From: Dyadobacter jiangsuensis
Lineage (GTDB): Bacteria > Bacteroidota > Bacteroidia > Cytophagales > Spirosomataceae
Length of the DNA stretch: 64,000 nucleotides
Direction of reading: 5' to 3'
NCBI RefSeq assembly: GCF_003014695.1
Contig: NZ_PYAS01000005.1
Span: 186,001 to 250,000, forward strand
Positions 1-64,000 of this stretch are shown here, in pieces. The notes beneath the pieces were generated by a model that was not told the DNA's origin, made no database searches, and worked only from the letters and a program-made list of their open reading frames with translations. The translations under genes and the position numbers were made by a program. Positions within the stretch are counted from its first letter, which is position 1. Each line of letters starts with the position of its first letter.

Positions 1-208
1 TATAAGGTGAAATGTGAAGACTCCGAATGAACAGTTCACCATCCATAAACAGGCAGTAAGCATCCTGAAAATTGACCTTACCCTGCCTGATCGACTTGAT
101 TTCGGTGCCCGTGAGCACCATACCGGTCGTGAACTCTTCCAGGAAGAAGTACTCGAATGAAGCCCGTCTGTTCTTTATATCTACTTTTTTAACTATTTTT
201 TCCGACAT
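1..208 (-). CDS. smpB: SsrA-binding protein SmpB (5' part, cut by window edge)
   Basis: SmpB binds tmRNA and delivers it to stalled ribosomes for trans-translation. Only the first 69 codons are in the window; the gene continues beyond base 1. Reading the minus strand from the ATG at 208, the protein starts MSEKIVKKV and contains the hallmark stretches LTGTEIKSIRQGKVN (about residues 32-46) and then FIRSLHISPY, which match the SmpB core barrel. No other family gives this combination. The start is clear because the conserved core begins about 12 residues after the ATG. The next gene, at 268, is divergent, so the 59 bases between them must hold both start regions. Confidence 0.95.
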   Translation of the reverse strand, partial: MSEKIVKKVDIKNRRASFEYFFLEEFTTGMVLTGTEIKSIRQGKVNFQDAYCLFMDGELFIRSLHISPY

Positions 209-267
209 ATCGATTCCCAAAATTTTACAAAGGGGCTCAAAATTAAGTTTTTGTTAAAACTATACCA

Positions 268-741
268 ATGAAACCTATTAGCCATTTCCTGACACTTGTA
301 TTACTCATCACGATCGCTGGAACAGTGACAAATCACGCCCTCGCGCAAACAGACGCCGCAGACGCGCGGGCGACGGTCGACAAACTGTTTACCGGCATGC
401 GGACCGGCGACTCAACGGCCGTCAGAAACGTATTTACCAAAACTGCCGCATTGACTTCCATTTCCAAAAACGCGGCCGATTCAGTGGTTACGCACAAAGG
501 AAGCGTCGACGGCTTCGTGAAGGCCGTGGGAACACCGCATAAGGAACAATGGGACGAGCGCATTTACGACGTAAAGGTCTCCATCGACGGGCCGATGGCG
601 GTCGTCTGGGCCCCTTACAAGTTTTACCTCGGCGACAAGTTCTCGCATTGCGGCGTCAATGTTTTCAACCTCATTAAAACCAGCACCGGCTGGAAGATTA
701 ATGACATTACCGACACACGCCGGAAAGACGCTTGCCCCTGA
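268..741 (+). CDS. Secreted NTF2-like (SnoaL/DUF4440-type) protein
   Basis: A 157-residue protein with a clear signal peptide (hydrophobic segment to about residue 22, cleavage near ALAQ at 27). The mature part has the layout of small NTF2-fold proteins: an N-terminal helix with ATVDKLFTGMRTGD, a stretch like the family's typical 'xxVFTKTAALTSI', and a C-terminal sheet with VVWAPYKFYLGDKFSHCGVNVF and GWKINDITDTRR. NTF2-like proteins in this group are often binding or scaffold proteins rather than enzymes, and no catalytic residues can be assigned. It stands alone, divergent from smpB and convergent with accD, with a shared terminator after it. The precise function is unknown. Confidence 0.8.
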   Translation: MKPISHFLTLVLLITIAGTVTNHALAQTDAADARATVDKLFTGMRTGDSTAVRNVFTKTAALTSISKNAADSVVTHKGSVDGFVKAVGTPHKEQWDERIYDVKVSIDGPMAVVWAPYKFYLGDKFSHCGVNVFNLIKTSTGWKINDITDTRRKDACP

Positions 742-783
742 TCCGCATTCCATTTAACTGCAAACAACACGTTAACATAAATA

Positions 784-820
784 CAAAGCGGCCCGCCAGA
801 TAACCTGACGGGCCGCTTTG
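784..820. terminator. Bidirectional intrinsic terminator between NTF2-like gene and accD
   Basis: A perfect 12-bp stem (784-795 with 809-820, core GCGGCCCG) closes a 13-base loop that contains a further CAG/CTG pairing. The arms begin and end with AAA/TTT, so it can work for the gene ending at 741 and for accD, which ends at 835 on the other strand. Confidence 0.8.
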
Positions 821-834
821 TTAAATGCTATTGC

Positions 835-1677
835 CTATTTGAGCATATTCAGCAGGCTGGTCAATTTATCTTTCAAATCCTTGCGGTCTACGATGAAGTC
901 GAGGAAACCATGTTCCAAAACGAATTCTGCGCTTTGGAAACCTTTCGGCAAATCTTTACCGATTGTCTCCCGGATTACACGCGGACCGGCGAAACCGATC
1001 AATGCTTCGGGCTCCGAAATGTTGAAGTCGCCGAGCATTGCGTAAGACGCTGTTACACCGCCGGTTGTAGGGTCAGTTAGCAATGAAATATAAGGTATCT
1101 TAGCCTCTGACAATTGCGCGAGGCGTGCAGAGGTCTTAGCCATCTGCATCAGTGAAAACCCTGCCTCCATCATACGCGCTCCTCCCGACTTCGAGATCAT
1201 CAGGAAGGGAACCTTCTTTTCGAGCGAGTAAGAAATCGCACGGGCGATTTTCTCACCTACCACCGAACCCATCGACCCTCCGATGAAGCTGAAATCCATA
1301 CAAGCGATCACCAGGTCCAACCCATTCATTTTACCGTGACCGGTACGAACCGCGTCTTTCAACCCGGTTTTCTTCATGGTCGACTTGATACGATCCGGAT
1401 AAGCCTTGGTATCTACAAAGCCTAGCGGGTCGCCGGAAATCAGGTTAGCGTCGAGCTCGATAAACTCGTTGTCATCGAAAAGCAGGTTGAAATACACATC
1501 CGAACCTACTTTTTCATGGTAGTTGCAATGCGGGCAGGTGAAAGCATTCTGCTTATGTTCCCTGGTAGGAGTGATTTTTTTGCAATTAGGGCATTGATAC
1601 CATAAACCGTCCGGCGCTTCGCGCTTCATTTCAGTCGGTGTATTGATACCTTTTTCTTTGCGAATAAACCAGGACAT
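835..1677 (-). CDS. accD: Acetyl-CoA carboxylase carboxyltransferase subunit beta
   Basis: AccD, with AccA, moves the carboxyl group from biotin to acetyl-CoA to form malonyl-CoA, the first step of fatty acid synthesis, in the cytoplasm. The 280-residue protein is the normal length. It has the N-terminal four-cysteine zinc ribbon (CPNC near residue 29 and CPHC near 48) followed by the carboxyltransferase crotonase fold with [21 protein letters not shown] and [19 protein letters not shown]. The ATG at 1677 gives the usual [11 protein letters not shown] start. It stands alone; accA is not in the window, which is common because the subunits are unlinked in many Bacteroidota. Confidence 0.97.
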
Positions 1678-1707
1678 ATTTGTATGTGGGTTGATTTATA
1701 TATAATA

Positions 1708-1762
1708 ATCTGAAAATCAGATAATTATTGAAGTTTCATGATAAATAACGGGCTCAAATATA
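1708..1762 (-). promoter_or_regulatory. Probable accD promoter and leader inverted repeat
   Basis: On the minus strand, TATATTTG (1755-1762) is an exact match to the Bacteroidota -7 element TAnnTTTG, about 78 bases before the accD ATG. No good -33 TTTG is visible at the right distance. Between it and the gene is a 6-3-6 inverted repeat (ATCTGA AAA TCAGAT, 1708-1722) that could be an operator or a leader hairpin. Both assignments are inferences from motif matches. Confidence 0.4.
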
Positions 1763-1897
1763 ACAATAATTGTTGTGTATCATGAAAACTGCCTGGTAAC
1801 GTGTCGGTTTGACGGTTAGATTTGCCCCCGAGTAACGGCGTCATCAGAACAATTTCAAACATTATTTGTTACTAGTGACAAGAACATTAACCGGCAC

Positions 1898-2440
1898 ATG
1901 ACTGCATCCACCTCGCCTATTGTGATCATCGTTGGCACCAACCGGCCCAACTCGATGTCCAGGAAAATTGCGGAATACTATCAGGGAATCCTTCAACAAC
2001 TGCACGCACCCAGCATTATCCTCGATCTGGTGAACTTACCCGACGATTTTACGGTGTCGGCGCTCTATGCCAATACCGGCAAAAACGAAGCATTCAACAA
2101 CCTGAAATCATTGCTGGAACAGACCGACAAGTTCGTTTTCATTGTGCCTGAATACAATGGCTCCTACCCGGGTGTACTGAAAGCATTTATCGACGGCCTT
2201 CCTTACCCCAATAGTTTTTCCAATAAAAAGGCTGCATTGGTAGGATTGTCATCGAATCCACAAGGTGCTACCATTGCATTGAGCCATTTAAATGACGTTT
2301 TCAGTTACCTGGGTATGAATACGCTCGCAATGCGCGTAAAGCTCGGGCAGATACGTTCGCATTACAACGAAAACGTGATGTCAAACGCATTGTATAAAGA
2401 ACTGCTCGAAATACAGGCCGGGCAGATCATCCACTTCTAG
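1898..2440 (+). CDS. NADPH-dependent FMN reductase family protein
   Basis: A 180-residue flavodoxin-fold protein of the NADPH-dependent FMN reductase family (chromate/azo/quinone reductase relatives). The N-terminal IIVGTNRPNSMSRKIA holds the phosphate-binding loop for FMN, PEYNGSYPGVLKAFIDGL (about 87-104) is the signature segment around the flavin, and KKAALVGLSSNPQG follows. Such enzymes reduce FMN or quinones with NAD(P)H; the physiological substrate cannot be read from sequence. It stands alone between the accD promoter region and a terminator shared with ftsZ. Confidence 0.88.
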   Translation: MTASTSPIVIIVGTNRPNSMSRKIAEYYQGILQQLHAPSIILDLVNLPDDFTVSALYANTGKNEAFNNLKSLLEQTDKFVFIVPEYNGSYPGVLKAFIDGLPYPNSFSNKKAALVGLSSNPQGATIALSHLNDVFSYLGMNTLAMRVKLGQIRSHYNENVMSNALYKELLEIQAGQIIHF

Positions 2441-2446
2441 CATATT

Positions 2447-2475
2447 AAAAAAGGGAGCTCGTCGCTCCCCTTTTG
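2447..2475. terminator. Bidirectional terminator between the FMN reductase gene and ftsZ
   Basis: GGGAGC (2453-2458) pairs with GCTCCC (2464-2469) around the loop TCGTC. It is flanked by six A bases on the left and CTTTT on the right, giving U-tracts in both directions. It lies 12 bases after the reductase stop and ends directly before the ftsZ stop. Confidence 0.75.
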
Positions 2476-3915
2476 CTATTTCAGCCAGTGCTGTTCCATT
2501 TCATGTGCCGGAATCGTAGGTCGCTTCCAGAGCTCTACCCTGCTGCGGCGATAAGCCGGACCTTCCAGATCAGAGTACTTTACAAGTCCGTCGCGGAATG
2601 ATTTGACCATCATTTCCATTTTCAGGGCATCTTCGTCGGTCCAGTCGTTCGTCGGCTCGATTTCCGTCAGCGAAATATTGATAGGATCGAATCCGTGCGT
2701 TACTCTTTCATCTTCCAGAACGAGGTCAATAGAGCTCGTTGGCGTATTTTCTTCCAGTTCGCCTGTCAATACCAATTCTTCTTCTTCAACGGCGACAGGA
2801 GGCAGCTCTTCTTTCGGCTCCTCGACAACCACCGGCGTCGGCTCGGGCTGTCCTTTCACTCCTTTGAGCTGAATACCCGGGATCGGCGATTCGATACTGT
2901 CAAAACCAGCCGCCACTACGGTAACCCGGAGCTTGTCGCCCAGCGAGTCATCGGTGATCGTACCCAGCTTGAACATACGAGCTTCGCCGCCTACTTGTGA
3001 AAGCACATATTGCCAGATTTCGCGCTGCTCGCGCATGGTAGCCTCTTTCTTCTTGCTGGTAGCAAGTGTCACGAGGATTCTTTTGGCTCCGCGGATGTCA
3101 CGGTCATTCAACAGCGGTGAATCCAATGCTTCCTTGATCGCATTCTGCGCACGGTCGGCACCGGTAGATTCCGAAGTTCCCATAACCGACTGACCGGCAC
3201 TTTTCAACACTTTCTCCACATCCTTGAAGTCGGTGTTGATATTACCATTGGTGGTAATGATCTCGGAAATACTTTTCACTGCATTGAGCAAAATACCGTC
3301 CGCTTCCGCGAAAGCCTGCGTCAATGTCATGTCCTCGTACAGCTCTTCGAGTTTGTCGTTGAGCACCACGAGGACGGTGTCGCTATATTCTTTCAGCTGC
3401 TCGATCCCTTCGAGCGCCTGCTCTTTCTTGTCAAGTCCTTCCCAGGTGTATGGCGCAGTTACCACGGCCACCGTCAGTTTGCCCATTTCTTTGGCCAACT
3501 GCGCGATCACCGGTGCGGCGCCGGTTCCTGTTCCACCACCCATACCGGCGGTGATAAATACCATTTGTGTAGAGCCTCCCAGAAGACCTTTGATCTCCTC
3601 GATGGTTTCCAAAGCCGCTTCCTTACCTTTTGTGGCATCCGTACCGGCTCCCAGGCCTTGTGTCAAAGTCGCACCCAACTGGATTTTGACAGGTACGGGG
3701 CTATTTGCCAGCGCTTGTCTGTCGGTATTACAAACCGCAAACTCTACATCTTTGATCTTTTTCTCAAACATGTAGTTCACAGCATTGCTACCACCGCCGC
3801 CCACACCAATCACCTTGATGATAGCCGGTTCACCGTGGCCTTCTCCGTTGGTGTCTTTGATGATTTCGTTCACTATATAGTCCTGGTCTAATGCGTGCAA
3901 CAAGCTATTATTCAT
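2476..3915 (-). CDS. ftsZ: Cell division protein FtsZ
   Basis: FtsZ is the tubulin-like GTPase that forms the division ring under the inner membrane. The 479-residue protein has the nucleotide-binding glycine loop VGGGGSNAVNYM (about 38-49), the tubulin signature GGGTGTG (126-132), and the NTDRQAL segment (63-69). After the GTPase core (to about 345) comes a long acidic linker rich in Glu/Pro/Val and a C-terminal tail, ELWKRPTIPAHEMEQHWLK, which probably binds FtsA. At 479 residues it is longer than E. coli FtsZ, as usual in Bacteroidota. It is the last gene of this half of the dcw cluster, 39 bases after ftsA. Confidence 0.98.
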   Translation of the reverse strand: MNNSLLHALDQDYIVNEIIKDTNGEGHGEPAIIKVIGVGGGGSNAVNYMFEKKIKDVEFAVCNTDRQALANSPVPVKIQLGATLTQGLGAGTDATKGKEAALETIEEIKGLLGGSTQMVFITAGMGGGTGTGAAPVIAQLAKEMGKLTVAVVTAPYTWEGLDKKEQALEGIEQLKEYSDTVLVVLNDKLEELYEDMTLTQAFAEADGILLNAVKSISEIITTNGNINTDFKDVEKVLKSAGQSVMGTSESTGADRAQNAIKEALDSPLLNDRDIRGAKRILVTLATSKKKEATMREQREIWQYVLSQVGGEARMFKLGTITDDSLGDKLRVTVVAAGFDSIESPIPGIQLKGVKGQPEPTPVVVEEPKEELPPVAVEEEELVLTGELEENTPTSSIDLVLEDERVTHGFDPINISLTEIEPTNDWTDEDALKMEMMVKSFRDGLVKYSDLEGPAYRRSRVELWKRPTIPAHEMEQHWLK

Positions 3916-3954
3916 AATTCTTTCCGGGGTTGAGTATGCGTGATGATATTCCTG

Positions 3955-5301
3955 TTAATAGTCTCCCAGACTCTCGTCTTTTTTACCAATAATGCCGGTA
4001 ATGTTATCCCAAAACGTTCCATTACGTTTTGGTTGTTCTTTAACCTCCTTCACAGGCTCTTTCTGAACGACGTTGCCCGTATTGAATGCAGATGCAGGCT
4101 TGCAAACCGATTTCACCCGCGGATCAACCGATTTCAATCCGGCCCACGCCAATCCGATAGCGGTGTTGAACGAAGCATTGCTTACGGCATCCGCTTTCGC
4201 AGTGCGTTCCAGGTTTTCGGGATAGCCTACGCGCACCGACATGTCGGTCACTCTTTCGAACAATGCCTCGATTTCCGGAATGTTCGCTGAGCCGCCGGTA
4301 AGCACGAGTCCGCCAATCAGCCTGTCGGCATAACCTGATTTAATGATTTCCGCATAAACCATCGCCGCGATTTCTTTCAAACGCTCCTCGATAATCAATG
4401 CCACGTTCTTTTTCAAAACCGGCTTGGGCTGTCGGCCTGCAAGGTAGTTGATCAGGATTTCTACATTCAAAGGAACGTCTGCGGACACCGCCACACCGTA
4501 TTCCTTTTTCAAATGCTCCGCGTTCTCGAACTGGATACCACAGCCTACTTCGAGGTCGGCCGTAATATGGCGTCCGCCGATCGGGAATGAGGCAATATGA
4601 CGCACAATGCGGTCGTGGTAAATGATCACGTCCGTAGTATGGTCGCCGATGTCCACCATCGCAATACCGGCTTTCATTTCATTGTCTGTCAAAACGGCGA
4701 GGCTCGTTGCCAATGGCGCCAATACCAGTTTATCGCATTTCAACGCCTGATCTGCTTCGGCGAGGCTTTTCTTCGTCCGCAACACCGATTGGCTGTTGGC
4801 AGATACCACCAGGAAGTTCCCTCCCAGCTTAATGCCCGTGCGCCCTACCGGCTCGCGTACGCCCGTAGAGTTATCGACTGTAAAGTCCATCGGCAACACA
4901 TGCAGCACATCGAAATTCGGTTCGATTTTCGCGCGGTACATATCATCAACCAATTGGTCAACATCCCGCTGCGTTACTTCCTCGCCCGAAGATGCCGACG
5001 GCCTGATTACGCCATCGCTCTGTGCACTCACTTTCACGTGCGTGCCGCCAAAGCTTACATTCACTATTCCTATATCGAGATCCGACCGTGAACCGGCTTC
5101 CGCCAATGCTTCCTTGATCGCGCTGCCTACCTGTTTAATGTTTTCAACGGAGCCGTTTACCACTGCTCCCGACGGCACAGGGACTTCGCTGAAGCCCAAA
5201 ATCTCGATATTGTTCCGGCGTGTCGCTGAGCCTTGCGCAGCTACCACCGTTATTTTAGTACTTCCAATATCTACCCCAACTACAATCTTATCGTGTGCCA
5301 T
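3955..5301 (-). CDS. ftsA: Cell division protein FtsA
   Basis: FtsA is the actin-like ATPase that ties FtsZ filaments to the membrane and recruits later division proteins. The 448-residue protein begins with the phosphate-1 motif VGVDIGSTKITVVAA (residues 8-22), has the phosphate-2 motif AMVDIGDHTTDVIIY near residue 218, and the adenosine motif GLVLTGGSANIPEIE near 331. The C-terminus carries a Lys/Trp-containing stretch (RNGTFWDNITGIIGKK) that fits the membrane-targeting amphipathic helix. ATG at 5301; it follows ftsQ by 15 bases and precedes ftsZ, the standard order. Confidence 0.97.
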   Translation of the reverse strand: MAHDKIVVGVDIGSTKITVVAAQGSATRRNNIEILGFSEVPVPSGAVVNGSVENIKQVGSAIKEALAEAGSRSDLDIGIVNVSFGGTHVKVSAQSDGVIRPSASSGEEVTQRDVDQLVDDMYRAKIEPNFDVLHVLPMDFTVDNSTGVREPVGRTGIKLGGNFLVVSANSQSVLRTKKSLAEADQALKCDKLVLAPLATSLAVLTDNEMKAGIAMVDIGDHTTDVIIYHDRIVRHIASFPIGGRHITADLEVGCGIQFENAEHLKKEYGVAVSADVPLNVEILINYLAGRQPKPVLKKNVALIIEERLKEIAAMVYAEIIKSGYADRLIGGLVLTGGSANIPEIEALFERVTDMSVRVGYPENLERTAKADAVSNASFNTAIGLAWAGLKSVDPRVKSVCKPASAFNTGNVVQKEPVKEVKEQPKRNGTFWDNITGIIGKKDESLGDY

Positions 5302-5316
5302 GCTGATGGTGAATTA

Positions 5317-6093
5317 TTATTCACAAACTATTTGATCTTGAAACTTAACACTAATTCTCTTATACCGGCCCCAATCCTTGCTCAGCACCTTATCATAAAA
5401 GATGCGCAGCTTTTTGAACTTGGGCTCGAAATCCTCCGCCATCCCCAGCTCGATCCGCTGATCGCCCAGCAATGTCGTGAGGTCTATCTCACCATCCTTA
5501 TCCACATTCATTTGTGTAACCTGCGCTTTCCAGAACGGGTCGGTGTTCAGAAAACGCAATAACTCCAAAACCTGAGCGCCCTTTTCGGACCTCAGCTTTT
5601 GAGGGTTCTGGAAATACGCCCCTGAAACCAGTAACGTTCTTGCTGAATAACTTTCTGATAGAGGAAAAAAAACGCCCTCATGGTTGATATAGTATCCCGA
5701 TGTGTTCCGCATTTCCCCATTATCCGACGTGTTAATCCAGCGCGCAAGCGGTTTCTCCTGCTCAACTTCGACTACTATATTGCCCCTGAGGTCACGAAAA
5801 ACCTGACATTTCTTGATCAATTTGTTGCGGCTGACACGGTTTTCCAGATCGTGCAGGGCTACATCGCTGAGCCTGGCCCCGATCAACGGATCACCGCCGT
5901 TCTCGGTCAGCAGCATTTGTACATCCATTTGGTTCAGGAATCTTGTACCTGAATCGCCCTGGATCGATATTACGAGATTTGTACAACGCTGTTGACCCAG
6001 CTTGCTTTCCGCCATACCGATGCCGGCAATTGGCAGAATAAGCCACAAACTACGCTTCAACAAAGTCCATGAATAGTCAAATTTACGTAACAT
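5317..6093 (-). CDS. ftsQ: Cell division protein FtsQ
   Basis: FtsQ is a single-pass inner-membrane division protein whose periplasmic part scaffolds FtsL and FtsB. The protein is 258 residues when started at the ATG at 6093 (MLRKFDYSW). An in-frame TTG at 6132 would overlap murC and is less likely. A short cytoplasmic tail is followed by one membrane segment (about 16-28, LWLILPIAGIGMA). The periplasmic region contains a POTRA-like part and the segment GYYINHEGVFFPLS typical of FtsQ. Identity is supported mainly by position, between murC and ftsA, and by topology, because FtsQ sequences diverge strongly. Confidence 0.9.
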   Translation of the reverse strand: MLRKFDYSWTLLKRSLWLILPIAGIGMAESKLGQQRCTNLVISIQGDSGTRFLNQMDVQMLLTENGGDPLIGARLSDVALHDLENRVSRNKLIKKCQVFRDLRGNIVVEVEQEKPLARWINTSDNGEMRNTSGYYINHEGVFFPLSESYSARTLLVSGAYFQNPQKLRSEKGAQVLELLRFLNTDPFWKAQVTQMNVDKDGEIDLTTLLGDQRIELGMAEDFEPKFKKLRIFYDKVLSKDWGRYKRISVKFQDQIVCE

Positions 6094-6118
6094 CTTAGTA
6101 ATATTAAAAATGCTTTGA

Positions 6119-7525
6119 CTAATTATTCGCAACTGGATTTTGCAGCAAATCGCGTATCGGGCCCACCAAAGTATCGATGTCCCCGGCGCCTATCGTGACC
6201 ACAATATCCGTATTTAATTCTTTTAAAAGTTGTAAAACTTCTTCTTTTGCAACCAGTTGTTTATCATTCGAGGTCACTTTGTCCAGGATCATTTCAGAAT
6301 TGACCCCCTCGATCGGCAGCTCGCGTGCAGGATAAATATCGAGCAACAAAAGCCGGTCCGCCAACGATAAACTTTCTGCGAACCCATCCGCGAAGTCACG
6401 CGTACGGGTGAACAGGTGCGGCTGGAAGATCGCCGTCACGTGGCGGCCCGGATACAACCCTTTCACCGACGACAAAAATGCCTCTATTTCCGTCGGGTGG
6501 TGCGCATAATCGTCGATATACACATTCCCTTCTTCCTCCACCTGGTATTCGAAACGGCGCTTCACGCCCCCGTAACTTTCGAGTGCCTCCTTGATCTCGC
6601 CGGGCGCGACTCCTATATACAATGCCACTGCGCTCGCCGCAATGGAGTTTTCGATATTATGGTAACCCGGAATTTTCATCGCAATGCCTTCGATTATACC
6701 CCCAGGGTAAATCAGGTCGAATACGAAGCGGGCATTCTCAATATGGATGTTAGCCGAATGGTACGGGCCGCTGTTCAACGAGTAGGTAAATACCTTTGCC
6801 TTGCAGCTGTCGGCAATTTCCAGACCTTCACGCATGAATAATGCCCCGTTCTCGTCGATCTGGCTCACATAATCGCGGAACGATTCGAGCACTGCTTCGT
6901 GCTTGCCGTAAATATCGAGGTGGTCGGCGTCGGTGGAGGTCACGATCGCTATTTCCGGGAACAACGTCAGAAAAGAGCGGTCGAACTCGTCGGCTTCCAC
7001 TACGCAGAAAACCTCTTCCAGCTTATCGGTAGGCTCATTGAGGAGCAAGTTGGTCCCGTAGTTCTGGGTAATACCTCCCAAAAATGCCGTGCTGTTCACA
7101 TGCGCGTGACGCAGGATATGCGCTACAAGCGAGGATGTGGTCGTCTTCCCGTGCGTACCCGCGACACCGATCGTTCTCAGATTTTGGGTCAGAATGCCCA
7201 GTACCTGCGAGCGTTTCAGGATCAGGAAATTTTCATCCCGGAAATAATGCATTTGCTTGTGCTGCACAGGCACGGCAGGGGTGTAAATAACGAGCGTCTG
7301 CTGCGGATCGGCGGTAAATGCCGCAGGAATGGTGGCAATATCATCTTCCAGTGTTACCGGAATGCCTTCTTCGATAAGCTTACCTACCAGCGGGGTCATG
7401 GTTTTATCGTAACCGGCCACTTCAAAGCCGTTGGCCTTGAACCAGCGGGCCAGCGCACTCATTCCGATCCCGCCTATTCCTACAAAATAGATATATTTCC
7501 AGTTTGTCACAGAGGATGACATCAT
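6119..7525 (-). CDS. murC: UDP-N-acetylmuramate--L-alanine ligase
   Basis: MurC adds L-Ala to UDP-MurNAc, the first peptide step of peptidoglycan precursor synthesis, using ATP in the cytoplasm. It has the N-terminal UDP-binding loop FVGIGGIGMSALA (about 14-26), the Mur-ligase P-loop GTHGKTTTS (near 120), a central domain with STDADHLDIYG, and a C-terminal domain with YIDDYAHHPTEI, a well-known MurC signature. I chose the ATG at 7525 (MMSSSV) over the in-frame TTG at 7531. It follows murG by 15 bases and is co-transcribed with it. Confidence 0.97.
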   Translation of the reverse strand: MMSSSVTNWKYIYFVGIGGIGMSALARWFKANGFEVAGYDKTMTPLVGKLIEEGIPVTLEDDIATIPAAFTADPQQTLVIYTPAVPVQHKQMHYFRDENFLILKRSQVLGILTQNLRTIGVAGTHGKTTTSSLVAHILRHAHVNSTAFLGGITQNYGTNLLLNEPTDKLEEVFCVVEADEFDRSFLTLFPEIAIVTSTDADHLDIYGKHEAVLESFRDYVSQIDENGALFMREGLEIADSCKAKVFTYSLNSGPYHSANIHIENARFVFDLIYPGGIIEGIAMKIPGYHNIENSIAASAVALYIGVAPGEIKEALESYGGVKRRFEYQVEEEGNVYIDDYAHHPTEIEAFLSSVKGLYPGRHVTAIFQPHLFTRTRDFADGFAESLSLADRLLLLDIYPARELPIEGVNSEMILDKVTSNDKQLVAKEEVLQLLKELNTDIVVTIGAGDIDTLVGPIRDLLQNPVANN

Positions 7526-7540
7526 ATTCAAATCTTGGGG

Positions 7541-8638
7541 TTATTGAATCAAATTAAAAACTTCGGCGGCAATGTCGTCGGCCGCGCTGGGACGTGCCAG
7601 CTTATTGATATTCGTCTGCAATTCGCGCTGGCGGGTTACATCATCGAGCAGTGCCAATGCCTGATCCACCAATCGCGTACGCGCCTCCGAATCCTTTACC
7701 AGAATAGCCGCATTGCTGTCGACAAGGTTCATCGCATTCTTGGTTTGATGGTCTTCCGAAGCATACGGAAACGGCACAAGAATAGCCGGCTTGGCTGCGA
7801 GGCATAATTCCGAAACCGATAATGCACCCGCACGCGACACCACCACATCGGCCACCGCATAGGCGAGGTCCATGGTATAAATAAAATCAAATGCCTTCAC
7901 CTTATCCGTTCCGAGTTTCTCGATAGCGGCTTTGGCCTTATCAATATCATTTTTACCGGTCTGCCACAGTACCTGATACCCGGCCTCCACCAATTTACCG
8001 AGTCCTTCGGTAATGCTTTCGTTGATCGAGCGCGCGCCGAGGCTCCCACCCATCACGAACAGTGTTTTCGCCCCTTCGTTCAACTCAAAATGTTCCAGAG
8101 CAGCGGCACGCTTCAAATGCACATACGTAATGTCGCTCCGGACGGGGTTACCGAGCATGGTGATCTTCTCCCTGGGGAAAAACGCCTCCATTCCGGGATA
8201 AGCCACGCATATTTTAGACGCTCTTTTGGCGAGCAATTTATTGGTAACGCCCGCATAGGAATTCTGCTCCTGGATCAAGGTCGGGATACCGGCCATGGAT
8301 GCCATCATCAGCAATGGACCGCTGGCAAAACCACCCACGCCTACTGCGACGTCCGGTTTGAAGTCTTTGATCACCTCCCGGGCTTTCATCAGGCTTCGGA
8401 GCATTTTGAAGGGAAGTGTGAGATTTTCCAGCGAAAGACTCCTTTTAATACCTGCAATGGGAAGCCCCACAATTTTATAACCTGCGCGGGGGACTTTTTC
8501 CATCTCCATTTTGCCCAACGCACCCACAAACAGGATCTCCGTATCCGGTTCCCTGTGCTGCAATGCATTGGCAATGGCGATGGCCGGGTAAATATGCCCG
8601 CCAGTACCTCCTCCGCTGATAATGATTCTTTTTGCCAT
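7541..8638 (-). CDS. murG: UDP-GlcNAc:lipid I N-acetylglucosaminyltransferase
   Basis: MurG transfers GlcNAc to lipid I, making lipid II on the cytoplasmic face of the membrane. The 365-residue GT28 protein begins with the lipid-I-binding glycine loop SGGGTGGHIYPAIAIA (8-23), has a second loop VMGGSLGARSINE (about 191-203), and the C-terminal nucleotide-sugar site VVSRAGALSVSELCLAAKPAILVPFPYASEDHQ. The ATG at 8638 is fixed by the glycine loop position. It is separated from ftsW by one base, so the two are translated together. Confidence 0.97.
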   Translation of the reverse strand: MAKRIIISGGGTGGHIYPAIAIANALQHREPDTEILFVGALGKMEMEKVPRAGYKIVGLPIAGIKRSLSLENLTLPFKMLRSLMKAREVIKDFKPDVAVGVGGFASGPLLMMASMAGIPTLIQEQNSYAGVTNKLLAKRASKICVAYPGMEAFFPREKITMLGNPVRSDITYVHLKRAAALEHFELNEGAKTLFVMGGSLGARSINESITEGLGKLVEAGYQVLWQTGKNDIDKAKAAIEKLGTDKVKAFDFIYTMDLAYAVADVVVSRAGALSVSELCLAAKPAILVPFPYASEDHQTKNAMNLVDSNAAILVKDSEARTRLVDQALALLDDVTRQRELQTNINKLARPSAADDIAAEVFNLIQ

Positions 8639-8639
8639 G

Positions 8640-9794
8640 TTAAATGCGTTTTTCCTCCACGATTTCGCCCCGGCTCACGCTGAGGATCATCCCCATTGCA
8701 ATACCCGTAAATAACAGCGAAGTTCCTCCCTGACTAAAAAACGGCAGCGTTTGCCCCGTCACCGGCACCAGCCCGACCGTTACGGCCATCGCCGAAAACG
8801 CCTGGCTCACCACGATGAATGTAAGTCCGGCCGATAGCAGCCCGCCGAATGGTCGTTTGGTCGCCTCGATCGCTTTCAGGCCGCGGTACAAGAGAATCAG
8901 GTAAAGGATGATCAACGCCGTTCCGCCTAATGTGCCGTATTCTTCCACCGCCACCGCGAAAATGAAGTCTTTTTGAGGCTCGGGCAGGAAACGGCGCTGG
9001 CGACTTTTGGAAACGCCTTCTCCATACAATCCCCCGCGGGCCATGGCCATGTAGGATTGCTGGGATTGGTAAACCACCACGTCTTTGTCAAAAAAAGTAG
9101 ATATCCGGCTTTGCGCCGTTCCTGAACGCTGCGTGGAGTTAAGCAAAATCGCGATCGTTGCGAAGAATACAAGGCCGAGCGCCGTAAATGCCAGGTAATG
9201 CAGCGGTACCTTGCCCACGAACATCAGCAAAAAGCAAATACCGGCCAGCATCACGGCCGTCGATACGTTACTCACGAAAATCAGCCCACACACGACACCT
9301 ACAAGCGCGAGCGGCTCCATGAAAAGCTCACGCGTATTCCAGCCGCCTTTTATATGCCGTGCCAATATCAGCGACAAATGTGCTACCAACGCCACCTTGG
9401 CCCATTCCGAAGGCTGGAAACGCTGGCCGATCACCGGTATTTCAATCCACCGGGCAGCATCGTTCACTGATCTTCCGAAAAACATCGTGAATATCAAAAG
9501 CAGGATGGAGCTCCAAACAGCGAGCCTCGTCACATATACAAATTTGATATAGGGCACGCGGTGCACGAAATACATCACTCCCAGCGACAGCACGCATAAC
9601 AATGCATGCTTGTAGAGATAATATTCCGTATTACCATCCATCTGGCTGTAAGCGTCCTTCACGGAAGCGCTGTACACGACCACGATGCTCCACATGAGCA
9701 TAATGATGCATATCCCCCATATCCAGGGATCGCCTTTGAGGTTTTTGCTAAACCATGCCTGGGTATCCTCCCTTGTTTTGTTCAGGAAATCCAT
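8640..9794 (-). CDS. ftsW: SEDS-family peptidoglycan polymerase FtsW
   Basis: FtsW polymerises glycan strands from lipid II at the septum together with its partner penicillin-binding protein, which is encoded at 39867-42011. The 384-residue protein has about ten hydrophobic segments and the SEDS motifs RWIEIPVIGQRFQPSEWAK (about 116-134) and, near the C-terminus, VTGQTLPFFSQGGTSLL. The first cytoplasmic segment before the membrane is longer than in RodA, and its neighbours are murD and murG, which favours FtsW over RodA. ATG at 9794. Confidence 0.96.
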   Translation of the reverse strand: MDFLNKTREDTQAWFSKNLKGDPWIWGICIIMLMWSIVVVYSASVKDAYSQMDGNTEYYLYKHALLCVLSLGVMYFVHRVPYIKFVYVTRLAVWSSILLLIFTMFFGRSVNDAARWIEIPVIGQRFQPSEWAKVALVAHLSLILARHIKGGWNTRELFMEPLALVGVVCGLIFVSNVSTAVMLAGICFLLMFVGKVPLHYLAFTALGLVFFATIAILLNSTQRSGTAQSRISTFFDKDVVVYQSQQSYMAMARGGLYGEGVSKSRQRRFLPEPQKDFIFAVAVEEYGTLGGTALIILYLILLYRGLKAIEATKRPFGGLLSAGLTFIVVSQAFSAMAVTVGLVPVTGQTLPFFSQGGTSLLFTGIAMGMILSVSRGEIVEEKRI

Positions 9795-9817
9795 ATCGTT
9801 TGGCGGCTAAGAATTTA

Positions 9818-9842
9818 TGTCCGGTATTGTCAAGTGTTGTCA
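9818..9842 (-). repeat. Short 10-bp phased GTCA repeat between murD and ftsW
   Basis: TGTCC/TGTCA recurs at 9818, 9828 and 9838, exactly 10 bases apart, with AAGTG between the second and third. The unit matches those of the larger arrays at 15391-15509 and 42481-42642. Only one arm is present here, and it ends seven bases before the murD stop codon. Confidence 0.7.
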
Positions 9843-9849
9843 GAGATGG

Positions 9850-11193
9850 TTATTGGATGAGGTTTCTGACGGCAGCCTTGAATTGATCACCCCGGTCCTC
9901 GTAGTTTTTGAATAAATCAAAACTCGCGCAGGCGGGCGATAGCAGAACGATATCCCCCGGCACGCCCCATTCCCGTCCTTTGTTGACGGCATCCTGGACG
10001 TCCTCGGTCGCATATATTTGCGGGACCTTGCCTGAAAAATAGTTTTCCAGCTTTGCCGGGTCTTTCCCCAGCACGATCAGTCCTTTTACTTTATTCTTTA
10101 CCAGCTCCTCAATTTGTGAATAATCATTTCCTTTATCCACACCGCCGGCAATCAGGATCACCGGCTGATCGAAACTACCTAACGCATAATATACCGAATC
10201 CACATTGGTAGCCTTGGAATCATTAATGTATGCCACACCGCCAATCACTTCTACCTGTTCCAAACGGTGCGGCGCGTTCGTGAACGACTTCAAGCCTTCA
10301 CTGATCTTTTCCGCATCGATACCCAGCAGCTGTGCAACCGATATTGCTGCCAGCGCGTTGATCGCATTGTGCGGTCCCTTGATCGGCAGCTCACTGAATG
10401 CCTGCTCAAATGCACGGCCATTGACATTGGAAATCAGCTGACCGTTTTCAAGGTACGAGCCCGATTCCAATACATTTTCCAGCGAAACCTGCACCTTCCC
10501 AACCGCCGGGCTCCGCTTTCCGAGCTCCTTTTCGATCACTTCACTTTCTTTATAATAAATGAAATGATCCGACGCCGTCTGGTTACGGATAATGTTAAAC
10601 TTGGAATTCACATAATTCTGAAAATCATACCCATAACGATCCAGGTGATCGGGAGTGATATTCAAAAGAACAGAAATATAGGGATGGAAATCGACGATAT
10701 TATCCAGTTGGAAGCTGCTGATTTCCAATACATAATAATCAAAATGCTTTTCAGCAACCGCCCACGCGAAACTGTCGCCGATATTCCCGGCGAGGCCTAC
10801 ATTCAGGCCTGCTGTTTTGAGCAGATGATAGGTCAGTAAGGTGGTGGTGGTTTTGCCGTTGCTACCCGTAATCGCAATGAGTTTCGCGTCCGTATAGCGC
10901 GAGGCGAATTCAATTTCAGAGATCACCGGGATCCCTTTTTCCTTCAATGCGACGATCAAAGGCACCTTGTCGGGAATGCCCGGGCTTTTCACTACGAGGT
11001 CGCTTTCGAGGATGCGTTCCTCCGAATGCTGCCCCTGCTCAAATGGAATATTTTCACTGTTCAGAATGTCAGCGTACTTCTGATGCAACTGGCCCTTATC
11101 CGATAAAAAAACTTCAAAACCTTTGGATTTCGCAAGAATCGCGGCACCGGCGCCGCTTTCTCCGCCACCCAGAATCGTCACCTTTTTTTGCAC
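9850..11193 (-). CDS. murD: UDP-N-acetylmuramoyl-L-alanine--D-glutamate ligase
   Basis: MurD adds D-Glu to UDP-MurNAc-L-Ala. The 447-residue protein has the N-terminal Rossmann loop ILGGGESGAGAAILAK (about 7-22), the P-loop ITGSNGKTTTTLLTYH (about 108-123), a central domain with NITPDHLDRYG, and a C-terminal domain with YINDSKATNVDSVYYAL, the classic MurD SKATN motif. The start is GTG at 11193 (MQKKVTILGG). It is the first gene of the separated second half of the dcw cluster. In a standard cluster it would directly follow mraY, which here lies 26 kb away on the same strand. Confidence 0.97.
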   Translation of the reverse strand: MQKKVTILGGGESGAGAAILAKSKGFEVFLSDKGQLHQKYADILNSENIPFEQGQHSEERILESDLVVKSPGIPDKVPLIVALKEKGIPVISEIEFASRYTDAKLIAITGSNGKTTTTLLTYHLLKTAGLNVGLAGNIGDSFAWAVAEKHFDYYVLEISSFQLDNIVDFHPYISVLLNITPDHLDRYGYDFQNYVNSKFNIIRNQTASDHFIYYKESEVIEKELGKRSPAVGKVQVSLENVLESGSYLENGQLISNVNGRAFEQAFSELPIKGPHNAINALAAISVAQLLGIDAEKISEGLKSFTNAPHRLEQVEVIGGVAYINDSKATNVDSVYYALGSFDQPVILIAGGVDKGNDYSQIEELVKNKVKGLIVLGKDPAKLENYFSGKVPQIYATEDVQDAVNKGREWGVPGDIVLLSPACASFDLFKNYEDRGDQFKAAVRNLIQ

Positions 11194-11287
11194 AAGAATG
11201 AATTTAGAACGTTGAACAATCTGCCTTAACCACGAAGGTAAATCTTTTGGCGAAAACTTTTTTTAATGCCCTCCCAATAACGCAGAT

Positions 11288-11316
11288 AAAAAAAGAGGCA
11301 CAGGAAATATGCCTCT
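11288..11316 (-). terminator. Terminator after mscL
   Basis: On the minus strand, a 7-bp stem (AGAGGCA 11294-11300 with TGCCTCT 11310-11316) and nine-base loop are followed by seven U. It ends the mscL transcript and insulates the murD operon, so murD must start from its own promoter in 11194-11287. A weak -7-like TACCTTCG lies there (11233-11240, minus strand). Confidence 0.75.
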
Positions 11317-11346
11317 CAATTAGTATTTATGACTTTTAAACTAGTT

Positions 11347-11676
11347 CTACTCTTTCTTCATCGATTCGGATAATTTCAATCGGTTGGCCGCTTTCACGAT
11401 CAGGAATATCACCCAGGCAATTAACAGGAATTGGATCAGGACCTGGATAAAGTTACCGTAACGGATCGCCACTTCCGGCGTTTCGCCGACAGCCTCTTTC
11501 AGCACAATCTTAAGTTGTGTAAAATCCACTCCACCGAGGATAAGGCCCAGGATCGGGTTGAGAATGTCTTCCACCAACGAAGTAGTGATTTTTCCAAACG
11601 CGGCACCGATCACGACACCGACGGCGAGGTCGAGCACATTCCCTTGTGCGATAAACGTTTTGAACTCCTTTAGCAT
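11347..11676 (-). CDS. mscL: Large-conductance mechanosensitive channel
   Basis: MscL opens under membrane tension to release solutes during osmotic downshock. The 109-residue protein has the N-terminal amphipathic helix [28 protein letters not shown], where the first pore helix carries the conserved glycines and alanines, then a periplasmic loop, a second membrane helix ([18 protein letters not shown], about 78-95) and a charged C-terminal helix that is shorter than in E. coli. ATG at 11676. The DUF3078 gene upstream ends 25 bases before this start. Confidence 0.96.
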
Positions 11677-11701
11677 AACAAGATGAGGTTAATTGATTAG
11701 A

Positions 11702-12634
11702 TTAAAAAGCGAACAAAAAGCCTATGCTGAGGGCCTGAGCAAACTGGATTTTGTTACTCTGGTCTTCGTCGTAAACCATGATGGCGCCGAGGTTGACATT
11801 GACATACTTGTTGATCTTGGCAGTCAGCTGCGCGTCCAGACGGTTGTCTATATTCAAAGGGTGTTTGAAGCTCGAAAACATCAGATAACGGAATTTAAGG
11901 TTCACGTCCTTCGCAATATCCTTGTCGAAATTGGCGACTAACTGGATCAGGGCCGCTTCGGTACGCACTCGCTTGCCTATGGGCACACCATAGTTCTTCT
12001 GGTCGGGCGTATTTACGTACAGATCCTTGTCAACAACGATGGTCTGCCGCAGCGCGCCGGGCGCGAGGTCAATAAAAAAATAGGGAACGGGCCGGTATTC
12101 GATACCGATCGCCTCGGTCAGATACGCAGGCGAGAGTATCCCGGATACCTTTTTCTTGAATTTAACAGTATCTGTCTCGGCAGAGTATTCATAACCGTTA
12201 CCAAACTGAGAAAGGAAGTTGACATTGGCAAAAAGGCTCCATTTGGCTGTCAGTTCCCGGTTATACTTGGTATCGAAGAATATCCGGTCGACATTCTTGC
12301 GGCTTTGCTGACCCTTGTTCCGGACGATACCGTACTGTCCCTGGAAGTCATTCCGCCACGAATTTTTACCCACTTTTTTTTCACTGAGTGCATTCAGGAA
12401 AAGACCCAGTGCAATAGAGTTTACACCACCACCCGTCCAGTTGGAGCTGAAAGACCCCTGGTTGAGGTTGGCACCGAATTCAATTTTGTGCCAGGCGGTA
12501 TCATTAGCGGTTTTCAAACGGCCTGAATTGATCGAATTGGTAAGATCAACCTTATTTTGGGCAATGGCCGGGAATGTCAGAAGTGCGAGTAAAGTTAGGG
12601 CAATAAAGGATGTACGTTGAAGTTTTTGGCTCAT
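11702..12634 (-). CDS. DUF3078 family outer-membrane-type protein
   Basis: A secreted protein of about 310 residues. The ATG at 12634 gives MSQKLQRTSFIALTLLALLTFPAIAQ, a clean signal peptide; the longer in-frame start at 12691 would bury it. The rest is rich in alternating beta strands with aromatic residues (GANLNQGSFSSNWTGGG, NSIALGLFLNA, NSWRNDFQGQYGIVRN), ending in a terminal strand with Phe (ALSIGFLFAF), as expected of an outer-membrane beta barrel. This matches DUF3078, a Bacteroidota family of unknown function. It lies between the ECF sigma gene and mscL; a functional link to the sigma factor is possible but not shown. Confidence 0.82.
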   Translation of the reverse strand: MSQKLQRTSFIALTLLALLTFPAIAQNKVDLTNSINSGRLKTANDTAWHKIEFGANLNQGSFSSNWTGGGVNSIALGLFLNALSEKKVGKNSWRNDFQGQYGIVRNKGQQSRKNVDRIFFDTKYNRELTAKWSLFANVNFLSQFGNGYEYSAETDTVKFKKKVSGILSPAYLTEAIGIEYRPVPYFFIDLAPGALRQTIVVDKDLYVNTPDQKNYGVPIGKRVRTEAALIQLVANFDKDIAKDVNLKFRYLMFSSFKHPLNIDNRLDAQLTAKINKYVNVNLGAIMVYDEDQSNKIQFAQALSIGFLFAF

Positions 12635-12732
12635 AGTCAATGTGTTTAGTGGGACCATACTCATTAAATTTCCACGATTTACAGCTAACAAATGAGGAGG
12701 TTGCGGTCAAAGTAAAGCAATTTCTGACGCTT

Positions 12733-13335
12733 TCAAAAAAAATTGCTGCCTTCCGAAAGTTTATGGTACCACCTACGAAGTTTCCTGCGCGACCGCATCA
12801 GGCGCATTTTAACAGCACTTTCGGTGATCCTGAACAGGCTTGCAATGTCTCGGATACTGCGGTCGTCGAGATAGCGCAGGTAGATCATCGCCTTATCTTC
12901 CAGGTCGAGTAAATCGAGTGCTTCTTTCAGCATAATCAGATTTACCTCTTCCTCAAACAGCCCCTGCAGACAAAGTTCTTCCTTCCCGCCACCTTCAGGC
13001 GTTTCGGCCTCGTGTACGAGGATCACCCGGCGCTTACTCACGCGCGCGAGGTCCATACAATGGTTATGGGTAATGGTAAAAAGCCAGGTGGAGAACTTGG
13101 CGCCGGTCTTAAACGAGCTCATTTTGTGGATCAGTTTAAGAAAGACGTCGTGCATAACGTCTTCGGCCCGCGTTGCGTCTTTCGTGAGTGTGACGCATTT
13201 TTGATAAACTTTTAAAGCATAACGCTCGTAAAGTTTCTGGAAATGACGATTGTCCCTTGATTCGAGGAAAAGTCTAACTAATTCTTCATCTGTCGAATTA
13301 TGCTCCGAACAGGAATTGCTCCGTGTTTCAACCAT
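12733..13335 (-). CDS. ECF-type RNA polymerase sigma factor
   Basis: A 200-residue sigma-70 family protein with region 2 (LYERYALKVYQKCVTLTKDATRAEDVMHDVFLKLI, about 34-68, followed by FSTWLFTITHNHCMDLAR) and region 4 (LLDLEDKAMIYLRYLDDRSIRDIASLFRITESAVKMRLMRSRRKLRR). It lacks region 3, so it belongs to the extracytoplasmic-function group. No anti-sigma gene (FecR-like) is adjacent, so how it is controlled is unclear. The DUF3078 protein, which starts 98 bases downstream, is a candidate target or partner only by position. Confidence 0.9.
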   Translation of the reverse strand: MVETRSNSCSEHNSTDEELVRLFLESRDNRHFQKLYERYALKVYQKCVTLTKDATRAEDVMHDVFLKLIHKMSSFKTGAKFSTWLFTITHNHCMDLARVSKRRVILVHEAETPEGGGKEELCLQGLFEEEVNLIMLKEALDLLDLEDKAMIYLRYLDDRSIRDIASLFRITESAVKMRLMRSRRKLRRWYHKLSEGSNFF

Positions 13336-13404
13336 TCTGCCTGATGAAATGCCGCCGATAGCGTGTGTCGAAAATTAAATTGCATTTAACTTTCTGTAAA
13401 TATG

Positions 13405-13445
13405 AAAAAACAACGCCTGGTATACAAATTAGATACCAGGCGTTG
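13405..13445 (-). terminator. Terminator after tsf
   Basis: A perfect 13-bp stem (13411-13423 with 13433-13445, core ACGCCTGGTAT) with a nine-base loop is followed on the minus strand by six U (A-tract 13405-13410). It lies 27 bases after the tsf stop. Confidence 0.88.
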
Positions 13446-13471
13446 TCAATATATTTTGTTGCTGAAAAGGC

Positions 13472-14308
13472 TTATCCGCCGATCGCTACACGTTTGAATG
13501 AGGTAACAGACAAACCTTTTGAAGTTTTCTCAAGCAGCTGACGGATAGTCAATGAAGAATCCTTCACAAACTCCTGGTTCAACAGGGTGCTGTCTTTGTA
13601 GAACTTCTGAAGTTTACCTTGAGCGATTTTCTCAAGCATCGCCTCAGGCTTACCTTCTGCACGAGCCTGCTCTTTACCAACTTCGATTTCGCGCTCGATA
13701 GTAGCAGCGTCGATACCGTCTTTGTCAAGCGCAACCGGTTTCATAGCGGCAATTTGCATTGCTACGTCTTTACCAAGTTCAGCAACATCGGTTCCGTTTA
13801 CGCCGGCGAATGCTACCAACACACCCAATTTACCGTTTGAGTGGATGTAAGGGACAACTTTGTCAGCTGTTACGTTCTCGTAAGCGCTGATTTCCAGTTT
13901 CTCTCCCAGTTTACCTGTCAGTTCAACCATGTGCTCTGATACAGGACGACCGTCCGCCAAAGTTGCAGCCAAAAGGGCATCTTTGTCAGCGATGTTATCC
14001 GCTACTGCTTTGTCAAGGATAGATTGCGCAAGGTTTTTGAAATCTTCCACGTTCGATACGGGCTCAGTTTCGCAAGCCAAAGCAACGAGTTTACCGTTGG
14101 TACCGTCAGCGCTGATGTTGATCAGAACAGTTCCTTCTGATACAGCGTTGTCAGCACGTTTTGCAGCCACTTTCTGTCCTTGTTTACGGAGAATATCAAC
14201 GGCTTTGTCGAAATCGCCATCTGCTTCCTGCAGGGCTTTTTTACAATCCATCATGCCCGCGCCGGTCATCTGGCGGAGTTTGTTTACATCTTGTGCGGTA
14301 ATTGCCAT
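13472..14308 (-). CDS. tsf: Translation elongation factor Ts
   Basis: EF-Ts is the guanine nucleotide exchange factor for EF-Tu. The 278-residue protein has the N-terminal UBA-like domain with VNKLRQMTGAGMMDCKKALQEADGDFDKAVDILRKQG (about 8-44), the first EF-Ts signature, then the core domains with VALACETEPVSNVEDF (about 75-90) and the C-terminal QEFVKDSSLTIRQLLEK. It follows rpsB, as in most bacteria, but a strong hairpin with a U-tract lies between the two genes (14404-14440). Confidence 0.97.
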   Translation of the reverse strand: MAITAQDVNKLRQMTGAGMMDCKKALQEADGDFDKAVDILRKQGQKVAAKRADNAVSEGTVLINISADGTNGKLVALACETEPVSNVEDFKNLAQSILDKAVADNIADKDALLAATLADGRPVSEHMVELTGKLGEKLEISAYENVTADKVVPYIHSNGKLGVLVAFAGVNGTDVAELGKDVAMQIAAMKPVALDKDGIDAATIEREIEVGKEQARAEGKPEAMLEKIAQGKLQKFYKDSTLLNQEFVKDSSLTIRQLLEKTSKGLSVTSFKRVAIGG

Positions 14309-14403
14309 GATCGTGATAAATATTTTTGTATTAATGTTTTGTGGTAAAAGGGCCGTTAACCGCCGATTATGAAATGGTTAAGGAATCCCTTCGCAAGAAT
14401 TTT

Positions 14404-14440
14404 AAAAAAACGTAGCCCATAGCAAGAGGCTATGGGCTAC
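14404..14440 (-). terminator. Terminator or attenuator between rpsB and tsf
   Basis: An 11-bp stem (14412-14422 with 14430-14440, core TAGCCCATAG) and seven-base loop are followed on the minus strand by seven U (A-tract 14404-14410). This has the full form of an intrinsic terminator in the middle of the usually joint rpsB-tsf transcript. Confidence 0.85.
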
Positions 14441-14492
14441 CGTATATGTCAAGTATGGCGGGTCATTTGAAAATCACGCCATATTGCCCTTT

Positions 14493-15311
14493 TTACTCTT
14501 CGTCAGATTCAGCAACTTCTGCTTCTGCGGCAACTTCGGCACGAGGGGCTGCCTCATCACCTTTGTCAGCTGCGCGTTTCGCTTCTTCTTCCTCAACCAG
14601 GCGCTGATCGTCTTTGTCTTGTTTGCGTTCCATCAAACCTTCTTCGATAGCCTTACCGATCGCCAAAGTGATCAACGAGATTGCTTTGTAAGCATCGTCG
14701 TTCGATGGGATTGGGAAGTCAACCAATTCAGGGTTTGAGTTGGTATCGCAGATCGCAAAAATAGGGATGTTCAATCTTTTTGCTTCTGCAACCGCAATGT
14801 GCTCGCGTTTTACATCAACGATGAAAAGTGCCGCTGGAAGGCGAGTAAGGTCCGCTACACCACCTAGTACTCTTTCCAGTTTCTCCTTTTCACGTGTAAG
14901 CATCAGGCGTTCTCTTTTCGCAATATTGCTAACCGTGGCTTCGTCTTTCAGCATCTTCTCGAGAGTCTGCATTTTTTTCAAAGACTTGCGAATTGTGCCA
15001 AAGTTTGTCAGCATACCACCCAACCAGCGATCGGTCACGTAAGGCATTTTAAGGCGTTTTGCCTCTTCCGTTACGATTTCCTGCGCTTGTTTTTTAGTAG
15101 CAACAAACATGATCTTACGTCCTGAACGAACGATCTGTTTCAACGCAGCTTCCGCTTCGCCGAGGCAGCTCAAAGTTTTGTTCAGGTCAATGATGTGGAT
15201 CCCGTTCTTCTCCATGAAGATATACGGAGCCATCCGTGGATCCCACTTGCGGGTAAGGTGACCAAAGTGGACACCTGCATCCAATAGTTCTTTATATTCT
15301 ATTTGTGCCAT
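14493..15311 (-). CDS. rpsB: 30S ribosomal protein S2
   Basis: S2 binds the head-body junction of the 30S subunit. The ATG at 15311 gives MAQIEYKELLDAGVHFGHLTRKWDP, the standard start; an in-frame TTG six bases upstream is less likely. The core carries FVATKKQAQEIV, RWLGGMLTNFGTIRKSL and PALFIVDVKREHIAVAEAKRLNIP, the S2 signatures. The last 45 residues form an acidic Glu/Ala tail (from about QRLVEEEEAKRAADKG to the final DEE) beyond the E. coli length, common in this phylum. The upstream gap holds an inverted 10-bp repeat array. Confidence 0.97.
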   Translation of the reverse strand: MAQIEYKELLDAGVHFGHLTRKWDPRMAPYIFMEKNGIHIIDLNKTLSCLGEAEAALKQIVRSGRKIMFVATKKQAQEIVTEEAKRLKMPYVTDRWLGGMLTNFGTIRKSLKKMQTLEKMLKDEATVSNIAKRERLMLTREKEKLERVLGGVADLTRLPAALFIVDVKREHIAVAEAKRLNIPIFAICDTNSNPELVDFPIPSNDDAYKAISLITLAIGKAIEEGLMERKQDKDDQRLVEEEEAKRAADKGDEAAPRAEVAAEAEVAESDEE

Positions 15312-15390
15312 TGCCAAATTTGATTTAAAAATATTTTAGACTTGTTACGCAGCACGAAGCATCGGGCACGATAAGCGACGTCTGGACAAT

Positions 15391-15509
15391 TTATTGTCAT
15401 TGATTGTCAGAGGTTGTCATTGATTGTCATGTGTTGTTTTAAACTATAAAGAACAACAAATGACCATTCCTGACTACACTTGACCTTTCTGACCACATCT
15501 GACCACTTA
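15391..15509 (-). repeat. Inverted array of 10-bp GTCA-core repeats between rpsI and rpsB
   Basis: On the plus strand GTCA starts at 15396, 15406, 15416 and 15426, exactly every 10 bases, with a degenerate fifth unit at 15436. After a short AT-rich centre (about 15438-15452) the same motif returns in reverse: TGAC at 15461, 15471, 15481, 15490 and 15500. The two arms pair imperfectly, best near the centre (GTTGTT with AACAAC, then TCAT with ATGA). It begins directly after the rpsI stop and ends about 80 bases before the rpsB start. It may act as an RNA hairpin or as a phased protein-binding site; see findings. Confidence 0.85.
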
Positions 15510-15896
15510 TTAACGTTTCGAGAACTGGAATCTTCTGCGAGCCTTAGCGCGTCCGTATTTCTTACGCTCAACCATACGTGGGTCGCGGGTAAGGAATCCT
15601 TCTTTTTTCAATGCGCCGCGGAATTCGCCGTTGTATTGAACCAGTGCACGTGAAACCGCCATACGGATCGCTTCCGCCTGACCTGAGATTCCACCACCTC
15701 TTACGTTTACTTTGATATCGTAACCATTTCCACCTGAGATTGTTGCAAACGGTTGTTGCAGAACGATCTGGTGTACTTCAAACGGGAAATATTCTTTGTA
15801 ATCACGACCGTTTACTTTGATATCGCCTTTACCGGGTGTAAGGTAAATACGAGCAACGGCTGTTTTTCTTCTACCTATTGTGTTGATCACTTCCAT
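15510..15896 (-). CDS. rpsI: 30S ribosomal protein S9
   Basis: S9 lies on the 30S head, with its C-terminal tail reaching the P-site tRNA. The 128-residue protein shows GRRKTAVARIYLTPGKGDI near the start, VNVRGGGISGQAEAIRMAVSRALV in the middle, and the terminal GRAKARRRFQFSKR, ending in the conserved Lys-Arg. It lies three bases after rplM, the universal rplM-rpsI pair. Confidence 0.98.
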   Translation of the reverse strand: MEVINTIGRRKTAVARIYLTPGKGDIKVNGRDYKEYFPFEVHQIVLQQPFATISGGNGYDIKVNVRGGGISGQAEAIRMAVSRALVQYNGEFRGALKKEGFLTRDPRMVERKKYGRAKARRRFQFSKR

Positions 15897-15899
15897 GAA

Positions 15900-16343
15900 T
15901 TACAATTGGATTTGCTTTGGTTGCTGTGCGCTGTGCGGGTGTTCTGCGGCAGCGTAAACAAACAGGTTTGTAAATAAACGACGTCCCAAACGGTTCTTTG
16001 GAAGCATGCCTTTCACGGCTTTCTCGATCACACGCTCAGGGTGTTTTTCGAGCAACTCGCGAGGAGTTTGAAAACGTTGACCTCCTGGGTAACCTGTGTG
16101 GCGAACATAAACCTTGTCCGTCATTTTCTTACCTGTCAACTTGATCTTATCGGCGTTGATAACAATTACGTTATCTCCACAATCCACATGAGGAGTGTAG
16201 CTTGCTTTGTGTTTGCCTCTGATAATCTTAGCAACTTCGCTGGCCAAACGACCAAGAACTGCATTTTCAGCATCCACAACAATCCACTCCTTGTTTACTG
16301 TGTTTTTGTTCGCCGAGATGGTTTTGTAGCTTAACGTATCCAC
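15900..16343 (-). CDS. rplM: 50S ribosomal protein L13
   Basis: L13 is an early assembly protein of the 50S subunit. The start is the GTG at 16343 ([16 protein letters not shown]), which matches the usual Bacteroidota N-terminus; the in-frame TTG at 16352 is less likely. The 147-residue protein has [38 protein letters not shown] and a C-terminal half with [42 protein letters not shown], both classic. It is the first gene of the rplM-rpsI operon, with a promoter match upstream. Confidence 0.97.
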
Positions 16344-16415
16344 GATTAACAAAAAATTAAATTGATTTTCAATAATTTACACTGTAACAAGACAGTCCAT
16401 CGCAAAATGGGAGTG

Positions 16416-16447
16416 CAAATATAGAGTTTAACAAATTGAATTACAAG
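16416..16447 (-). promoter_or_regulatory. Probable promoter of rplM-rpsI
   Basis: On the minus strand, TATATTTG (16416-16423) exactly fits the Bacteroidota -7 element TAnnTTTG. A TTG (16444-16446, in CTTGT) lies upstream with a 20-base spacer. The expected transcript start is about 65 bases before the rplM GTG. Confidence 0.55.
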
Positions 16448-16468
16448 TATGTTTGTGAAATTCATTTG

Positions 16469-17170
16469 TCAATTCCCTAATCCAAAGGCTAATGCGACGT
16501 ACGGAAGGCCGTAAACTTTGGACACATGTCGCTGGTTGTTATCGAGGTAAACGTTGAAACCATCGTTTTTTCGGGTGGTGTAAGTAAGCCTGGTGTAAGT
16601 GTAACCGAGCTTCACGCCCAACTTCCGGGTAGCCTTGAAACGCACGAATGCTTCCGACTGCCCCGTGTTCCTGCGCAGCGCGAACGGCAACACGTTGAAT
16701 AACGTCGGTTTGCTGGCCAGCCATTGATCGTAATTGGGCTTTCCAGTTCCATTCGTCGGAGCGTTTTTCTCATAATACCCGTGCCGTTTAGAGCCGTAAG
16801 TCAGCCCGAGCAGGTCGGCATTTACACCAATATCGAGCTTCCAGAAACTCACATTCACACCTGCAAGGAAGCTGAGACCATTGACGGAAACATCCCGGTA
16901 TTCCAGATAGTCCTTAACACCCGCAACACGCTCGGTATAGAGGTTTGTTCTGCCGCCATAGAGGCCCCATGCCCTGAAGCCGACACCAAACCGCAGCCAG
17001 GGAAGCCGTTGCGAACCAATTTCCTCGTGATACATAATAGAAGGCGCCCAGGTGTTGTTCCCTAAGCTGGCACCGACATCCACACCGCCAGCAATCGGGG
17101 AAGTATATTGTGCGTGTGTGGAAGTGGCATTCAGTAATAAAATGATCAATAGTCCTTTTAAAATTTTCAT
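16469..17170 (-). CDS. Secreted beta-barrel-like protein of unknown function
   Basis: I do not recognise a named family. The ATG at 17170 gives MKILKGLLIILLLNATSTHAQ, a signal peptide with cleavage near HAQ; a second ATG at 17182 adds four residues, and a longer in-frame start would add a non-signal leader. The mature part has many short amphipathic strands with aromatic girdles (LRFGVGFRAWGLYGG, VNGLSFLAGVNVSFWKLDIGVNADLLGL, KLGVKLGYTYTRLTY) and ends YVALAFGLGN, as in small outer-membrane barrels. Its start lies only 18 bases from the divergent DUF1080 gene, so their control regions must overlap coding sequence. Confidence 0.7.
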   Translation of the reverse strand: MKILKGLLIILLLNATSTHAQYTSPIAGGVDVGASLGNNTWAPSIMYHEEIGSQRLPWLRFGVGFRAWGLYGGRTNLYTERVAGVKDYLEYRDVSVNGLSFLAGVNVSFWKLDIGVNADLLGLTYGSKRHGYYEKNAPTNGTGKPNYDQWLASKPTLFNVLPFALRRNTGQSEAFVRFKATRKLGVKLGYTYTRLTYTTRKNDGFNVYLDNNQRHVSKVYGLPYVALAFGLGN

Positions 17171-17188
17171 TGCTGAACCCATAGTTAG

Positions 17189-17941
17189 ATGATGAATTCT
17201 ACAATAATAACTTATACCCGAAAGAAATCGCGGGTTATCCGTTTGCAAGCGGTTATATTACTACTGTGCGGGCTGTTCAGCACCCATTCGCGCGCCCAAG
17301 ACAGCGACCATCTGGGGTTTGTCCCCCTTTTCAATGGCAAAAACCTGAACGGCTGGATCGATGTCAACACCTCCAAAGAAACCTGGAAAGTCAAAAACGG
17401 CACCTTAATATGCTCCGGCAAGCCGATTGGCGTGATGCGCTCCGACCGGCAATATGAAAACTTCATCCTCGAAGTGGAATGGAAACATATGGAGGCCGGC
17501 GGCAACTCGGGCATATTCATATGGAGTGAAGGCACTCCGCAGGAACATGACCCGCTCACGAAGGCTATCGAAGTACAAATGCTCGAGCTGGAGTACGCCC
17601 CGCAGCACAATGCGACAGAAGATTACGTCCACGGTGAGCTCTTCCCCACCATGGGCATGACCGCCATCCCGGATAACCCGCGAGGGATCCGCAGCAAATC
17701 CCTCGAAAAGCGCTGCAAAGGCAAAGGGGAATGGAACAAATACGTGGTCGTAGCCGTGGACGGTACCGTAAAACTATCCGTCAACGGCAAATTCGTGAAC
17801 GGCCTGCGCGCCTCCGAGCGCAAGAAAGGCTACATCTGCCTCGAAGCCGAAGGCGCCGAAATCCATTTCCGGAATATGCGGATTATGGAGCTGCCGGGCG
17901 GCATTACCACGCCGGAGCAAGTGGCGCCGGTGGTGCATTGA
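17189..17941 (+). CDS. DUF1080 (3-keto-disaccharide hydrolase-like) secreted protein
   Basis: A 250-residue protein with an N-terminal signal sequence ([16 protein letters not shown], cleavage near residue 37) and one DUF1080 domain, a concanavalin-like jelly roll. Typical pieces are [61 protein letters not shown] and the late [17 protein letters not shown]1080 proteins include 3-keto-glycoside hydrolases acting on oxidised sugars, but many act on unknown glycans. It stands alone; no GFO/IDH oxidoreductase, the usual partner, is adjacent. Two adjacent ATGs (17189 and 17192) are possible starts. Confidence 0.87.
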
Positions 17942-17974
17942 CGGCACTTGCATGGGTTATGTGTAGGCAAAATA

Positions 17975-17990
17975 TTATATTAGCATATAA
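17975..17990. promoter_or_regulatory. Possible operator upstream of the toxin-antitoxin pair
   Basis: A perfect 6-4-6 inverted repeat (TTATAT TAGC ATATAA) lies 15 bases before the antitoxin ATG, where VapB-type antitoxins usually bind to repress their own operon. The role is inferred from position only. Confidence 0.4.
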
Positions 17991-18005
17991 CTAACTGAAA
18001 ATGCC

Positions 18006-18248
18006 ATGCAGCAAACCTTTCAGATAAATACCGCCGAACTCGACAGCCGGTTTATTGAATCGGTGAAGGAAATCTTTGGTGAAAGAAAATTGAAGATCGT
18101 AGTCGAAGATATTACGGAGAGCAATGAATACAAAGACGCTCTTTTGGACAGCTTGTTCGGCAGTTGGGAAAGTGAGGAAACTGGGGAAGAACTTGTAAAA
18201 ATGATATATTCAAGTCGAAGTGATTCACCCAGGGACATTGAACTATGA
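18006..18248 (+). CDS. VapB-like antitoxin
   Basis: An 80-residue acidic protein placed directly before a PIN-domain toxin, with an ATGA overlap (its TGA at 18246-18248 overlaps the toxin ATG at 18245). The N-terminal half (FQINTAELDSRFIESVKEIFGERKLKIVVED) looks like a short DNA-binding or dimerisation segment of the kind found in Bacteroidota antitoxins; the C-terminal half is charged and probably binds the toxin. I infer antitoxin function from the pairing, size and overlap rather than from a strong sequence signature. Confidence 0.8.
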   Translation: MQQTFQINTAELDSRFIESVKEIFGERKLKIVVEDITESNEYKDALLDSLFGSWESEETGEELVKMIYSSRSDSPRDIEL

Positions 18249-18658
18249 ATCAATATCTGTTAGATACCAATATTTGCATACACTATTTAAAAGGAGATTT
18301 TGACTTAAAAAAGAAGGTTCGTCAAATTGGTCGTATTAACTGCTACATCTCCGAAATCACCATTGCAGAACTTTTATTTGGTGTTGAAAATAGCGCACCG
18401 GCCAGATATCAAGAGAACCTGAAAAGGGCTCGCAAATTTGAACTGGCCTTTTCCGCCCAAACTTTACCAACTGTCACGGGTTTTTCTATTTATGCCAGAG
18501 AAAAGGCAAGATTAAGAAGACTCGGCCGGGTTATAGGTGAATTCGATCTGCTGATTGGCTCAACCGCGTTACGATACGGCCTTACCTTGGTCACCCGAAA
18601 CACAAAAGATTTTGAAAACCTGGCTGGCATTCAGCTGGAAAACTGGATAGATCATTGA
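18245..18658 (+). CDS. vapC: VapC-type PIN-domain toxin ribonuclease
   Basis: A 137-residue PIN-domain protein. VapC toxins cut tRNA or rRNA with a Mg-dependent acidic site. The expected acidic residues are visible: Asp in YLLDTNICIHYLKG (Asp7), Glu in ISEITIAELLFGVE (about 43), and the later pair in VIGEFDLLIGSTALRYGLTLVTRNTKDFENL (Asp near 101 and in TKDF near 119). The N-terminus, central ITIAELLFG and late VTRNTKDF strongly match the VapC family. It is translationally coupled to the antitoxin, and its stop overlaps the start of the next gene. Confidence 0.92.
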   Translation: MNQYLLDTNICIHYLKGDFDLKKKVRQIGRINCYISEITIAELLFGVENSAPARYQENLKRARKFELAFSAQTLPTVTGFSIYAREKARLRRLGRVIGEFDLLIGSTALRYGLTLVTRNTKDFENLAGIQLENWIDH

Positions 18659-19458
18659 AAATCTCCTTCATAGGCGCTGGTAACGTTGCCTGGCATCTGG
18701 CGCAGGCATTTGAGGACGCGGGGCATTGGATTTGCGAGGTGTATAGCCGCGATACGCAGAAAGCGCGTCAGTTGGCTTCTTCTTTATATGATACCAATAT
18801 CCAGCCCGACCTCAATTTCTCGGAAAGCGAAGCCGAAGTGATCGTGATCGCGGTGACTGACGACGCGATCGAGAGCGTGATCCAGCGCATTGTACTACCC
18901 GAGGGCGTGATCCTCGTGCACACGTCGGGCACGCGCTCGCTCGCTGAATTTCAGAAACTTGTGGAGATTTACAGCGACGTATATGTCCACACGGGCGTGT
19001 TCTATCCTTTACAAACATTTACAAAGGACGTCGAAATGGATTATAGCGAGCTGCCGTTCTGCATCGAATCGCGCAACGAGCTCATTGAAGGAAAGCTAAT
19101 GCAGCTGGCATCGAGCGTGAGCGATAATGTAACCCGGATGGATTCCGACGAACGCTTCATTCTGCATGTAGCTGCCGTCTTTGCGAGCAATTTCACCAAC
19201 TACATGCTCACAATCTCCCACGACCTTTTGGAACGCGAACAGCTCAACTTCGACCTGCTGAAACCACTCATCCAGACGACCATCTACAAAGCCATGCAAT
19301 CGGATGATCCTTCGATCGGCCAGACAGGACCTGCCCGCCGGGGCGACTGGAAAACTACTGCACGCCATCTCGAATATTTGCAGGAAACCAACGAGGATTA
19401 CACCGAGATATACCGCCTGCTTACCGACAAGATCCGCAACCTCTACATTTCAAAATAA
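18655..19458 (+). CDS. Rossmann-like and DUF2520 domain protein
   Basis: A 267-residue protein with an N-terminal NADP-type Rossmann domain (ISFIGAGNVAWHLAQAFEDAGH, residues 3-24, with the GAGNVA loop) and a C-terminal helical DUF2520 domain (about 135-260, with FILHVAAVFASNFTNYMLTISHDLL and ARRGDWKTTARHL). It resembles pyrroline-5-carboxylate and ketopantoate reductases in architecture, but the substrate is unknown. The only plausible start is the TTG at 18655, which overlaps the toxin stop by four bases, because the Rossmann strand begins at once. A KdsC-like gene follows 64 bases later, a pairing I recall from other Bacteroidota. Confidence 0.88.
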   Translation: MKISFIGAGNVAWHLAQAFEDAGHWICEVYSRDTQKARQLASSLYDTNIQPDLNFSESEAEVIVIAVTDDAIESVIQRIVLPEGVILVHTSGTRSLAEFQKLVEIYSDVYVHTGVFYPLQTFTKDVEMDYSELPFCIESRNELIEGKLMQLASSVSDNVTRMDSDERFILHVAAVFASNFTNYMLTISHDLLEREQLNFDLLKPLIQTTIYKAMQSDDPSIGQTGPARRGDWKTTARHLEYLQETNEDYTEIYRLLTDKIRNLYISK

Positions 19459-19522
19459 TAAGTCGCCGCACCGTCACGAAAAAAGTTAGGCTATATTTGC
19501 AGGATTCACAATTCTGCTATTC

Positions 19523-20044
19523 ATGAATTCGACTCTAACGGAACGTTGCAAGCGCATTACTACCTTCATTTTTGATATCGACGGCGTCATGACCGACGGC
19601 AGCGTCATAGCCCTCGAAACCGGCGAACAACCCCGCGTTTTCAACGTGCGCGACGGCTACGGCATCAACCGGGCGATCAGAATGGGCTACCGTGTGGCGA
19701 TTATCTCTGCACAAAGCCAGGTAGGCGTCCGCAAAAGGCTCGAATACCTGGGCGTTACCGATATTTTCATCGGCACTTCACCGGATGGGAAACTGCCCGT
19801 TTTCAAGAAATACCTCGCAGAAACCGGCCTTACCGAAGGCGAAATCGTGTTCATGGGTGACGACCTGCCCGATTATGAGGTCATGCGCACGAGCGTCATG
19901 GGCGCCTGCCCGGCCGACTCCGCCGACGAAATCCTTGCTATCGCTGATTACATTTCCCCAAAAAACGGTGGCCGCGGTGCCGTTCGTGACCTGATCGAAC
20001 AGGTGATGAAAGTGCAGGGAAAATGGATGGCCTGGTTTGAATAA
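19523..20044 (+). CDS. kdsC: KdsC-type HAD phosphatase
   Basis: A 173-residue HAD-superfamily phosphatase of the KdsC/YrbI type, which removes phosphate from KDO-8-phosphate in lipopolysaccharide core synthesis. The catalytic motif FIFDIDGVMTDGSV (about 16-29) has both nucleophile aspartates, RDGYGINRAIRMGYRVAIISAQSQ holds motif II (Ser), and KPVFKKYLAE...IVFMGDDLPDYEVM carries motifs III and IV. Length and lack of a cap domain fit the tetrameric C0 subclass. kdsA and kdsB are not in the window, so the KDO assignment rests on the family. It ends five bases before the acyltransferase start. Confidence 0.9.
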   Translation: MNSTLTERCKRITTFIFDIDGVMTDGSVIALETGEQPRVFNVRDGYGINRAIRMGYRVAIISAQSQVGVRKRLEYLGVTDIFIGTSPDGKLPVFKKYLAETGLTEGEIVFMGDDLPDYEVMRTSVMGACPADSADEILAIADYISPKNGGRGAVRDLIEQVMKVQGKWMAWFE

Positions 20045-20049
20045 AAAGC

Positions 20050-21174
20050 TTGGTGGTGGACAAGAAAAAGCGCTATTTCCCGAATCTGAACGGTATCCGT
20101 GCCATTGCTGCATCGCTGGTGGTATTTCATCACCTCGAACAGGCCAAGCACGCATTGGGCATCGCCAATGTGTACGATATGCCCATTATCCAGCATGCAG
20201 GAAGGCTTGGCGTGGGGCTCTTCTTCGTATTGAGCGGGTTTCTGATCACCTATTTGTTGCTCGAAGAGCGTGGGCGGTTCGGGGATGTCGACGCCAAAAA
20301 ATTCTATTTGCGCCGCGTATTCCGCATCTGGCCGATTTATTTCCTGATTATCGGGCTTTCCTTTTTTGTTTTTCCGCACATCCCCATTTTTGATTACCCG
20401 GGCATCGAAGAAAAACTGACCGTAAACCTGCCAGAACGGCTTACGTTGTTGCTTTTGGTGCTGCCCAACTTCGCATTCGTCCTCTACGACCTGCCCTACT
20501 GGTGCGCGCAAACGTGGTCCATCGGCGTGGAAGAGCAGTTTTATTACCTCTGGCCCTGGCTGATCAAATATCCCAAAAAGCGCATTCCGATATTTATTTT
20601 CTTCCTCGCATTAACGGCTGGCTTGCTTTACCTCGGGCTGGAAATAGCCGACCCGTCGGAAGAAACCCGGAAGTCGATGATCACGACATTCCTCGGCCAG
20701 TTCCGCATTCAGACCATGGCGTTGGGAGGCGTGTGTGCTTGGCTGGTTTATAATGACAAATTGAAATTCCTGAACTTCATTTTCCGAAAAGATGTACAGA
20801 TCGTCGCCTACACGATCCTGCTCGCATTGTTTTTCTCAGGCGTGCATTTCTTTGGATTCCTCGAAGTATATGCACTTTTCTTCGCATTTTTTGTGCTGAA
20901 TGTCTCCTGCAATCCGAACACGATCGTGCATTTGGGACACCCGGTGATGGATCACCTCGGCAAGATTTCCTACGGGCTTTACATTTACCACGTAGCGGTG
21001 ATTGTGGTGATTATCAATCTGTTCGAAATGTATGCACCGGGCTGGCGGGATGGCAGTTATCAGGCAGTCCTTTATGTACTGAGCTTCGCAGGCTCCGTGG
21101 CAGTGGCTACTTTTTCTTTTAATTATATTGAGAAACCACTCCTCGCGTACAAAGACCGCAAGTTCGGTCGCTAG
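20050..21174 (+). CDS. Acyltransferase family 3 membrane protein
   Basis: A 374-residue integral membrane protein of the acyltransferase-3 (OafA/YrhL-like) family, which moves acetyl groups onto surface sugars. The first segment has LNGIRAIAASLVVFHHLEQ (about 12-30) with the essential His pair, then GLFFVLSGFLITYLLLEER (57-75) and the RVFRIWPIYFL motif. The middle contains WSIGVEEQFYYLWP, another signature. About ten hydrophobic segments follow. The start is TTG (or the adjacent GTGs) because no nearby ATG precedes the conserved region. Its stop overlaps the stop of the convergent deacetylase gene (shared CTAG). Confidence 0.9.
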   Translation: MVVDKKKRYFPNLNGIRAIAASLVVFHHLEQAKHALGIANVYDMPIIQHAGRLGVGLFFVLSGFLITYLLLEERGRFGDVDAKKFYLRRVFRIWPIYFLIIGLSFFVFPHIPIFDYPGIEEKLTVNLPERLTLLLLVLPNFAFVLYDLPYWCAQTWSIGVEEQFYYLWPWLIKYPKKRIPIFIFFLALTAGLLYLGLEIADPSEETRKSMITTFLGQFRIQTMALGGVCAWLVYNDKLKFLNFIFRKDVQIVAYTILLALFFSGVHFFGFLEVYALFFAFFVLNVSCNPNTIVHLGHPVMDHLGKISYGLYIYHVAVIVVIINLFEMYAPGWRDGSYQAVLYVLSFAGSVAVATFSFNYIEKPLLAYKDRKFGR

Positions 21175-22001
21175 TTATTTGATTTCGGCAGTTCCGACAT
21201 GGTGTAGAATTTCAATTTCTGCTTGTCCGCCTCGCGCAAAACCGCAGCCAGAAAACTCACATTAAAACCATATTTGCCATTCTTAGGCTCGCTGTATAGC
21301 GGCTCATGCCCGAAAATCATCAGTGCTGTGCCATTTTCCTTTGCTTCCAGAATAGCCTCGGCAATTTCCTCTTCGGTTACCTCGTCGTAATCGATCATCA
21401 GCGCATCCACTTTTTGCTCTCCGTCAAATATGTAGTAGATCGCATTCATCCAACGCGGCGGCCAGGCGTAGAGCTGAAAGCCCTTATATTTCCTTCTTGA
21501 AATGGCTACGTCCCGTAAAGTCGTAAATCCCTTTGCCAAAAGTACCGAATCGACGCGGCCGTTATGGTTCCCGCCCGGGTGCGCGTAGGAAGTGGGTTTG
21601 AAACCTGCCGCATTCATGTGGCGCAGCCCCGGTTCGAGCTCAGCCTCTATGTACCCTTTCGGGCCACCCGCCGTCATGAGTTCTGTGGATTTGGCATGGA
21701 CGGTACCGTGGAAACCGATTTCGTGCCCCTCTTTTTCCAGTTGCTTCAACATGGCTGCCTCTTCCGCTTTCAGGCTATCCGGGCAGGTAATGAAGAAGGT
21801 TACTTTCGCATTGTATTTCTGAAATAATGGCCTGAGCTCGTACCACTCTTTGATAAAATGGTCGTCAAACGAAATGGCGATGCCGCCCGCACCTGGCTTG
21901 CCCGACGGGCTTCCGCAACCCCAGAATGCACCCGCCATTGTGACAAGCAGCACCCAAAGCAATCCTTTTAATGACCTTGAAGCAGTTTTAATGTATTTCA
22001 A
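21171..22001 (-). CDS. Polysaccharide deacetylase-like lipoprotein
   Basis: A 276-residue protein with a lipoprotein signal (hydrophobic segment then FWGCGSP, lipidated Cys at about 29) and a NodB-type deacetylase domain. Visible motifs are AISFDDHFIKEW (motif 1 with the catalytic Asp pair), HEIGFHGTVHAKS (motif 2, His-x3-His metal ligands), and SYAHPGGNHNG (motif 3, where Arg is replaced by Gly). Such enzymes remove acetyl groups from chitin-like or peptidoglycan sugars; the target is unknown. It is convergent with the acyltransferase gene, which may act on the same surface polymer. Confidence 0.88.
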   Translation of the reverse strand: MKYIKTASRSLKGLLWVLLVTMAGAFWGCGSPSGKPGAGGIAISFDDHFIKEWYELRPLFQKYNAKVTFFITCPDSLKAEEAAMLKQLEKEGHEIGFHGTVHAKSTELMTAGGPKGYIEAELEPGLRHMNAAGFKPTSYAHPGGNHNGRVDSVLLAKGFTTLRDVAISRRKYKGFQLYAWPPRWMNAIYYIFDGEQKVDALMIDYDEVTEEEIAEAILEAKENGTALMIFGHEPLYSEPKNGKYGFNVSFLAAVLREADKQKLKFYTMSELPKSNN

Positions 22002-22036
22002 AACTTCGGAAATGATCTGTTATTTTCGCTAAATTA

Positions 22037-23266
22037 ATGACACGGATGAAAATACTGCACACCGCCGACTGGCATATCGGCAAAAAGCTCGACAACTTTT
22101 CCCGGCTGGACGAACAACGCCTCGTCCTCGAAGAAATCTGCGAAATAGCAGAACGAGAGGCCGTCGACGCGATTGTCGTTGCCGGTGATCTGTTTGATAA
22201 CTTCAACCCGTCATCCGAAGCGACCGAGCTTTTGTATAGCACATTACACCGGCTTTCGACCAATGGTACACGGGCGGTCGTCGCCATTGCCGGCAACCAC
22301 GATTCCCCCGAGCGCATACAGGTACCCGACGCCCTCGCGAAGGTGTGCGGCATTCTGTTTGTAGGTTTCCCCAACACGGAAATCAAGCCATTCTGCACGC
22401 AGGGACAGGTCGAAATTATCAAAACCGCGCCCGGATTTATCGAAATCAAGCTTCCTGATGCCCCGTTTCCCCTCCGCGTACTGCACACGCCTTACGCGAA
22501 CGAGCAACGTCTGAAAACCTTCCTCGGCGTAGAAGAATCGGAAGAGGCATTGCGCATTCATTTGCAAGAGCATTGGCAAAATCTGGCCGATCAATATCTC
22601 GATGATAATGGCTTCAATCTGCTGGCAACCCACTTATTTGTGATGCAAAAAGGCGGCCCCATGCCCGAAGAGCCCGACGACGAGCGCCCGATCCTGCACA
22701 TAGGCGGCGCGCAAGCCATTTACACCGAAAATTTCCCGAAGCAGGTGCATTACATTGCGTTAGGGCATTTGCACCGGTTTCACCAGGTGGATAGGATGCC
22801 GGCACCGTCTGTTTATTCAAGCAGCCCGCTGGCTTACAGTTTTTCGGAGGCCAATCAGAACAAATATGTGATCCTGATTGAAGCCGAAGCAGGAAAATTG
22901 GTCGGCTACAAGCCTATCGAGCTTTTGAAAGGCAAAAAGCTCCGCCGCAAAGGCTTCGACAGCATTGATGAAGCGATTGAATGGCTCGGCGAGCATTCAG
23001 ATGATTTGATTGAACTCACGATCATTTCCGACAATTATCTGGAAGCATCCGACAAAAAGCGGTTAATGGAAGCGCATTCGGGTATTATTCAGATTATTCC
23101 TCAGATTAAAAAGAGCGAGGTGGCAGATACGTCGGCGGAAGTTGATCTTTCGCTGAGTATGGAGAAGTTATTTCAAGAGTATTTCAAAAGCAAAAATAAG
23201 GGCCAGGAGCCCTCCGAGGGCTTAATGGAGGTTTTCCGCGAAGTACTAGGCAGCGAAGCAGAATAA
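22037..23266 (+). CDS. sbcD: Exonuclease SbcD (Mre11-like nuclease subunit)
   Basis: SbcD is the Mre11-type Mn-dependent nuclease of the SbcCD complex, which cuts DNA hairpins and palindromes. The 409-residue protein has the phosphoesterase motifs ILHTADWHIGKKL, DAIVVAGDLFDNFNPSS, AIAGNHDSPERI and, later, ATHLFV and YIALGHLHRFHQV. The second ATG at 22046 (MKILHTADWH) is an equally good start. SbcC, the ATPase partner usually encoded next door, does not follow; the next feature is a palindromic repeat and a convergent DksA-like gene. Confidence 0.95.
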   Translation: MTRMKILHTADWHIGKKLDNFSRLDEQRLVLEEICEIAEREAVDAIVVAGDLFDNFNPSSEATELLYSTLHRLSTNGTRAVVAIAGNHDSPERIQVPDALAKVCGILFVGFPNTEIKPFCTQGQVEIIKTAPGFIEIKLPDAPFPLRVLHTPYANEQRLKTFLGVEESEEALRIHLQEHWQNLADQYLDDNGFNLLATHLFVMQKGGPMPEEPDDERPILHIGGAQAIYTENFPKQVHYIALGHLHRFHQVDRMPAPSVYSSSPLAYSFSEANQNKYVILIEAEAGKLVGYKPIELLKGKKLRRKGFDSIDEAIEWLGEHSDDLIELTIISDNYLEASDKKRLMEAHSGIIQIIPQIKKSEVADTSAEVDLSLSMEKLFQEYFKSKNKGQEPSEGLMEVFREVLGSEAE

Positions 23267-23298
23267 AAGCCATGGCGCGAAGGTCTCCTTCGTGCCTA

Positions 23299-23397
23299 CT
23301 ATTCGCAGGCCTCCGGCCGGCCCATACCGAAGACGCTTTTGCACAAATGACCGGCCGGAGGCCTGCGAATAGCGTGTGCAAAGCAGGAGCTTTGCAC
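23299..23397. repeat. REP-like cluster of GC-rich palindromes
   Basis: A perfect 22-bp inverted repeat (23299-23320 and 23351-23372, core GCAGGCCTCCGGCCGG) encloses 30 bases. Directly after it is a second hairpin with a 9-bp stem (23376-23384 and 23389-23397, core GCAAAGC) and loop AGGA. Just before, GAAGG TCT CCTTC (around 23280) gives a smaller one. The set of nested palindromes between two genes looks like a repetitive extragenic palindrome element. Confidence 0.75.
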
Positions 23398-23404
23398 CAT
23401 CGCA

Positions 23405-23442
23405 CAAAAAAGCGGGCTACTCCTTTTGGAATAACCCGCTTT
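23405..23442 (-). terminator. Terminator after the DksA-like gene
   Basis: AAAGCGGG (23409-23416) pairs with CCCGCTTT (23435-23442). The inner part continues as TCC/GGA around a TTTT loop, with small mismatches. An A-tract on the left gives U on the minus strand. It may also serve sbcD on the plus strand. Confidence 0.75.
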
Positions 23443-23467
23443 CTGTCCTATTTGGTCTTGATGAATA

Positions 23468-23851
23468 TCAGCTAGCCCGTTTCAGCTTCGCTTCAATGGT
23501 TTGCTGTGTATGCGGTACGATGCGCAGGCGCTCTTTCGGGATCAGCTTGCCGGTGTCGATGCAAATGCCGTAAGTACCGTTTTTAATGCGGATCAGCGCG
23601 TTTTCGAGCTGTACCGAATATTTTTGAAGACGTGCCGCCAACTGGCTCAAATTCTCACGCTCACTGGCATCTGCCCCATCCTCCACCAATTTGGCTGCTC
23701 CGGCTGTTACGTCCGTGCCGCTATCGTTCTTTTTACTCAATCCTGTTTTAATGTATTCGAGCTCACTTCTTGTCGCTTCCAGTTTCCCACGGATCAGCTC
23801 TTCAAACTCCTTTAATTCTTCCTCTGAATATCTTGTTCGTTCTTCTTGCAT
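23468..23851 (-). CDS. TraR/DksA-family protein with degenerate zinc finger
   Basis: A 127-residue protein with an N-terminal coiled coil (about 5-45, acidic heptads) and a C-terminal DksA/TraR finger region (RIKNGTYGICIDTGKLIPKERLRIVPHTQQ, about 88-117). DksA-type proteins enter the RNA polymerase secondary channel and change promoter use with ppGpp. Of the four zinc cysteines in the classic finger, only the first (GIC) remains; the others are Thr or Ala. It therefore probably folds without zinc. The Asp/Glu pattern at the coiled-coil tip is not the usual DxxDxA, so its activity on polymerase is uncertain. Confidence 0.82.
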   Translation of the reverse strand: MQEERTRYSEEELKEFEELIRGKLEATRSELEYIKTGLSKKNDSGTDVTAGAAKLVEDGADASERENLSQLAARLQKYSVQLENALIRIKNGTYGICIDTGKLIPKERLRIVPHTQQTIEAKLKRAS

Positions 23852-23995
23852 AATCTGAATTGATTTGTTAGTCTACATCAAGGAGCGTTCAAAGCACAAA
23901 AGTACTAGTATTCTGCCTATTTCGGAATAGTATTTAATTAATAACCACTTTCAAATGAGAAACTTACTAACACCGACATCAGGGGCTATAATCAA

Positions 23996-24027
23996 CAAAG
24001 CCAAAACCTGGATCGGTAATGGCTTTG
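23996..24027 (-). terminator. Possible terminator after pdhB
   Basis: CAAAGCCA (23996-24003) pairs with TGGCTTTG (24020-24027) with an inner ACC/GGT pairing in the loop. It begins 18 bases after the pdhB stop. The following U-run is weak, so this is a moderate call. Confidence 0.5.
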
Positions 24028-24044
24028 CTGTGAATCTCTGAAGA

Positions 24045-25025
24045 TTATTTATAAAGCACCGATTTCACGGCCTCTACCGTACGCTTCACGCTTGGCAGGA
24101 TCTCTTCGATCAGCGTAGGCGCATATGGAAGAGGTACGTCGCGGCTGTTCACACGGATCACCGGCGCATCCATATAGTCAAATGCATGGCGCTGAATGTG
24201 GTAAGCGAGTTCCGAAGAAATGGCAGCCAATGGCCAGGCTTCTTCCACCACCACGCAGCGGTTGGTTTTCTTAACCGATTCGATCACGGTAGCGTAGTCG
24301 ATCGGGCGAACAGTGCGCAAGTCAACCACTTCCACGTCGATACCTTCTTTTTCCAGTTGAAGCACCGCCGGCATTACCACGCGGGGGATCATTTTACCGA
24401 AAGAAACAATCGTTACGTCTTTACCCTGGCGTTTGATATCGGCTTTGCCCAGTGGAATGAGGTATTCTTCCTCGGGAACAGCCATTTTATCACCGTACAT
24501 CACCTCCGATTCCATGAAGATAACCGGGTTGTTGTCACGGATAGATGATTTCAAAAGACCTTTTGCATCGTAAGGGTTCGAAGGAACGACCACTTTCAGA
24601 CCCGGCGTGTTGGCAAACCAGTTTTCGAAGTTCTGTGAGTGCTGCGCGCCCAGCTGACCTGCATTACCGGTCGGTCCGCGGAACACGATCGGGCAACCGT
24701 ACTGGCCACCTGACATCGAAAGAATTTTCGCCGCACTGTTGATGATCTGGTCGATCGCCACGAGCGAGAAGTTGAACGTCATGAACTCGACGATCGGGCG
24801 CAGGCCGTTTCCGGCGGCTCCTACCGCAATCCCCGCAAAGCCAAGCTCCGCGATAGGCGTATCGATCACGCGCTCAGGGCCGAACTCATCGAGCATTCCC
24901 TGACTCGCCTTATAAGCACCGTTGTATTCCGCAACCTCTTCCCCCATCAAAAAAATACTCTTGTCAAGGCGCATCTCTTCCGACATAGCGTCGCGAATGG
25001 CATCTCTAAATGCTATTTCTTTCAT
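24045..25025 (-). CDS. pdhB: Pyruvate dehydrogenase E1 component subunit beta
   Basis: The E1 beta subunit, with the alpha subunit, decarboxylates pyruvate using thiamine diphosphate and passes the acetyl group to lipoyl-E2. The 326-residue protein shows IFLMGEEVAEYNGAYKASQGMLDEFGPERVIDTPIAELGFAGIAVGAA (about 24-71, including the Glu that activates ThDP), FMTFNFSLVAIDQIINSAAK, and the C-terminal transketolase domain with VDLRTVRPIDYATVIESVKKTNRCVVVEEAW. ATG at 25025. The alpha subunit is not adjacent, as in many Bacteroidota. Branched-chain E1 beta is the alternative, but the spacing and motifs fit pyruvate better. Confidence 0.93.
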   Translation of the reverse strand: MKEIAFRDAIRDAMSEEMRLDKSIFLMGEEVAEYNGAYKASQGMLDEFGPERVIDTPIAELGFAGIAVGAAGNGLRPIVEFMTFNFSLVAIDQIINSAAKILSMSGGQYGCPIVFRGPTGNAGQLGAQHSQNFENWFANTPGLKVVVPSNPYDAKGLLKSSIRDNNPVIFMESEVMYGDKMAVPEEEYLIPLGKADIKRQGKDVTIVSFGKMIPRVVMPAVLQLEKEGIDVEVVDLRTVRPIDYATVIESVKKTNRCVVVEEAWPLAAISSELAYHIQRHAFDYMDAPVIRVNSRDVPLPYAPTLIEEILPSVKRTVEAVKSVLYK

Positions 25026-25200
25026 TCGTAATTCTGATAATTATTAATTCTTAGAAGAAACCACCGCAGCATCATTGCATCTGATACAGACCGACCTGCG
25101 CGGTTACATTAAAAGAGGTTTTGTACACTTATTTCAAAATGATCTGGTAAAATTAGGCAACACCGGCCAATTCTCAAATTCTTTACCGGAACCATTCTGT

Positions 25201-25227
25201 TAAAAAATGGGGTAAATGCAGCCCATT
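25201..25227 (-). terminator. Probable terminator of the transglutaminase operon
   Basis: AATGGG (25206-25211) pairs with CCCATT (25222-25227) across a ten-base loop. On the minus strand the stem is followed by UUUUUU (A-tract 25202-25207). It lies just after the stop of the last operon gene. Confidence 0.45.
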
Positions 25228-25233
25228 CCGGTA

Positions 25234-26109
25234 TTAAATCGGGATCACGTCCACTTCTACTGAAAGCGTGTGTTTTCCGTAGCTGAAAATAATGCCTTTC
25301 AACGGCGGCACATCGCTGTAATCGCGGCCCCAGGCCGTGACGATATGGCGCTCACCGGGCACTACATTATTGGTCGGGTCGAAATCGCACCAGCCGTAAT
25401 CGGGGATAAAAACCGAGATCCAGGCATGCGAAGCGTCGGAGCCCTGCAACTTGGGTTTTCCCGGCGGCGGAAGCGTTTCGAGGTACCCGCTCACGTACCG
25501 TGCCGCGAAACCAAAACTGCGGATACAGGCAATGGCGAGGTGCGAAAAATCCTGACAAACGCCTTTTTTAGCAGCCAGTACCTCCTTAATGGGCGTATTC
25601 ACCGTCGTAAAATCGGGCATGAACTTGAATTCGGTGAAAATCTTCCGGCAAAGTTTCGCAACGCATTCATACAAAGGCACTTTATCATCAAAGCAATCAC
25701 TGGCAAACGCCTTGATTTCCGCATCCCATTTCACCAGCGGGCTGGGTAATGTGTATTCCAAAACGGAAATCTTCGTCGCGCGGTCGCCCGTGAGCCGCTC
25801 CCTGGCCTCCCCACTCGTTACCGACGAGGGAATGAACAACGAGCCCGTACGCTCTTTCAAACGTTCGACGATCGCCGTCGTGAGCACCGTAAGCGTTTTG
25901 TGCGGCGAATGCAGAGAGAAATAATGGGTGGTATTACCATAAAAATCAACACGCTCGCTGATTTGTGCCGGTTCAGGAGTGATTTTAATGCTGAAATCCT
26001 GACAAAGCTGGTCGGGTAGCGTGCGTGGAGTGAGGCACACGAGGCTGTGGTAGTTATTCACGGCCTCGGCGTATTTGTATTCTGTTTTATGGATCAGCTT
26101 ATACTTCAT
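25234..26109 (-). CDS. Transglutaminase-like cysteine peptidase family protein
   Basis: A 291-residue protein with an N-terminal beta domain (Bact_transglu_N, about 1-120, HKTEYKYAEAVNNYHSLVCLTPRT) and a transglutaminase-like core. The catalytic triad is visible: Cys185 in KKGVCQDFSHLAI, His228 in DASHAWISVF and Asp244 in WCDFDPTNN. In bacteria such enzymes usually hydrolyse or rearrange amide bonds rather than crosslink. There is no signal peptide, so it acts in the cytoplasm. It is the last gene of a three-gene minus-strand operon and overlaps the ATP-grasp gene by 11 bases, which points to tight coupling. Confidence 0.92.
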   Translation of the reverse strand: MKYKLIHKTEYKYAEAVNNYHSLVCLTPRTLPDQLCQDFSIKITPEPAQISERVDFYGNTTHYFSLHSPHKTLTVLTTAIVERLKERTGSLFIPSSVTSGEARERLTGDRATKISVLEYTLPSPLVKWDAEIKAFASDCFDDKVPLYECVAKLCRKIFTEFKFMPDFTTVNTPIKEVLAAKKGVCQDFSHLAIACIRSFGFAARYVSGYLETLPPPGKPKLQGSDASHAWISVFIPDYGWCDFDPTNNVVPGERHIVTAWGRDYSDVPPLKGIIFSYGKHTLSVEVDVIPI

Positions 26110-28651
26110 CCGTATCGTAGTCCATCGGTTCGAAAGAGTGGTGTATCAAAGTATGGCTGAAATACTGGTTGGTAAGATAAATGGATACCGAGCTAACCAG
26201 CCGTGCTACTTCCGCCAGCAGGCTGAAAAGCTCCTCCCGCTCGTCGTCCGCATTGCATTTACATAAATCCTGGATATTCGAGAGCTTGATCAGCGTCGAA
26301 GCCTTCAAAGCGAGCTTTTCGGCCTCATTCAGTCTTTCTCCGTGTGCAGTAGCCGGCAGTTCCGCCAGGTTTTTACCCAGCTCATCGAGCATGTAGGTTA
26401 GTGAATAAGGCAACCGCGGTTCCAGCAAAATCATATCCAGCATCGCCTCCACACTCAAATGCGACTTATAGATCTGCCGGTAATTCACCAGCATATGATG
26501 GTTGATCAAGGTGGCTTCGATCAGCTCATTCTCCACAGCAGCCGTACGCACCACGCCAAAATTCGACTGAATCACGCTGATTCTGGACAATATCCTTTCA
26601 ATCAGTTTCCCGGTTTCCAGCAGCAGATAGCTGTTATCCCGCGGCATACTCTCCGCGATCACGCCCAGGAACGTAAACATGTTGTTGAACAGCCCATCGA
26701 GCGTCCGCTGGATGTTGGTACTGTTCATGTGCGACGCATTCCGGATCTCGTGGTAGCCATTATCGATCAGGTCCACAATGCGCCAGATTTCCAGCTCCCA
26801 CTGGTTCCTAACCGCACCGACAGCATTCAGAAACGAGCCGATGTTCGAAGCGATCGTCCCGGCGCGACAATTGTCGGAAATCAATGCGATGATTTCCTTG
26901 TATGGATCATTCAGCTTTTCATCCCCATCCAAAAAGCCGGGATAAGTGGATGAAACGTGTGTCAGCGACTGTAAAAGCACCTTAATATGCTCCTGCTTCG
27001 CCGATCCACCGAAGTTGCGATCGAGGTTGAGCACATTGATGGTGATGTTCATAAACTTGATCACGGCCATCGTTCGCTCGCAGTATCGCCCAACCCAAAA
27101 AAGGTTTTCGGCACTCCGGCTCGGCAGCGACACGTGCTTGTTCACCGCAGCAGGCGTATTCAGGACAATCCTTTCCTGCGGTTCATCGGATTTATCGGAA
27201 ACGATCCACGTATCCTTCGAAAAACCTCCCTGCTGATTGGAAATCACAAACCGGTCTTTCACCGCCGAGCTGCGCGTAAGTCCGCCCTGCATCACATGAT
27301 AACCATTTTCATCAGCTACCATAAATGCCCGCAACGCTGCATACCGGGGCTCTATCACGCCATCGATCAATGAAGGGGTTGTGGAAAGGCTTACCTCCTG
27401 CTGCGCGATAAAGTCATGCGGCCGCTGGATAATCATCGCTTTCAACTTCTCCTTTTCCTCCTTGCTCTGGGTCCGGCCATAGATCGAGGCGAATTTGGAT
27501 TTGCGATTCGCCTTTTTGATGATCAGCTCGTCGATATTATCGAGCACGTAACTCAGTTCCTTCTGATGCCCGCACCACCAGGTAGCCACATTAGGCATAA
27601 TCAGCTTTTCCCCCAGGAAATACTGACATATATTTTCCATGAATGCGAGAAATGCATGATTTTCCAGCACGCTCGATCCCGGCGGGTTCATCACCTGCAC
27701 ATTACCGAGCCGGATTGCCTGCAAAAGCCCCGGCACGCCCAGGCGGGAATCTTCGCGTAATTCAAGTGGATCGCACCAGTCGTCGTCGACGCGGCGGACG
27801 ATCACATCCACTTTTTGCAGCCCGTCAATGGATTTCAGCCACACGCTCCCGTTACGCACGAGCAGGTCGTCTCCCTGCGCGAGCGTGTAACCCAGGTACG
27901 AAGCCAGGTAAGCATGCTCGAAATAGGCCTCATTGCCCGGTCCGGGGGTAAGGTAAACAATATTCGGGGCGTCTCGGGTTTTGTCCGACAGCCTGAGAAC
28001 TGTGTTTTGGATACTGTTAAAAAAAGGCGAGAGCTTGCTCACATACATGCCGTCGGCCAGCTCGGGCAGCAGCTTGCTCATCACAATGCGGTTTTCGAGC
28101 GTGTAGCCTGAACCCGATGGCGCCTGAGTGCGGCTGTCGAGCACCCACATTTGCCCATCCGGGCCACGTGCCATATCGGCCGCGAACAACGTCAGCTGCC
28201 GCGGGCCGGGGACTTTGATATCAATGCAAGGGCGTAAAAATCCTGTGTTTTCAAAAACGAGCTCCGCCGGAATGACGGCATCTTTGACGAGATTTCTGGG
28301 CCCGTATATGTCCTTCAAAATGAGGTCGAGCAATATCGCCCGCTGCTGCAACCCTTTCGAAATCTTGTCCCATTCGCGGTGCTCAATCAGGAACGGGATC
28401 GGGTCGAGCTGCCAGGGGCGGTTCATGCCGTCGGGACTGCCGTAGACGTTATAGGTCACGCCATTCTCCCGCAGCTTGCTGATAATCTCCTGATTACGGT
28501 TTTGAAGCTCCCCGATGCCCAGTTTTTCCAGTGTGGCAAAGAGCGCCTGCCAGTTCGGCTTCAATTTTCCGTTGGTATCCAGCACCTCGTCGTAAGAAGT
28601 AAGGCCGGCTTGATAGGATTGTAACAGGTTCACGGAAGCCTCGGTAAGCAT
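26099..28651 (-). CDS. Circularly permuted ATP-grasp and alpha-E domain fusion protein
   Basis: An 850-residue two-domain protein (ATG at 28651; an in-frame TTG six bases upstream is possible). Residues about 1-480 form a circularly permuted type-2 ATP-grasp domain: YNVYGSPDGMNRPWQLDPIPFLI, QRAILLDLILKDIYGPR, RQLTLFAADMARGPDGQMWVLDSRTQAPSGSGY and IVYLTPGPGNEAYFEHAYLASYLG are signatures. From about 510 (SRSAENLFWVGRYCERTM) begins the helical alpha-E domain. In many genomes these are separate adjacent genes; here they are fused. ATP-grasp enzymes join a carboxylate to an amine via acyl phosphate, so a peptide-bond or amide ligase role is expected; the substrate is unknown. The neighbours are two transglutaminase-like genes. 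Confidence 0.9.
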   Translation of the reverse strand: MLTEASVNLLQSYQAGLTSYDEVLDTNGKLKPNWQALFATLEKLGIGELQNRNQEIISKLRENGVTYNVYGSPDGMNRPWQLDPIPFLIEHREWDKISKGLQQRAILLDLILKDIYGPRNLVKDAVIPAELVFENTGFLRPCIDIKVPGPRQLTLFAADMARGPDGQMWVLDSRTQAPSGSGYTLENRIVMSKLLPELADGMYVSKLSPFFNSIQNTVLRLSDKTRDAPNIVYLTPGPGNEAYFEHAYLASYLGYTLAQGDDLLVRNGSVWLKSIDGLQKVDVIVRRVDDDWCDPLELREDSRLGVPGLLQAIRLGNVQVMNPPGSSVLENHAFLAFMENICQYFLGEKLIMPNVATWWCGHQKELSYVLDNIDELIIKKANRKSKFASIYGRTQSKEEKEKLKAMIIQRPHDFIAQQEVSLSTTPSLIDGVIEPRYAALRAFMVADENGYHVMQGGLTRSSAVKDRFVISNQQGGFSKDTWIVSDKSDEPQERIVLNTPAAVNKHVSLPSRSAENLFWVGRYCERTMAVIKFMNITINVLNLDRNFGGSAKQEHIKVLLQSLTHVSSTYPGFLDGDEKLNDPYKEIIALISDNCRAGTIASNIGSFLNAVGAVRNQWELEIWRIVDLIDNGYHEIRNASHMNSTNIQRTLDGLFNNMFTFLGVIAESMPRDNSYLLLETGKLIERILSRISVIQSNFGVVRTAAVENELIEATLINHHMLVNYRQIYKSHLSVEAMLDMILLEPRLPYSLTYMLDELGKNLAELPATAHGERLNEAEKLALKASTLIKLSNIQDLCKCNADDEREELFSLLAEVARLVSSVSIYLTNQYFSHTLIHHSFEPMDYDTDEV

Positions 28652-28678
28652 ATTCAAAATCAGGGTTATACTGCAAAT

Positions 28679-31600
28679 CTATCGCGATTTCCAGAATTTG
28701 CGTAAATCCAGTGTATTGGGATACTCCGGATTGATCAGTTCGATCGGGGTGTCGCCGCGCATTTCCTTTTTCGTTTCGGCTACAAACCGGGAAACGCCCG
28801 AGGATGTCTTCTCCACAACCGGCACCTCGCGGGTAGCCGACGGCGTATGCCCAAATCCCTGGAACAAGCTGATTTTGCGTGATTCGGCCTCGAAAGCATT
28901 GACCGGATAAGTATCAAAACTGCGCCCGCCGGGGTGCGAAACGAAATAGGTACAGCCGCCCAATATACGGTTATTCCAGGTATCCACAATATCGAAAACC
29001 AGTGGTGCATCAGCCCCGATCGTCGGGTGTAATGCCGATGGCGGGTTCCAGGCCTTATACCGGATTCCCGAAACATATTCGCCCTTAATTCCCGCGCTCC
29101 GGAGCGGCACACGGCATCCATTGCAGACCAAAATATGCCTTCCTTCCACAAAACCGCTCACTTTTACCTGCAACCTTTCGAGCGAGGAATCCACAAACCG
29201 CGCGGTGCCGGCATTCGACAATTCCTCTCCCAAAACATGCCACGGCTCGATGCCCAGGCGCAATTCCAGCTGTATATTGTCGACCGTGATGCCGCCATAG
29301 TGCGGGAAACGGAATTCGAAGAATGGATCAAACCACGAAATATCGAAATTGTAGCCCGCCGCTTTGAGGTCGTTCACCACATCCACCATGTCCAGGTAAG
29401 CGAAATGCGGTAGCAGGAAGCGGTCGTGGAGCTCGGTGCCCCAGCGGATCAGTTTATGTTTATAAGGTTCCTTCCAAAACTTCGCAATGAGCGCGCGTAT
29501 AAGCAGCGTCTGCACGAGGTTCATGTGCTTGTGCGGAGGCATATCGAATGCGCGGAACTCTAAAATACCCAGCCGTCCGCTCGACGAGTCGGGCGAATAC
29601 AGCTTATCCATGCAAAACTCCGACCGGTGCGTATTACCGGTGATGTCCACCAACAAATTCCTGAAAATGCGGTCGACCATCCAGAATGGCACTTCGCCGT
29701 GTTCGGGAATCTGGTCAAATGCGATTTCCACTTCGTAAAGCCGCTCGTCGCGGCCTTCGTCGATGCGTGGCGCCTGGCTGGTAGGGCCTATAAATGGTCC
29801 TGCGAAAAGGTAACTCAACGCCGGGTGATGCTGCCAGTAGGTCAGCAAACTACGCAGCAGATCGGGACGGCGCAATATCGGACTGTCGACCGGCTTGGCC
29901 CCGCCAATGGTCACATGGTTACCACCACCCGTGCCGGTATGCCGGCCATCCACCATGAATTTATCCGTGCCTAACCGCGAGAAGAATGCCTCTTCATACA
30001 ATGCACTGATGTTATCGACCAGCTCCTGCCAGTTTTTCGCCGGATGAATATTTACCTCGATTACGCCGGGGTCCGGTGTAACGATCAGTTTCTGCACACG
30101 GTAATCCGATGGTGCCGGGTAGCCTTCAATGCGCACCGGCATTTTTAGTTTCTCCGCAGTGGCTTCAATGGACGCCATCAGGTCGAGGTAATGTTCCAGG
30201 TAATCCGTCGGCGGCAGGAAAATGTAGATAATGCCGTCGCGCTCCTCGACGCAAATCGCCGTTTTGATCACCGGCACGTCAAAAAGAAGGTTATTCTGGG
30301 TTTCTTCTTCTTTGTTTTTCTTTGAATCTTGTTCCTCGTCAACCGGCTGTACATTCAATGGCAACTCATAAGCGGGCGCTACCGAGCCGTACCGTGCCTG
30401 CACAATAGGCTGGTAATCTGCCAACGCAGGCAAATCTTCAAACGGGCTGCGCTCCACAGGCTGTTCACGGCGTTCTTTGGCAATCTCCGGCAGCGAATTC
30501 AACGGCAGCCTGTAACCCATTGCCGAATTACCGGGAATCAGGAAGCAGTTGCCGCGCCGGAACTGCCAGGCCGTGCTAGTCCAATGCACCCCGTCCCACC
30601 TGACAGGTATCACGAACCCCGCAGGGTTATTCAGGCCCTTTTCGAGCAACTTGGCCAGCGTCCGGCGTTCTACCGAATCCTTCAAATTCACTTTCAAAGG
30701 ATCCACATTGACAGGCAGTTTGCCCTCTTCCATTGCCCAGTAAACAGGATCTTCGTAAGCCGGCGTAATGTTGTTGGTATCGAGGCCGAGGTATTTGGTT
30801 AATTCATTGGTAAAAACCTCAGCATCCCCGAAAGCATATTTTGTTTGACCCTCTTTCGCCACAAGGTCATCGTTTTTCCACATCGGAACGCCGTCATTCC
30901 GCCAGTACAAGGCATATTGCCAGCGAGGGAACAATTCACCCGGGTACCACTTGCCTTGCCCGAAATGCAGCAGTCCGCCGTGCGCAAACCGGTTTTTAAG
31001 CCTCAATGAAAGATCATATGCCAATTGCCGCTTCAACGGCCCATCCGCCGCCGTGTTCCATTCGGCCGATTCGTAATCATCTATGGAAATAAAGGTAGGC
31101 TCACCACCCATGGTAAGGCGGACGTCGTTTTCCTGCAAATCCTTTTCCACATCGTAGCCCACTTGCATTACCTGGGCCCATTGTTCTTCCGAATAGGGCT
31201 TGGTCACCCGCGGATCTTCGTGAATGCGAAAAACTTTGTTATCAAATTCAAAAGTCACCTCGGCAACATCCGTAGCCCCCGAAACCGGGGCTGCGCTGGC
31301 GTAATCGGGCGTGCAGCAGAGCGGAATATGCCCTTCACTGGCAAAAAGGCCGGAAGTAGGATCCAGACCGATCCATCCCGCGCCCGGTACATAAGCCTCC
31401 GTCCATGCGTGCAGGTCGGTAAAATCCGCCTCCGGACCCGAAGGCCCGTCGAGCGACTTGATATCGGAAGTGAGTTGCACCAGGTAACCCGACACGAACC
31501 GCGCCGCGATGCCCAGATGCCTCAGGACCTGCACCAGCAGCCACGCCGAATCGCGGCAGGAACCGCTTTGAATTGTAAGCGTCTGCTCGCAGGTTTGCAC

Positions 31601-32098
31601 ACCCGCTTCCATTCGGATATTGTAATTAATGGCCTTGTATAGCTCCTGATTAAGGTATACCAGAAAATCGACCGTCTTAATATCCGGCTGAATATTCAGA
31701 TTCGCAATAAAATCCATCAGAAGCGGACCGGCCTCGCGCGGCTCGAGATAGGGCCCCAGCTCCTTTTCCAGGGTCGCTTCATATTTGAACGGATATTTAT
31801 CCGCATAATCCTCCACAAAAAAGTCAAACGGATTGATCACCTGCATTTTAGCGATCACCTCCACGTCGATGCTCAGCTCGGTCGTCTTTTCCGGGAACAC
31901 AACCCGTGCCTGGTAATTTCCGAACGGGTCCTGCTGCCAATTGATGAAATGGTTTTCAGGCGTAATTTTCAGCGAATAGCCCTCGATCGGCGTACGTGAA
32001 TGCGGCGCGGGGCGCAACCTGAAAATATGCGGTGAAAGTGAAACACTCCGGTCGAACTTATATCTTGTTTTGTGCGAAATAGCAACTTTTATAGCCAT
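28679..32098 (-). CDS. Transglutaminase and putative amidoligase (DUF2126) fusion protein
   Basis: A 1139-residue cytoplasmic protein. The N-terminal third is a transglutaminase-like enzyme with its beta domain, with triad Cys181 (SGSCRDSAW), His230 (DLHAWTEAYVPG) and Asp246 (GLDPTSG). The remainder (about 310-1120) matches DUF2126, annotated as a putative amidoligase of the glutamine-synthetase-like fold: VRLTMGGEPTFISIDDYES, LLHFGQGKWYPGELFPRWQ, GRHTGTGGGNHVTIGGAKPVDSPILRRPDLLRSLLTYWQHHP and LGILEFRAFDMPPHKHMNLVQTLLIRAL are visible. It is the first gene of the operon; the ATP-grasp gene follows 27 bases later. Together the genes encode two ligase-type and two amidase-type domains. Confidence 0.9.
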   Translation of the reverse strand: MAIKVAISHKTRYKFDRSVSLSPHIFRLRPAPHSRTPIEGYSLKITPENHFINWQQDPFGNYQARVVFPEKTTELSIDVEVIAKMQVINPFDFFVEDYADKYPFKYEATLEKELGPYLEPREAGPLLMDFIANLNIQPDIKTVDFLVYLNQELYKAINYNIRMEAGVQTCEQTLTIQSGSCRDSAWLLVQVLRHLGIAARFVSGYLVQLTSDIKSLDGPSGPEADFTDLHAWTEAYVPGAGWIGLDPTSGLFASEGHIPLCCTPDYASAAPVSGATDVAEVTFEFDNKVFRIHEDPRVTKPYSEEQWAQVMQVGYDVEKDLQENDVRLTMGGEPTFISIDDYESAEWNTAADGPLKRQLAYDLSLRLKNRFAHGGLLHFGQGKWYPGELFPRWQYALYWRNDGVPMWKNDDLVAKEGQTKYAFGDAEVFTNELTKYLGLDTNNITPAYEDPVYWAMEEGKLPVNVDPLKVNLKDSVERRTLAKLLEKGLNNPAGFVIPVRWDGVHWTSTAWQFRRGNCFLIPGNSAMGYRLPLNSLPEIAKERREQPVERSPFEDLPALADYQPIVQARYGSVAPAYELPLNVQPVDEEQDSKKNKEEETQNNLLFDVPVIKTAICVEERDGIIYIFLPPTDYLEHYLDLMASIEATAEKLKMPVRIEGYPAPSDYRVQKLIVTPDPGVIEVNIHPAKNWQELVDNISALYEEAFFSRLGTDKFMVDGRHTGTGGGNHVTIGGAKPVDSPILRRPDLLRSLLTYWQHHPALSYLFAGPFIGPTSQAPRIDEGRDERLYEVEIAFDQIPEHGEVPFWMVDRIFRNLLVDITGNTHRSEFCMDKLYSPDSSSGRLGILEFRAFDMPPHKHMNLVQTLLIRALIAKFWKEPYKHKLIRWGTELHDRFLLPHFAYLDMVDVVNDLKAAGYNFDISWFDPFFEFRFPHYGGITVDNIQLELRLGIEPWHVLGEELSNAGTARFVDSSLERLQVKVSGFVEGRHILVCNGCRVPLRSAGIKGEYVSGIRYKAWNPPSALHPTIGADAPLVFDIVDTWNNRILGGCTYFVSHPGGRSFDTYPVNAFEAESRKISLFQGFGHTPSATREVPVVEKTSSGVSRFVAETKKEMRGDTPIELINPEYPNTLDLRKFWKSR

Positions 32099-32321
32099 AA
32101 TAGGAGTATTACAATAAAATTAGATAATTTGGCAAGAGGGAAAATACATTACCCTAAACAAATGCTTTGTCCGTATTTTTCAAAATATAAGACTACAACA
32201 AATACTGATTACAGAATTTTCTTCAAAGGCATTTGCCATACCCTGCAACACAGGACTGATAATTCCTTAAAAGTTACGACATTCGCCAAAATCCTTACGA
32301 TACCATTAGTTTAGTCCAAAA

Positions 32322-33125
32322 ATGAAAATTGCTATCATCGGCTGCGGCAACATGGGCATGGCCTTCGCCCGCGCCTTCCTGAAATTTGACCTCGTTAAAA
32401 ACCAGGACTTCTTACTGGTTGAAAAAAGCACCGACCGCATGGACAGCCTCACGAGCTTCCAGCCGGGCGTGATCACGGGCATAATCGGCCCGCAGATCAG
32501 CGAATACGACCTGATCATCCTTTCAGTGAAGCCGCAGGATTTTCTTTCGGTAGCCGGTGCGCTCAAAGAAGTGATCAAGCCCAGCCAGGTAGTGTTGTCG
32601 ATCATGGCCGGCGTCACGATCGAAGGCATTCAGAATGCATTGGACCACAAACCGGTGATCCGCGCGATGCCGAACACGCCCGCAATGCTTGGAATGGGGA
32701 TCACCGCCTATTCGGCATCACCCGAAGTAGATATTCATCAATTGCGTAAAATAGAAAACCTCATCAATGCAACCGGCCGGTCGGTATTCCTCGAAGACGA
32801 GGAGCAACTGAACGCCGTGACGGCATTGAGCGGAAGCGGTCCGGCTTACTTTTTTTACGTCGTAAAAGCGATGATCGAAGCCGGCAAGCAAATGGGCTTC
32901 GAAGAAAACGTGGCCGCATTGCTCGTGAAACAAACCATGCTGGGCTCCTATCACCTGATCAACACCGCCGATAAGTCGCTCGACGACCTGATCAAGGCGG
33001 TGGCTTCCAAGGGCGGCACCACCGAGGCTGCATTGCGCCAGTTTGAAGCCGGAGAACTTGATAAGACACTTGAAAAAGGCATTTTCGCGGCGCAGGTGCG
33101 GTCGGCGGAATTGTCGAAAGGATAA
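32322..33125 (+). CDS. proC: Pyrroline-5-carboxylate reductase
   Basis: ProC reduces pyrroline-5-carboxylate to proline with NAD(P)H, the last step of proline synthesis. The 267-residue protein has the Rossmann loop IAIIGCGNMGMAFARAFLK (3-21), the VIRAMPNTPAMLGMGITAYSAS segment (about 112-133), and the C-terminal signature TALSGSGPAYFFYVVKAMIEAGKQMG (about 167-192) with LLVKQTMLGSYHLI and KGGTTEAALRQFE. It stands alone; proA and proB are not in the window. A GC-rich hairpin follows the stop. Confidence 0.97.
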   Translation: MKIAIIGCGNMGMAFARAFLKFDLVKNQDFLLVEKSTDRMDSLTSFQPGVITGIIGPQISEYDLIILSVKPQDFLSVAGALKEVIKPSQVVLSIMAGVTIEGIQNALDHKPVIRAMPNTPAMLGMGITAYSASPEVDIHQLRKIENLINATGRSVFLEDEEQLNAVTALSGSGPAYFFYVVKAMIEAGKQMGFEENVAALLVKQTMLGSYHLINTADKSLDDLIKAVASKGGTTEAALRQFEAGELDKTLEKGIFAAQVRSAELSKG

Positions 33126-33132
33126 AAAGCCT

Positions 33133-33164
33133 CGCGCGGGCGCGCACAATCGTGCTCCCGCGCG
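33133..33164. repeat. GC-rich two-tier palindrome after proC
   Basis: CGCGCGGG (33133-33140) pairs with CCCGCGCG (33157-33164), and inside it GCAC (33144-33147) pairs with GTGC (33152-33155) around AATC. No U-tract follows, so a normal terminator is unlikely; it resembles a REP-like element. Confidence 0.65.
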
Positions 33165-33197
33165 GGCGACACTTCATAATCATCAAACTTTGAAAAT

Positions 33198-34109
33198 ATG
33201 GGAACGTCAGCCAGCAAACTCGCTACTCTCGATATCGTTCTGAATGGATTAATGCGCCGCTACAAAGAGCGTGTGCCCGACGTAGGCATTATCCTCGACG
33301 CGATGGTGAGCGACGGCATTGTCGACAGCGCGGATACCATCGAAAACGACCATATCGCATTCCGTACGATGGGTGTACCTCAGCTTGGTGTGCAGTCGTT
33401 CGAGAAAATTTTCCTGCATTACGGCTACGAAAAACGCGACCATTATTTTTTCGAAGGTAAAAAGCTCGACGCCTGGTGGTACGCCCCACCCCGCGAAACC
33501 GATCCGCGCATTTTCGTGAGCGAGCTCCGCGTTGGCGACCTGTCGGAGGAGAGCCAGCGCATTATCCGCAGCTACACCGACGAAGTTGCCACGGATCCCG
33601 TCGATTCCCTCGACCTCGACAATGGCGAAGCCGTAGACGCATTCCTGCACCAGCCGCTATGGCGCACACCGACGGTTTCCGACTACCAATCGCTGCTCAA
33701 AGAAAGTGAATACGCCGCCTGGGTGATCTACAACCGCTATTACCTCAACCATTTTACGATCAGCGTCCATAACTTACCCGAAGGCTTCAATACCGTTGCC
33801 CAATTCAATGAGTTTTTGGAAAAACACGGCATTAAGCTGAATACTTCTGGCGGTAAAATTAAAGTAAGCCCCGATGGCGGGTTATTGCAAAGCGCTACAG
33901 TGGCCGAAATGCTGAATGCAGAATTTGCCAATGGTGAAAAGCTGCGTATTTCCGGCTCATATGTAGAATTTGCCGAAAGGAAAGTGCTGCCGGAGTTCGC
34001 CGATCTGCCAGCGGGTGAAATCAAAAGAAAACACCGCCGGGATGGCTTTGAGGCAGGTAATGCGGATAAAATTTTTGAGAGTACTTATACTACGCAGACG
34101 GGGCGTTAG
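33198..34109 (+). CDS. DUF1338 family protein (2-oxoadipate dioxygenase/decarboxylase-like)
   Basis: A 303-residue DUF1338 protein. The characterised member HglS is an Fe(II) enzyme of lysine catabolism that turns 2-oxoadipate into 2-hydroxyglutarate. Its metal ligands are two His and one Glu. Good candidates here are His52 with the nearby Arg56 (ENDHIAFRTMG), His185 (YYLNHFTISVHN) and Glu257 (GSYVEFAERK). The final segments FADLPAGEIKRKHRRDGFEAGNADKIFEST fit the family's C-terminus. Whether this enzyme uses 2-oxoadipate is inference from the family; no other lysine catabolism genes are nearby. It ends in a four-base overlap with the convergent gene. Confidence 0.88.
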   Translation: MGTSASKLATLDIVLNGLMRRYKERVPDVGIILDAMVSDGIVDSADTIENDHIAFRTMGVPQLGVQSFEKIFLHYGYEKRDHYFFEGKKLDAWWYAPPRETDPRIFVSELRVGDLSEESQRIIRSYTDEVATDPVDSLDLDNGEAVDAFLHQPLWRTPTVSDYQSLLKESEYAAWVIYNRYYLNHFTISVHNLPEGFNTVAQFNEFLEKHGIKLNTSGGKIKVSPDGGLLQSATVAEMLNAEFANGEKLRISGSYVEFAERKVLPEFADLPAGEIKRKHRRDGFEAGNADKIFESTYTTQTGR

Positions 34110-34555
34110 GCCGGAGTTGAGTTTTGGAAAAGGACGTCCGGGCAGAAATCGAGCGGCGCAGGAATGATCTTGCCATCATAATCGACCATTTCTGCTAATC
34201 CATCCCAGTAGATCGTACGCCCGTCGGTTTGAGCCTGCTTGAAAGTATTCCTATCGAGAATTTTCTTGAAAATGCTTCCTTCTTTTTCAGCATATTCTTG
34301 AAGAAAACTGCTGAAATCGACCGATCTGACGATTCCATCAGTCCAGAGTGCCTTGATTACAAACGGCTCGATTGACAATATTTCTTTAACGCGCGGATTT
34401 CTCGACGGCCGTACCCCGTATGTGGCGCGCAGGTATTCGAAAGCCTCACAGTCCCTTCCCTGATTACCATCTTCAATTCCCTCTTTGATCGCACGCCTGG
34501 TTTCAACATCAAGTTTGTCCCAAAAATCTTCTTCTGTGGAATCCTTCTTTTTCAT
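34106..34555 (-). CDS. Antitoxin-like protein with DUF2442 domain
   Basis: A 149-residue protein in two parts. Residues about 1-50 (EEDFWDKLDVETRRAIKEGIEDGNQGRDCEAFEYL) look like the short helical segment of addiction-module antitoxins. Residues about 58-147 (VKEILSIEPFVIKALWTDGIVRSVDFSSFL, then FKKILDRNTFKQAQTDGRTIYWDGLAEMVDYDGKIIPAPLDFCPDVLF) match the DUF2442 fold. DUF2442 proteins are often encoded next to DUF4160 proteins as presumed toxin-antitoxin pairs, but none is present on either side. The family call is moderate and the antitoxin role inferred. Confidence 0.65.
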   Translation of the reverse strand: MKKKDSTEEDFWDKLDVETRRAIKEGIEDGNQGRDCEAFEYLRATYGVRPSRNPRVKEILSIEPFVIKALWTDGIVRSVDFSSFLQEYAEKEGSIFKKILDRNTFKQAQTDGRTIYWDGLAEMVDYDGKIIPAPLDFCPDVLFQNSTPA

Positions 34556-34610
34556 AATTCATCAAATAGTGTGTTAAGACTTGCCTAAACAAGTTTCGCT
34601 ATTCAACTAT

Positions 34611-36548
34611 TTAGTCATTCACAAGCAAATGCACAATCCTAACCGCATTCCCTTCACTCTTCTCATTCTTATCCTCCGAAATCGTCAAATGCAGCTTATG
34701 CTTCCCGGCCGACAATTCATCCGCGAGCATTAAATACCATGGCAAATGCAGCTGATTACTCCAAGGTGTATAAGTATCGAGCGTCTGTGGCTTTTTGCCA
34801 TCGATGGTGTAAGTAATCTTCCCGGCATCGGGCCCGGAAATGATCGCGATACCTACGCCACGGCCCTTAAACTCGAAATTGAGGGAAGATCCGGCTGTTT
34901 CGCTCACCAGCATAGGCACGTTTACAAATCCTTCGCGGGTTGAAAACTTGGTTTTGGGCTTCCAATCCGGGTCGATCGTGAATCCTTTCAGATTTTTGGC
35001 TTCTTCGAGTTTGTGATAACTGCCTTTATCATAGCTGAAACGATCCATTGGCGCGGGTAAGCTAATATCCCCGGTCACCCGTGATTCCATTTTCAGCATT
35101 TCCTTAATGGTCTGAGCGTAAATTTCCTGGCCGTAGGGCGATGGGTGCAAGTCTTTAAAATCGTACTTCCACGTGAATTCCCCCGCCTTAATGCGGTCGT
35201 ACACCTCCTTCGCCAGGTTGATGTAAACCGCGCCATAATGCTTCGCCACGCGCTCGTGCACACCTACCTCCACAGGCTCCTTGCCGGCTTCATAGTCGTC
35301 GTTCTTTTTAGGCTCCGCAAAGGCCATCATCACCACATTCGCTGTCGGATTAGCTGCATACATCTGTCTCAAAATACCGTCCAATGCCCTTACCTGCGCT
35401 TTTTCGCTGAAACCGTTCCCCCGGTCGTTTACGGCTGCCTCTACAAAAAGTAAGTCGGGCATTCCCTTCGCGAGCACATCGCGGCTGAAACGCATGGAAT
35501 GCGGCGTGCTGCCCAGCGATGGAATGCCGGCAGCGATGAATTTGAATTCAGTGTCGGGAAAATGCTCCTGCAAATATTGAGAGGTTTTATCGCGCCAGCC
35601 CGGGTTGTGGGTGATGGAGCCGCCGAGGAATGCGACAGTCCCTTTTCTGGTAGTCCTGAACTTCTCAAATGCATTGCCCAGGCCTTTATTCAAAGTAATA
35701 TAAGGCGTATGCAACAGCGGCCTTTGAACCGGCACGCTATTCTCTTCGATAAAATTGGCAAAGAATTCGGGATGCTCGATCGGGAAGTGATGGCCTTCCA
35801 GCGTCTGCTCGCCGCGCGTCATCGGGTACACGCTTACAGGCCCGCCCAATGCGAGGTAATTTCTGACGAGCAGATCCGTATTCTCAGCAACCGGCGCATG
35901 TTCGTCTTTTAATCCTACCACATGGACGATTGGCACTTTGTAAGATGCTAACCCGGCCAGGTCGTTCAGCGGGATGTCGGTAAAACTGGCGGCCTGCTCT
36001 TCGTTCATGTTAAAAATTTGCTTCCAGGCCTCCCAGTCTTTGGGCGAGCCTTTGCCTTTTCCTTTGCCGCCGGGCCAGCTTTTTGGATCGGCAACGGGTG
36101 CCTCGGCGTAAATGCAGCTTACTTTATCAGGATTCCGCTTCGCCCAGCCGTACACATACAACCCGCCGCGGCTTACGCCTTCCAATGCCACTTTCGGGGA
36201 GAAATGCTTTTCCTTTACGAGGTAATCATAAAAAGCGTCCCACACCTGCATGGCTTTGGGATGGGCGAACATGTCGTTGGTGTTCACATACGCCACATGG
36301 AACCCGCGTGAGAGCAGAATACTGTCCATATCCGTGTGCCATGTGGGGAAATGTGCCCGCCATACCCACGGATTGCCCTCAATCGCCTTCTTTGGTTTCA
36401 CAAACCACGCATTGCGGTCCTGAAATGTAAATTCTACTTTTTCAAAACCTTTCCACTGGGTCGTTTTTTCGGGGGTTTGGGCTGAAATATAGGTTGCTGA
36501 CAGCGCAAAAATGGTCAGCAGACTGCATGCGAAGCTTTTCGTGTTCAT
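34611..36548 (-). CDS. Secreted two-domain esterase: alpha/beta hydrolase plus SGNH hydrolase
   Basis: A protein of about 645 residues from the ATG at 36548, with a signal peptide (cleavage near ISAQ, residue 24). Residues about 30-270 form an alpha/beta hydrolase with the nucleophile elbow GVSRG (Ser126), and a late GHH (His253/254) as possible catalytic His. Residues about 285-500 form an SGNH hydrolase: GGSIT (Ser311), a Gly in AAGIPS (341), AAVND (Asn374) and DLHPSP (Asp466-His468). The rest (about 510-645) is a beta-sandwich. Such SGNH enzymes are often carbohydrate esterases. Both catalytic sites appear complete, so it may carry out two ester cleavages on one polymer. It stands alone. 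Confidence 0.85.
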   Translation of the reverse strand: MNTKSFACSLLTIFALSATYISAQTPEKTTQWKGFEKVEFTFQDRNAWFVKPKKAIEGNPWVWRAHFPTWHTDMDSILLSRGFHVAYVNTNDMFAHPKAMQVWDAFYDYLVKEKHFSPKVALEGVSRGGLYVYGWAKRNPDKVSCIYAEAPVADPKSWPGGKGKGKGSPKDWEAWKQIFNMNEEQAASFTDIPLNDLAGLASYKVPIVHVVGLKDEHAPVAENTDLLVRNYLALGGPVSVYPMTRGEQTLEGHHFPIEHPEFFANFIEENSVPVQRPLLHTPYITLNKGLGNAFEKFRTTRKGTVAFLGGSITHNPGWRDKTSQYLQEHFPDTEFKFIAAGIPSLGSTPHSMRFSRDVLAKGMPDLLFVEAAVNDRGNGFSEKAQVRALDGILRQMYAANPTANVVMMAFAEPKKNDDYEAGKEPVEVGVHERVAKHYGAVYINLAKEVYDRIKAGEFTWKYDFKDLHPSPYGQEIYAQTIKEMLKMESRVTGDISLPAPMDRFSYDKGSYHKLEEAKNLKGFTIDPDWKPKTKFSTREGFVNVPMLVSETAGSSLNFEFKGRGVGIAIISGPDAGKITYTIDGKKPQTLDTYTPWSNQLHLPWYLMLADELSAGKHKLHLTISEDKNEKSEGNAVRIVHLLVND

Positions 36549-36649
36549 AGCTTTCAAAAGCACGCATATGGCCCATTTTACCGGGAGGCGCATTCGGTTT
36601 GGTATGATATTTTAACTATTTATCCTGAAAACAATCTTGAAAAAGACTT

Positions 36650-36934
36650 ATGGATAAGATCGAGAAGTTTAAGACCATGGAGAAAATCCTGCGCGAGATC
36701 GAGGATTTGAAAAACAGCGAAACTGCCGTGATCAAGAAGATTGGTCAGATTGAAACAGAAAACATGAACGTCAACGTCCAAAACCTCGACAAATCCCTGA
36801 ACGAGATTTACGACGGTGTTTATAAAAATCTCCAGAATGTGGAAAACCTTCAAAACTCATTCTCCGAAACCGTGGCCGATTTCAGAAGCAAGAACAACAT
36901 CACCGAAGAGATGTTGATGGAACTAAGAGAATAA
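36650..36934 (+). CDS. Small coiled-coil protein of unknown function
   Basis: A 94-residue, highly charged protein with no recognised family. It looks almost entirely helical, with heptad-like repeats (MEKILREIEDLKNSETAVIKKIGQIE and VYKNLQNVENLQNSFSETVADF), no cysteines, and no signal or membrane segment. The codon use resembles that of its neighbours, so it is likely a real gene, but the function cannot be given. It is convergent with mraY and sits immediately next to the repeat and pyrimidine tract at the dcw cut. Confidence 0.6.
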   Translation: MDKIEKFKTMEKILREIEDLKNSETAVIKKIGQIETENMNVNVQNLDKSLNEIYDGVYKNLQNVENLQNSFSETVADFRSKNNITEEMLMELRE

Positions 36935-36974
36935 ATTACTCCGATATCATCAGACTAAAAACCACAAAAAAAAG

Positions 36975-37045
36975 ATGTCAGTCTGAGCGCAGTCGAAGAC
37001 AGTCCATACGGTAAGGATTGTCTTCGACTGCGCTCAGACTGACAT
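36975..37045. repeat. 27-bp perfect inverted repeat after mraY
   Basis: The 27-base arm 36975-37001 (core GTCAGTCTGAGCGCAGTCGA) is repeated exactly in reverse at 37019-37045, around a 17-base spacer. It would form a very stable hairpin on either strand. I recall similar GTCTGAGCGCAGTCGAAGAC sequences scattered in Bacteroidota intergenic regions, which suggests a mobile or REP-like family, but I cannot verify copy number here. Confidence 0.9.
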
Positions 37046-37056
37046 TCTTCGTTGGG

Positions 37057-37100
37057 CTCCCCTTCCTCCCTTTCCTCCCTTTCCTCCCCTTTTTCCTTCT
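37057..37100. repeat. 44-bp pure pyrimidine tract with G-quadruplex pattern
   Basis: All 44 bases are C or T on the plus strand. Four C-runs (37059-37062, 37068-37070, 37077-37079, 37086-37089) separated by 5 or 6 bases give, on the minus strand, four G-runs of at least three with short loops, which is the standard G-quadruplex pattern. The middle is a 9-bp repeat (CCCTTTCCT). It overlaps the last bases of mraY and would lie in its mRNA. Confidence 0.85.
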
Positions 37101-38313
37101 ACCGTAACTTCAACGTCGCGAGCGTCAAAATCGCCAGGATGATACCGACAATCCAGAAGCGTGTGACGATTTTCGCTTCGTGAATGCCTTTTTTCTGGTA
37201 ATGATGGTGTAATGGCGACATCAGGAATATCCTTCGCCCTTCACCGTATTTCTTTTTGGTGTATTTAAAATAACTGACCTGTAATATCACCGACGCATTC
37301 TCGACAATGAAGATCCCGCACATAACCGGGATCAGCCACTCCTTGCGGATCGCCAGCGCCACGACGGCAATCACCCCGCCGAGCATCAAACTGCCCGTGT
37401 CGCCCATAAATACCTGTGCAGGGTATGCATTGTACCATAAAAACCCGACACAGGCCCCTATGAACGCCGCACAGAATATTACCAGCTCCCCCGAATTGGG
37501 AATGTACATGATGTTGAGGTATTGCGAGAATTTGGTGTTACCCGACAGGTATGCCAATACACCGAGCGTCAATGCGATAATGCCTGAAACGCCTGCCGCG
37601 AGGCCGTCGATACCATCGGTAATGTTGGCCCCGTTGGAAATGGCGGTGATGATGAAAATCGCGATGATGGTGTAGATTACCCAGGTATATTCTTCGGGCA
37701 GCCAGCCGAAAAGCAGTGCCCGGTAGTCGAACTCGTTGTTCTTGATGAAAGGGATGGTCGTTACCGTCGGGTGGATAATGTCACGGTAGCGCTGCACCTC
37801 GCCCAGGCTGGAACTCAGCACGGGCTGGTCATACACGCGGATTTTGACATTATCATTAAAAGAAAGCGTAATACCGACGATCAATCCCAACCCTACCTGG
37901 CCTACGATTTTGAAACGCCCGGCCAATCCGTCCTTATTGTTCTTGAACTTCTTTAGATAATCATCCAGAAACCCGATACCACCCGTCCAGAGAGCTGTGA
38001 TAATCAGCAAAACGATGTAGACATTACTCAATTTCGCAAACAGCAATACGGGGATCAGCAACGACGCCAGGATGATGAAACCGCCCATGGTAGGTGTTCC
38101 CGCTTTCTCCATTTGACCCGCCAGCCCAAGGTCGCGGATCGATTCGCCCATTTGCTTTCTACGCAGCAGATTGATAATCGACTTTCCGTAGGCAGCAGCG
38201 ATAAACAGCGACAAAACCGTCGCACCCAACGCCCTGAACGAGATATACTGGAATACCCCGGCCCCGGGAATGTTGAATTGTTTGTCTAAATAATCGAAGA
38301 GATAATAGAGCAT
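37099..38313 (-). CDS. mraY: Phospho-N-acetylmuramoyl-pentapeptide transferase
   Basis: MraY moves phospho-MurNAc-pentapeptide from UDP to undecaprenyl phosphate to make lipid I in the inner membrane. The 404-residue protein has ten hydrophobic segments. Motifs visible are [11 protein letters not shown] (about 73-83), [22 protein letters not shown] (Asp pair), [34 protein letters not shown] and the His motif [22 protein letters not shown]. It is the last gene of the first dcw half; the standard next gene, murD, is 26 kb away. murE ends 71 bases before its start. Confidence 0.97.
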
Positions 38314-38384
38314 GAAAAAGCGTGTTGGGATGACGGCTGCAAAATTGGTTTTTTTAATAGACTACGCCAAAAGCATAGTGATTT

Positions 38385-39860
38385 TTAATTGCCCGCCCGT
38401 TTTGCGAACACTTCCATCAGCACTTCCTTGTCATCGAAATGGTGTTTTACGCCTTTTACGTCCTGGTAATTCTCGTGCCCTTTGCCAGCGATCAGGATAA
38501 TGTCGCCAGGCTCCGCTTCCAGTCCGGCTTTGAGAATGGCCTCGTGGCGGTCTTCGATCACCGTTGTTTTTTTGTAATCCAATGCCGGCACGCCTTTCCG
38601 CATTTGGTCGAGGATATCCATCGGATCTTCGAAACGCGGGTTATCCGAGGTCAGGATCACACGGTTGCTGTACCGACAGGCGATTTCCGCCATTTTAGGA
38701 CGCTTTTCGGCATCGCGGTTACCGCCGCAGCCTACCACCGTTATGACTTGCTCATTACCCTGCCGCAAATGCGTGATCGTTTCGAGCACATTTTCGAGCG
38801 CGTCGGGCGTGTGCGCATAATCCACAATGCCTACGATATGGTCCGCGGAATGGAATTGCTCGAAGCGCCCGGGAGGGCTTTTCAGGTTGGAAAGTTCTGT
38901 CAGAACAGCCTCTTCCTGCTCACCCAAAAGCACCGCTGCACCATATACTGCAAGCAGGTTGTAGGCGTTGAATCGGCCGATCACGCGGAACCAAACTTCC
39001 TGATTGTTGATCTCCATATGCATCCCCGCGAGCGTATCCGAGATAATTTTGCCTTTGAAAGTCGCGAGCGTTTGCAGCGAGTAGGTTTCAACACGCGCTT
39101 TGGTATTTTGCACCATCACATTGCCCCGGCGGTCGTCAATGTTTATTAACGCGAATGCGGATTTGGGGAGCGCATCAAAAAAGCCCTTTTTGGCTTTGAT
39201 GTAATTATCGAAAGTCTTGTGGAAATCGAGGTGATCGTGGGTAATGTTGGTAAAAATCCCCCCCGCGAAATGCAAGCCGGTAATACGATGCTGCGCGACG
39301 GAATGCGAGCTCACCTCCATAAACACGTGGCTGCAATTGCGAGCCGCCATTTGAGCCAGCAACGCATTCAATGCAACGGCATCGGGCGTGGTGTGCGTGG
39401 AAGGAATAACCTCATCTTCGATCTGATTCTGAACCGTCGACAGCAAGCCGCAACGATAGCCCAATGCCCGGAAAAGTTGGAAGAGGAACGTGGCCACGGA
39501 AGTTTTGCCGTTGGTACCGGTTACCCCCACGAGTTTTACCTTTTTGGAAGGATGTCCGTAGAATGCGGCGGCGATCAGCCCCATAGCTGCCGCGGAATCC
39601 TCCACCTGAACGTAGGTAACATCTTCCCTTACACTTTCCGGCAACTCTTCACACAAGATAGCCGTAGCGCCAAGCTCCGCGGCAGTGTGGATAAACTGGT
39701 GGCCATCCACCTGTGTGCCGCGCAATGCCACAAAAAGGCTTCCCGGCAGTACTCTTCTGGAATCCAGAATGATATTCTTGACCTTGGCATCGGCATAACC
39801 ATGGATAATGGCTCCTTTAACTTCGCCGAGCAGGCTGCTCAACACTTGTTCGTTTTCCAT
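38385..39860 (-). CDS. murE: UDP-MurNAc-L-Ala-D-Glu--meso-diaminopimelate ligase
   Basis: MurE adds the third residue of the stem peptide. The 491-residue protein has the P-loop VGVTGTNGKTSVATFLF (about 111-127), NITHDHLDFHKTFDNYIKAK, and a C-terminal domain with VDYAHTPDALENVLETI and TSDNPRFEDP. The DNPR motif marks meso-diaminopimelate specificity, so this organism should have DAP-type peptidoglycan. It follows the penicillin-binding protein by six bases, so they are surely co-transcribed. Confidence 0.97.
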   Translation of the reverse strand: MENEQVLSSLLGEVKGAIIHGYADAKVKNIILDSRRVLPGSLFVALRGTQVDGHQFIHTAAELGATAILCEELPESVREDVTYVQVEDSAAAMGLIAAAFYGHPSKKVKLVGVTGTNGKTSVATFLFQLFRALGYRCGLLSTVQNQIEDEVIPSTHTTPDAVALNALLAQMAARNCSHVFMEVSSHSVAQHRITGLHFAGGIFTNITHDHLDFHKTFDNYIKAKKGFFDALPKSAFALINIDDRRGNVMVQNTKARVETYSLQTLATFKGKIISDTLAGMHMEINNQEVWFRVIGRFNAYNLLAVYGAAVLLGEQEEAVLTELSNLKSPPGRFEQFHSADHIVGIVDYAHTPDALENVLETITHLRQGNEQVITVVGCGGNRDAEKRPKMAEIACRYSNRVILTSDNPRFEDPMDILDQMRKGVPALDYKKTTVIEDRHEAILKAGLEAEPGDIILIAGKGHENYQDVKGVKHHFDDKEVLMEVFAKRAGN

Positions 39861-39866
39861 GAAGGA

Positions 39867-42011
39867 TTATTGTAATGTAAGCAGGATTGTCTTGCTTCCT
39901 GATTTATTGCTGCCCGGCGGTAGCGATTGCTCCACCACCTTGCCCGAGCCTTTGAATGTTACCCTGAAACCCTTGTTTTCCATTAAATACAAAGCATCCC
40001 GCATCGACATGCCTTGCAGGTTCGGCACATCGCGTGCATCGACCTCGCGTGGGTTCCATTTGGTTTTACCCTTTTTGTAGAGTGACGCCGCCGCATATTC
40101 GCTCTCTTCCGGCGCCGGCGTCATGTTCAATGATTTGCTGATCACATTCAGGTCGTTGGTAATGCCTGCCCATTTCACATCCTCCGATTTTTCAGGAACC
40201 GAGTCCCTTACCGGCTTCTGAATGGCCACGTCGTAAGCATAAATGCGGTCGGCTACTTCCTTGAACACCGGCGCAGCCACACTTCCCGCGTAACGGGTGT
40301 AGTCGGCCCCTGTGCTTTTGGGATTATCGATAATTACGATGCAACTGTATTTGGGCTTATCGGCCGGGAAATAACCTGCAAACGATGTATAATTTTTACC
40401 CTCGGTATAAACCCCATTGATCAGCTTCCGCGCCGTACCCGTTTTTCCGGCAATCTGGTACAAATCGCTTTTAATGTGTTTGGCCAAACCCGCATTCACA
40501 ACGCCTTCGAGCATCTTCTTCACTTTCCGAATTGTTTCGGGCGAGCAAATAGGCTTTTCCTCCACATATGGCGGGATTTTGTCTTCGATTTCCTCTGCAT
40601 TGCGGATCTCGCGCACGATCATCGGCCGCACCCAGTAACCATTATTCGCCACGGCATTGTAGAAAGCGAGTGTTTGCAGCGGAGTCATCTGCATTTCATA
40701 GCCGTGTGCCATGAAATACATCGAATAGCTGCTCCATTGTTTCGATTTCCGATCGCGGATCAATGGCGGCTTTTCGCCTTTCATGTGAATGCCGGTCGGC
40801 TGATTCAGGTGAAATTGTTTGAGATAACCCAGGTATTTGTCAGGCTTGTTGGCAAAATACCGTTGCATAAGCTGCACAATGCCGATGTTCGACGATTTCT
40901 CCAAAACCTGCGAGGCAGTAATGGTGCCAAAGCCGCCGCGGTGCGCGTCGCGGATAATGTGGTTGCGGAATTTCATCGCACCGTCGCCGGTGTTCACTGT
41001 CACCTGGTCGGGATCCATATGGGTCTCTTCCAGCAGGGCCATCATCGTCGCCAGCTTGAATGTCGAGCCGGGATCGTTGCTGCCAGCCAATGCGTAATTG
41101 AAGACTTCTTCATATTTACCGGGACCGCGTTTAGTAAGGTTCGCCATCGCTTTGATTTCGCCCGTAGCCACTTCCATAATGATCACCGAACCGAAGTCCG
41201 CGTCCATTTCCAGCAACTTCCGGCGCAATGCGATCTCGGTACGTTCCTGGTAATTCATGTCGAGCGTCGTGTAAATGTCTCTTCCAGCGGCGGGCTGCAC
41301 ATTCAATGCATCACCCACAGGGATTTTCAGTCCGCCTTCCACTTTCTCGACCCAGCCGATACCGGGGCGGCCTTCAAGCTGTTTGTCAAAACTGGCTTCC
41401 AGGCCAATATACCCGCGCCCGCTTTTCGGGTCGATGCCGCCGATGGTACGGTCGGCCATAGGGCTGAATGGTTTGTAGCGTTTGTAGATCGTCTCGAACT
41501 TGCCGCCGCCGCCCTTCCGGTCTTTGGCAAAAAATGGCCACTTTTTAAGTCGCTCACGTTCCAGGTGCGTGATTTCTTTGCTTTTCAGGCGTAGATACCG
41601 TTTGCTTTTGCTCACGCGATAACGCATGATCTTGCTCTTGTAGCCTTCGGCCGTGTTTTCCTTAAAGTTTTTGGCGAGTAGCGACGCCAGTTCGTCGATG
41701 TGGTTGTAGAAATAGGCCGAATCGGCGACTTTGGTGTCAAAACCTACATAATAATACGGCAACGAGGTCGCGAGCAAGCTGTTGTCGCTCGCATAAATGT
41801 TCCCGCGCATAGCCGGGATCGTGTCCAGTTTCAGGTCGTTCTTTTCCGAATACTCCGCCCAGGTTTTTCCTTTGAAAGTATCGTAATACTGTACCCGTAT
41901 CAGCTTGGCGAAAACCATGATCGCCAGCAAAAACAGCATCCAGCCGACCAAACGGGCCCGGTTGATCAGTGCTTTTTTATTGTTCTGACCGCTTTCGACT
42001 TCGTTTTTCAT
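39867..42011 (-). CDS. ftsI: Division penicillin-binding protein (FtsI type) with C-terminal PASTA domain
   Basis: A class B transpeptidase that crosslinks septal peptidoglycan with FtsW. The 714-residue protein has a cytoplasmic tail, one membrane anchor (about 21-40), a dimerisation domain with RGNIYASD, and a transpeptidase domain with Ser316 in STFK, SSN at 373-375, and KTGT at 523-526. The last 60 residues (VPNLQGMSMRDALYLMENKGFRV...LPPGS) form one PASTA domain, as in Spo V/PBP types. Identity as FtsI comes from its position between ftsL and murE. Length is above E. coli FtsI because of the PASTA part. Confidence 0.95.
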   Translation of the reverse strand: MKNEVESGQNNKKALINRARLVGWMLFLLAIMVFAKLIRVQYYDTFKGKTWAEYSEKNDLKLDTIPAMRGNIYASDNSLLATSLPYYYVGFDTKVADSAYFYNHIDELASLLAKNFKENTAEGYKSKIMRYRVSKSKRYLRLKSKEITHLERERLKKWPFFAKDRKGGGGKFETIYKRYKPFSPMADRTIGGIDPKSGRGYIGLEASFDKQLEGRPGIGWVEKVEGGLKIPVGDALNVQPAAGRDIYTTLDMNYQERTEIALRRKLLEMDADFGSVIIMEVATGEIKAMANLTKRGPGKYEEVFNYALAGSNDPGSTFKLATMMALLEETHMDPDQVTVNTGDGAMKFRNHIIRDAHRGGFGTITASQVLEKSSNIGIVQLMQRYFANKPDKYLGYLKQFHLNQPTGIHMKGEKPPLIRDRKSKQWSSYSMYFMAHGYEMQMTPLQTLAFYNAVANNGYWVRPMIVREIRNAEEIEDKIPPYVEEKPICSPETIRKVKKMLEGVVNAGLAKHIKSDLYQIAGKTGTARKLINGVYTEGKNYTSFAGYFPADKPKYSCIVIIDNPKSTGADYTRYAGSVAAPVFKEVADRIYAYDVAIQKPVRDSVPEKSEDVKWAGITNDLNVISKSLNMTPAPEESEYAAASLYKKGKTKWNPREVDARDVPNLQGMSMRDALYLMENKGFRVTFKGSGKVVEQSLPPGSNKSGSKTILLTLQ

Positions 42012-42033
42012 GAGGCGTTGAGAAAAAAACGGC

Positions 42034-42447
42034 TTATTCTTCGTCTTCTTTTAAAATGATTTTCTTGGGTGGGGTAAGGTTCTCGACCAACCCTTCGGCC
42101 TGCACTTTCTCCACCACCACCGACTGTTTCCCGGCCCGCTCATACTCCGCGTGAATGGAGGTATATTCCGCTTTCAGGTCGTCGACCTCCTTTTTGAGCT
42201 TGATGCTTTTCCGCACATAATCCTCCGACTGGAACCCGATCCGCTCATAAGCGACAAGCAATATGATCACCCAGCCGAAATAGTAAAAGTATTTCACCGG
42301 CAAACGCTCTTCCTGGCCCGGCAACTTCTCGCCGAAAACCTTGTCGAGCGGCAAAAACTTGTTCAGCCAGTTGAATAGCGAATATTCCCGCTTCCGCTTC
42401 GGCGGTTTGGGCGGAACTGGTTTCGGTCGTTTTCTATTTTCAGCCAT
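42034..42447 (-). CDS. ftsL: Cell division protein FtsL-like
   Basis: FtsL is a small bitopic protein that with FtsB and FtsQ activates septal wall synthesis. The ATG at 42447 (MAENRKRPKPVP) gives 137 residues: a basic, Pro-rich cytoplasmic part, one membrane segment (about 65-80, YYFGWVIILLVAYERIG) and a periplasmic coiled coil (VRKSIKLKKEVDDLKAEYTSIHAEYERAGKQ). A longer in-frame start at 42501 would run into the repeat array. Sequence conservation is low; identity rests on topology and its position between rsmH and ftsI. Confidence 0.85.
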   Translation of the reverse strand: MAENRKRPKPVPPKPPKRKREYSLFNWLNKFLPLDKVFGEKLPGQEERLPVKYFYYFGWVIILLVAYERIGFQSEDYVRKSIKLKKEVDDLKAEYTSIHAEYERAGKQSVVVEKVQAEGLVENLTPPKKIILKEDEE

Positions 42448-42480
42448 GTGTAACGTTACGTTGAATATTTGAGCGACTGG

Positions 42481-42642
42481 GTTTTGGTCAAGTGTTGTCA
42501 AGTGTAGTCAGGTGTTGTCATGAATGGTCATTTATTGCGGTTCGCCGCGCGGTAAAATATTCTCACTCAATAATATGTATACTATTTCTGACAATACTTG
42601 ACGATAAATGACAACACTTGACAATACCTGACCACACCTGAC
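42481..42642 (-). repeat. Inverted array of 10-bp GTCA-core repeats between rsmH and ftsL
   Basis: On the plus strand GTCA ends at 42490, 42500, 42510, 42520 and 42530 (five units, exactly 10 bases apart). After a 58-base AT-rich spacer TGAC starts at 42589, 42599, 42609, 42619, 42629 and 42639 (six units, exactly 10 apart). The shared inner bases are mostly AGTGTT. Outer and inner units pair to give a long imperfect hairpin. It begins about 20 bases after the rsmH stop and ends about 35 bases before the ftsL ATG. Confidence 0.9.
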
Positions 42643-42662
42643 TTCGTCACACACCGGTACCG

Positions 42663-43580
42663 TCACGCCTTCGTCGCAATCCGCAACTTAGCACTTCTGG
42701 CGCGCGGGTTTACGGCTACCTCTTCCGCGGTCGCTTCGATGGGCTTGCGCGTGACGCTTTTCAGCGGTTTGAGCTCGTTCCCATAAAAGTCCTTCTCGAC
42801 TTCTCCGTAAAACTTCCCTTTCTGGATGTAATTTTTCACCAGCCTGTCTTCCAGCGAATGGTACGACATCACCACGAGCCTGCCGTCGGGCGTGAGCACC
42901 TCGGGCACCTGCGTGAGAAACTCTTCGAGCACCGCCAGTTCATCATTCACCTCGATCCGCAACGCCTGGAACACCTGTGCGAAATACTTGTTCTCGCGGT
43001 GCTTGGGCGCATAGCGCATGAGAATGCTTTTCAAGTCATTAACGGTTTCGATTGGCGTATTGTATCGGGCGGCGATAATTGCCTCCGCGGCTGTGCGGGC
43101 GTTGGTCACTTCTCCATACATCCCCAGAATGCGTTGCAATTCTCCTGCCGAGCGTGTTTTAAGCACCTCGCGGGCCGTTTTCTCGGTATTGGGATTCATG
43201 CGCATGTCCAGGTCGGCGTCAAAACGGGTAGAAAACCCCCGCTCAGGCGTGTTGATCTGGTGCGACGAAACGCCAAGATCAGCCAGGATGCCGTTCACCT
43301 GCGGCGCCTTGTTGAGTTTCAGATAGCGCTTCAAATGCCTGAAATTGGCCGGGATGAATGTAAACCGTGGATCATCCTTGAATTCCAGCGCGTTAGCGAC
43401 CGCATCGGGGTCCTGATCGAAAACCAGCAACCGGCCGGTCGTAAGCCTTTCCAGAATAGCCCTGGAATGCCCGCCGCCACCGAAAGTGACGTCGACATAA
43501 ACGCCATCAGGCTGTATTTGAAGGCCTTCCAGGCACTCGGACAACATGACGGGAACGTGGTAGGTACTAGGCGAATCCAT
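42663..43580 (-). CDS. rsmH: 16S rRNA m4C1402 methyltransferase
   Basis: RsmH (MraW) methylates N4 of C1402 in the 16S rRNA decoding site with SAM. The 305-residue protein begins YHVPVMLSECLEGLQIQPDGVYVDVTFGGGGHSRAIL (about 7-43, SAM motif), has LGVSSHQINTPERGFSTRFDADLDMRMNP and later RALRIEVNDELAVLEEF and VVMSYHSLEDRLVKNYI. All are family signatures. It is the first gene of the cluster in this window; mraZ, which often precedes it, is absent, and the divergent TlpA-like gene begins 140 bases upstream. Confidence 0.97.
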   Translation of the reverse strand: MDSPSTYHVPVMLSECLEGLQIQPDGVYVDVTFGGGGHSRAILERLTTGRLLVFDQDPDAVANALEFKDDPRFTFIPANFRHLKRYLKLNKAPQVNGILADLGVSSHQINTPERGFSTRFDADLDMRMNPNTEKTAREVLKTRSAGELQRILGMYGEVTNARTAAEAIIAARYNTPIETVNDLKSILMRYAPKHRENKYFAQVFQALRIEVNDELAVLEEFLTQVPEVLTPDGRLVVMSYHSLEDRLVKNYIQKGKFYGEVEKDFYGNELKPLKSVTRKPIEATAEEVAVNPRARSAKLRIATKA

Positions 43581-43660
43581 TTGTTAAAAGCAATGTACTG
43601 AGGAACTATTTCCGGCAATCCGGCAGTTACAAACTTAGCAATTTTCAAGCGTAGGAATCA

Positions 43661-43674
43661 TCCCCGCGCGGGGA
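43661..43674. repeat. 14-bp perfect GC palindrome between rsmH and the TlpA-like gene
   Basis: TCCCCGCGCGGGGA is a perfect palindrome in the divergent promoter gap. It shares the CCCGCGCGGG core with the hairpin after proC (33133-33164), so it may be a solo half of the same element, or a regulator site. Confidence 0.5.
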
Positions 43675-43720
43675 ATTAATTTTGGCACCACACATCGCAT
43701 TAAACACCAGTAATTTGAAT

Positions 43721-44968
43721 ATGAGACTCCTGTTATTGTTTGGAATACTTTCATCTTTTATCATCTCAACGAGTTTTCCAGCATTTTCCGACACGCCCGT
43801 AAAATCGGGCATCTGGCGCGCAACACTCACCCGCGACCAGCAGAAACTGCCTCTGATACTGGATATTTCACCAAATCCCGACGGCAAAACACTCACCGTG
43901 CACATCATTAACGGAACGGAAAAGCTCAAAATGGACAGCAGCTATTTCCAGAACGACTCCCTCGTGATCCCGATGATGATGTTCGATGCCAAGATCATCG
44001 CCAAATCGACCGGCGACGAACTGAAAGGTACCTACTATCGCTATGCCAATGGTGTTGTGGCGGGCTCACTACCTTTTGCTGCCGAGCAAGGAGAAAATTA
44101 TAAGTTTTTCAAAAAGGGCGAAGCTAAAAGCACCCGTAATGTAAGCGGCAAATGGGCCACTACATTTAGAAACCCGGCCACCGGCGATGAAACCATTGCG
44201 GTAGGAAACTTCACACAGCAAGGTACCGACGTAACCGGCTCATTCCTCACTCCAACTGGCGATTATCGCTTCCTGACCGGCAGCGTGAATGGTGACAGCC
44301 TCTATTTATCGACATTCGACGGCTCGTTTGCGATGCTTTTCAAAGCAGGCTTCCAGCCCGATGGCACATTGAGCGGCAACCAGTGGTCGGGCGTGAAGGC
44401 ATTTAAAACCTGGACCGCCAAGCCTGACGCTAACGCCAAACTGCCCGACGCTACCAAAATGACGTTCCTCAAACCAGGCTTCGAAAGCGTGGATTTTGAA
44501 TTAAAAGACACCAAAGGCAAAACCTGGACATTGAAAGATCCTCGTTTCGCGGGCAAGCCGGTTATTATCCAGATCATGGGTTCCTGGTGCCCCAACTGTA
44601 TGGATGAAACCAACTACCTCGCTCCGTGGTACAAAAAGAATAAGAATCGTGGCATTGAGATCATCGGACTGTCTTTCGAGCGCAATGACAAGCCCGAGAT
44701 TGCTAATCCGAAAATCGACAAAATGGTGAGCCGCTTCGGCATCGACTACCCGGTTGTACTCGCAGGCACCAGCTCGGATGCTTCCACGGCAAAGGCATTG
44801 CCGATGCTCAACAAGGTGATGTCGTATCCGACTACCATTTTCATCGACAAGCACGGTAAAGTCCGCGAAATCCATACCGGCTTCAATGGTCCGGGCACGG
44901 GCCATTATTACGATGAGTTCGTAACCGACTTCAATACCTTAATGGATAAGCTTATCAGCGAGAAGTAA
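43721..44968 (+). CDS. TlpA-family thiol-disulfide oxidoreductase
   Basis: A secreted protein of 415 residues from the ATG at 43721 (signal sequence MRLLLLFGILSSFIISTSF). Residues about 30-255 form a beta-rich domain found before many Bacteroidota thioredoxins (DUF4369-like), here split in two repeats. The C-terminal domain (about 275-415) is a thioredoxin fold with the active site SWCPNCMD (Cys pair two residues apart, about 300-303), followed by YLAPWYKKNKNRGIEIIGLSFERND and the cis-Pro segment SYPTTIFIDKHGKV. It should reduce disulfides in periplasmic proteins; the partner is unknown. Confidence 0.9.
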   Translation: MRLLLLFGILSSFIISTSFPAFSDTPVKSGIWRATLTRDQQKLPLILDISPNPDGKTLTVHIINGTEKLKMDSSYFQNDSLVIPMMMFDAKIIAKSTGDELKGTYYRYANGVVAGSLPFAAEQGENYKFFKKGEAKSTRNVSGKWATTFRNPATGDETIAVGNFTQQGTDVTGSFLTPTGDYRFLTGSVNGDSLYLSTFDGSFAMLFKAGFQPDGTLSGNQWSGVKAFKTWTAKPDANAKLPDATKMTFLKPGFESVDFELKDTKGKTWTLKDPRFAGKPVIIQIMGSWCPNCMDETNYLAPWYKKNKNRGIEIIGLSFERNDKPEIANPKIDKMVSRFGIDYPVVLAGTSSDASTAKALPMLNKVMSYPTTIFIDKHGKVREIHTGFNGPGTGHYYDEFVTDFNTLMDKLISEK

Positions 44969-44987
44969 GAAGTAACAAATACACAGG

Positions 44988-45020
44988 CACACCGTCACAA
45001 TTTGAGGCGGTGTGTTTTTT
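44988..45020 (+). terminator. Terminator after the TlpA-like gene
   Basis: CACACCG (44988-44994) pairs with CGGTGTG (45008-45014), with a 13-base loop and six T bases following. It lies 20 bases after the stop. Confidence 0.85.
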
Positions 45021-45036
45021 ATTGATCCCAAATTAG

Positions 45037-45073
45037 TATGCTTGCATAATAGTAAGCACATTGCTTACATTTG
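45037..45073 (+). promoter_or_regulatory. Probable self-regulated promoter of the marR-fadN operon
   Basis: TACATTTG (45066-45073) exactly matches the Bacteroidota -7 element TAnnTTTG, with TTGC (45042-45045) as a -33 element 20 bases upstream. Two inverted repeats overlap it: TATGC TT GCATA (45037-45048) on the -33, and GTAAGC ACATT GCTTAC (45052-45068) in the spacer and -7. This is the layout of a MarR-repressed promoter. The assignment is inferred from the overlap and from the adjacent marR gene. Confidence 0.65.
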
Positions 45074-45113
45074 TGATAAGGGCATTACCTGATACCAATA
45101 GCTTTTTGAAACG

Positions 45114-45581
45114 ATGCGCAAGGAAAAAACAATCGATTTCCAGATCAAATGGGCCTGGCATTCCATATCGCGGATGTACAATGCCTATGCCGCCCGTTTT
45201 GACACGACCATGGCCGTCGGGTATGTCCTGCTGAACATCGACATTGAGCACGGCACGCCGGCCACCAAAATAGCGCCATTGCTCGGTATGGAGCCGCGGA
45301 GCCTCGTGCGGATGCTCAAAAACCTCGAAGAAAAGGGTCTTATCCGCCGGGAAGTGAGTAAGGACGACAAGCGTTTCGTCCGCATTGTGCTCACTGAGCT
45401 GGGCAAGGAGAAACGTGAACTCGCCCGCGAGGGAGTCATTTCCTTCAACACAATGATCCGCGACAAGATACCGCTCGACAAGCTGGTCGTGTTTTTTGAC
45501 GTCATTAAAGATATAAACCGATTGGTGGAAGAAGAGAACCAGAAGCTCAAAGCCGGCGAAGTCGCCGAAGATCTGGAATAA
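45114..45581 (+). CDS. MarR-family transcriptional regulator
   Basis: A 155-residue winged-helix regulator. The core shows TKIAPLLGMEPRSLVRMLKNLEEKGLIRREVSKDDKRFVRIVLTELGKE, the MarR recognition helix and wing with the Asp-Asp-Lys-Arg signature. It probably binds the inverted repeats in its own promoter and senses a small molecule, perhaps an acyl-CoA, since it is co-transcribed with a beta-oxidation enzyme 36 bases downstream. The ligand is inferred, not seen. Confidence 0.9.
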   Translation: MRKEKTIDFQIKWAWHSISRMYNAYAARFDTTMAVGYVLLNIDIEHGTPATKIAPLLGMEPRSLVRMLKNLEEKGLIRREVSKDDKRFVRIVLTELGKEKRELAREGVISFNTMIRDKIPLDKLVVFFDVIKDINRLVEEENQKLKAGEVAEDLE

Positions 45582-45617
45582 CCATCAATCCCATCCTGAA
45601 AACCAACCTGAGTAAAA

Positions 45618-48023
45618 ATGAATCGTTCCATTCGTAAAGTAGCTGTTCTTGGTTCAGGCATTATGGGCTCGCGCATTGCCTGCCATTTTGCCAATATAGG
45701 CGTTGAGGTGCTCCTGCTGGACATCGTTCCAAAAGACCTTACCGACGCTGAAAAAGCGAAGGGTATTACGACCGACCACCCTGCGTTCCGCAACCGGATC
45801 GTGAACGATTCGTTCCAGGCGACGCTCAAAGCCACACCGGCATCGTTGTACAGCCCGGCATTTGCCTCACGGATCAAGCTCGGCAACTTCGACGATAACC
45901 TGGCCGACATCAAAAATTACGACTGGGTAATTGAGGTAGTGGTCGAAAAGCTGGATATCAAAAAAAGCCTTTACGAAAAAGTGGACGCGCTCCGCAAGCC
46001 GGGTACGCTCGTTACTTCCAATACATCCGGTATTCCCATTCACCTGATGGCCGAAGGCCGGAGCGAGGATTTCCGCAAAAACTTCGCCGGAACGCATTTC
46101 TTCAACCCGCCACGCTACCTGCGTCTGCTGGAAATTATCCCGACGGCCGCTACCGACCAGAGCGTGGTGGATTTCCTGATGCATTACGGCGAGCTGTTTT
46201 TAGGGAAAACTACCGTGCTCTGCAAAGACACGCCGGGCTTCATCGCCAACAGATTAGGAATTTATGCATTGATACAAACCATCCGCGTAGCCGAAGAAAT
46301 GGGGCTGAGCGTGGATGAAGTGGATAAACTGACCGGCCCCGTTGCCGGAAGGCCGAAATCGGGCACTTACCGGCTTTCGGATGTGGTAGGGCTCGATACG
46401 ACGGTGCATGTGGCTAATAACCTGTATGCCTCCGGCGAAGGTAAAGATGAATCGCGCGATGCATTTGTATTGCCCGAAATCATGCAGAAGCTGTTTGATA
46501 ACAAATGGCTAGGCGACAAAACGGGACAGGGTTTTTATAAAAAGATCAAAGATGAAAAAGGCAAGTCGGTAATCCTGGCGCTGGATTTCAAAACGCTGGA
46601 ATACGTGCCGTCGGGCAAAGTGAAATTCGAAACGCTGGAAGGCACCAAGAATATCAGCGACGTGTACAAACGCTTCAGTGCGCTGGTAGCGGGTAAGGAT
46701 AAAGCCGGCGATTTTTACAGAAAGACATTCGCGGATGTTTTCAAATACGCGACATTCCGCATTCCTGAAATTTCAGACGAGATATTCCGCATCGACCAGG
46801 CCATTACCGCCGGTTTCGGCTGGCAATATGGTCTCTTTGAAACCTGGGACGCCATTGGTGTGAAAAATATGCTGGCGATCATGGAATCGCTGGATCTGAA
46901 ACCGGCTGCGTGGGTTTACGAAATGCTCGCGGCTGGTAACGAATCGTTCTATAAAGTCGAGAACGGCAAGCGGCTGTATTATGATATTCCTTCCAAATCT
47001 TACAAAAGGATCCCAGGTCAGGACAGCTTCATTTTGCTCAGCAATTTGTCCAACAATATTGTGTGGAAAAATGCAGGAGCAAACGTCTACGACATCGGCG
47101 ACGGCATTCTGAACCTCGAATTCAAATCCAAAATGAATACGATGGGCTCGGAGGTGATCGAGAGCATTCAGAAAAGTATCAGCCTTGCGGAAAAGGATTT
47201 TCGCGGATTGGTGATCGGTAATGAGGCCGTCGAAGCATTTTCTGCGGGTGCTAACCTGGCAATGCTGTTCATGTACGCCGTCGAGCAGGAGTTTGACGAG
47301 ATCAACCTCGTGATTTCACAATTCCAGCAAACGATGATGCGTGCCCGGTACTCGTCGGTCCCAGTAGTGGTGGCGCCTCACACGCTTGCGCTCGGGGGCG
47401 GCTGCGAGCTCACGTTACACGCGGATAAGGTGGTGGCGCACGCGGAAACCTATATCGGTCTGGTGGAATTTGGCGTGGGATTAATCCCTGCCGGGGGCGG
47501 TACCAAAGAAATGGCGCTGCGCTGCTCGGATATGTACCAGGCGGGCGATCCCGAGTTGAATATCCTGCAAAACGCATTCATGAACATCGCGCAAGCGAAG
47601 GTATCCACTTCAGCGCACGAGGCGAAGGCGATGAATTACTTGCAGGACAAAGACCAGATCGTACTCAACCGCTCCCGGTTGATCGCCGAGGCGAAACAGG
47701 CGGCGATTGACCTGGCTGAAAACGGCTATACGCAACCCAAACCACGCCATGATATTAAAGTGCAGGGCAAAACGGGCATTGCATTGTTCCTGGCAGGCAT
47801 TACCCAAATGCGCCTCGCAAATTACATCACCGACCACGACGCTAAAATCGCGGGCAAACTGGCCTATGTGATCAACGGTGGGGATTTGAGCTACCCGCAG
47901 CTGGTTTCGGAACAATACCTGATCGATCTTGAACGGGAGGCCTTCCTTTCCTTGTGCGGAGAGAAAAAGACCTTGGAAAGAATGCAGGGGCTTCTCAACG
48001 GCGGAAAACCACCCAGAAACTGA
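45618..48023 (+). CDS. fadN: FadN-like 3-hydroxyacyl-CoA dehydrogenase / enoyl-CoA hydratase
   Basis: An 801-residue bifunctional beta-oxidation enzyme. The N-terminal dehydrogenase (about 1-300) has the NAD loop VAVLGSGIMGSRIACHFANIG (8-28), THFFNPPRYLRLLEIIPT and the second segment KDTPGFIANRLGIYA. The C-terminal half (about 480-760) holds a crotonase fold with GGGCELTLHADKVVAHAETYIGLVEFGVGLIPAGGGTKEMALR, whose Glu residues are the hydratase catalytic pair. Domain order (dehydrogenase first) matches B. subtilis FadN rather than E. coli FadB. The usual thiolase and acyl-CoA dehydrogenase neighbours are absent here. A MarR gene lies upstream and an Rrf2 gene downstream. Confidence 0.93.
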   Translation: MNRSIRKVAVLGSGIMGSRIACHFANIGVEVLLLDIVPKDLTDAEKAKGITTDHPAFRNRIVNDSFQATLKATPASLYSPAFASRIKLGNFDDNLADIKNYDWVIEVVVEKLDIKKSLYEKVDALRKPGTLVTSNTSGIPIHLMAEGRSEDFRKNFAGTHFFNPPRYLRLLEIIPTAATDQSVVDFLMHYGELFLGKTTVLCKDTPGFIANRLGIYALIQTIRVAEEMGLSVDEVDKLTGPVAGRPKSGTYRLSDVVGLDTTVHVANNLYASGEGKDESRDAFVLPEIMQKLFDNKWLGDKTGQGFYKKIKDEKGKSVILALDFKTLEYVPSGKVKFETLEGTKNISDVYKRFSALVAGKDKAGDFYRKTFADVFKYATFRIPEISDEIFRIDQAITAGFGWQYGLFETWDAIGVKNMLAIMESLDLKPAAWVYEMLAAGNESFYKVENGKRLYYDIPSKSYKRIPGQDSFILLSNLSNNIVWKNAGANVYDIGDGILNLEFKSKMNTMGSEVIESIQKSISLAEKDFRGLVIGNEAVEAFSAGANLAMLFMYAVEQEFDEINLVISQFQQTMMRARYSSVPVVVAPHTLALGGGCELTLHADKVVAHAETYIGLVEFGVGLIPAGGGTKEMALRCSDMYQAGDPELNILQNAFMNIAQAKVSTSAHEAKAMNYLQDKDQIVLNRSRLIAEAKQAAIDLAENGYTQPKPRHDIKVQGKTGIALFLAGITQMRLANYITDHDAKIAGKLAYVINGGDLSYPQLVSEQYLIDLEREAFLSLCGEKKTLERMQGLLNGGKPPRN

Positions 48024-48095
48024 TCGGGAATTATTGTTTCACCAAATTATGTTTCATCTTTACGGTTGCTGACCCAAAAGTACATTTGATCAACA

Positions 48096-48539
48096 ATGAT
48101 TTCGAAAAAAGCTAAATACGCGCTCAAGGCCCTCAAAGTTCTGGCAGAACAATATGGAAAAGGACCGGTATTGATCTCTTACATTGCTGAAAAAGAGAAG
48201 ATTCCGAAAAAATTCCTGGAAGCGATCCTGCTCGATTTGCGGAACAACGGCGTACTGCAAAGCCAAAAAGGAAAAGGTGGCGGCTACCTGCTTCGCGTAC
48301 CTCCCGGGGAAGTCAATTTCTCGAAGGTACTGCGGATCATCGACGGCCCTATCGCCCCTGCACTCTGCGTTTCCATGTTCTTCTATGGCAAATGCGACGA
48401 CTGCAAGGATGAAGAAACATGCAGCTTGCGCACCGTCCTCGAAAGGTGGAGGGATGCCAACCTGGCTGTTTTGGACAAAACAACGCTGAATGACCTGTTG
48501 CAGGCTGAAAACGCCGCGTCGACCGACATTCTATTGTAA
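48096..48539 (+). CDS. Rrf2-family transcriptional regulator with cysteine cluster
   Basis: A 147-residue winged-helix regulator of the Rrf2 family (MISKKAKYALKALKVLAEQ, then KIPKKFLEAILLDLRNNGVLQSQKGKGGGYLLRVPPGEVNFSKVLRIIDGPIAP). It has cysteines at the Fe-S-binding place (CVSMFFYGKCDDCKDEETC, about 91-109), so it may sense Fe-S status or redox like IscR/NsrR. Target genes are unknown. It starts 72 bases after fadN, and its stop overlaps the convergent membrane-protein gene by nine bases. Confidence 0.9.
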   Translation: MISKKAKYALKALKVLAEQYGKGPVLISYIAEKEKIPKKFLEAILLDLRNNGVLQSQKGKGGGYLLRVPPGEVNFSKVLRIIDGPIAPALCVSMFFYGKCDDCKDEETCSLRTVLERWRDANLAVLDKTTLNDLLQAENAASTDILL

Positions 48540-50168
48540 GGTCGTTGCGTGCCGCGGGGTCGCCCGGCGATCATTGCGGATGTAAAGCCGCACATCGTCA
48601 TATTCGCCCAGCAAAGTGTAGTGATTACGGATATATTGATTTAACTCAGGGTAGCTTTCGATGCCCTGAGTTTTTTTGTCCTGTACCCAGTGACTGTTTT
48701 TGCCCACGGCGTCGACGACAAATGCAGGCTTTGTCCTTTCCAGATCCGACATGTAGCGCTTGCGATAGGTATCGCGCATCGGATGTTCAAAAATAGAGCG
48801 TTCGGAGTGGTTCTCGGCAGTTCCCTGCGCCAGCTGCGATTCTACATAATAGGAGCAATTCCAGCCCCACACAACCATATAGTCACCATCTTTCTTCCGT
48901 TTCAGAATTTCAATTACTACCGGGCTTTGCTGCAATGTCGTTTTGCCCACCGAATCGAATGCATTCAACCGGCGCTCTTTCACGTAATGCAGTGCGTCAT
49001 AACCGCCAAACCACATCACCATAACCGCGGGAAATGCAAGCGACCAGCTTTCGACAGCCGAAAAGCCGTAGGCGGCCAGCAATGTCCAGGGGATAATGCA
49101 GAAATTGAGGTAATGGATAAAATCGTTGCCCGACTTGGTAACGGCGTAAATGCTCGCCAGAATGAGGAACAGAATGGTAAACGGCACATGGAAATCCATT
49201 TTGCCGGGAACGTAAAGTCTTACAATCCTGACCAACCCGATCACGATCGGAACGATCAATGCAAGGCTGAAAAACTGAAAATCGGTTGATAAGGAAACAA
49301 TTTTATAGAACTGCGAAGGGATCTCAGCGAAAGTACTTCCTCCTGCGTAAATCGCATTTCCGAGTACATAAAAATCAATAAGGTCGTCGAAAACACCGAA
49401 CGCCAATGTAAATGCAAGGAAAAAAAGCGGCACGGTAAGCCCGCCCAAAATCAACGCTCCTGCGGATTTGAACTCACCATATCTTTGAAAACGGCTGAAC
49501 AATACCCAGAATGCCGACAGGACCATTACGGCGACAATAGGTACCGCCTGCAATTTTCCAAAAGGAACCGCTCCCGCCGCTAATCCCAGGAGATAAACGC
49601 CGCCTGGCGAAGGCGCCGCTTTCGGATCGAGGCGCGAGAGTTGGTACAGGCAAAAGGCGAGCAACAGAACCGGAAGCTGCTCACTCGAATAATGCACGAA
49701 ATCGATTTCCTGCGTAAAAGCCACGAAAAGCAGCGGCACGATAGAAACACCACGCGCTATGCTGGCACCAAACCAGTTTTTCAATACAGAAAACAGCAAA
49801 AGCCAGGCTCCTGCAACACAAAGCAAGCCCATCAAACGGGCAGCAGTGTAATCGATCTGAAAACCCAGCAGCTTGGGAAGTACCAGCAGATAGTTATCCA
49901 ACGGGCCGATGGTCGTGCCATCTACCGACCGCCAATACACCGGGTCCTGCAACAGGGTAATCGCGTGACTGAGCATCTGGCTCTCGTCCTGGTTGAGCTC
50001 GCGGTTGAAGACGATCACCGGCAAGCGCATCATCACCAGCAACAGAACACCCAACGACAGGTACGCCCGGGTGGACAGTGATTTGTTTTGTGAGGCAAAA
50101 ATGACAACGCCTGCCAATAAGTAACCCAGGAACCAGTAAATGGGTGGAGAATTGTCGAAGCTCAACAT
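48531..50168 (-). CDS. GT-C-like polytopic membrane glycosyltransferase candidate
   Basis: A 545-residue protein with about ten membrane segments in its first 380 residues and a soluble C-terminal part. The first loop carries RELNQDESQM (about 56-65), an acidic motif in the place where GT-C/PMT-type enzymes have their catalytic Asp/Glu, and a HYSSEQLPVLLLAF stretch follows later. This suggests transfer of a sugar from a lipid carrier, but the family is divergent and I cannot name the activity. It is the last of three minus-strand genes after GT2 and an epimerase, four bases after GT2, supporting a role in surface glycans. Confidence 0.75.
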   Translation of the reverse strand: MLSFDNSPPIYWFLGYLLAGVVIFASQNKSLSTRAYLSLGVLLLVMMRLPVIVFNRELNQDESQMLSHAITLLQDPVYWRSVDGTTIGPLDNYLLVLPKLLGFQIDYTAARLMGLLCVAGAWLLLFSVLKNWFGASIARGVSIVPLLFVAFTQEIDFVHYSSEQLPVLLLAFCLYQLSRLDPKAAPSPGGVYLLGLAAGAVPFGKLQAVPIVAVMVLSAFWVLFSRFQRYGEFKSAGALILGGLTVPLFFLAFTLAFGVFDDLIDFYVLGNAIYAGGSTFAEIPSQFYKIVSLSTDFQFFSLALIVPIVIGLVRIVRLYVPGKMDFHVPFTILFLILASIYAVTKSGNDFIHYLNFCIIPWTLLAAYGFSAVESWSLAFPAVMVMWFGGYDALHYVKERRLNAFDSVGKTTLQQSPVVIEILKRKKDGDYMVVWGWNCSYYVESQLAQGTAENHSERSIFEHPMRDTYRKRYMSDLERTKPAFVVDAVGKNSHWVQDKKTQGIESYPELNQYIRNHYTLLGEYDDVRLYIRNDRRATPRHATTLQ

Positions 50169-50172
50169 ACGA

Positions 50173-51120
50173 TTAGCTAAAAGACTCTACTTTCTCGACA
50201 AAATCGCGGTAATGAACGGCGGGGATAAAATGCTGCTGCGACCGGTATTGCAACACCATAAACACCAGAAATAGCGAAATGAGGAAGGATTGCAGCATGA
50301 GAATCATGAGTGTACTACCCAATGTCGATGCCCAACCGGGCGTAGCATTCCCGATCAGTTTCAGGAAAAGAATGAAGAATATAAATCCGATGGCGACCGC
50401 CGACATGAAGATCGAGAAGATCAGGATACGCACCGCCGTGGTATCGACCATCACCGAAATGGCGCTCAAACCGTGCAGCACGAGCGACACGAAATTCATT
50501 TTGCTCTCACCAGCGAGCCTTTTAGCGCGGTTCGTCAATACCGAATCGTAAGGAATGCGGGATTTGATCACGCCGCCCGGATAGTTGTTCCAGATTTCGG
50601 AAACACGCACGAGGTTCTGCAACCGGCTTTGCGGCACCAGGCTGAAATTGCCGAAGGTAATCACTTTGCCGGTCAGGAGTTTGAAAACATATTTATAAAT
50701 CACATAAAAAAAACGGAACAGGAAGCCCTCGGTACGCTTGTTCCGCTCCGCAAAGATGATCTTATCAGGCTCCTCTACCGACCTCTCCGCCAGCTTGTTA
50801 ATATCACCAGGCGCATCCTCTCCATCCGCATCCATTACAATCACCTTGTCTGCTTTCAAGTTTTCGGCGGCATATGACAGCCCGATCGCAATCGCTTTCT
50901 GGTGACCAAGATTGCGGTATAGCCGCAACACTTTCAGTTCTTTTCCACCAAAAGCCGCAAATGGCGCTATTCTAGCACGCGAAGAGCAGTCGTCGACGAT
51001 GAGTAGCGTAGTATTTTGAAGGATCGGGGTATTTAAATCCGCATTAATCTTTTGAATCAGCAGATTCAATGCCTCCCAGTCATTGAATTGGGGGATAATA
51101 ATGACGTAATTTTCTGGCAT
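50173..51120 (-). CDS. GT2 family glycosyltransferase with membrane anchor
   Basis: A 315-residue GT-A glycosyltransferase of the ArnC/DPM1 type. The N-terminal NDWEALNLLIQKINADL and IVDDCSSR give the nucleotide site, LRLYRNLGHQKAIAIGLSYAAEN the second, and VIVMDADGEDAPGDINKL carries the DxD metal motif (about 95-97). Two hydrophobic segments at the C-terminus (about 225-255 and 270-295) anchor it. Such enzymes load a sugar onto polyprenyl phosphate. The adjacent GT-C-like gene could then use that donor; the pair is a common arrangement. Confidence 0.9.
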   Translation of the reverse strand: MPENYVIIIPQFNDWEALNLLIQKINADLNTPILQNTTLLIVDDCSSRARIAPFAAFGGKELKVLRLYRNLGHQKAIAIGLSYAAENLKADKVIVMDADGEDAPGDINKLAERSVEEPDKIIFAERNKRTEGFLFRFFYVIYKYVFKLLTGKVITFGNFSLVPQSRLQNLVRVSEIWNNYPGGVIKSRIPYDSVLTNRAKRLAGESKMNFVSLVLHGLSAISVMVDTTAVRILIFSIFMSAVAIGFIFFILFLKLIGNATPGWASTLGSTLMILMLQSFLISLFLVFMVLQYRSQQHFIPAVHYRDFVEKVESFS

Positions 51121-51174
51121 TGGAGAGAGTTACGAAAGCCCCCGGAAAGTAGTTCCGGAGGCTTTAAGTGTGAT

Positions 51175-52251
51175 TTAAACCGTTTTTACACCCAATCGCG
51201 ACGAGATTCCGTCGTGGATCTGGGTGAGCGTTTCCACCAGGCCGTACTCCCAGTTCCAATCCGGGTAATGCGACTTGAACTTCGAAAGGTCACTCACGTA
51301 CCAAATGTGGTCACCGATACGGTTGGTCTCTGAGTAAGAGTAAGAAAGTTTGTTTCCGGTGATCTGCTCGCACAATGCAATCGCTTCCAGCATCGAGCAG
51401 TTGGCAAAACGGCCGCCGCCGGCGTTATAAACTTCGCCCGGACGTGGGTTTTGGTAATAATGCCAGAACATGTTCACCAGGTCATGGCTATGGATATTGT
51501 CGCGTACCTGCTTGCCTTTGTATCCGAAAATCGTGTAATGCGTTCCGGTAATGGCACATTTCATCAGGTAAGCCAGGAAGCCGTGCAGCTGTGCGCCGGA
51601 GTGGTTAGGACCTGTGAGGCATCCTCCGCGGAAAACAGCCGTTTTCATGCCGAAATAGCGGCCATATTCCTGCACCATAATATCAGCAGCCACTTTGGAA
51701 GCTCCGAAAATAGAGTGTTTCGTGTGGTCGATACTATGGTTTTCGTCAATACCATTCTCGAAATACGGGTGGTTCTCGTCGATTTCCCAACGTGTTTCGA
51801 GCTCTACCAATGGCAGGTAGTTAGGGTTATCCCCATAAACCTTGTTGGTAGAAGTGAAAATAAACACTGCCTCAGGAGCGTGCAGGCGGGTCATTTCGAG
51901 CATATTCAATGTACCTACCGCATTCACACCGAAATCGGTGAAAGGCTCGCGGGCCGCCCAGTCGTGGCTTGGCTGTGCTGCGGCGTGAACGATCATCTTA
52001 ATGTCCGTTCCGTACTCCTTGAAAATAGGTTCGAGCTGGCTCACCTCGCGAATGTCCGCAGCGTAATGCTTATAGTTGCCGAAAGCCTCCTCGATACGGT
52101 TACGGTTCCACTCGGTGTTTCCATCCGCGCCGAAGAAGTATTGACGAAGGTTGTTATCAACTCCGATGACCAGATCAAACTTGCCAGCCAAAAAAGCAAC
52201 TGACTCACTTCCAATTAGTCCGGCAGAGCCGGTGACCAAAGCTATGTTCAT
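51175..52251 (-). CDS. NAD-dependent epimerase of the CDP-paratose 2-epimerase type
   Basis: A 358-residue short-chain dehydrogenase of the extended type. It has the NAD loop [18 protein letters not shown] (5-22), [16 protein letters not shown] (about 89-104), [13 protein letters not shown], and the paratose-epimerase stretch [20 protein letters not shown]. The position of the catalytic Tyr is Phe182 in [12 protein letters not shown], while Lys186 is kept. This substitution is unusual for the family (see findings). It is the first gene of the glycan operon. Substrate is inferred from the family; a CDP-sugar or related nucleotide sugar is likely. Confidence 0.85.
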
Positions 52252-52431
52252 GTTTTGAATACTTTTTAATCGCTTATTTCTATCTAAAATTTCGGCTTCG
52301 CCCTGCCTCGAATACGTAAAGTAAATTAAAAATGTTCAATCGTCACAACTTCACTTAGTCAATGGGCAGAATCCAGAAGGATAATACGCGCAAGGCAATA
52401 TTAAAATTGTTCAATAACTAAAAAAATAGGC

Positions 52432-52465
52432 CAAAAAAAAGATATCCCCATTTCGTGGGGATATC
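52432..52465 (-). terminator. Terminator after the small lipoprotein gene
   Basis: A perfect 10-bp stem GATATCCCCA / TGGGGATATC (52441-52450 and 52456-52465) with loop TTTCG is followed on the minus strand by about eight U (A-tract 52433-52440). Confidence 0.88.
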
Positions 52466-52491
52466 TCCTATATTTTATCAATGAATGGTTG

Positions 52492-52746
52492 CTATTCTTT
52501 CACCAGCGAGCTAGGAATTTTACCACCGTAAAGTTTCGCGCGGATATCGTTTACGCGGGCGTCGAGCTCAGGCTTCGCATCATACTTGAATGACATCTGA
52601 CGTGGCAGGGAATCAGGGCTTACACCGTACACCCACTCATTACCTGCATTCAGATCTTTCTGATCCTTGCGGTTATACTTTTGGTATTCACAAGAAGAAA
52701 GAAGCACCACACACGCAACAAAAGCAACTATTTTATTGAATTTCAT
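52492..52746 (-). CDS. Small lipoprotein of unknown function
   Basis: An 84-residue protein with a lipoprotein signal (MKFNKIVAFVACVVLLSSCEYQ; lipobox LSSC, lipidated Cys19). The mature part is short, charged, and contains NAGNEWVYGVSPDSLPRQMSFKYD and a helix DARVNDIRAKLYG. No family is recognised. It stands alone with its own terminator and has about 75 bases before the divergent or upstream neighbour, so it is probably expressed from its own promoter. Confidence 0.75.
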   Translation of the reverse strand: MKFNKIVAFVACVVLLSSCEYQKYNRKDQKDLNAGNEWVYGVSPDSLPRQMSFKYDAKPELDARVNDIRAKLYGGKIPSSLVKE

Positions 52747-52823
52747 TTCTTTGATCGTTCATAGTATTGTGCGCAAAAATAACCGCCAATTTCATAACCA
52801 CCAAATTGCGGGCGGCTGAAATA

Positions 52824-54557
52824 TTATTTTTTTAACTCGGCCAATTCGTCGCGCACAAACTGCATCAGCTCAGCGATATGCCGCTCCGAGAAATCGAACG
52901 GGATGTTCGCCGCCTGGTAAATTTCACCGATCGTGGCCGTATACCCCAGCTTCAGCGCATCGAGGTAACCCTTCAAACCTTTCGCCGCATCCTCCCGGTA
53001 GTTTTTCCAAACGCCGATCGCCCCCAGCTGCGCAATGCCGTACTCGATGTAATAGAATGGCACTTCGTAAATATGCAATTGGCGCTGCCACAGGTATTTC
53101 TTGAAGTTTTCCAATCCCGACCAGTCCATCACCGTGTCCGTAAACTCCTCGTAAATGCGCACCCATGCTTCGGTACGTTGCTCGGGCGTATGCTGCGGAT
53201 TCTCGTACATCCAGTGCTGGAACTTATCCACCGTCGCCACCCATGGAAGCGTTTCGATGATCGATTCCAAATGCGTGATTTTCGCACGTTTCAGGTCTTC
53301 CTCATGCTCGAAAAACTCGTCCCAGAAATCCATCGTGATCAGCTCCATCGACATAGAAGCCAGCTCGGCCACTTCCGAAGGCGTATGTTTGAACGAATTC
53401 AAGGCCAGGTCGCGCGTCACCAGCGAGTGCACGGCGTGCCCGCCCTCGTGCAGGAGCGTAACCATGTCGCGCAGGTTCGAAGTCGCATTCATGAAGATAA
53501 ATGGCACACCAATTTCGTCGAGAGGATAGTTATAACCGCCCGGCGCTTTGCCCTTCCGCGATTCCAGGTCGAGATGCTTCATGGTTTTCATGATGCGCAG
53601 GCAGTCGCCCAGGAACGGATCAAGGCGCGAGAAAGCACGGATGGTCTTGTCGAGCAGTTCCTCGCCGGTTTCGAATGGCTTCAAAGGCGGTAATCCCTTC
53701 GGATCAACCTTCGTATCCCACGGGCGCAGCGCATCCAACTGCAATGCAGCCTTACGCTCAGCGGCCATTTCATTCAAAATCGGCACAACTGCCTTCTTCA
53801 CCGAGCCGTGGAAGTTGAAGCAATCCTGCGGTGTGTAATCGAAACGGCCCATTGCGGCGAACATATAGTCTCGGTAATTGCTGAAACCGGCATTACGGCC
53901 CACGGTGTCGCGCAGGGTTACGAGCTTGTTCAGCAGATCGTCCAGTTTATCATGGTCTTCATAACGACGTCCGCTGATCGCTCGCCATGCCTCCTCGCGC
54001 ACATGGCGGTCGGTCGATTGCAAGCGGTCCGCGGCACGTTGCAGCGTCATCTCCTCGCCATCGAGCGTTACCGTCATAGCACCCGCGATAGCGCCGTATT
54101 TGCGCTCCTCGGTCTGCATTTCGGTAATAACCGGGATATTCTCTTCCCGGAAAATCTCGATCGCCTTCTTCATCCCCCGCAATGTGATTGCGAAACCGGG
54201 CTCGGTCAGCTCACTTAGGAATGGGTTATCGACGATTTTCTTGTCGAGCGCATTGCCGTATTCCGCCAGTTTCGGCTGGATTTCGGTGATGAAGAACTGC
54301 AATGCATTAATGAGGCCTGTGTTGGCTGTATCGCAAGTCTGGCGGATGTAGCGCCACGCGAAATTTTCAGAGAGGTACGATTCAATCTCGCTCCGGTCCG
54401 AGAACCACTGTTTCAAATCTTCCAGCGAATTGATCTCCCTGTTTTTCAGATTTTCGAAGAACGGCTGAACGTCATCCCATTTCTTCAAATCAAATTCTTC
54501 CCCAATAAAAGGTCTTTTCGACCGCGTAGGTATATGAAGTGTTTCCTGATTGGACAT
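52824..54557 (-). CDS. M3-family oligoendopeptidase
   Basis: A 577-residue zinc metallopeptidase of the M3B (PepF/thimet) type that cuts short peptides in the cytoplasm. The zinc site is HEGGHAVH (His370, Glu371, His374), with the third ligand Glu in SEVAELASMSMELI (about 395-409). The N-terminal helical half and the late YYIEYGIAQLGAIGVWKNY segment are typical. There is no signal peptide. It stands alone, with a DUF433 gene 57 bases upstream on the same strand. Confidence 0.93.
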   Translation of the reverse strand: MSNQETLHIPTRSKRPFIGEEFDLKKWDDVQPFFENLKNREINSLEDLKQWFSDRSEIESYLSENFAWRYIRQTCDTANTGLINALQFFITEIQPKLAEYGNALDKKIVDNPFLSELTEPGFAITLRGMKKAIEIFREENIPVITEMQTEERKYGAIAGAMTVTLDGEEMTLQRAADRLQSTDRHVREEAWRAISGRRYEDHDKLDDLLNKLVTLRDTVGRNAGFSNYRDYMFAAMGRFDYTPQDCFNFHGSVKKAVVPILNEMAAERKAALQLDALRPWDTKVDPKGLPPLKPFETGEELLDKTIRAFSRLDPFLGDCLRIMKTMKHLDLESRKGKAPGGYNYPLDEIGVPFIFMNATSNLRDMVTLLHEGGHAVHSLVTRDLALNSFKHTPSEVAELASMSMELITMDFWDEFFEHEEDLKRAKITHLESIIETLPWVATVDKFQHWMYENPQHTPEQRTEAWVRIYEEFTDTVMDWSGLENFKKYLWQRQLHIYEVPFYYIEYGIAQLGAIGVWKNYREDAAKGLKGYLDALKLGYTATIGEIYQAANIPFDFSERHIAELMQFVRDELAELKK

Positions 54558-54614
54558 ATAAGAGGTACTTTGTTAATAAATCAAATGTAAAATCTATATT
54601 TTCATCGGCGAGGA

Positions 54615-54845
54615 TCATCGAGCCGCTTCCAGATTTTCCTCATTAGCAATCACTTCCGCTGCATATTGTAGCACAGCCTGAATGGACTCGGAATTCAAAT
54701 CGGGGTACATATGCATCAGATCCGCCTGTGTAGCACCCTCTCCCAGCTTCCTCAAAATCAGCTCAACGGTCAGTCGCGTTCCCTTAATGACCGGTTTACC
54801 CAGCATTACCTTATGGTCGGATGTTATAAAGTCCCTGTAAGTCAT
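54615..54845 (-). CDS. DUF433 family protein (antitoxin-like)
   Basis: A 76-residue protein from the ATG at 54845 (MTYRDFITSDHKVMLGKPVIKGTRLTVELILRKLGEGATQADLMHMYPDLNSE). This is a typical DUF433 winged-helix domain; the GKPVIKGTRLTVELIL motif is its hallmark. DUF433 proteins are often encoded with a PIN-like DUF5615 toxin, but no partner lies on either side, so it may be a solo remnant or a stand-alone DNA-binding protein. Confidence 0.87.
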   Translation of the reverse strand: MTYRDFITSDHKVMLGKPVIKGTRLTVELILRKLGEGATQADLMHMYPDLNSESIQAVLQYAAEVIANEENLEAAR

Positions 54846-54891
54846 AGGTATCAATTTTCAAGCACAGAACATTAAAATACGACTTTTACCA

Positions 54892-56163
54892 CTATAACTT
54901 CGTCTGTTCCGGCTGCGTTACATCACTCAAATTATCGGTAACAACATTCTCGGTTTCCTGGATATTGTTGAACGCGTATTCCATTTTGCTGCGGTCAAAC
55001 TCTTTTTCGTTGTTCGCGAGCCAGATCGTGGCGACGCCATTGCCGATGAAATTCGTGATGGCGCGGGCCTCCGACATGAAACGGTCGACGCCCAAAAGAA
55101 GTGCCAGCCCTTCTACCGGAATTACCTTAATGGCCGTCAAAGTCGAGGCGAGCACGACGAAACCGCTCCCGGTTACGCCAGCGGCGCCTTTCGAGGTAAC
55201 CATTAATATGCCGATCAGCGATAATATCTGGCCCATATTCAAATGCACATTGAAAACCTGCGCGAGAAAGATGGTCGCCATGGAGAGGTAAATGGTGGTT
55301 CCATCCAGATTGAAGGAATATCCGGCCGGTACCACAAGGCCAACGACCGGTTTCGAACACCCCATCCTTTCGAGCTTGGCCATTAACGAAGGCAATCCGG
55401 CTTCGGAAGAGGAAGTACCGAGTACAATCAGCAGCTCTTCCCTGATGTATTTCAAAAAGCGCCAAAGGCTGATTTTGTAAGTCCTTAAAATCAATCCCAA
55501 AACCCCGAAAATGAATACAGCCATGGTAGCGTAGACGGTCCCCATCAGCTTCGCGAGCGGCAGCAGCGTGTGAATGCCATATTTCCCGATCGTGAATGCC
55601 ATCCCGCCGAATGCACCGATCGGCGCAAATATCATGACGAGGTGCAAGGCTTTGAAAACGTATTTGGACACAAAATTCAGGCCGTCGACAATGCGCTGCT
55701 TGGCTTCAATGCGGCTTAGCACCGAGCCAAAAACCAATGCAAAAAGCAAAACTTGCAAAGTGACATTATCGAAGAAAAATTGCAGCCAGCTGAAATCGTG
55801 GGCTTTGCCGGCATATTTGGAGATATCGCCCTTTTCCAATGAATCGGTGACCACGCCGTGACCGGGGCGAATGATGTTGGCGACGATAATCCCGACCACA
55901 AGCGCAAGGGTAGTCACTACTTCGAAATAGAGTAGTGCCTTCGCTCCCACTTTTCCCACCTTTTTCAGGTCACCCATCCCCACAATACCCAACGTGATCG
56001 TCAGGAAGATGATGGGGTTGATAAAAAGCTTCACCACCGAAATGAAACCTTCGCCGAGAATCTTCATTTCGACCGCCTTTTCGGGGAGATAATGGCCCAG
56101 TAGGGCACCGGCAGTAATGGCGGTAAGGACCCAGAAGGTCAGATTGGTAACAAGCTTTTTCAA
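54892..56163 (-). CDS. Dicarboxylate/amino-acid:cation symporter
   Basis: A 423-residue membrane transporter of the SDF (DctA/GltP) family, which brings in dicarboxylates or Glu/Asp with H+ or Na+. The family signatures are in hairpin 1 (VLGTSSSEAGLPSLMAKLE, about 247-265), then PAGYSFNLDGTTIYLSMATIFLAQ and the late LLLGVDRFMSEARAITNFIGNGVATI. The TTG at 56163 is the best start since no ATG precedes the first membrane segment. Substrate choice between dicarboxylates and amino acids cannot be decided from sequence alone. Confidence 0.9.
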   Translation of the reverse strand: MKKLVTNLTFWVLTAITAGALLGHYLPEKAVEMKILGEGFISVVKLFINPIIFLTITLGIVGMGDLKKVGKVGAKALLYFEVVTTLALVVGIIVANIIRPGHGVVTDSLEKGDISKYAGKAHDFSWLQFFFDNVTLQVLLFALVFGSVLSRIEAKQRIVDGLNFVSKYVFKALHLVMIFAPIGAFGGMAFTIGKYGIHTLLPLAKLMGTVYATMAVFIFGVLGLILRTYKISLWRFLKYIREELLIVLGTSSSEAGLPSLMAKLERMGCSKPVVGLVVPAGYSFNLDGTTIYLSMATIFLAQVFNVHLNMGQILSLIGILMVTSKGAAGVTGSGFVVLASTLTAIKVIPVEGLALLLGVDRFMSEARAITNFIGNGVATIWLANNEKEFDRSKMEYAFNNIQETENVVTDNLSDVTQPEQTKL

Positions 56164-56280
56164 GGGCGTTCAGGTAATAGGAATGATACAGATTACAATA
56201 ATAAGAAGTCTGCCAGACGATTCCGGGAAGGCAGAAGTAAATTTTTCTCAATTATTTATACTTGGTCTAAATTAATACCA

Positions 56281-56300
56281 TATATTTGCCACAGACAAAT
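56281..56300 (+). promoter_or_regulatory. Probable promoter of the heme-uptake operon
   Basis: TATATTTG (56281-56288) exactly fits the -7 element TAnnTTTG, 54 bases before the first ATG. ATTTG (56284-56288) and CAAAT (56296-56300) form an inverted repeat that overlaps it and could be a metal- or heme-dependent repressor site. The -33 element is weak. Confidence 0.45.
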
Positions 56301-56334
56301 GGCGGGCATTCACATCCATGATCATTAACAGGCT

Positions 56335-56682
56335 ATGCAGGAGGATTCGCATTCATACAATTCGCTACGGATTTTGAGCCACACCGGCAAGGGTTACATC
56401 GGGCAGTGCCATTGCTGCACGCATTTCAACTTCGCGTACGGCAATGTGCTGTTTGTGTTCACAGAGGACGGCTTACGGGGGTTTCAATCCATTTTATACG
56501 ACGAATACCACCTGCAAAGCATCGGCGAAGCGCTTCCGCACGGCAAAACCCATTTGTTACCATCGCCCATTCCGAATTTCATGCTCACTTTCGACGATAC
56601 CGAACTGGAAGAGATCCGCACGATGTTCCAGGAGGCGCTGCTGGTTTTGGAAGTAGATAAAATATTTTCCTACAAAAAGTAA
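56335..56682 (+). CDS. Small cysteine-containing protein heading the heme operon
   Basis: A 115-residue cytoplasmic protein with a CxxC pair near the N-terminus (GQCHCCTHFNFAYGNVLFVFTEDGL, Cys25, Cys27 and Cys28) and a C-terminal helix rich in Glu (DTELEEIRTMFQEALLVLEVDKIF). It resembles small Bacteroidota proteins annotated as DUF6686, whose role is unknown; this is a recollection, not a verified match. It lies nine bases before hmuT in the same operon. The Cys/His pattern could bind heme or metal, which would fit the context, but this is inference. Confidence 0.65.
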   Translation: MQEDSHSYNSLRILSHTGKGYIGQCHCCTHFNFAYGNVLFVFTEDGLRGFQSILYDEYHLQSIGEALPHGKTHLLPSPIPNFMLTFDDTELEEIRTMFQEALLVLEVDKIFSYKK

Positions 56683-56691
56683 AACCCTGAA

Positions 56692-57522
56692 ATGCAGTCA
56701 GTTTCAAGATTCTATATTTTTTTAATACTAACCCTGGCCACAATGGGTTCCGGGTATGCCAGGGCACTCCGGATCGTTTCGGCGAATGGTACTTTGAGTG
56801 AAATTCTTGTGGGGCTTGGTTTGGAAAAACAAATCGTGGGCGTGGACGTGACGAGCACATTCCCTGCCTCCCTCGAAAAGCTCCCGAAAATCGGTCATAA
56901 CCGAACCATCGCAGCCGAAGGCATCCTGGCCCTGAATCCCGACGTAATCCTATACACCGACCAAAGCATGCTTTCGCCGGCCGTTGTGAAGCAGCTCAAC
57001 AGCAGCGGCAAAAAGCTGGTCGAATTCAAGCATGAATATTCCAAAGATGGCGCTATCAAACTGATCCGCGAGGTGGGCGCCTACTTTAATGCCCAGGCAC
57101 AGGCCGAAAAAATGGTCAAGGCATTGCAGGCCGACCTGGCAAAAATTCCTGCTCCGGCTAATCCCAAAAAATTACTCTTCATCTACGCCCGCGGCGCGGG
57201 GACATTAATGGTTTCCGGTACCGGCACATCGCTGGACAAAATGTTTGCATTGGCCGGGCACAAGAATGCCATCGGTGGCTTTACCGATTTCAAACCGTTG
57301 ACCGCCGAATCACTTATCGCGGCTAATCCCGACGTGCTGGTGCTGTTTTCCAGCGGACTCGAAAGCCTGGAAGGCATGGACGGCCTGCTGAAAGTACCCG
57401 GAGTTGCCAATACCAATGCAGGTAAGAACCGCAGGATCGTGACCATGGACGGCCAGTTCCTGACAGGCTTCGGGCCGAGGGTCGGCAAGGCAGCCATTGA
57501 ACTTGCTCAAAAAGTAAAATAG
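56692..57522 (+). CDS. hmuT: Heme ABC transporter substrate-binding protein
   Basis: A 276-residue periplasmic protein with a signal peptide (to about residue 24) and a class III (BtuF/FhuD-like) binding fold: RIVSANGTLSEILVGLGLEKQIVGVDVTSTFPASL at the start, LNPDVILYTDQSMLSPAVVKQL in the middle, and MVSGTGTSLDKMFALAGHKNAIGG later, all typical of HmuT. It passes heme to HmuU. It is followed six bases later by hmuU. Confidence 0.93.
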   Translation: MQSVSRFYIFLILTLATMGSGYARALRIVSANGTLSEILVGLGLEKQIVGVDVTSTFPASLEKLPKIGHNRTIAAEGILALNPDVILYTDQSMLSPAVVKQLNSSGKKLVEFKHEYSKDGAIKLIREVGAYFNAQAQAEKMVKALQADLAKIPAPANPKKLLFIYARGAGTLMVSGTGTSLDKMFALAGHKNAIGGFTDFKPLTAESLIAANPDVLVLFSSGLESLEGMDGLLKVPGVANTNAGKNRRIVTMDGQFLTGFGPRVGKAAIELAQKVK

Positions 57523-57528
57523 GAAGCC

Positions 57529-58635
57529 ATGCTGACAGAAACGGTAAACGAGCGGGAAACAACGAAAGCGGAGACGTTCCAAAAACACATTCTGCCTTCT
57601 TCGATGGGCAAAATGGTATGGATACTGGGCTCGATCCTGCTGGCTTGCGTGATTTTCGCGGCCTGCACCGGAGCGTTATCGATTTCCGTAAGTGAGCTAT
57701 GGCAGATCGTCGCATTCAAACTCGGCTGGATTTCCGAAATGCAGGTGGAGGAACAAAAGTCGATCGTTTTCTGGATCATACGCCTGCCCAGGGTATGCCT
57801 GGCAGTGCTGATCGGCGCTGGATTGGGCATTGCGGGCGCATCGCTGCAAGGGCTTTTCCGTAATCCCATCGCCGACGCCACGCTCATCGGCGTCACTTCG
57901 GGCGCATCGCTTTTTGCCGTATTCGTCATTATGCTCAACGTTAAATACTTCGGAATGCTGAACGAGCTCGCCGGCGCGTACAGCATTTCGTTTGTCGCCT
58001 TCGTCGGTGCCGCCTGCACGACATTACTCGTGTACCAGCTATCGAAGCTCACCGGCGACGGCGGCGTCACCACATTGCTGCTCTGCGGGATCGCGATCAA
58101 TGCATTCGTAGGAGCAATGACGGGCCTGATGACCTACCTCGCCGACGACGCGCAGCTCCGTAGCATTACCTTCTGGAATTTGGGCAGTCTCGGCGGCGCC
58201 AACTGGACATCGGTCATGGCCGTAGGGCCGTTTGTAGCGATTTCAATTTTCTTCATGCCTTATCTTTCCAAAGCATTGAACCTGCTCGTGCTGGGCGAAA
58301 GCCAGGCCGCGAGCCTCGGCGTCAATATGAAATCATTGAAGCAAAAGGTGATCATCCTCGCAACAATGGGCGTAGGCGCGTCCGTAGCGGTTGCGGGTAC
58401 GATTGGCTTTGTAGGATTGGTAGTACCACACATTATACGCACATTGTTTGGGCCAAATCACCGGACGCTAATTATCGGGTCGGCATTGTCGGGCGCCATT
58501 GTGCTCACATTGGCCGACACCCTCTCCCGCACCATCGTAGCGCCGTCGGAGCTCCCGATCGGCATCCTTACGGCCATGCTCGGCACGCCGTTCTTCATTT
58601 ATATTTTGTGGGAACAAAAACGCAAGCGGCTATGA
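57529..58635 (+). CDS. hmuU: Heme ABC transporter permease
   Basis: A 368-residue FecCD-type permease with about ten membrane segments. After the first helix come RLPRVCLAVLIGAGLGIAGASLQGLFRNPIADATLIGVTSGASLFA (about 85-130, the family signature), GVTTLLLCGIAINAF, and the C-terminal GASVAVAGTIGFVGLVVPHIIRTLFGPNHR with the ATPase-coupling loop. It moves heme through the inner membrane with HmuT and HmuV. Its stop overlaps the hmuV start (ATGA). Confidence 0.94.
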   Translation: MLTETVNERETTKAETFQKHILPSSMGKMVWILGSILLACVIFAACTGALSISVSELWQIVAFKLGWISEMQVEEQKSIVFWIIRLPRVCLAVLIGAGLGIAGASLQGLFRNPIADATLIGVTSGASLFAVFVIMLNVKYFGMLNELAGAYSISFVAFVGAACTTLLVYQLSKLTGDGGVTTLLLCGIAINAFVGAMTGLMTYLADDAQLRSITFWNLGSLGGANWTSVMAVGPFVAISIFFMPYLSKALNLLVLGESQAASLGVNMKSLKQKVIILATMGVGASVAVAGTIGFVGLVVPHIIRTLFGPNHRTLIIGSALSGAIVLTLADTLSRTIVAPSELPIGILTAMLGTPFFIYILWEQKRKRL

Positions 58636-59429
58636 TCGAGGTCAGGAATGCGGGATTTGAAGTAAGGGGCCGAAAACTGCTTGAAAATGTCAGTTTTTCG
58701 GTCAACCCCGGTGAATTCTGGGCGATCGTGGGCGCAAACGGTGCCGGCAAATCGACATTGATCAAACTGCTTTCCGCGGAGCACAGCGTTACGACCGGTT
58801 CGGTCCATTTCCACGACCGCGAGCTCCGGAAATACAAGCTGAAAGAACTGGCCCGAAAACGGGCGGTGTTGTCCCAGAAAAACAATATCACGCTCTCCTT
58901 CACCACGCAGGAAATCGTGTTGATGGGCCGCTATCCGTTTTACGACGCCGATCCTACCCAGCGCGACCTGGCGATTGTCGATATGTGCCTGAAAAAAGTA
59001 GGTATCGGCCATCTGAAAGGCCGCCTTTACCCCACATTATCCGGCGGAGAGCAGCAGCGCGTCCAACTCGCCCGCGCACTGGCGCAGGTGTGGGAAATCG
59101 ATAACGGCCTGCTCCTGCTCGACGAACCTACTACCGGAATGGACCTCTTGCACCAGTACGAGACATTCCAGCTGGCGAAGGAGCTTACCCGTAAGAATTT
59201 CGCGGTGATCGCCGTGATCCACGACCTGAACCAGGCATTGCAATACGCCGACCGCGTACTGATGCTCAAAAACGGCCATATGCATGCCATCGGTCTACCC
59301 GAAAACGTGCTGACCGAGCAGGCCATCCAGGAAGCTTTCGGCCTACCGGTGCAGATTATCCAACCGGAAATGACGCCCTACCCCGTAATAGTACCGCAAG
59401 TGGCGCCCGTTTCGTACCATTTACCCTGA
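58632..59429 (+). CDS. hmuV: Heme ABC transporter ATP-binding protein
   Basis: A 265-residue ABC ATPase. The start is the ATG at 58632, which overlaps the hmuU stop (ATGA); a longer in-frame start would run 28 bases into hmuU. The Walker A is VGANGAGKSTLIKLLS, the signature YPTLSGGEQQRVQLARALA, the Walker B LLLLDEPTTGMD and the switch His lies in AVIHDLNQALQYADRVL. It powers heme transport through HmuU. Confidence 0.95.
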   Translation: MIEVRNAGFEVRGRKLLENVSFSVNPGEFWAIVGANGAGKSTLIKLLSAEHSVTTGSVHFHDRELRKYKLKELARKRAVLSQKNNITLSFTTQEIVLMGRYPFYDADPTQRDLAIVDMCLKKVGIGHLKGRLYPTLSGGEQQRVQLARALAQVWEIDNGLLLLDEPTTGMDLLHQYETFQLAKELTRKNFAVIAVIHDLNQALQYADRVLMLKNGHMHAIGLPENVLTEQAIQEAFGLPVQIIQPEMTPYPVIVPQVAPVSYHLP

Positions 59430-59454
59430 TTAGCAACTATTAAAATACCCAAAG

Positions 59455-60501
59455 ATGAAGTCAACCCTTTCACCGGACAGAACTGAACTAAAAGAACGCT
59501 GGGCAGCGTACAAGCTCGCCAACCCCAAATCGCGCATCCGCGACGATGCCAAAGCACTCGGCACGTCAGAAGCCGAACTCCTCGCCACCGGCCTTGGCAC
59601 CCATGTACAGCTACTGGACGGCGATTTCAGGGAGTTGATCAAGGAAATGGGCTCGCTCGGACACGTGATGGCGCTCACGCGCAACGACCACGTCGTGCAC
59701 GAGCGCAAGGGTGTGTATGAGAAAATATCCTTCAATAACCACGTCGGCCTGGTACTCGGCGAGGATATCGACCTCCGCCTGTTCCTGGGCGACTGGAAAT
59801 TCGGTTTCGCAGTTTCAGAAAACGAGCGTCATAGCCTGCAATTTTTCAACAGCTTCGGCGAGGCAGCCCATAAAATTTACCTTACGGAGAAGAGCAACAA
59901 GGAAGCCTACGACACGCTGGTTACCAAATACCTGGCGGCCGATCAGGACGTAAACCTGTTTGTCAGCGAGAAAAAAGAGAAAGTAGCCGAGACCGACGAG
60001 GCTGCGGACTTCGATCAAGCTGCATTTCAGCAAGAATGGCTCGCTTTGAAAGATACCCACGACTTTTTCACGCTGCTGCGGAAACATAAACTATCGAGAA
60101 AACAGGCATTGCGCAATGCGCCGGAAGGCTACGCGCACCGCATCAAGCCGGAAAGCATGAAGCCGCTGTTCGACGCGATTTCGGAGACCGAACTGCCTAT
60201 TATGGTATTTGTTTCGAACCCGAACTGCATTCAAATCCATACCGGCCCGATCAAAAAGATCTTCGTCATGGGCCCGTGGCTGAATGTAATGGATCCGGAG
60301 TTCAACCTGCATTTGCGGGAGGACGCTATCGACGAGGCCTGGGTGGTGCGGAAGCCTACCGAAGACGGCATCGTGACCGGCATCGAGCTCATCGATAAGG
60401 ATGGAGTGATGTTCAACCAGTTCTTCGGCAAGCGCAAGCCGGGTATCCCCGAACTGACCGAATGGCCTGCGCTGATCGAGCAGCATTCGATCAAATTTTG
60501 A
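59455..60501 (+). CDS. hmuS: Hemin-degrading / heme-carrier factor HmuS
   Basis: A 348-residue cytoplasmic protein of the HemS/HmuS/ChuS family, made of two tandem similar halves (about 10-170 and 190-345). It binds the imported heme and, in some members, opens the ring to free iron. The N-terminal half has LKERWAAYKLANPKSRIRDDAKALGTSEAELLATGLG and VMALTRNDHVVHERKGVYEKI; the second half has IMVFVSNPNCIQIHTGPIKKI and LNVMDPEFNLHLREDAIDEAWVVRKPTEDG, where the His and Arg are likely heme contacts. It ends the operon, 25 bases after hmuV, with a terminator following. No TonB receptor is in the window. Confidence 0.93.
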   Translation: MKSTLSPDRTELKERWAAYKLANPKSRIRDDAKALGTSEAELLATGLGTHVQLLDGDFRELIKEMGSLGHVMALTRNDHVVHERKGVYEKISFNNHVGLVLGEDIDLRLFLGDWKFGFAVSENERHSLQFFNSFGEAAHKIYLTEKSNKEAYDTLVTKYLAADQDVNLFVSEKKEKVAETDEAADFDQAAFQQEWLALKDTHDFFTLLRKHKLSRKQALRNAPEGYAHRIKPESMKPLFDAISETELPIMVFVSNPNCIQIHTGPIKKIFVMGPWLNVMDPEFNLHLREDAIDEAWVVRKPTEDGIVTGIELIDKDGVMFNQFFGKRKPGIPELTEWPALIEQHSIKF

Positions 60502-60560
60502 CCGAAAGCATTTGTACAAGCATATTAAGATTAAATTTCGCCATAGTAATTTAGAAATTG

Positions 60561-60590
60561 CCGGCTTCATTAGTGAGCCGGTATTTTTTT
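60561..60590 (+). terminator. Terminator of the heme operon
   Basis: CCGGCT (60561-60566) pairs with AGCCGG (60576-60581) across a nine-base loop and is followed by TATTTTTTT. It lies about 60 bases after the hmuS stop. Confidence 0.82.
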
Positions 60591-60663
60591 GTCAAAATTT
60601 TCAGGCGCATTTTTCAAGTCAAAACAAAATTTGTAAACTTTTTTAGTTTCTAAAAATATTAAT

Positions 60664-60750
60664 TAACTGAAATACAGTTAGTTAGTTCAAAATATTTGAA
60701 AACTTTTTCTCGAAACATTTTTCATTTAAGTTCCGAAATATGTAAATTTG
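60664..60750 (+). promoter_or_regulatory. Probable nrdJ promoter and upstream inverted repeat
   Basis: TAAATTTG (60743-60750) exactly fits the -7 element TAnnTTTG, with TTTT (60719-60722) as a weak -33 element 20 bases upstream; the leader is about 35 bases. A 6-5-6 inverted repeat TAACTG AAATA CAGTTA (60664-60680) lies further upstream and could be an operator. The sequence around is strongly AT-rich. No B12 riboswitch core was seen. Confidence 0.45.
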
Positions 60751-60789
60751 AAACTCTCAACTTCTTCAAAAAACGTCTGATACCACCTA

Positions 60790-63342
60790 ATGGAATCCAT
60801 AAAATCTTCACAATCAGAAAGAACCTACACCAGTGACGAAGCCTATCAGGCGTCGCTGGAATACTTCCGGGGCGACGATCTTGCGGCCCGCGTTTGGGTG
60901 AATAAATATGCCTTGAAAGATTCGTTCGGGGCCATCTATGAAGCAACGCCGAACGACATGCACCGCCGCATTGCTTCCGAAATTGCGCGCATCGAGCAGC
61001 GCTATCCGAATCCATTGAGCGAAGCGGAGATTTTCGATTTGATCAAAGATTTCAAATACATTATCCCGCAAGGCAGCCCCATGACGGGCATCGGTAATCC
61101 TTACCAGATCGCCTCGCTTTCCAACTGCTTTGTAATCGGCAACAATGGCGTCTCGGATTCCTATGGCGGCATTATGAAGATCGACCAGGAACAGGTACAA
61201 TTGATGAAACGTCGCGGCGGCGTGGGGCACGACCTCTCGCATATCCGCCCGAAAGGCTCGCCTGTGAAAAATTCGGCGCTGACATCGACCGGTATCGTGC
61301 CGTTCATGGAGCGCTTCTCCAATTCCACCCGTGAAGTGGCTCAGGATGGCCGCAGGGGTGCATTGATGCTCTCGGTTTCCATCAAACACCCCGATTCCGA
61401 AAGCTTCATCGATGCTAAAATGGAGCAGGGAAAGGTTACCGGCGCCAATGTTTCGGTGCGAATCGACGATGAATTTATGAAAGCGGTCGACGCAGGAACC
61501 GCCTACCGCCAGCAATATCCTATCAAAAGCGATAGTCCTTCACATATCAAGGACATCGACGCGACGGCGCTCTGGAAGAAAATCGTGCATAATGCATGGC
61601 AGTCGGCCGAGCCGGGCATCCTCTTCTGGGATACGATCATCCGCGAATCCGTACCCGATTGCTACGCCGACCTTGGTTACGAGACCATTTCGACCAACCC
61701 ATGCGGCGAAATCCCGCTTTGCGCCTATGATTCTTGTCGTTTGCTGGCCATTAACCTCTTCTCGTACGTAGAAGACGCATTCACTGCCAAAGCAAAATTC
61801 AACTGGGAGCTGTTCAAAAAACATATTGCTGCCGCACAGCGCATGATGGACGACATTATCGACCTTGAACTCGAAAAGATCGATGCGATTCTGCAAAAAA
61901 TTGATGAAGATCCGGAAGATGCCGAAGTGAAGCGCGTGGAGCGCAATCTTTGGTTAAATATCCAGACAAAAGCCAAAGAAGGCCGTCGTACCGGTATCGG
62001 TATCACCGCGGAAGGCGATATGCTGGCTGCATTGGGCCTGCGTTACGGAAGCGACGAGGGCAATGCATTTGCCGTTGAAATCCATAAAACCGTTGCGCTG
62101 GAAGCTTACCGCGGATCGGTTCATACCGCCAAAGAACGCGGTCCGTTTACGATTTTCGATTCGGAAAGAGAGAAAAACAACCCGTTCATCAACCGCCTGA
62201 AAGAAGCCGATGCGCAGCTTTATTACGAAATGCTGGAATACGGTCGCCGGAACATCGCATTGCTGACGATCGCACCTACTGGCACGACGAGCTTAATGTC
62301 GCAAACGACTTCGGGTATCGAGCCGGTTTTCCTGCCAGTTTATAAAAGAAGAAGAAAAGTCAACCCGAACGACAAGGACGTTCGCGTGGATTTTGTCGAT
62401 GAGGTAGGCGATTCGTGGGAGGAATATGTGGTTTTCCATCACCGTTTCAAGGAATGGATGGAGGTTAATGGCTTCGATACCTCTAAAAATTACGCGCAGA
62501 AAGACCTCGATGAGCTGGTTAAAAAATCGCCTTACTACAAAGCCACCTCCAATGATGTGGATTACCTCAAAAAGGTGAAAATGCAGGGCGCGATTCAGCA
62601 ATGGGTGGACCACTCGATCAGCGTGACCATCAACATGCCGAACGACGTCACCGAAGAACTCGTGGGCGAGTGCTACATGGAAGCCTGGAAAGCGGGTTGC
62701 AAAGGCGTTACCGTGTACCGCGACGGCTCACGTTCGGGCGTTTTGATTTCCAATACAGAGAAAAAAGAAGAGCCGAAAGACGGCAGCCCAATGCCGTTCC
62801 CGACCGAGCGCCCGCAAACGCTCGAAGCCGACGTAGTACGTTTTCAGAATAAAAAGGATAAATGGATTGCATTCATCGGCCTGATCGACGGACGCCCGTA
62901 CGAGATCTTCACCGGTTTTGCCGATGATGAAGACGGTATCCTGATCCCGCGCTGGGTAAATGAAGGTTTGATTATCAAAAACCGGGAAGCCGACGGCAGC
63001 TCGCGCTATGATTTTCAATACAAAAACACACGCGGCTACAAAACCACGATCGAAGGGTTGTCCTACAAATTCAATCCTGAATACTGGAACTACGCGAAGC
63101 TCATTTCCAGCACATTGCGCCATGGAATGCCGATTGAAAAAGTGGTAGACCTGATCAGCAGTCTCCAACTCGACGAAGCGATCAATACCTGGAAAGCCGG
63201 CGTTGCCCGCGCCTTGAAACGTTACATCCCGGATGGTACCGAAGCGGCGAAGCAGAAATGCCAGAACTGCGGCTCGACGAATTTGCTGTACCAGGAAGGA
63301 TGTTTGACGTGCAAGGATTGCGGCTCGTCCAAATGCGGATAA
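60790..63342 (+). CDS. nrdJ: Adenosylcobalamin-dependent ribonucleotide reductase (class II)
   Basis: An 850-residue class II enzyme that reduces ribonucleotides to deoxyribonucleotides using coenzyme B12 in place of the NrdB radical subunit. The N-terminal part carries ARVWVNKYAL and the redox cysteine in IASLSNCFVIG (Cys113). The radical-site motif is STNPCGEIPLCAYDSC (Cys305). The C-terminal region has SRSGVLI (about 643-649) and a zinc-ribbon-like CQNCGSTNLLYQEGCLTCKDCGSSKCG, whose cysteines probably re-reduce the active site. The ATG at 60790 is well supported. It stands alone; no class I genes are in the window. Confidence 0.95.
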   Translation: MESIKSSQSERTYTSDEAYQASLEYFRGDDLAARVWVNKYALKDSFGAIYEATPNDMHRRIASEIARIEQRYPNPLSEAEIFDLIKDFKYIIPQGSPMTGIGNPYQIASLSNCFVIGNNGVSDSYGGIMKIDQEQVQLMKRRGGVGHDLSHIRPKGSPVKNSALTSTGIVPFMERFSNSTREVAQDGRRGALMLSVSIKHPDSESFIDAKMEQGKVTGANVSVRIDDEFMKAVDAGTAYRQQYPIKSDSPSHIKDIDATALWKKIVHNAWQSAEPGILFWDTIIRESVPDCYADLGYETISTNPCGEIPLCAYDSCRLLAINLFSYVEDAFTAKAKFNWELFKKHIAAAQRMMDDIIDLELEKIDAILQKIDEDPEDAEVKRVERNLWLNIQTKAKEGRRTGIGITAEGDMLAALGLRYGSDEGNAFAVEIHKTVALEAYRGSVHTAKERGPFTIFDSEREKNNPFINRLKEADAQLYYEMLEYGRRNIALLTIAPTGTTSLMSQTTSGIEPVFLPVYKRRRKVNPNDKDVRVDFVDEVGDSWEEYVVFHHRFKEWMEVNGFDTSKNYAQKDLDELVKKSPYYKATSNDVDYLKKVKMQGAIQQWVDHSISVTINMPNDVTEELVGECYMEAWKAGCKGVTVYRDGSRSGVLISNTEKKEEPKDGSPMPFPTERPQTLEADVVRFQNKKDKWIAFIGLIDGRPYEIFTGFADDEDGILIPRWVNEGLIIKNREADGSSRYDFQYKNTRGYKTTIEGLSYKFNPEYWNYAKLISSTLRHGMPIEKVVDLISSLQLDEAINTWKAGVARALKRYIPDGTEAAKQKCQNCGSTNLLYQEGCLTCKDCGSSKCG

Positions 63343-63347
63343 TTTTT

Positions 63348-63440
63348 TAATTTTGAATGATTGAATGATTGAATGACCGAATAATTTCTATTCAGTCATT
63401 CAATCATTCAGTCATTCAATCATTCAGTCATTCAAAATTA
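63348..63440 (+). repeat. Inverted array of 8-bp repeats after nrdJ
   Basis: The left arm (63348-63383) runs TAATTTTGAATGATTGAATG... in 8-base steps (TGAATGAT units). The right arm (63389-63440) is its reverse complement, (ATTCARTC) units, and ends ATTCAAAATTA. Loop ATTTC. The right arm (52 bases) is exactly 16 bases, two units, longer than the left (36). It lies directly after the nrdJ stop and would fold into a long AU-rich hairpin, perhaps serving as a terminator. Confidence 0.9.
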
Positions 63441-63511
63441 CTACCACTCACGCTACTCATCTACCGCCTCGCCTGCCCCGGTTCAAAGCATTCACGCTTT
63501 AAACCGACACC

Positions 63512-63742
63512 ATGGTTATTTCGAAAATCCTGATCAGGTACCGCAGAGATAATGCGCTCTCCCAGAAGCAAATGTCCGATTTGCTCGGCGTTTCGCAGGT
63601 AGGTTACCACAAATGGGAAACCGGCACCACCAAAATTGAAATGGAGCATTATTGCCGCATCGCGACGTTGTGTGATGTGAGTTTGCTGGATCTTCTCCCG
63701 CGCGACTGGCAGGAGAAGATCAGGGATGAATTGGGAGTATGA
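63512..63742 (+). CDS. Xre-type helix-turn-helix regulator
   Basis: A 76-residue single-domain DNA-binding protein. The helix-turn-helix is clear: ILIRYRRDNALSQKQMSDLLGVSQVGYHKWETGTTKIEMEHYCRIATLCDVSLLDLL (about 6-62), the Cro/C1 fold. It has no ligand-binding or partner domain and no obvious toxin partner. Its stop lies five bases before the convergent purB stop. Its targets are unknown. Confidence 0.85.
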   Translation: MVISKILIRYRRDNALSQKQMSDLLGVSQVGYHKWETGTTKIEMEHYCRIATLCDVSLLDLLPRDWQEKIRDELGV

Positions 63743-63747
63743 CTTCC

Positions 63748-64000
63748 TTAAAAAGTATCTTCTACAACGCCCAGGTAGTTGAATGGGCTCAATGCGCGAA
63801 GTTCTTCCCGTATTTTTTCAGAGACGTCCAGTGTTTCGATGAAACGCGAGATCGAGTCGTGGGTGATTTTTTCGTTGGTGCGCGTCAGCTCTTTCAACGC
63901 CTCGTAAGGCTTCGGATAGCTTTCGCGACGCAGGATCGTCTGGATCGCTTCGGATACTACGGCCCAGTTTTCTTCCAGCTCCGCTTTCAATACCTCGCCA
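63748..64000 (-). CDS. purB: Adenylosuccinate lyase, C-terminal end (cut by window edge)
   Basis: Only the last 83 codons are in the window; the gene continues past 64000 on the minus strand. The visible part contains GEVLKAELEENWAVVSEAIQTILRRESYPKPYEALKELTR and later LREELRALSPFNYLGVVEDTF, which match the C-terminal helical domain of PurB: the E-x-NWAV-x-EA/EPIQT-x-RR segment is characteristic. PurB makes AMP from adenylosuccinate and acts earlier in purine synthesis. Confidence 0.9.
   Translation of the reverse strand, partial: GEVLKAELEENWAVVSEAIQTILRRESYPKPYEALKELTRTNEKITHDSISRFIETLDVSEKIREELRALSPFNYLGVVEDTF

Follow-up and report, generated by a model that had tools for sequence, protein, structure and literature searches.

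The gap between rsmH and an ftsL-like gene of Dyadobacter jiangsuensis carries two opposed runs of units built on a GTCA core. It lies within a contiguous stretch of 64,000 nucleotides that was analysed as a whole and is termed the window here. A sequence-only reading of the window had described a run of five GTCA units and, beyond a spacer of 58 bases, a second run of six units in reverse, each with a constant step of 10 bases, and the coordinates confirm this layout: GTCA begins at positions 42487, 42497, 42507, 42517 and 42527, TGAC begins at 42589, 42599, 42609, 42619, 42629 and 42639, and the 58 bases from 42531 to 42588 separate the two series (Table 1). The names given to the genes at this gap and at a second site, between rpsI and rpsB, also hold, with Pfam assignments to MraW/RsmH (PF01795), FtsL_2 (PF19579), S9 (PF00380) and S2 (PF00318). 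The statement that the period never slips is correct for the rsmH-ftsL arms; it fails for the arrays of other genomes and for rpsI-rpsB, where the proposed second instance of the design does have two facing arms, with one 9-base step in the right arm.

Table 1. Array sites of the window and the genes and spacer segments around the rsmH-ftsL array.
Feature	Window positions	Strand	Remarks
Left arm, GTCA-N6 five times with a step of 10 bases	42487..42536	+	
Right arm, TGAC core six times with a step of 10 bases (GTCA on minus strand)	42583..42642	-	
GCGGTTCGCCGCGCGGT, one base off a 17-base repeat found within arrays	42537..42553	no strand	
Remainder of spacer, without recognised feature	42554..42582	no strand	
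rsmH (mraW)	42663..43580	-	stop codon 20 bases from array
ftsL-like gene	42034..42447	-	ATG at 42447 (start chosen by us), 39 bases from array
rpsI-rpsB site, left arm, four units	15396..15435	+	
rpsI-rpsB site, right arm, TGAC core five times with one step of 9 bases	15445..15503	-	first TGAC start 15461
One-armed site, four units	9819..9858 (contig 195819-195858)	+	overlooked in the sequence-only reading

A search of the 64-kb window for runs of at least four GTCA or TGAC motifs at any constant step from 5 to 30 bases returned only the two rsmH-ftsL arms and the left arm at rpsI-rpsB (15396). The position of the one-armed site holds an array in nine of ten compared species. No Rfam family matched the window at the gathering score, and no terminator-like site was found between 42300 and 42800. 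Near window positions 63390-63440 there is an 8-base tandem repeat, in which TTCA/ATTC words occur six times at a step of 8.

The sequence-only reading had proposed a scan of this genome and its relatives for opposed GTCA runs at 10-base spacing, which revealed a large family. Across the 8,265,804 bases of the genome (47 contigs), the four-unit pattern GTCA(N6GTCA)x3 has 470 exact matches (215 + 255), compared with 0 + 0 for the pattern read backwards. Exact four-unit matches are present in 34 of 47 relatives within the genus, at 2 to 610 per genome with controls at 0, and the arrays are dispensable because the other 13 of the 47 have no such match. Beyond the genus, the plain pattern scarcely exceeds background, with one of 31 genomes carrying it (control, 2) and, in a wider sample of the phylum, ten of 394 other genomes (control, 6). 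A clear excess of arrays is therefore shown for the genus Dyadobacter only. The facing three-plus-three pattern, sought in named genomes with no control scan alongside, occurs in at least 102 stretches; among the matches listed these are mostly from Dyadobacter, with others from Spirosoma, Fibrella, a Flavobacterium, Prolixibacteraceae and a few metagenome bins. Viral contigs contain the direct pattern in at least 120 stretches, compared with 105 for the control, and the facing pattern once. We found no account of these arrays in open PMC papers, and the available portions of PMC12306157, PMC3733652 and PMC6006769 neither describe them nor name Dyadobacter or Spirosoma.

Across 190 units that were read, five of the ten positions vary widely. 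Position 9 is T in 97% of units and C makes up at most 7% at positions 5-8 and 10, and the core was read as TDGTCA. The near-identical units of simple tandem repeats (LSSR, STRR) are not seen, some arrays of one genome (G033) excepted. A spacing of 10 prevails: arrays of ten genomes contain 225 steps of 10 bases, 21 of 11, 6 of 8, 5 of 9, 15 of 20 and a few others. The step is near one helical turn, with a mean near 10.0 that drifts from the 10.5 bases per turn. Very long arrays of G033 (C1:2447186-2447514 and C1:2452840-2453168) repeat as super-units of 40 bases, which points to recent expansion in blocks of four units.

Polarity is fixed as well. In 48 genomes there are 282 inward-facing matches, in 30 genomes, compared with 10 outward-facing matches in five and controls of 0, where overlapping matches within one array are counted separately. 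Four of the five outward loci that were read lie in gaps between convergent genes by our own gene calls. In a sample of 1,417,878 bases of the D. jiangsuensis genome, of which the part on contig C2 was chosen partly for its known arrays, we found 30 clusters with 43 arms (control, 0). All 13 facing pairs of this 1.42-Mb sample point inward and, at the threshold used, 17 of the 30 clusters are one-armed, so that facing pairs are not the general rule. Cluster density is patchy on contig C1, with a single cluster in its first 400 kb as opposed to ten in a later stretch of 396 kb.

Most arrays that were measured start very close to the end of a gene. Stop codon and array are separated by a median of 8 bases, measured on 94 stop-codon sides in 80 facing arrays with simple reading-frame calls of our own. 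In the 17 tandem gaps of the 1.42-Mb sample, 15 arrays start no more than 25 bases from the stop codon, one overlaps the reading frame by 29 bases and one lies 296 bases away; distances on the start-codon side are looser. Co-directional genes flank 55 of 83 facing pairs, and the polarity of single arms relative to genes was uninformative. Among facing arrays selected by pattern, divergent gaps are under-represented (6/74 vs 85/390 in the background, p=0.006, leaving out six of the 80 arrays that do not have two flanking genes). The 1.42-Mb sample shows no bias in gene orientation, with five convergent and five divergent gaps among 27 placed clusters (three of the 30 were unplaced). An enrichment of convergent gaps in the pattern-selected set (26/74 vs 60/390) was set aside, as it was not confirmed in D. 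jiangsuensis (5/27 vs 111/779, p=0.57).

Intrinsic terminators are predicted in one of 17 convergent gaps with facing arrays, compared with 32 of 80 without arrays, and there is no such contrast in tandem gaps (4/50 vs 54/454); orthologous repeats are included in both counts. The 1.42-Mb sample is too small for this comparison, with counts of 0/5 vs 30/111 (p=0.33) in its convergent gaps.

To follow the arrays through evolution, we compared 100 kb around rsmH in ten genomes that are 83-90% identical to D. jiangsuensis (G000) across 40 genes (65,943 columns). The tree from these genes served for the identities only, and an RsmH tree was set aside because it mixed orientations. Every array in this region sits on one of six positions, each of which is common to five to nine of the ten species and none of which is private, and the array positions are therefore old. 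Fresh insertion differences between close relatives, as expected of a MITE or another mobile element, were thus seen at none of the six. Presence is patchy, with arrays at 43 of the 60 genome-position pairs. When four sites were read side by side, several species had a short gap free of arrays, unit number and order differed between species, and the loop was still alignable at two of the four; between sites, arms and spacers differed and no duplicated target was seen by eye. Free variation in copy number with no conserved phasing had been named by the sequence-only reading as grounds for simple repeat expansion. The species do differ in unit number and order, yet they retain phasing, core and position.

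The rsmH-ftsL gap holds an array in ten of 30 species that were read, one of them decayed. In G034, which has 2 exact matches genome-wide, the array in this gap is decayed. Six of the 30 carry a third repeat family in this gap (L073, L075, L080, L081, L083 and L084). At rpsI-rpsB, two of ten species have another short repeat instead, and other repeat families are present in G003, G034 and L292 (G042). In these species other repeats take the place of GTCA arrays in the gap, as if the slot had been refilled.

Constraint on the units was assessed in 77 orthologous stretches aligned without gaps, each with a minimum of 40 bases and 85% identity, where a position was counted if either genome has a unit and 26 columns with discordant phase were set aside. 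Mismatches amount to 28/955 (2.9%) in the GTCA core and 166/1059 (15.7%) at positions 5-8 and 10, with 20/217 at position 9 and 228/2644 in the flanks. The core thus changes five times more slowly than the variable positions of the unit (p=4e-24, an optimistic value, as genome pairs share history). Units lost in both genomes escape the count. Because of this difference in mismatch rate within orthologous stretches, we read the slow core as purifying selection.

The sequence-only reading had offered three explanations for the rsmH-ftsL array: a site bound by protein, an RNA hairpin controlling readthrough, and a relic of slippage. The transcript could fold into a long hairpin that would act as a terminator, attenuator or 3′-end protector, which we consider unlikely. 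The two arms are 78% complementary across 51 bases and the predicted RNA fold of the site is strong (-67.9 kcal/mol, z -6.1 against shuffles), and a hairpin would suit both the placement of arrays directly past stop codons and the fewer intrinsic terminators in convergent gaps that carry them. However, pairing was equally good when the order of units in one arm was permuted (mean z -0.13 +/- 0.12 for the plus strand, n=83, and 0.01 +/- 0.12 for the minus strand) or when one arm was filled with random hexamers from the genus pool (mean z -0.02 +/- 0.18, n=79). True arm pairs exceed cross-site pairs in stability as long as arm length is uncontrolled (-50.6 vs -47.6 kcal/mol, sd 1.1, 83 pairs), and the effect is absent once it is controlled. 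A similarity between arms (mean z 2.07 vs 1.005, sd 0.112, 80 facing arrays) was dropped, as that set mixed genera and within-pair and genus-pool controls abolished the signal. Irregular steps in one arm have no counterpart in the other: among 279 paired steps, 30 are unequal or irregular in a single arm and 0 are equally irregular in both, where 0.8 would be expected by chance. No difference between sense and antisense strand emerged from 55 tandem cases (mean +0.9 kcal/mol, sd 6.7). Tests for features of intrinsic terminators or structured RNAs (matched stem pairs beyond the core, a T-tract) were negative, in line with the lack of terminator-like sites at this array and of Rfam families in the window. 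The fold therefore follows from the cores and is not refined. Since arms pair no better than random-hexamer arms, a selected hairpin is disfavoured, and recognition by a putative protein that binds double-stranded DNA becomes the favoured reading. A motif recognized in single-stranded RNA would also fit less well, because most facing pairs lie between co-directional genes, where one arm would suffice, and binding to double-stranded DNA would be the simplest remaining reading.

The arrays might be sites for gyrase or a nucleoid protein, like BIMEs, in which phased flexible steps aid DNA wrapping and supercoils are relaxed at gene ends. Such a role would account for the 10-base phasing, the intergenic position and the shortage of divergent gaps in the pattern-selected set; an exact GTCA core with fixed polarity exceeds what bendability demands, however, and the shortage is absent from the D. 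jiangsuensis sample, which leaves this role improbable. Functionless expansion by slippage is very unlikely. It agrees with the differing unit numbers, the super-units of G033 and the other short repeats that occupy the same gaps in other species, but it leaves unexplained a core that evolves five times more slowly than its neighbours, and a polarity of 282 to 10. Equally doubtful is a mobile-element relic, left by a non-autonomous element that spread a single time with inward-facing ends, even though a common consensus and polarity at dispersed sites, the array-free gaps of some species and the scattered distribution could all be its traces. The shared positions in the 100-kb comparison speak against it, as do the differing arms and spacers at the four sites read side by side, and while it could explain an origin it could not explain core constraint.

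A link to RAYT transposases is conceivable for such a relic, since Bacteroidetes RAYT genes are flanked by atypical secondary structures with copies elsewhere, according to the accessible part of PMC6006769. These transposases were rejected as mobilisers of the arrays: they occur in 47 of 48 genomes, by eye their numbers are unrelated to those of the arrays, and the 3 kb around each of three RAYT genes that were checked, among the five of D. jiangsuensis, contain no array. The arrays share with REP/BIME elements and RAYTs an intergenic, dispersed and palindromic design, mostly between co-directional or convergent genes. REPs, in the text available from PMC3733652 and PMC6006769, are palindromes of 20-40 bp tagged by GTAG or CGTC, whereas the arrays consist of many 10-base GTCA units that have neither tag. 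A 17-base repeat, ACCGCGCGGCGGACCGC, one base different from the spacer segment at 42537..42553, is present in 32 of 48 genomes. Among 30 sampled loci it sits at an array in 10 and next to a RAYT gene in two. It is likely to be a REP insertion, and arrays seem to be favoured targets of this REP-like insert. By eye, the same repeat also lies within apparent tRNA sequence at L277 and L280, near 1500.

The reading that we prefer, at a probability of about 0.42, is that the arrays are degenerate sites for a putative protein that reads TDGTCA on double-stranded DNA, one unit per helical turn, and that they mark or insulate the ends of transcription units. We infer protein binding, its double-stranded target and the boundary role from the family as a whole, its 10-base step, inward polarity, conserved positions and constrained core, and from the lack of arm matching beyond the cores. 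The protein would assemble along an array and, where both arms are present, two facing assemblies would point toward the short loop. The resulting complex would mark or insulate the end of the transcription unit, as a roadblock terminator or a topological boundary. This last role is suggested because most measured arrays start a few bases after a stop codon, and the scarcity of intrinsic terminators in convergent gaps with facing arrays would fit it. We think that reading by a putative protein is the firmer part of the proposal and the marking of gene ends the less firm. Among the three explanations of the sequence-only reading, protein binding is thus favoured by the constrained core, near-helical step, fixed polarity and chance-level arm pairing, with the protein itself only putative. 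Against it count the one-armed clusters, the absence of orientation bias, the lack of a terminator contrast in tandem gaps, the relatives without matches, the few outward arrays and the drift from the helical repeat; the boundary role must also contend with arrays that lie within clusters of ribosomal and of division genes, where strong termination could be harmful. A more sweeping version, in which a core-reading protein on phased arrays behind genes would separate neighbouring transcription units and replace ordinary terminators in a chromosome-wide boundary system of Bacteroidota, is rather unlikely.

If a protein does read the arrays, gene ends in Dyadobacter carry a nucleoprotein system that is dispersed and phase-locked, and it would offer a natural and easily tested case of a boundary made by weak sites through their spacing and polarity. 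The array-free species are a ready comparison for the array-rich ones.

Several known systems resemble the arrays in part. The Foldback elements of Drosophila also have inverted ends built of short tandem units, but these are eukaryotic and mobile. In ParR-parC and omega-parS plasmid centromeres, rows of short units each bind one protein dimer and the DNA is wrapped with a protein helix, and parC of R1 consists of two parts on either side of a loop, as described in the available part of PMC5016525. The arrays may work like such split iteron arrays, yet they cannot be filed there: parC is a partition locus tied to a par operon, whereas the arrays occupy many chromosomal sites, have inverted arms in their facing pairs and show no par operon among five neighbouring proteins named. 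The TAACTGA heptamer arrays of Beggiatoaceae, Cyanobacteria and Bacteroidetes are likewise short intergenic repeats in many copies, proposed as regulator sites; in the accessible text of PMC4679880 they differ in being one fixed 7-mer, directly repeated and mostly just before start codons.

Phage-like contigs (L390, L392, L398, L403, L420, L475 and L484) contain GTCA units, mostly GTCAC, at exact 10-base steps. They share the core, the step and a degenerate remainder with the Dyadobacter arrays, but run in one direction only and lie inside a reading frame. By eye, these reading frames resemble replication genes, and the phage-like arrays are probably 10-base origin iterons; some are followed by AT-rich repeats.
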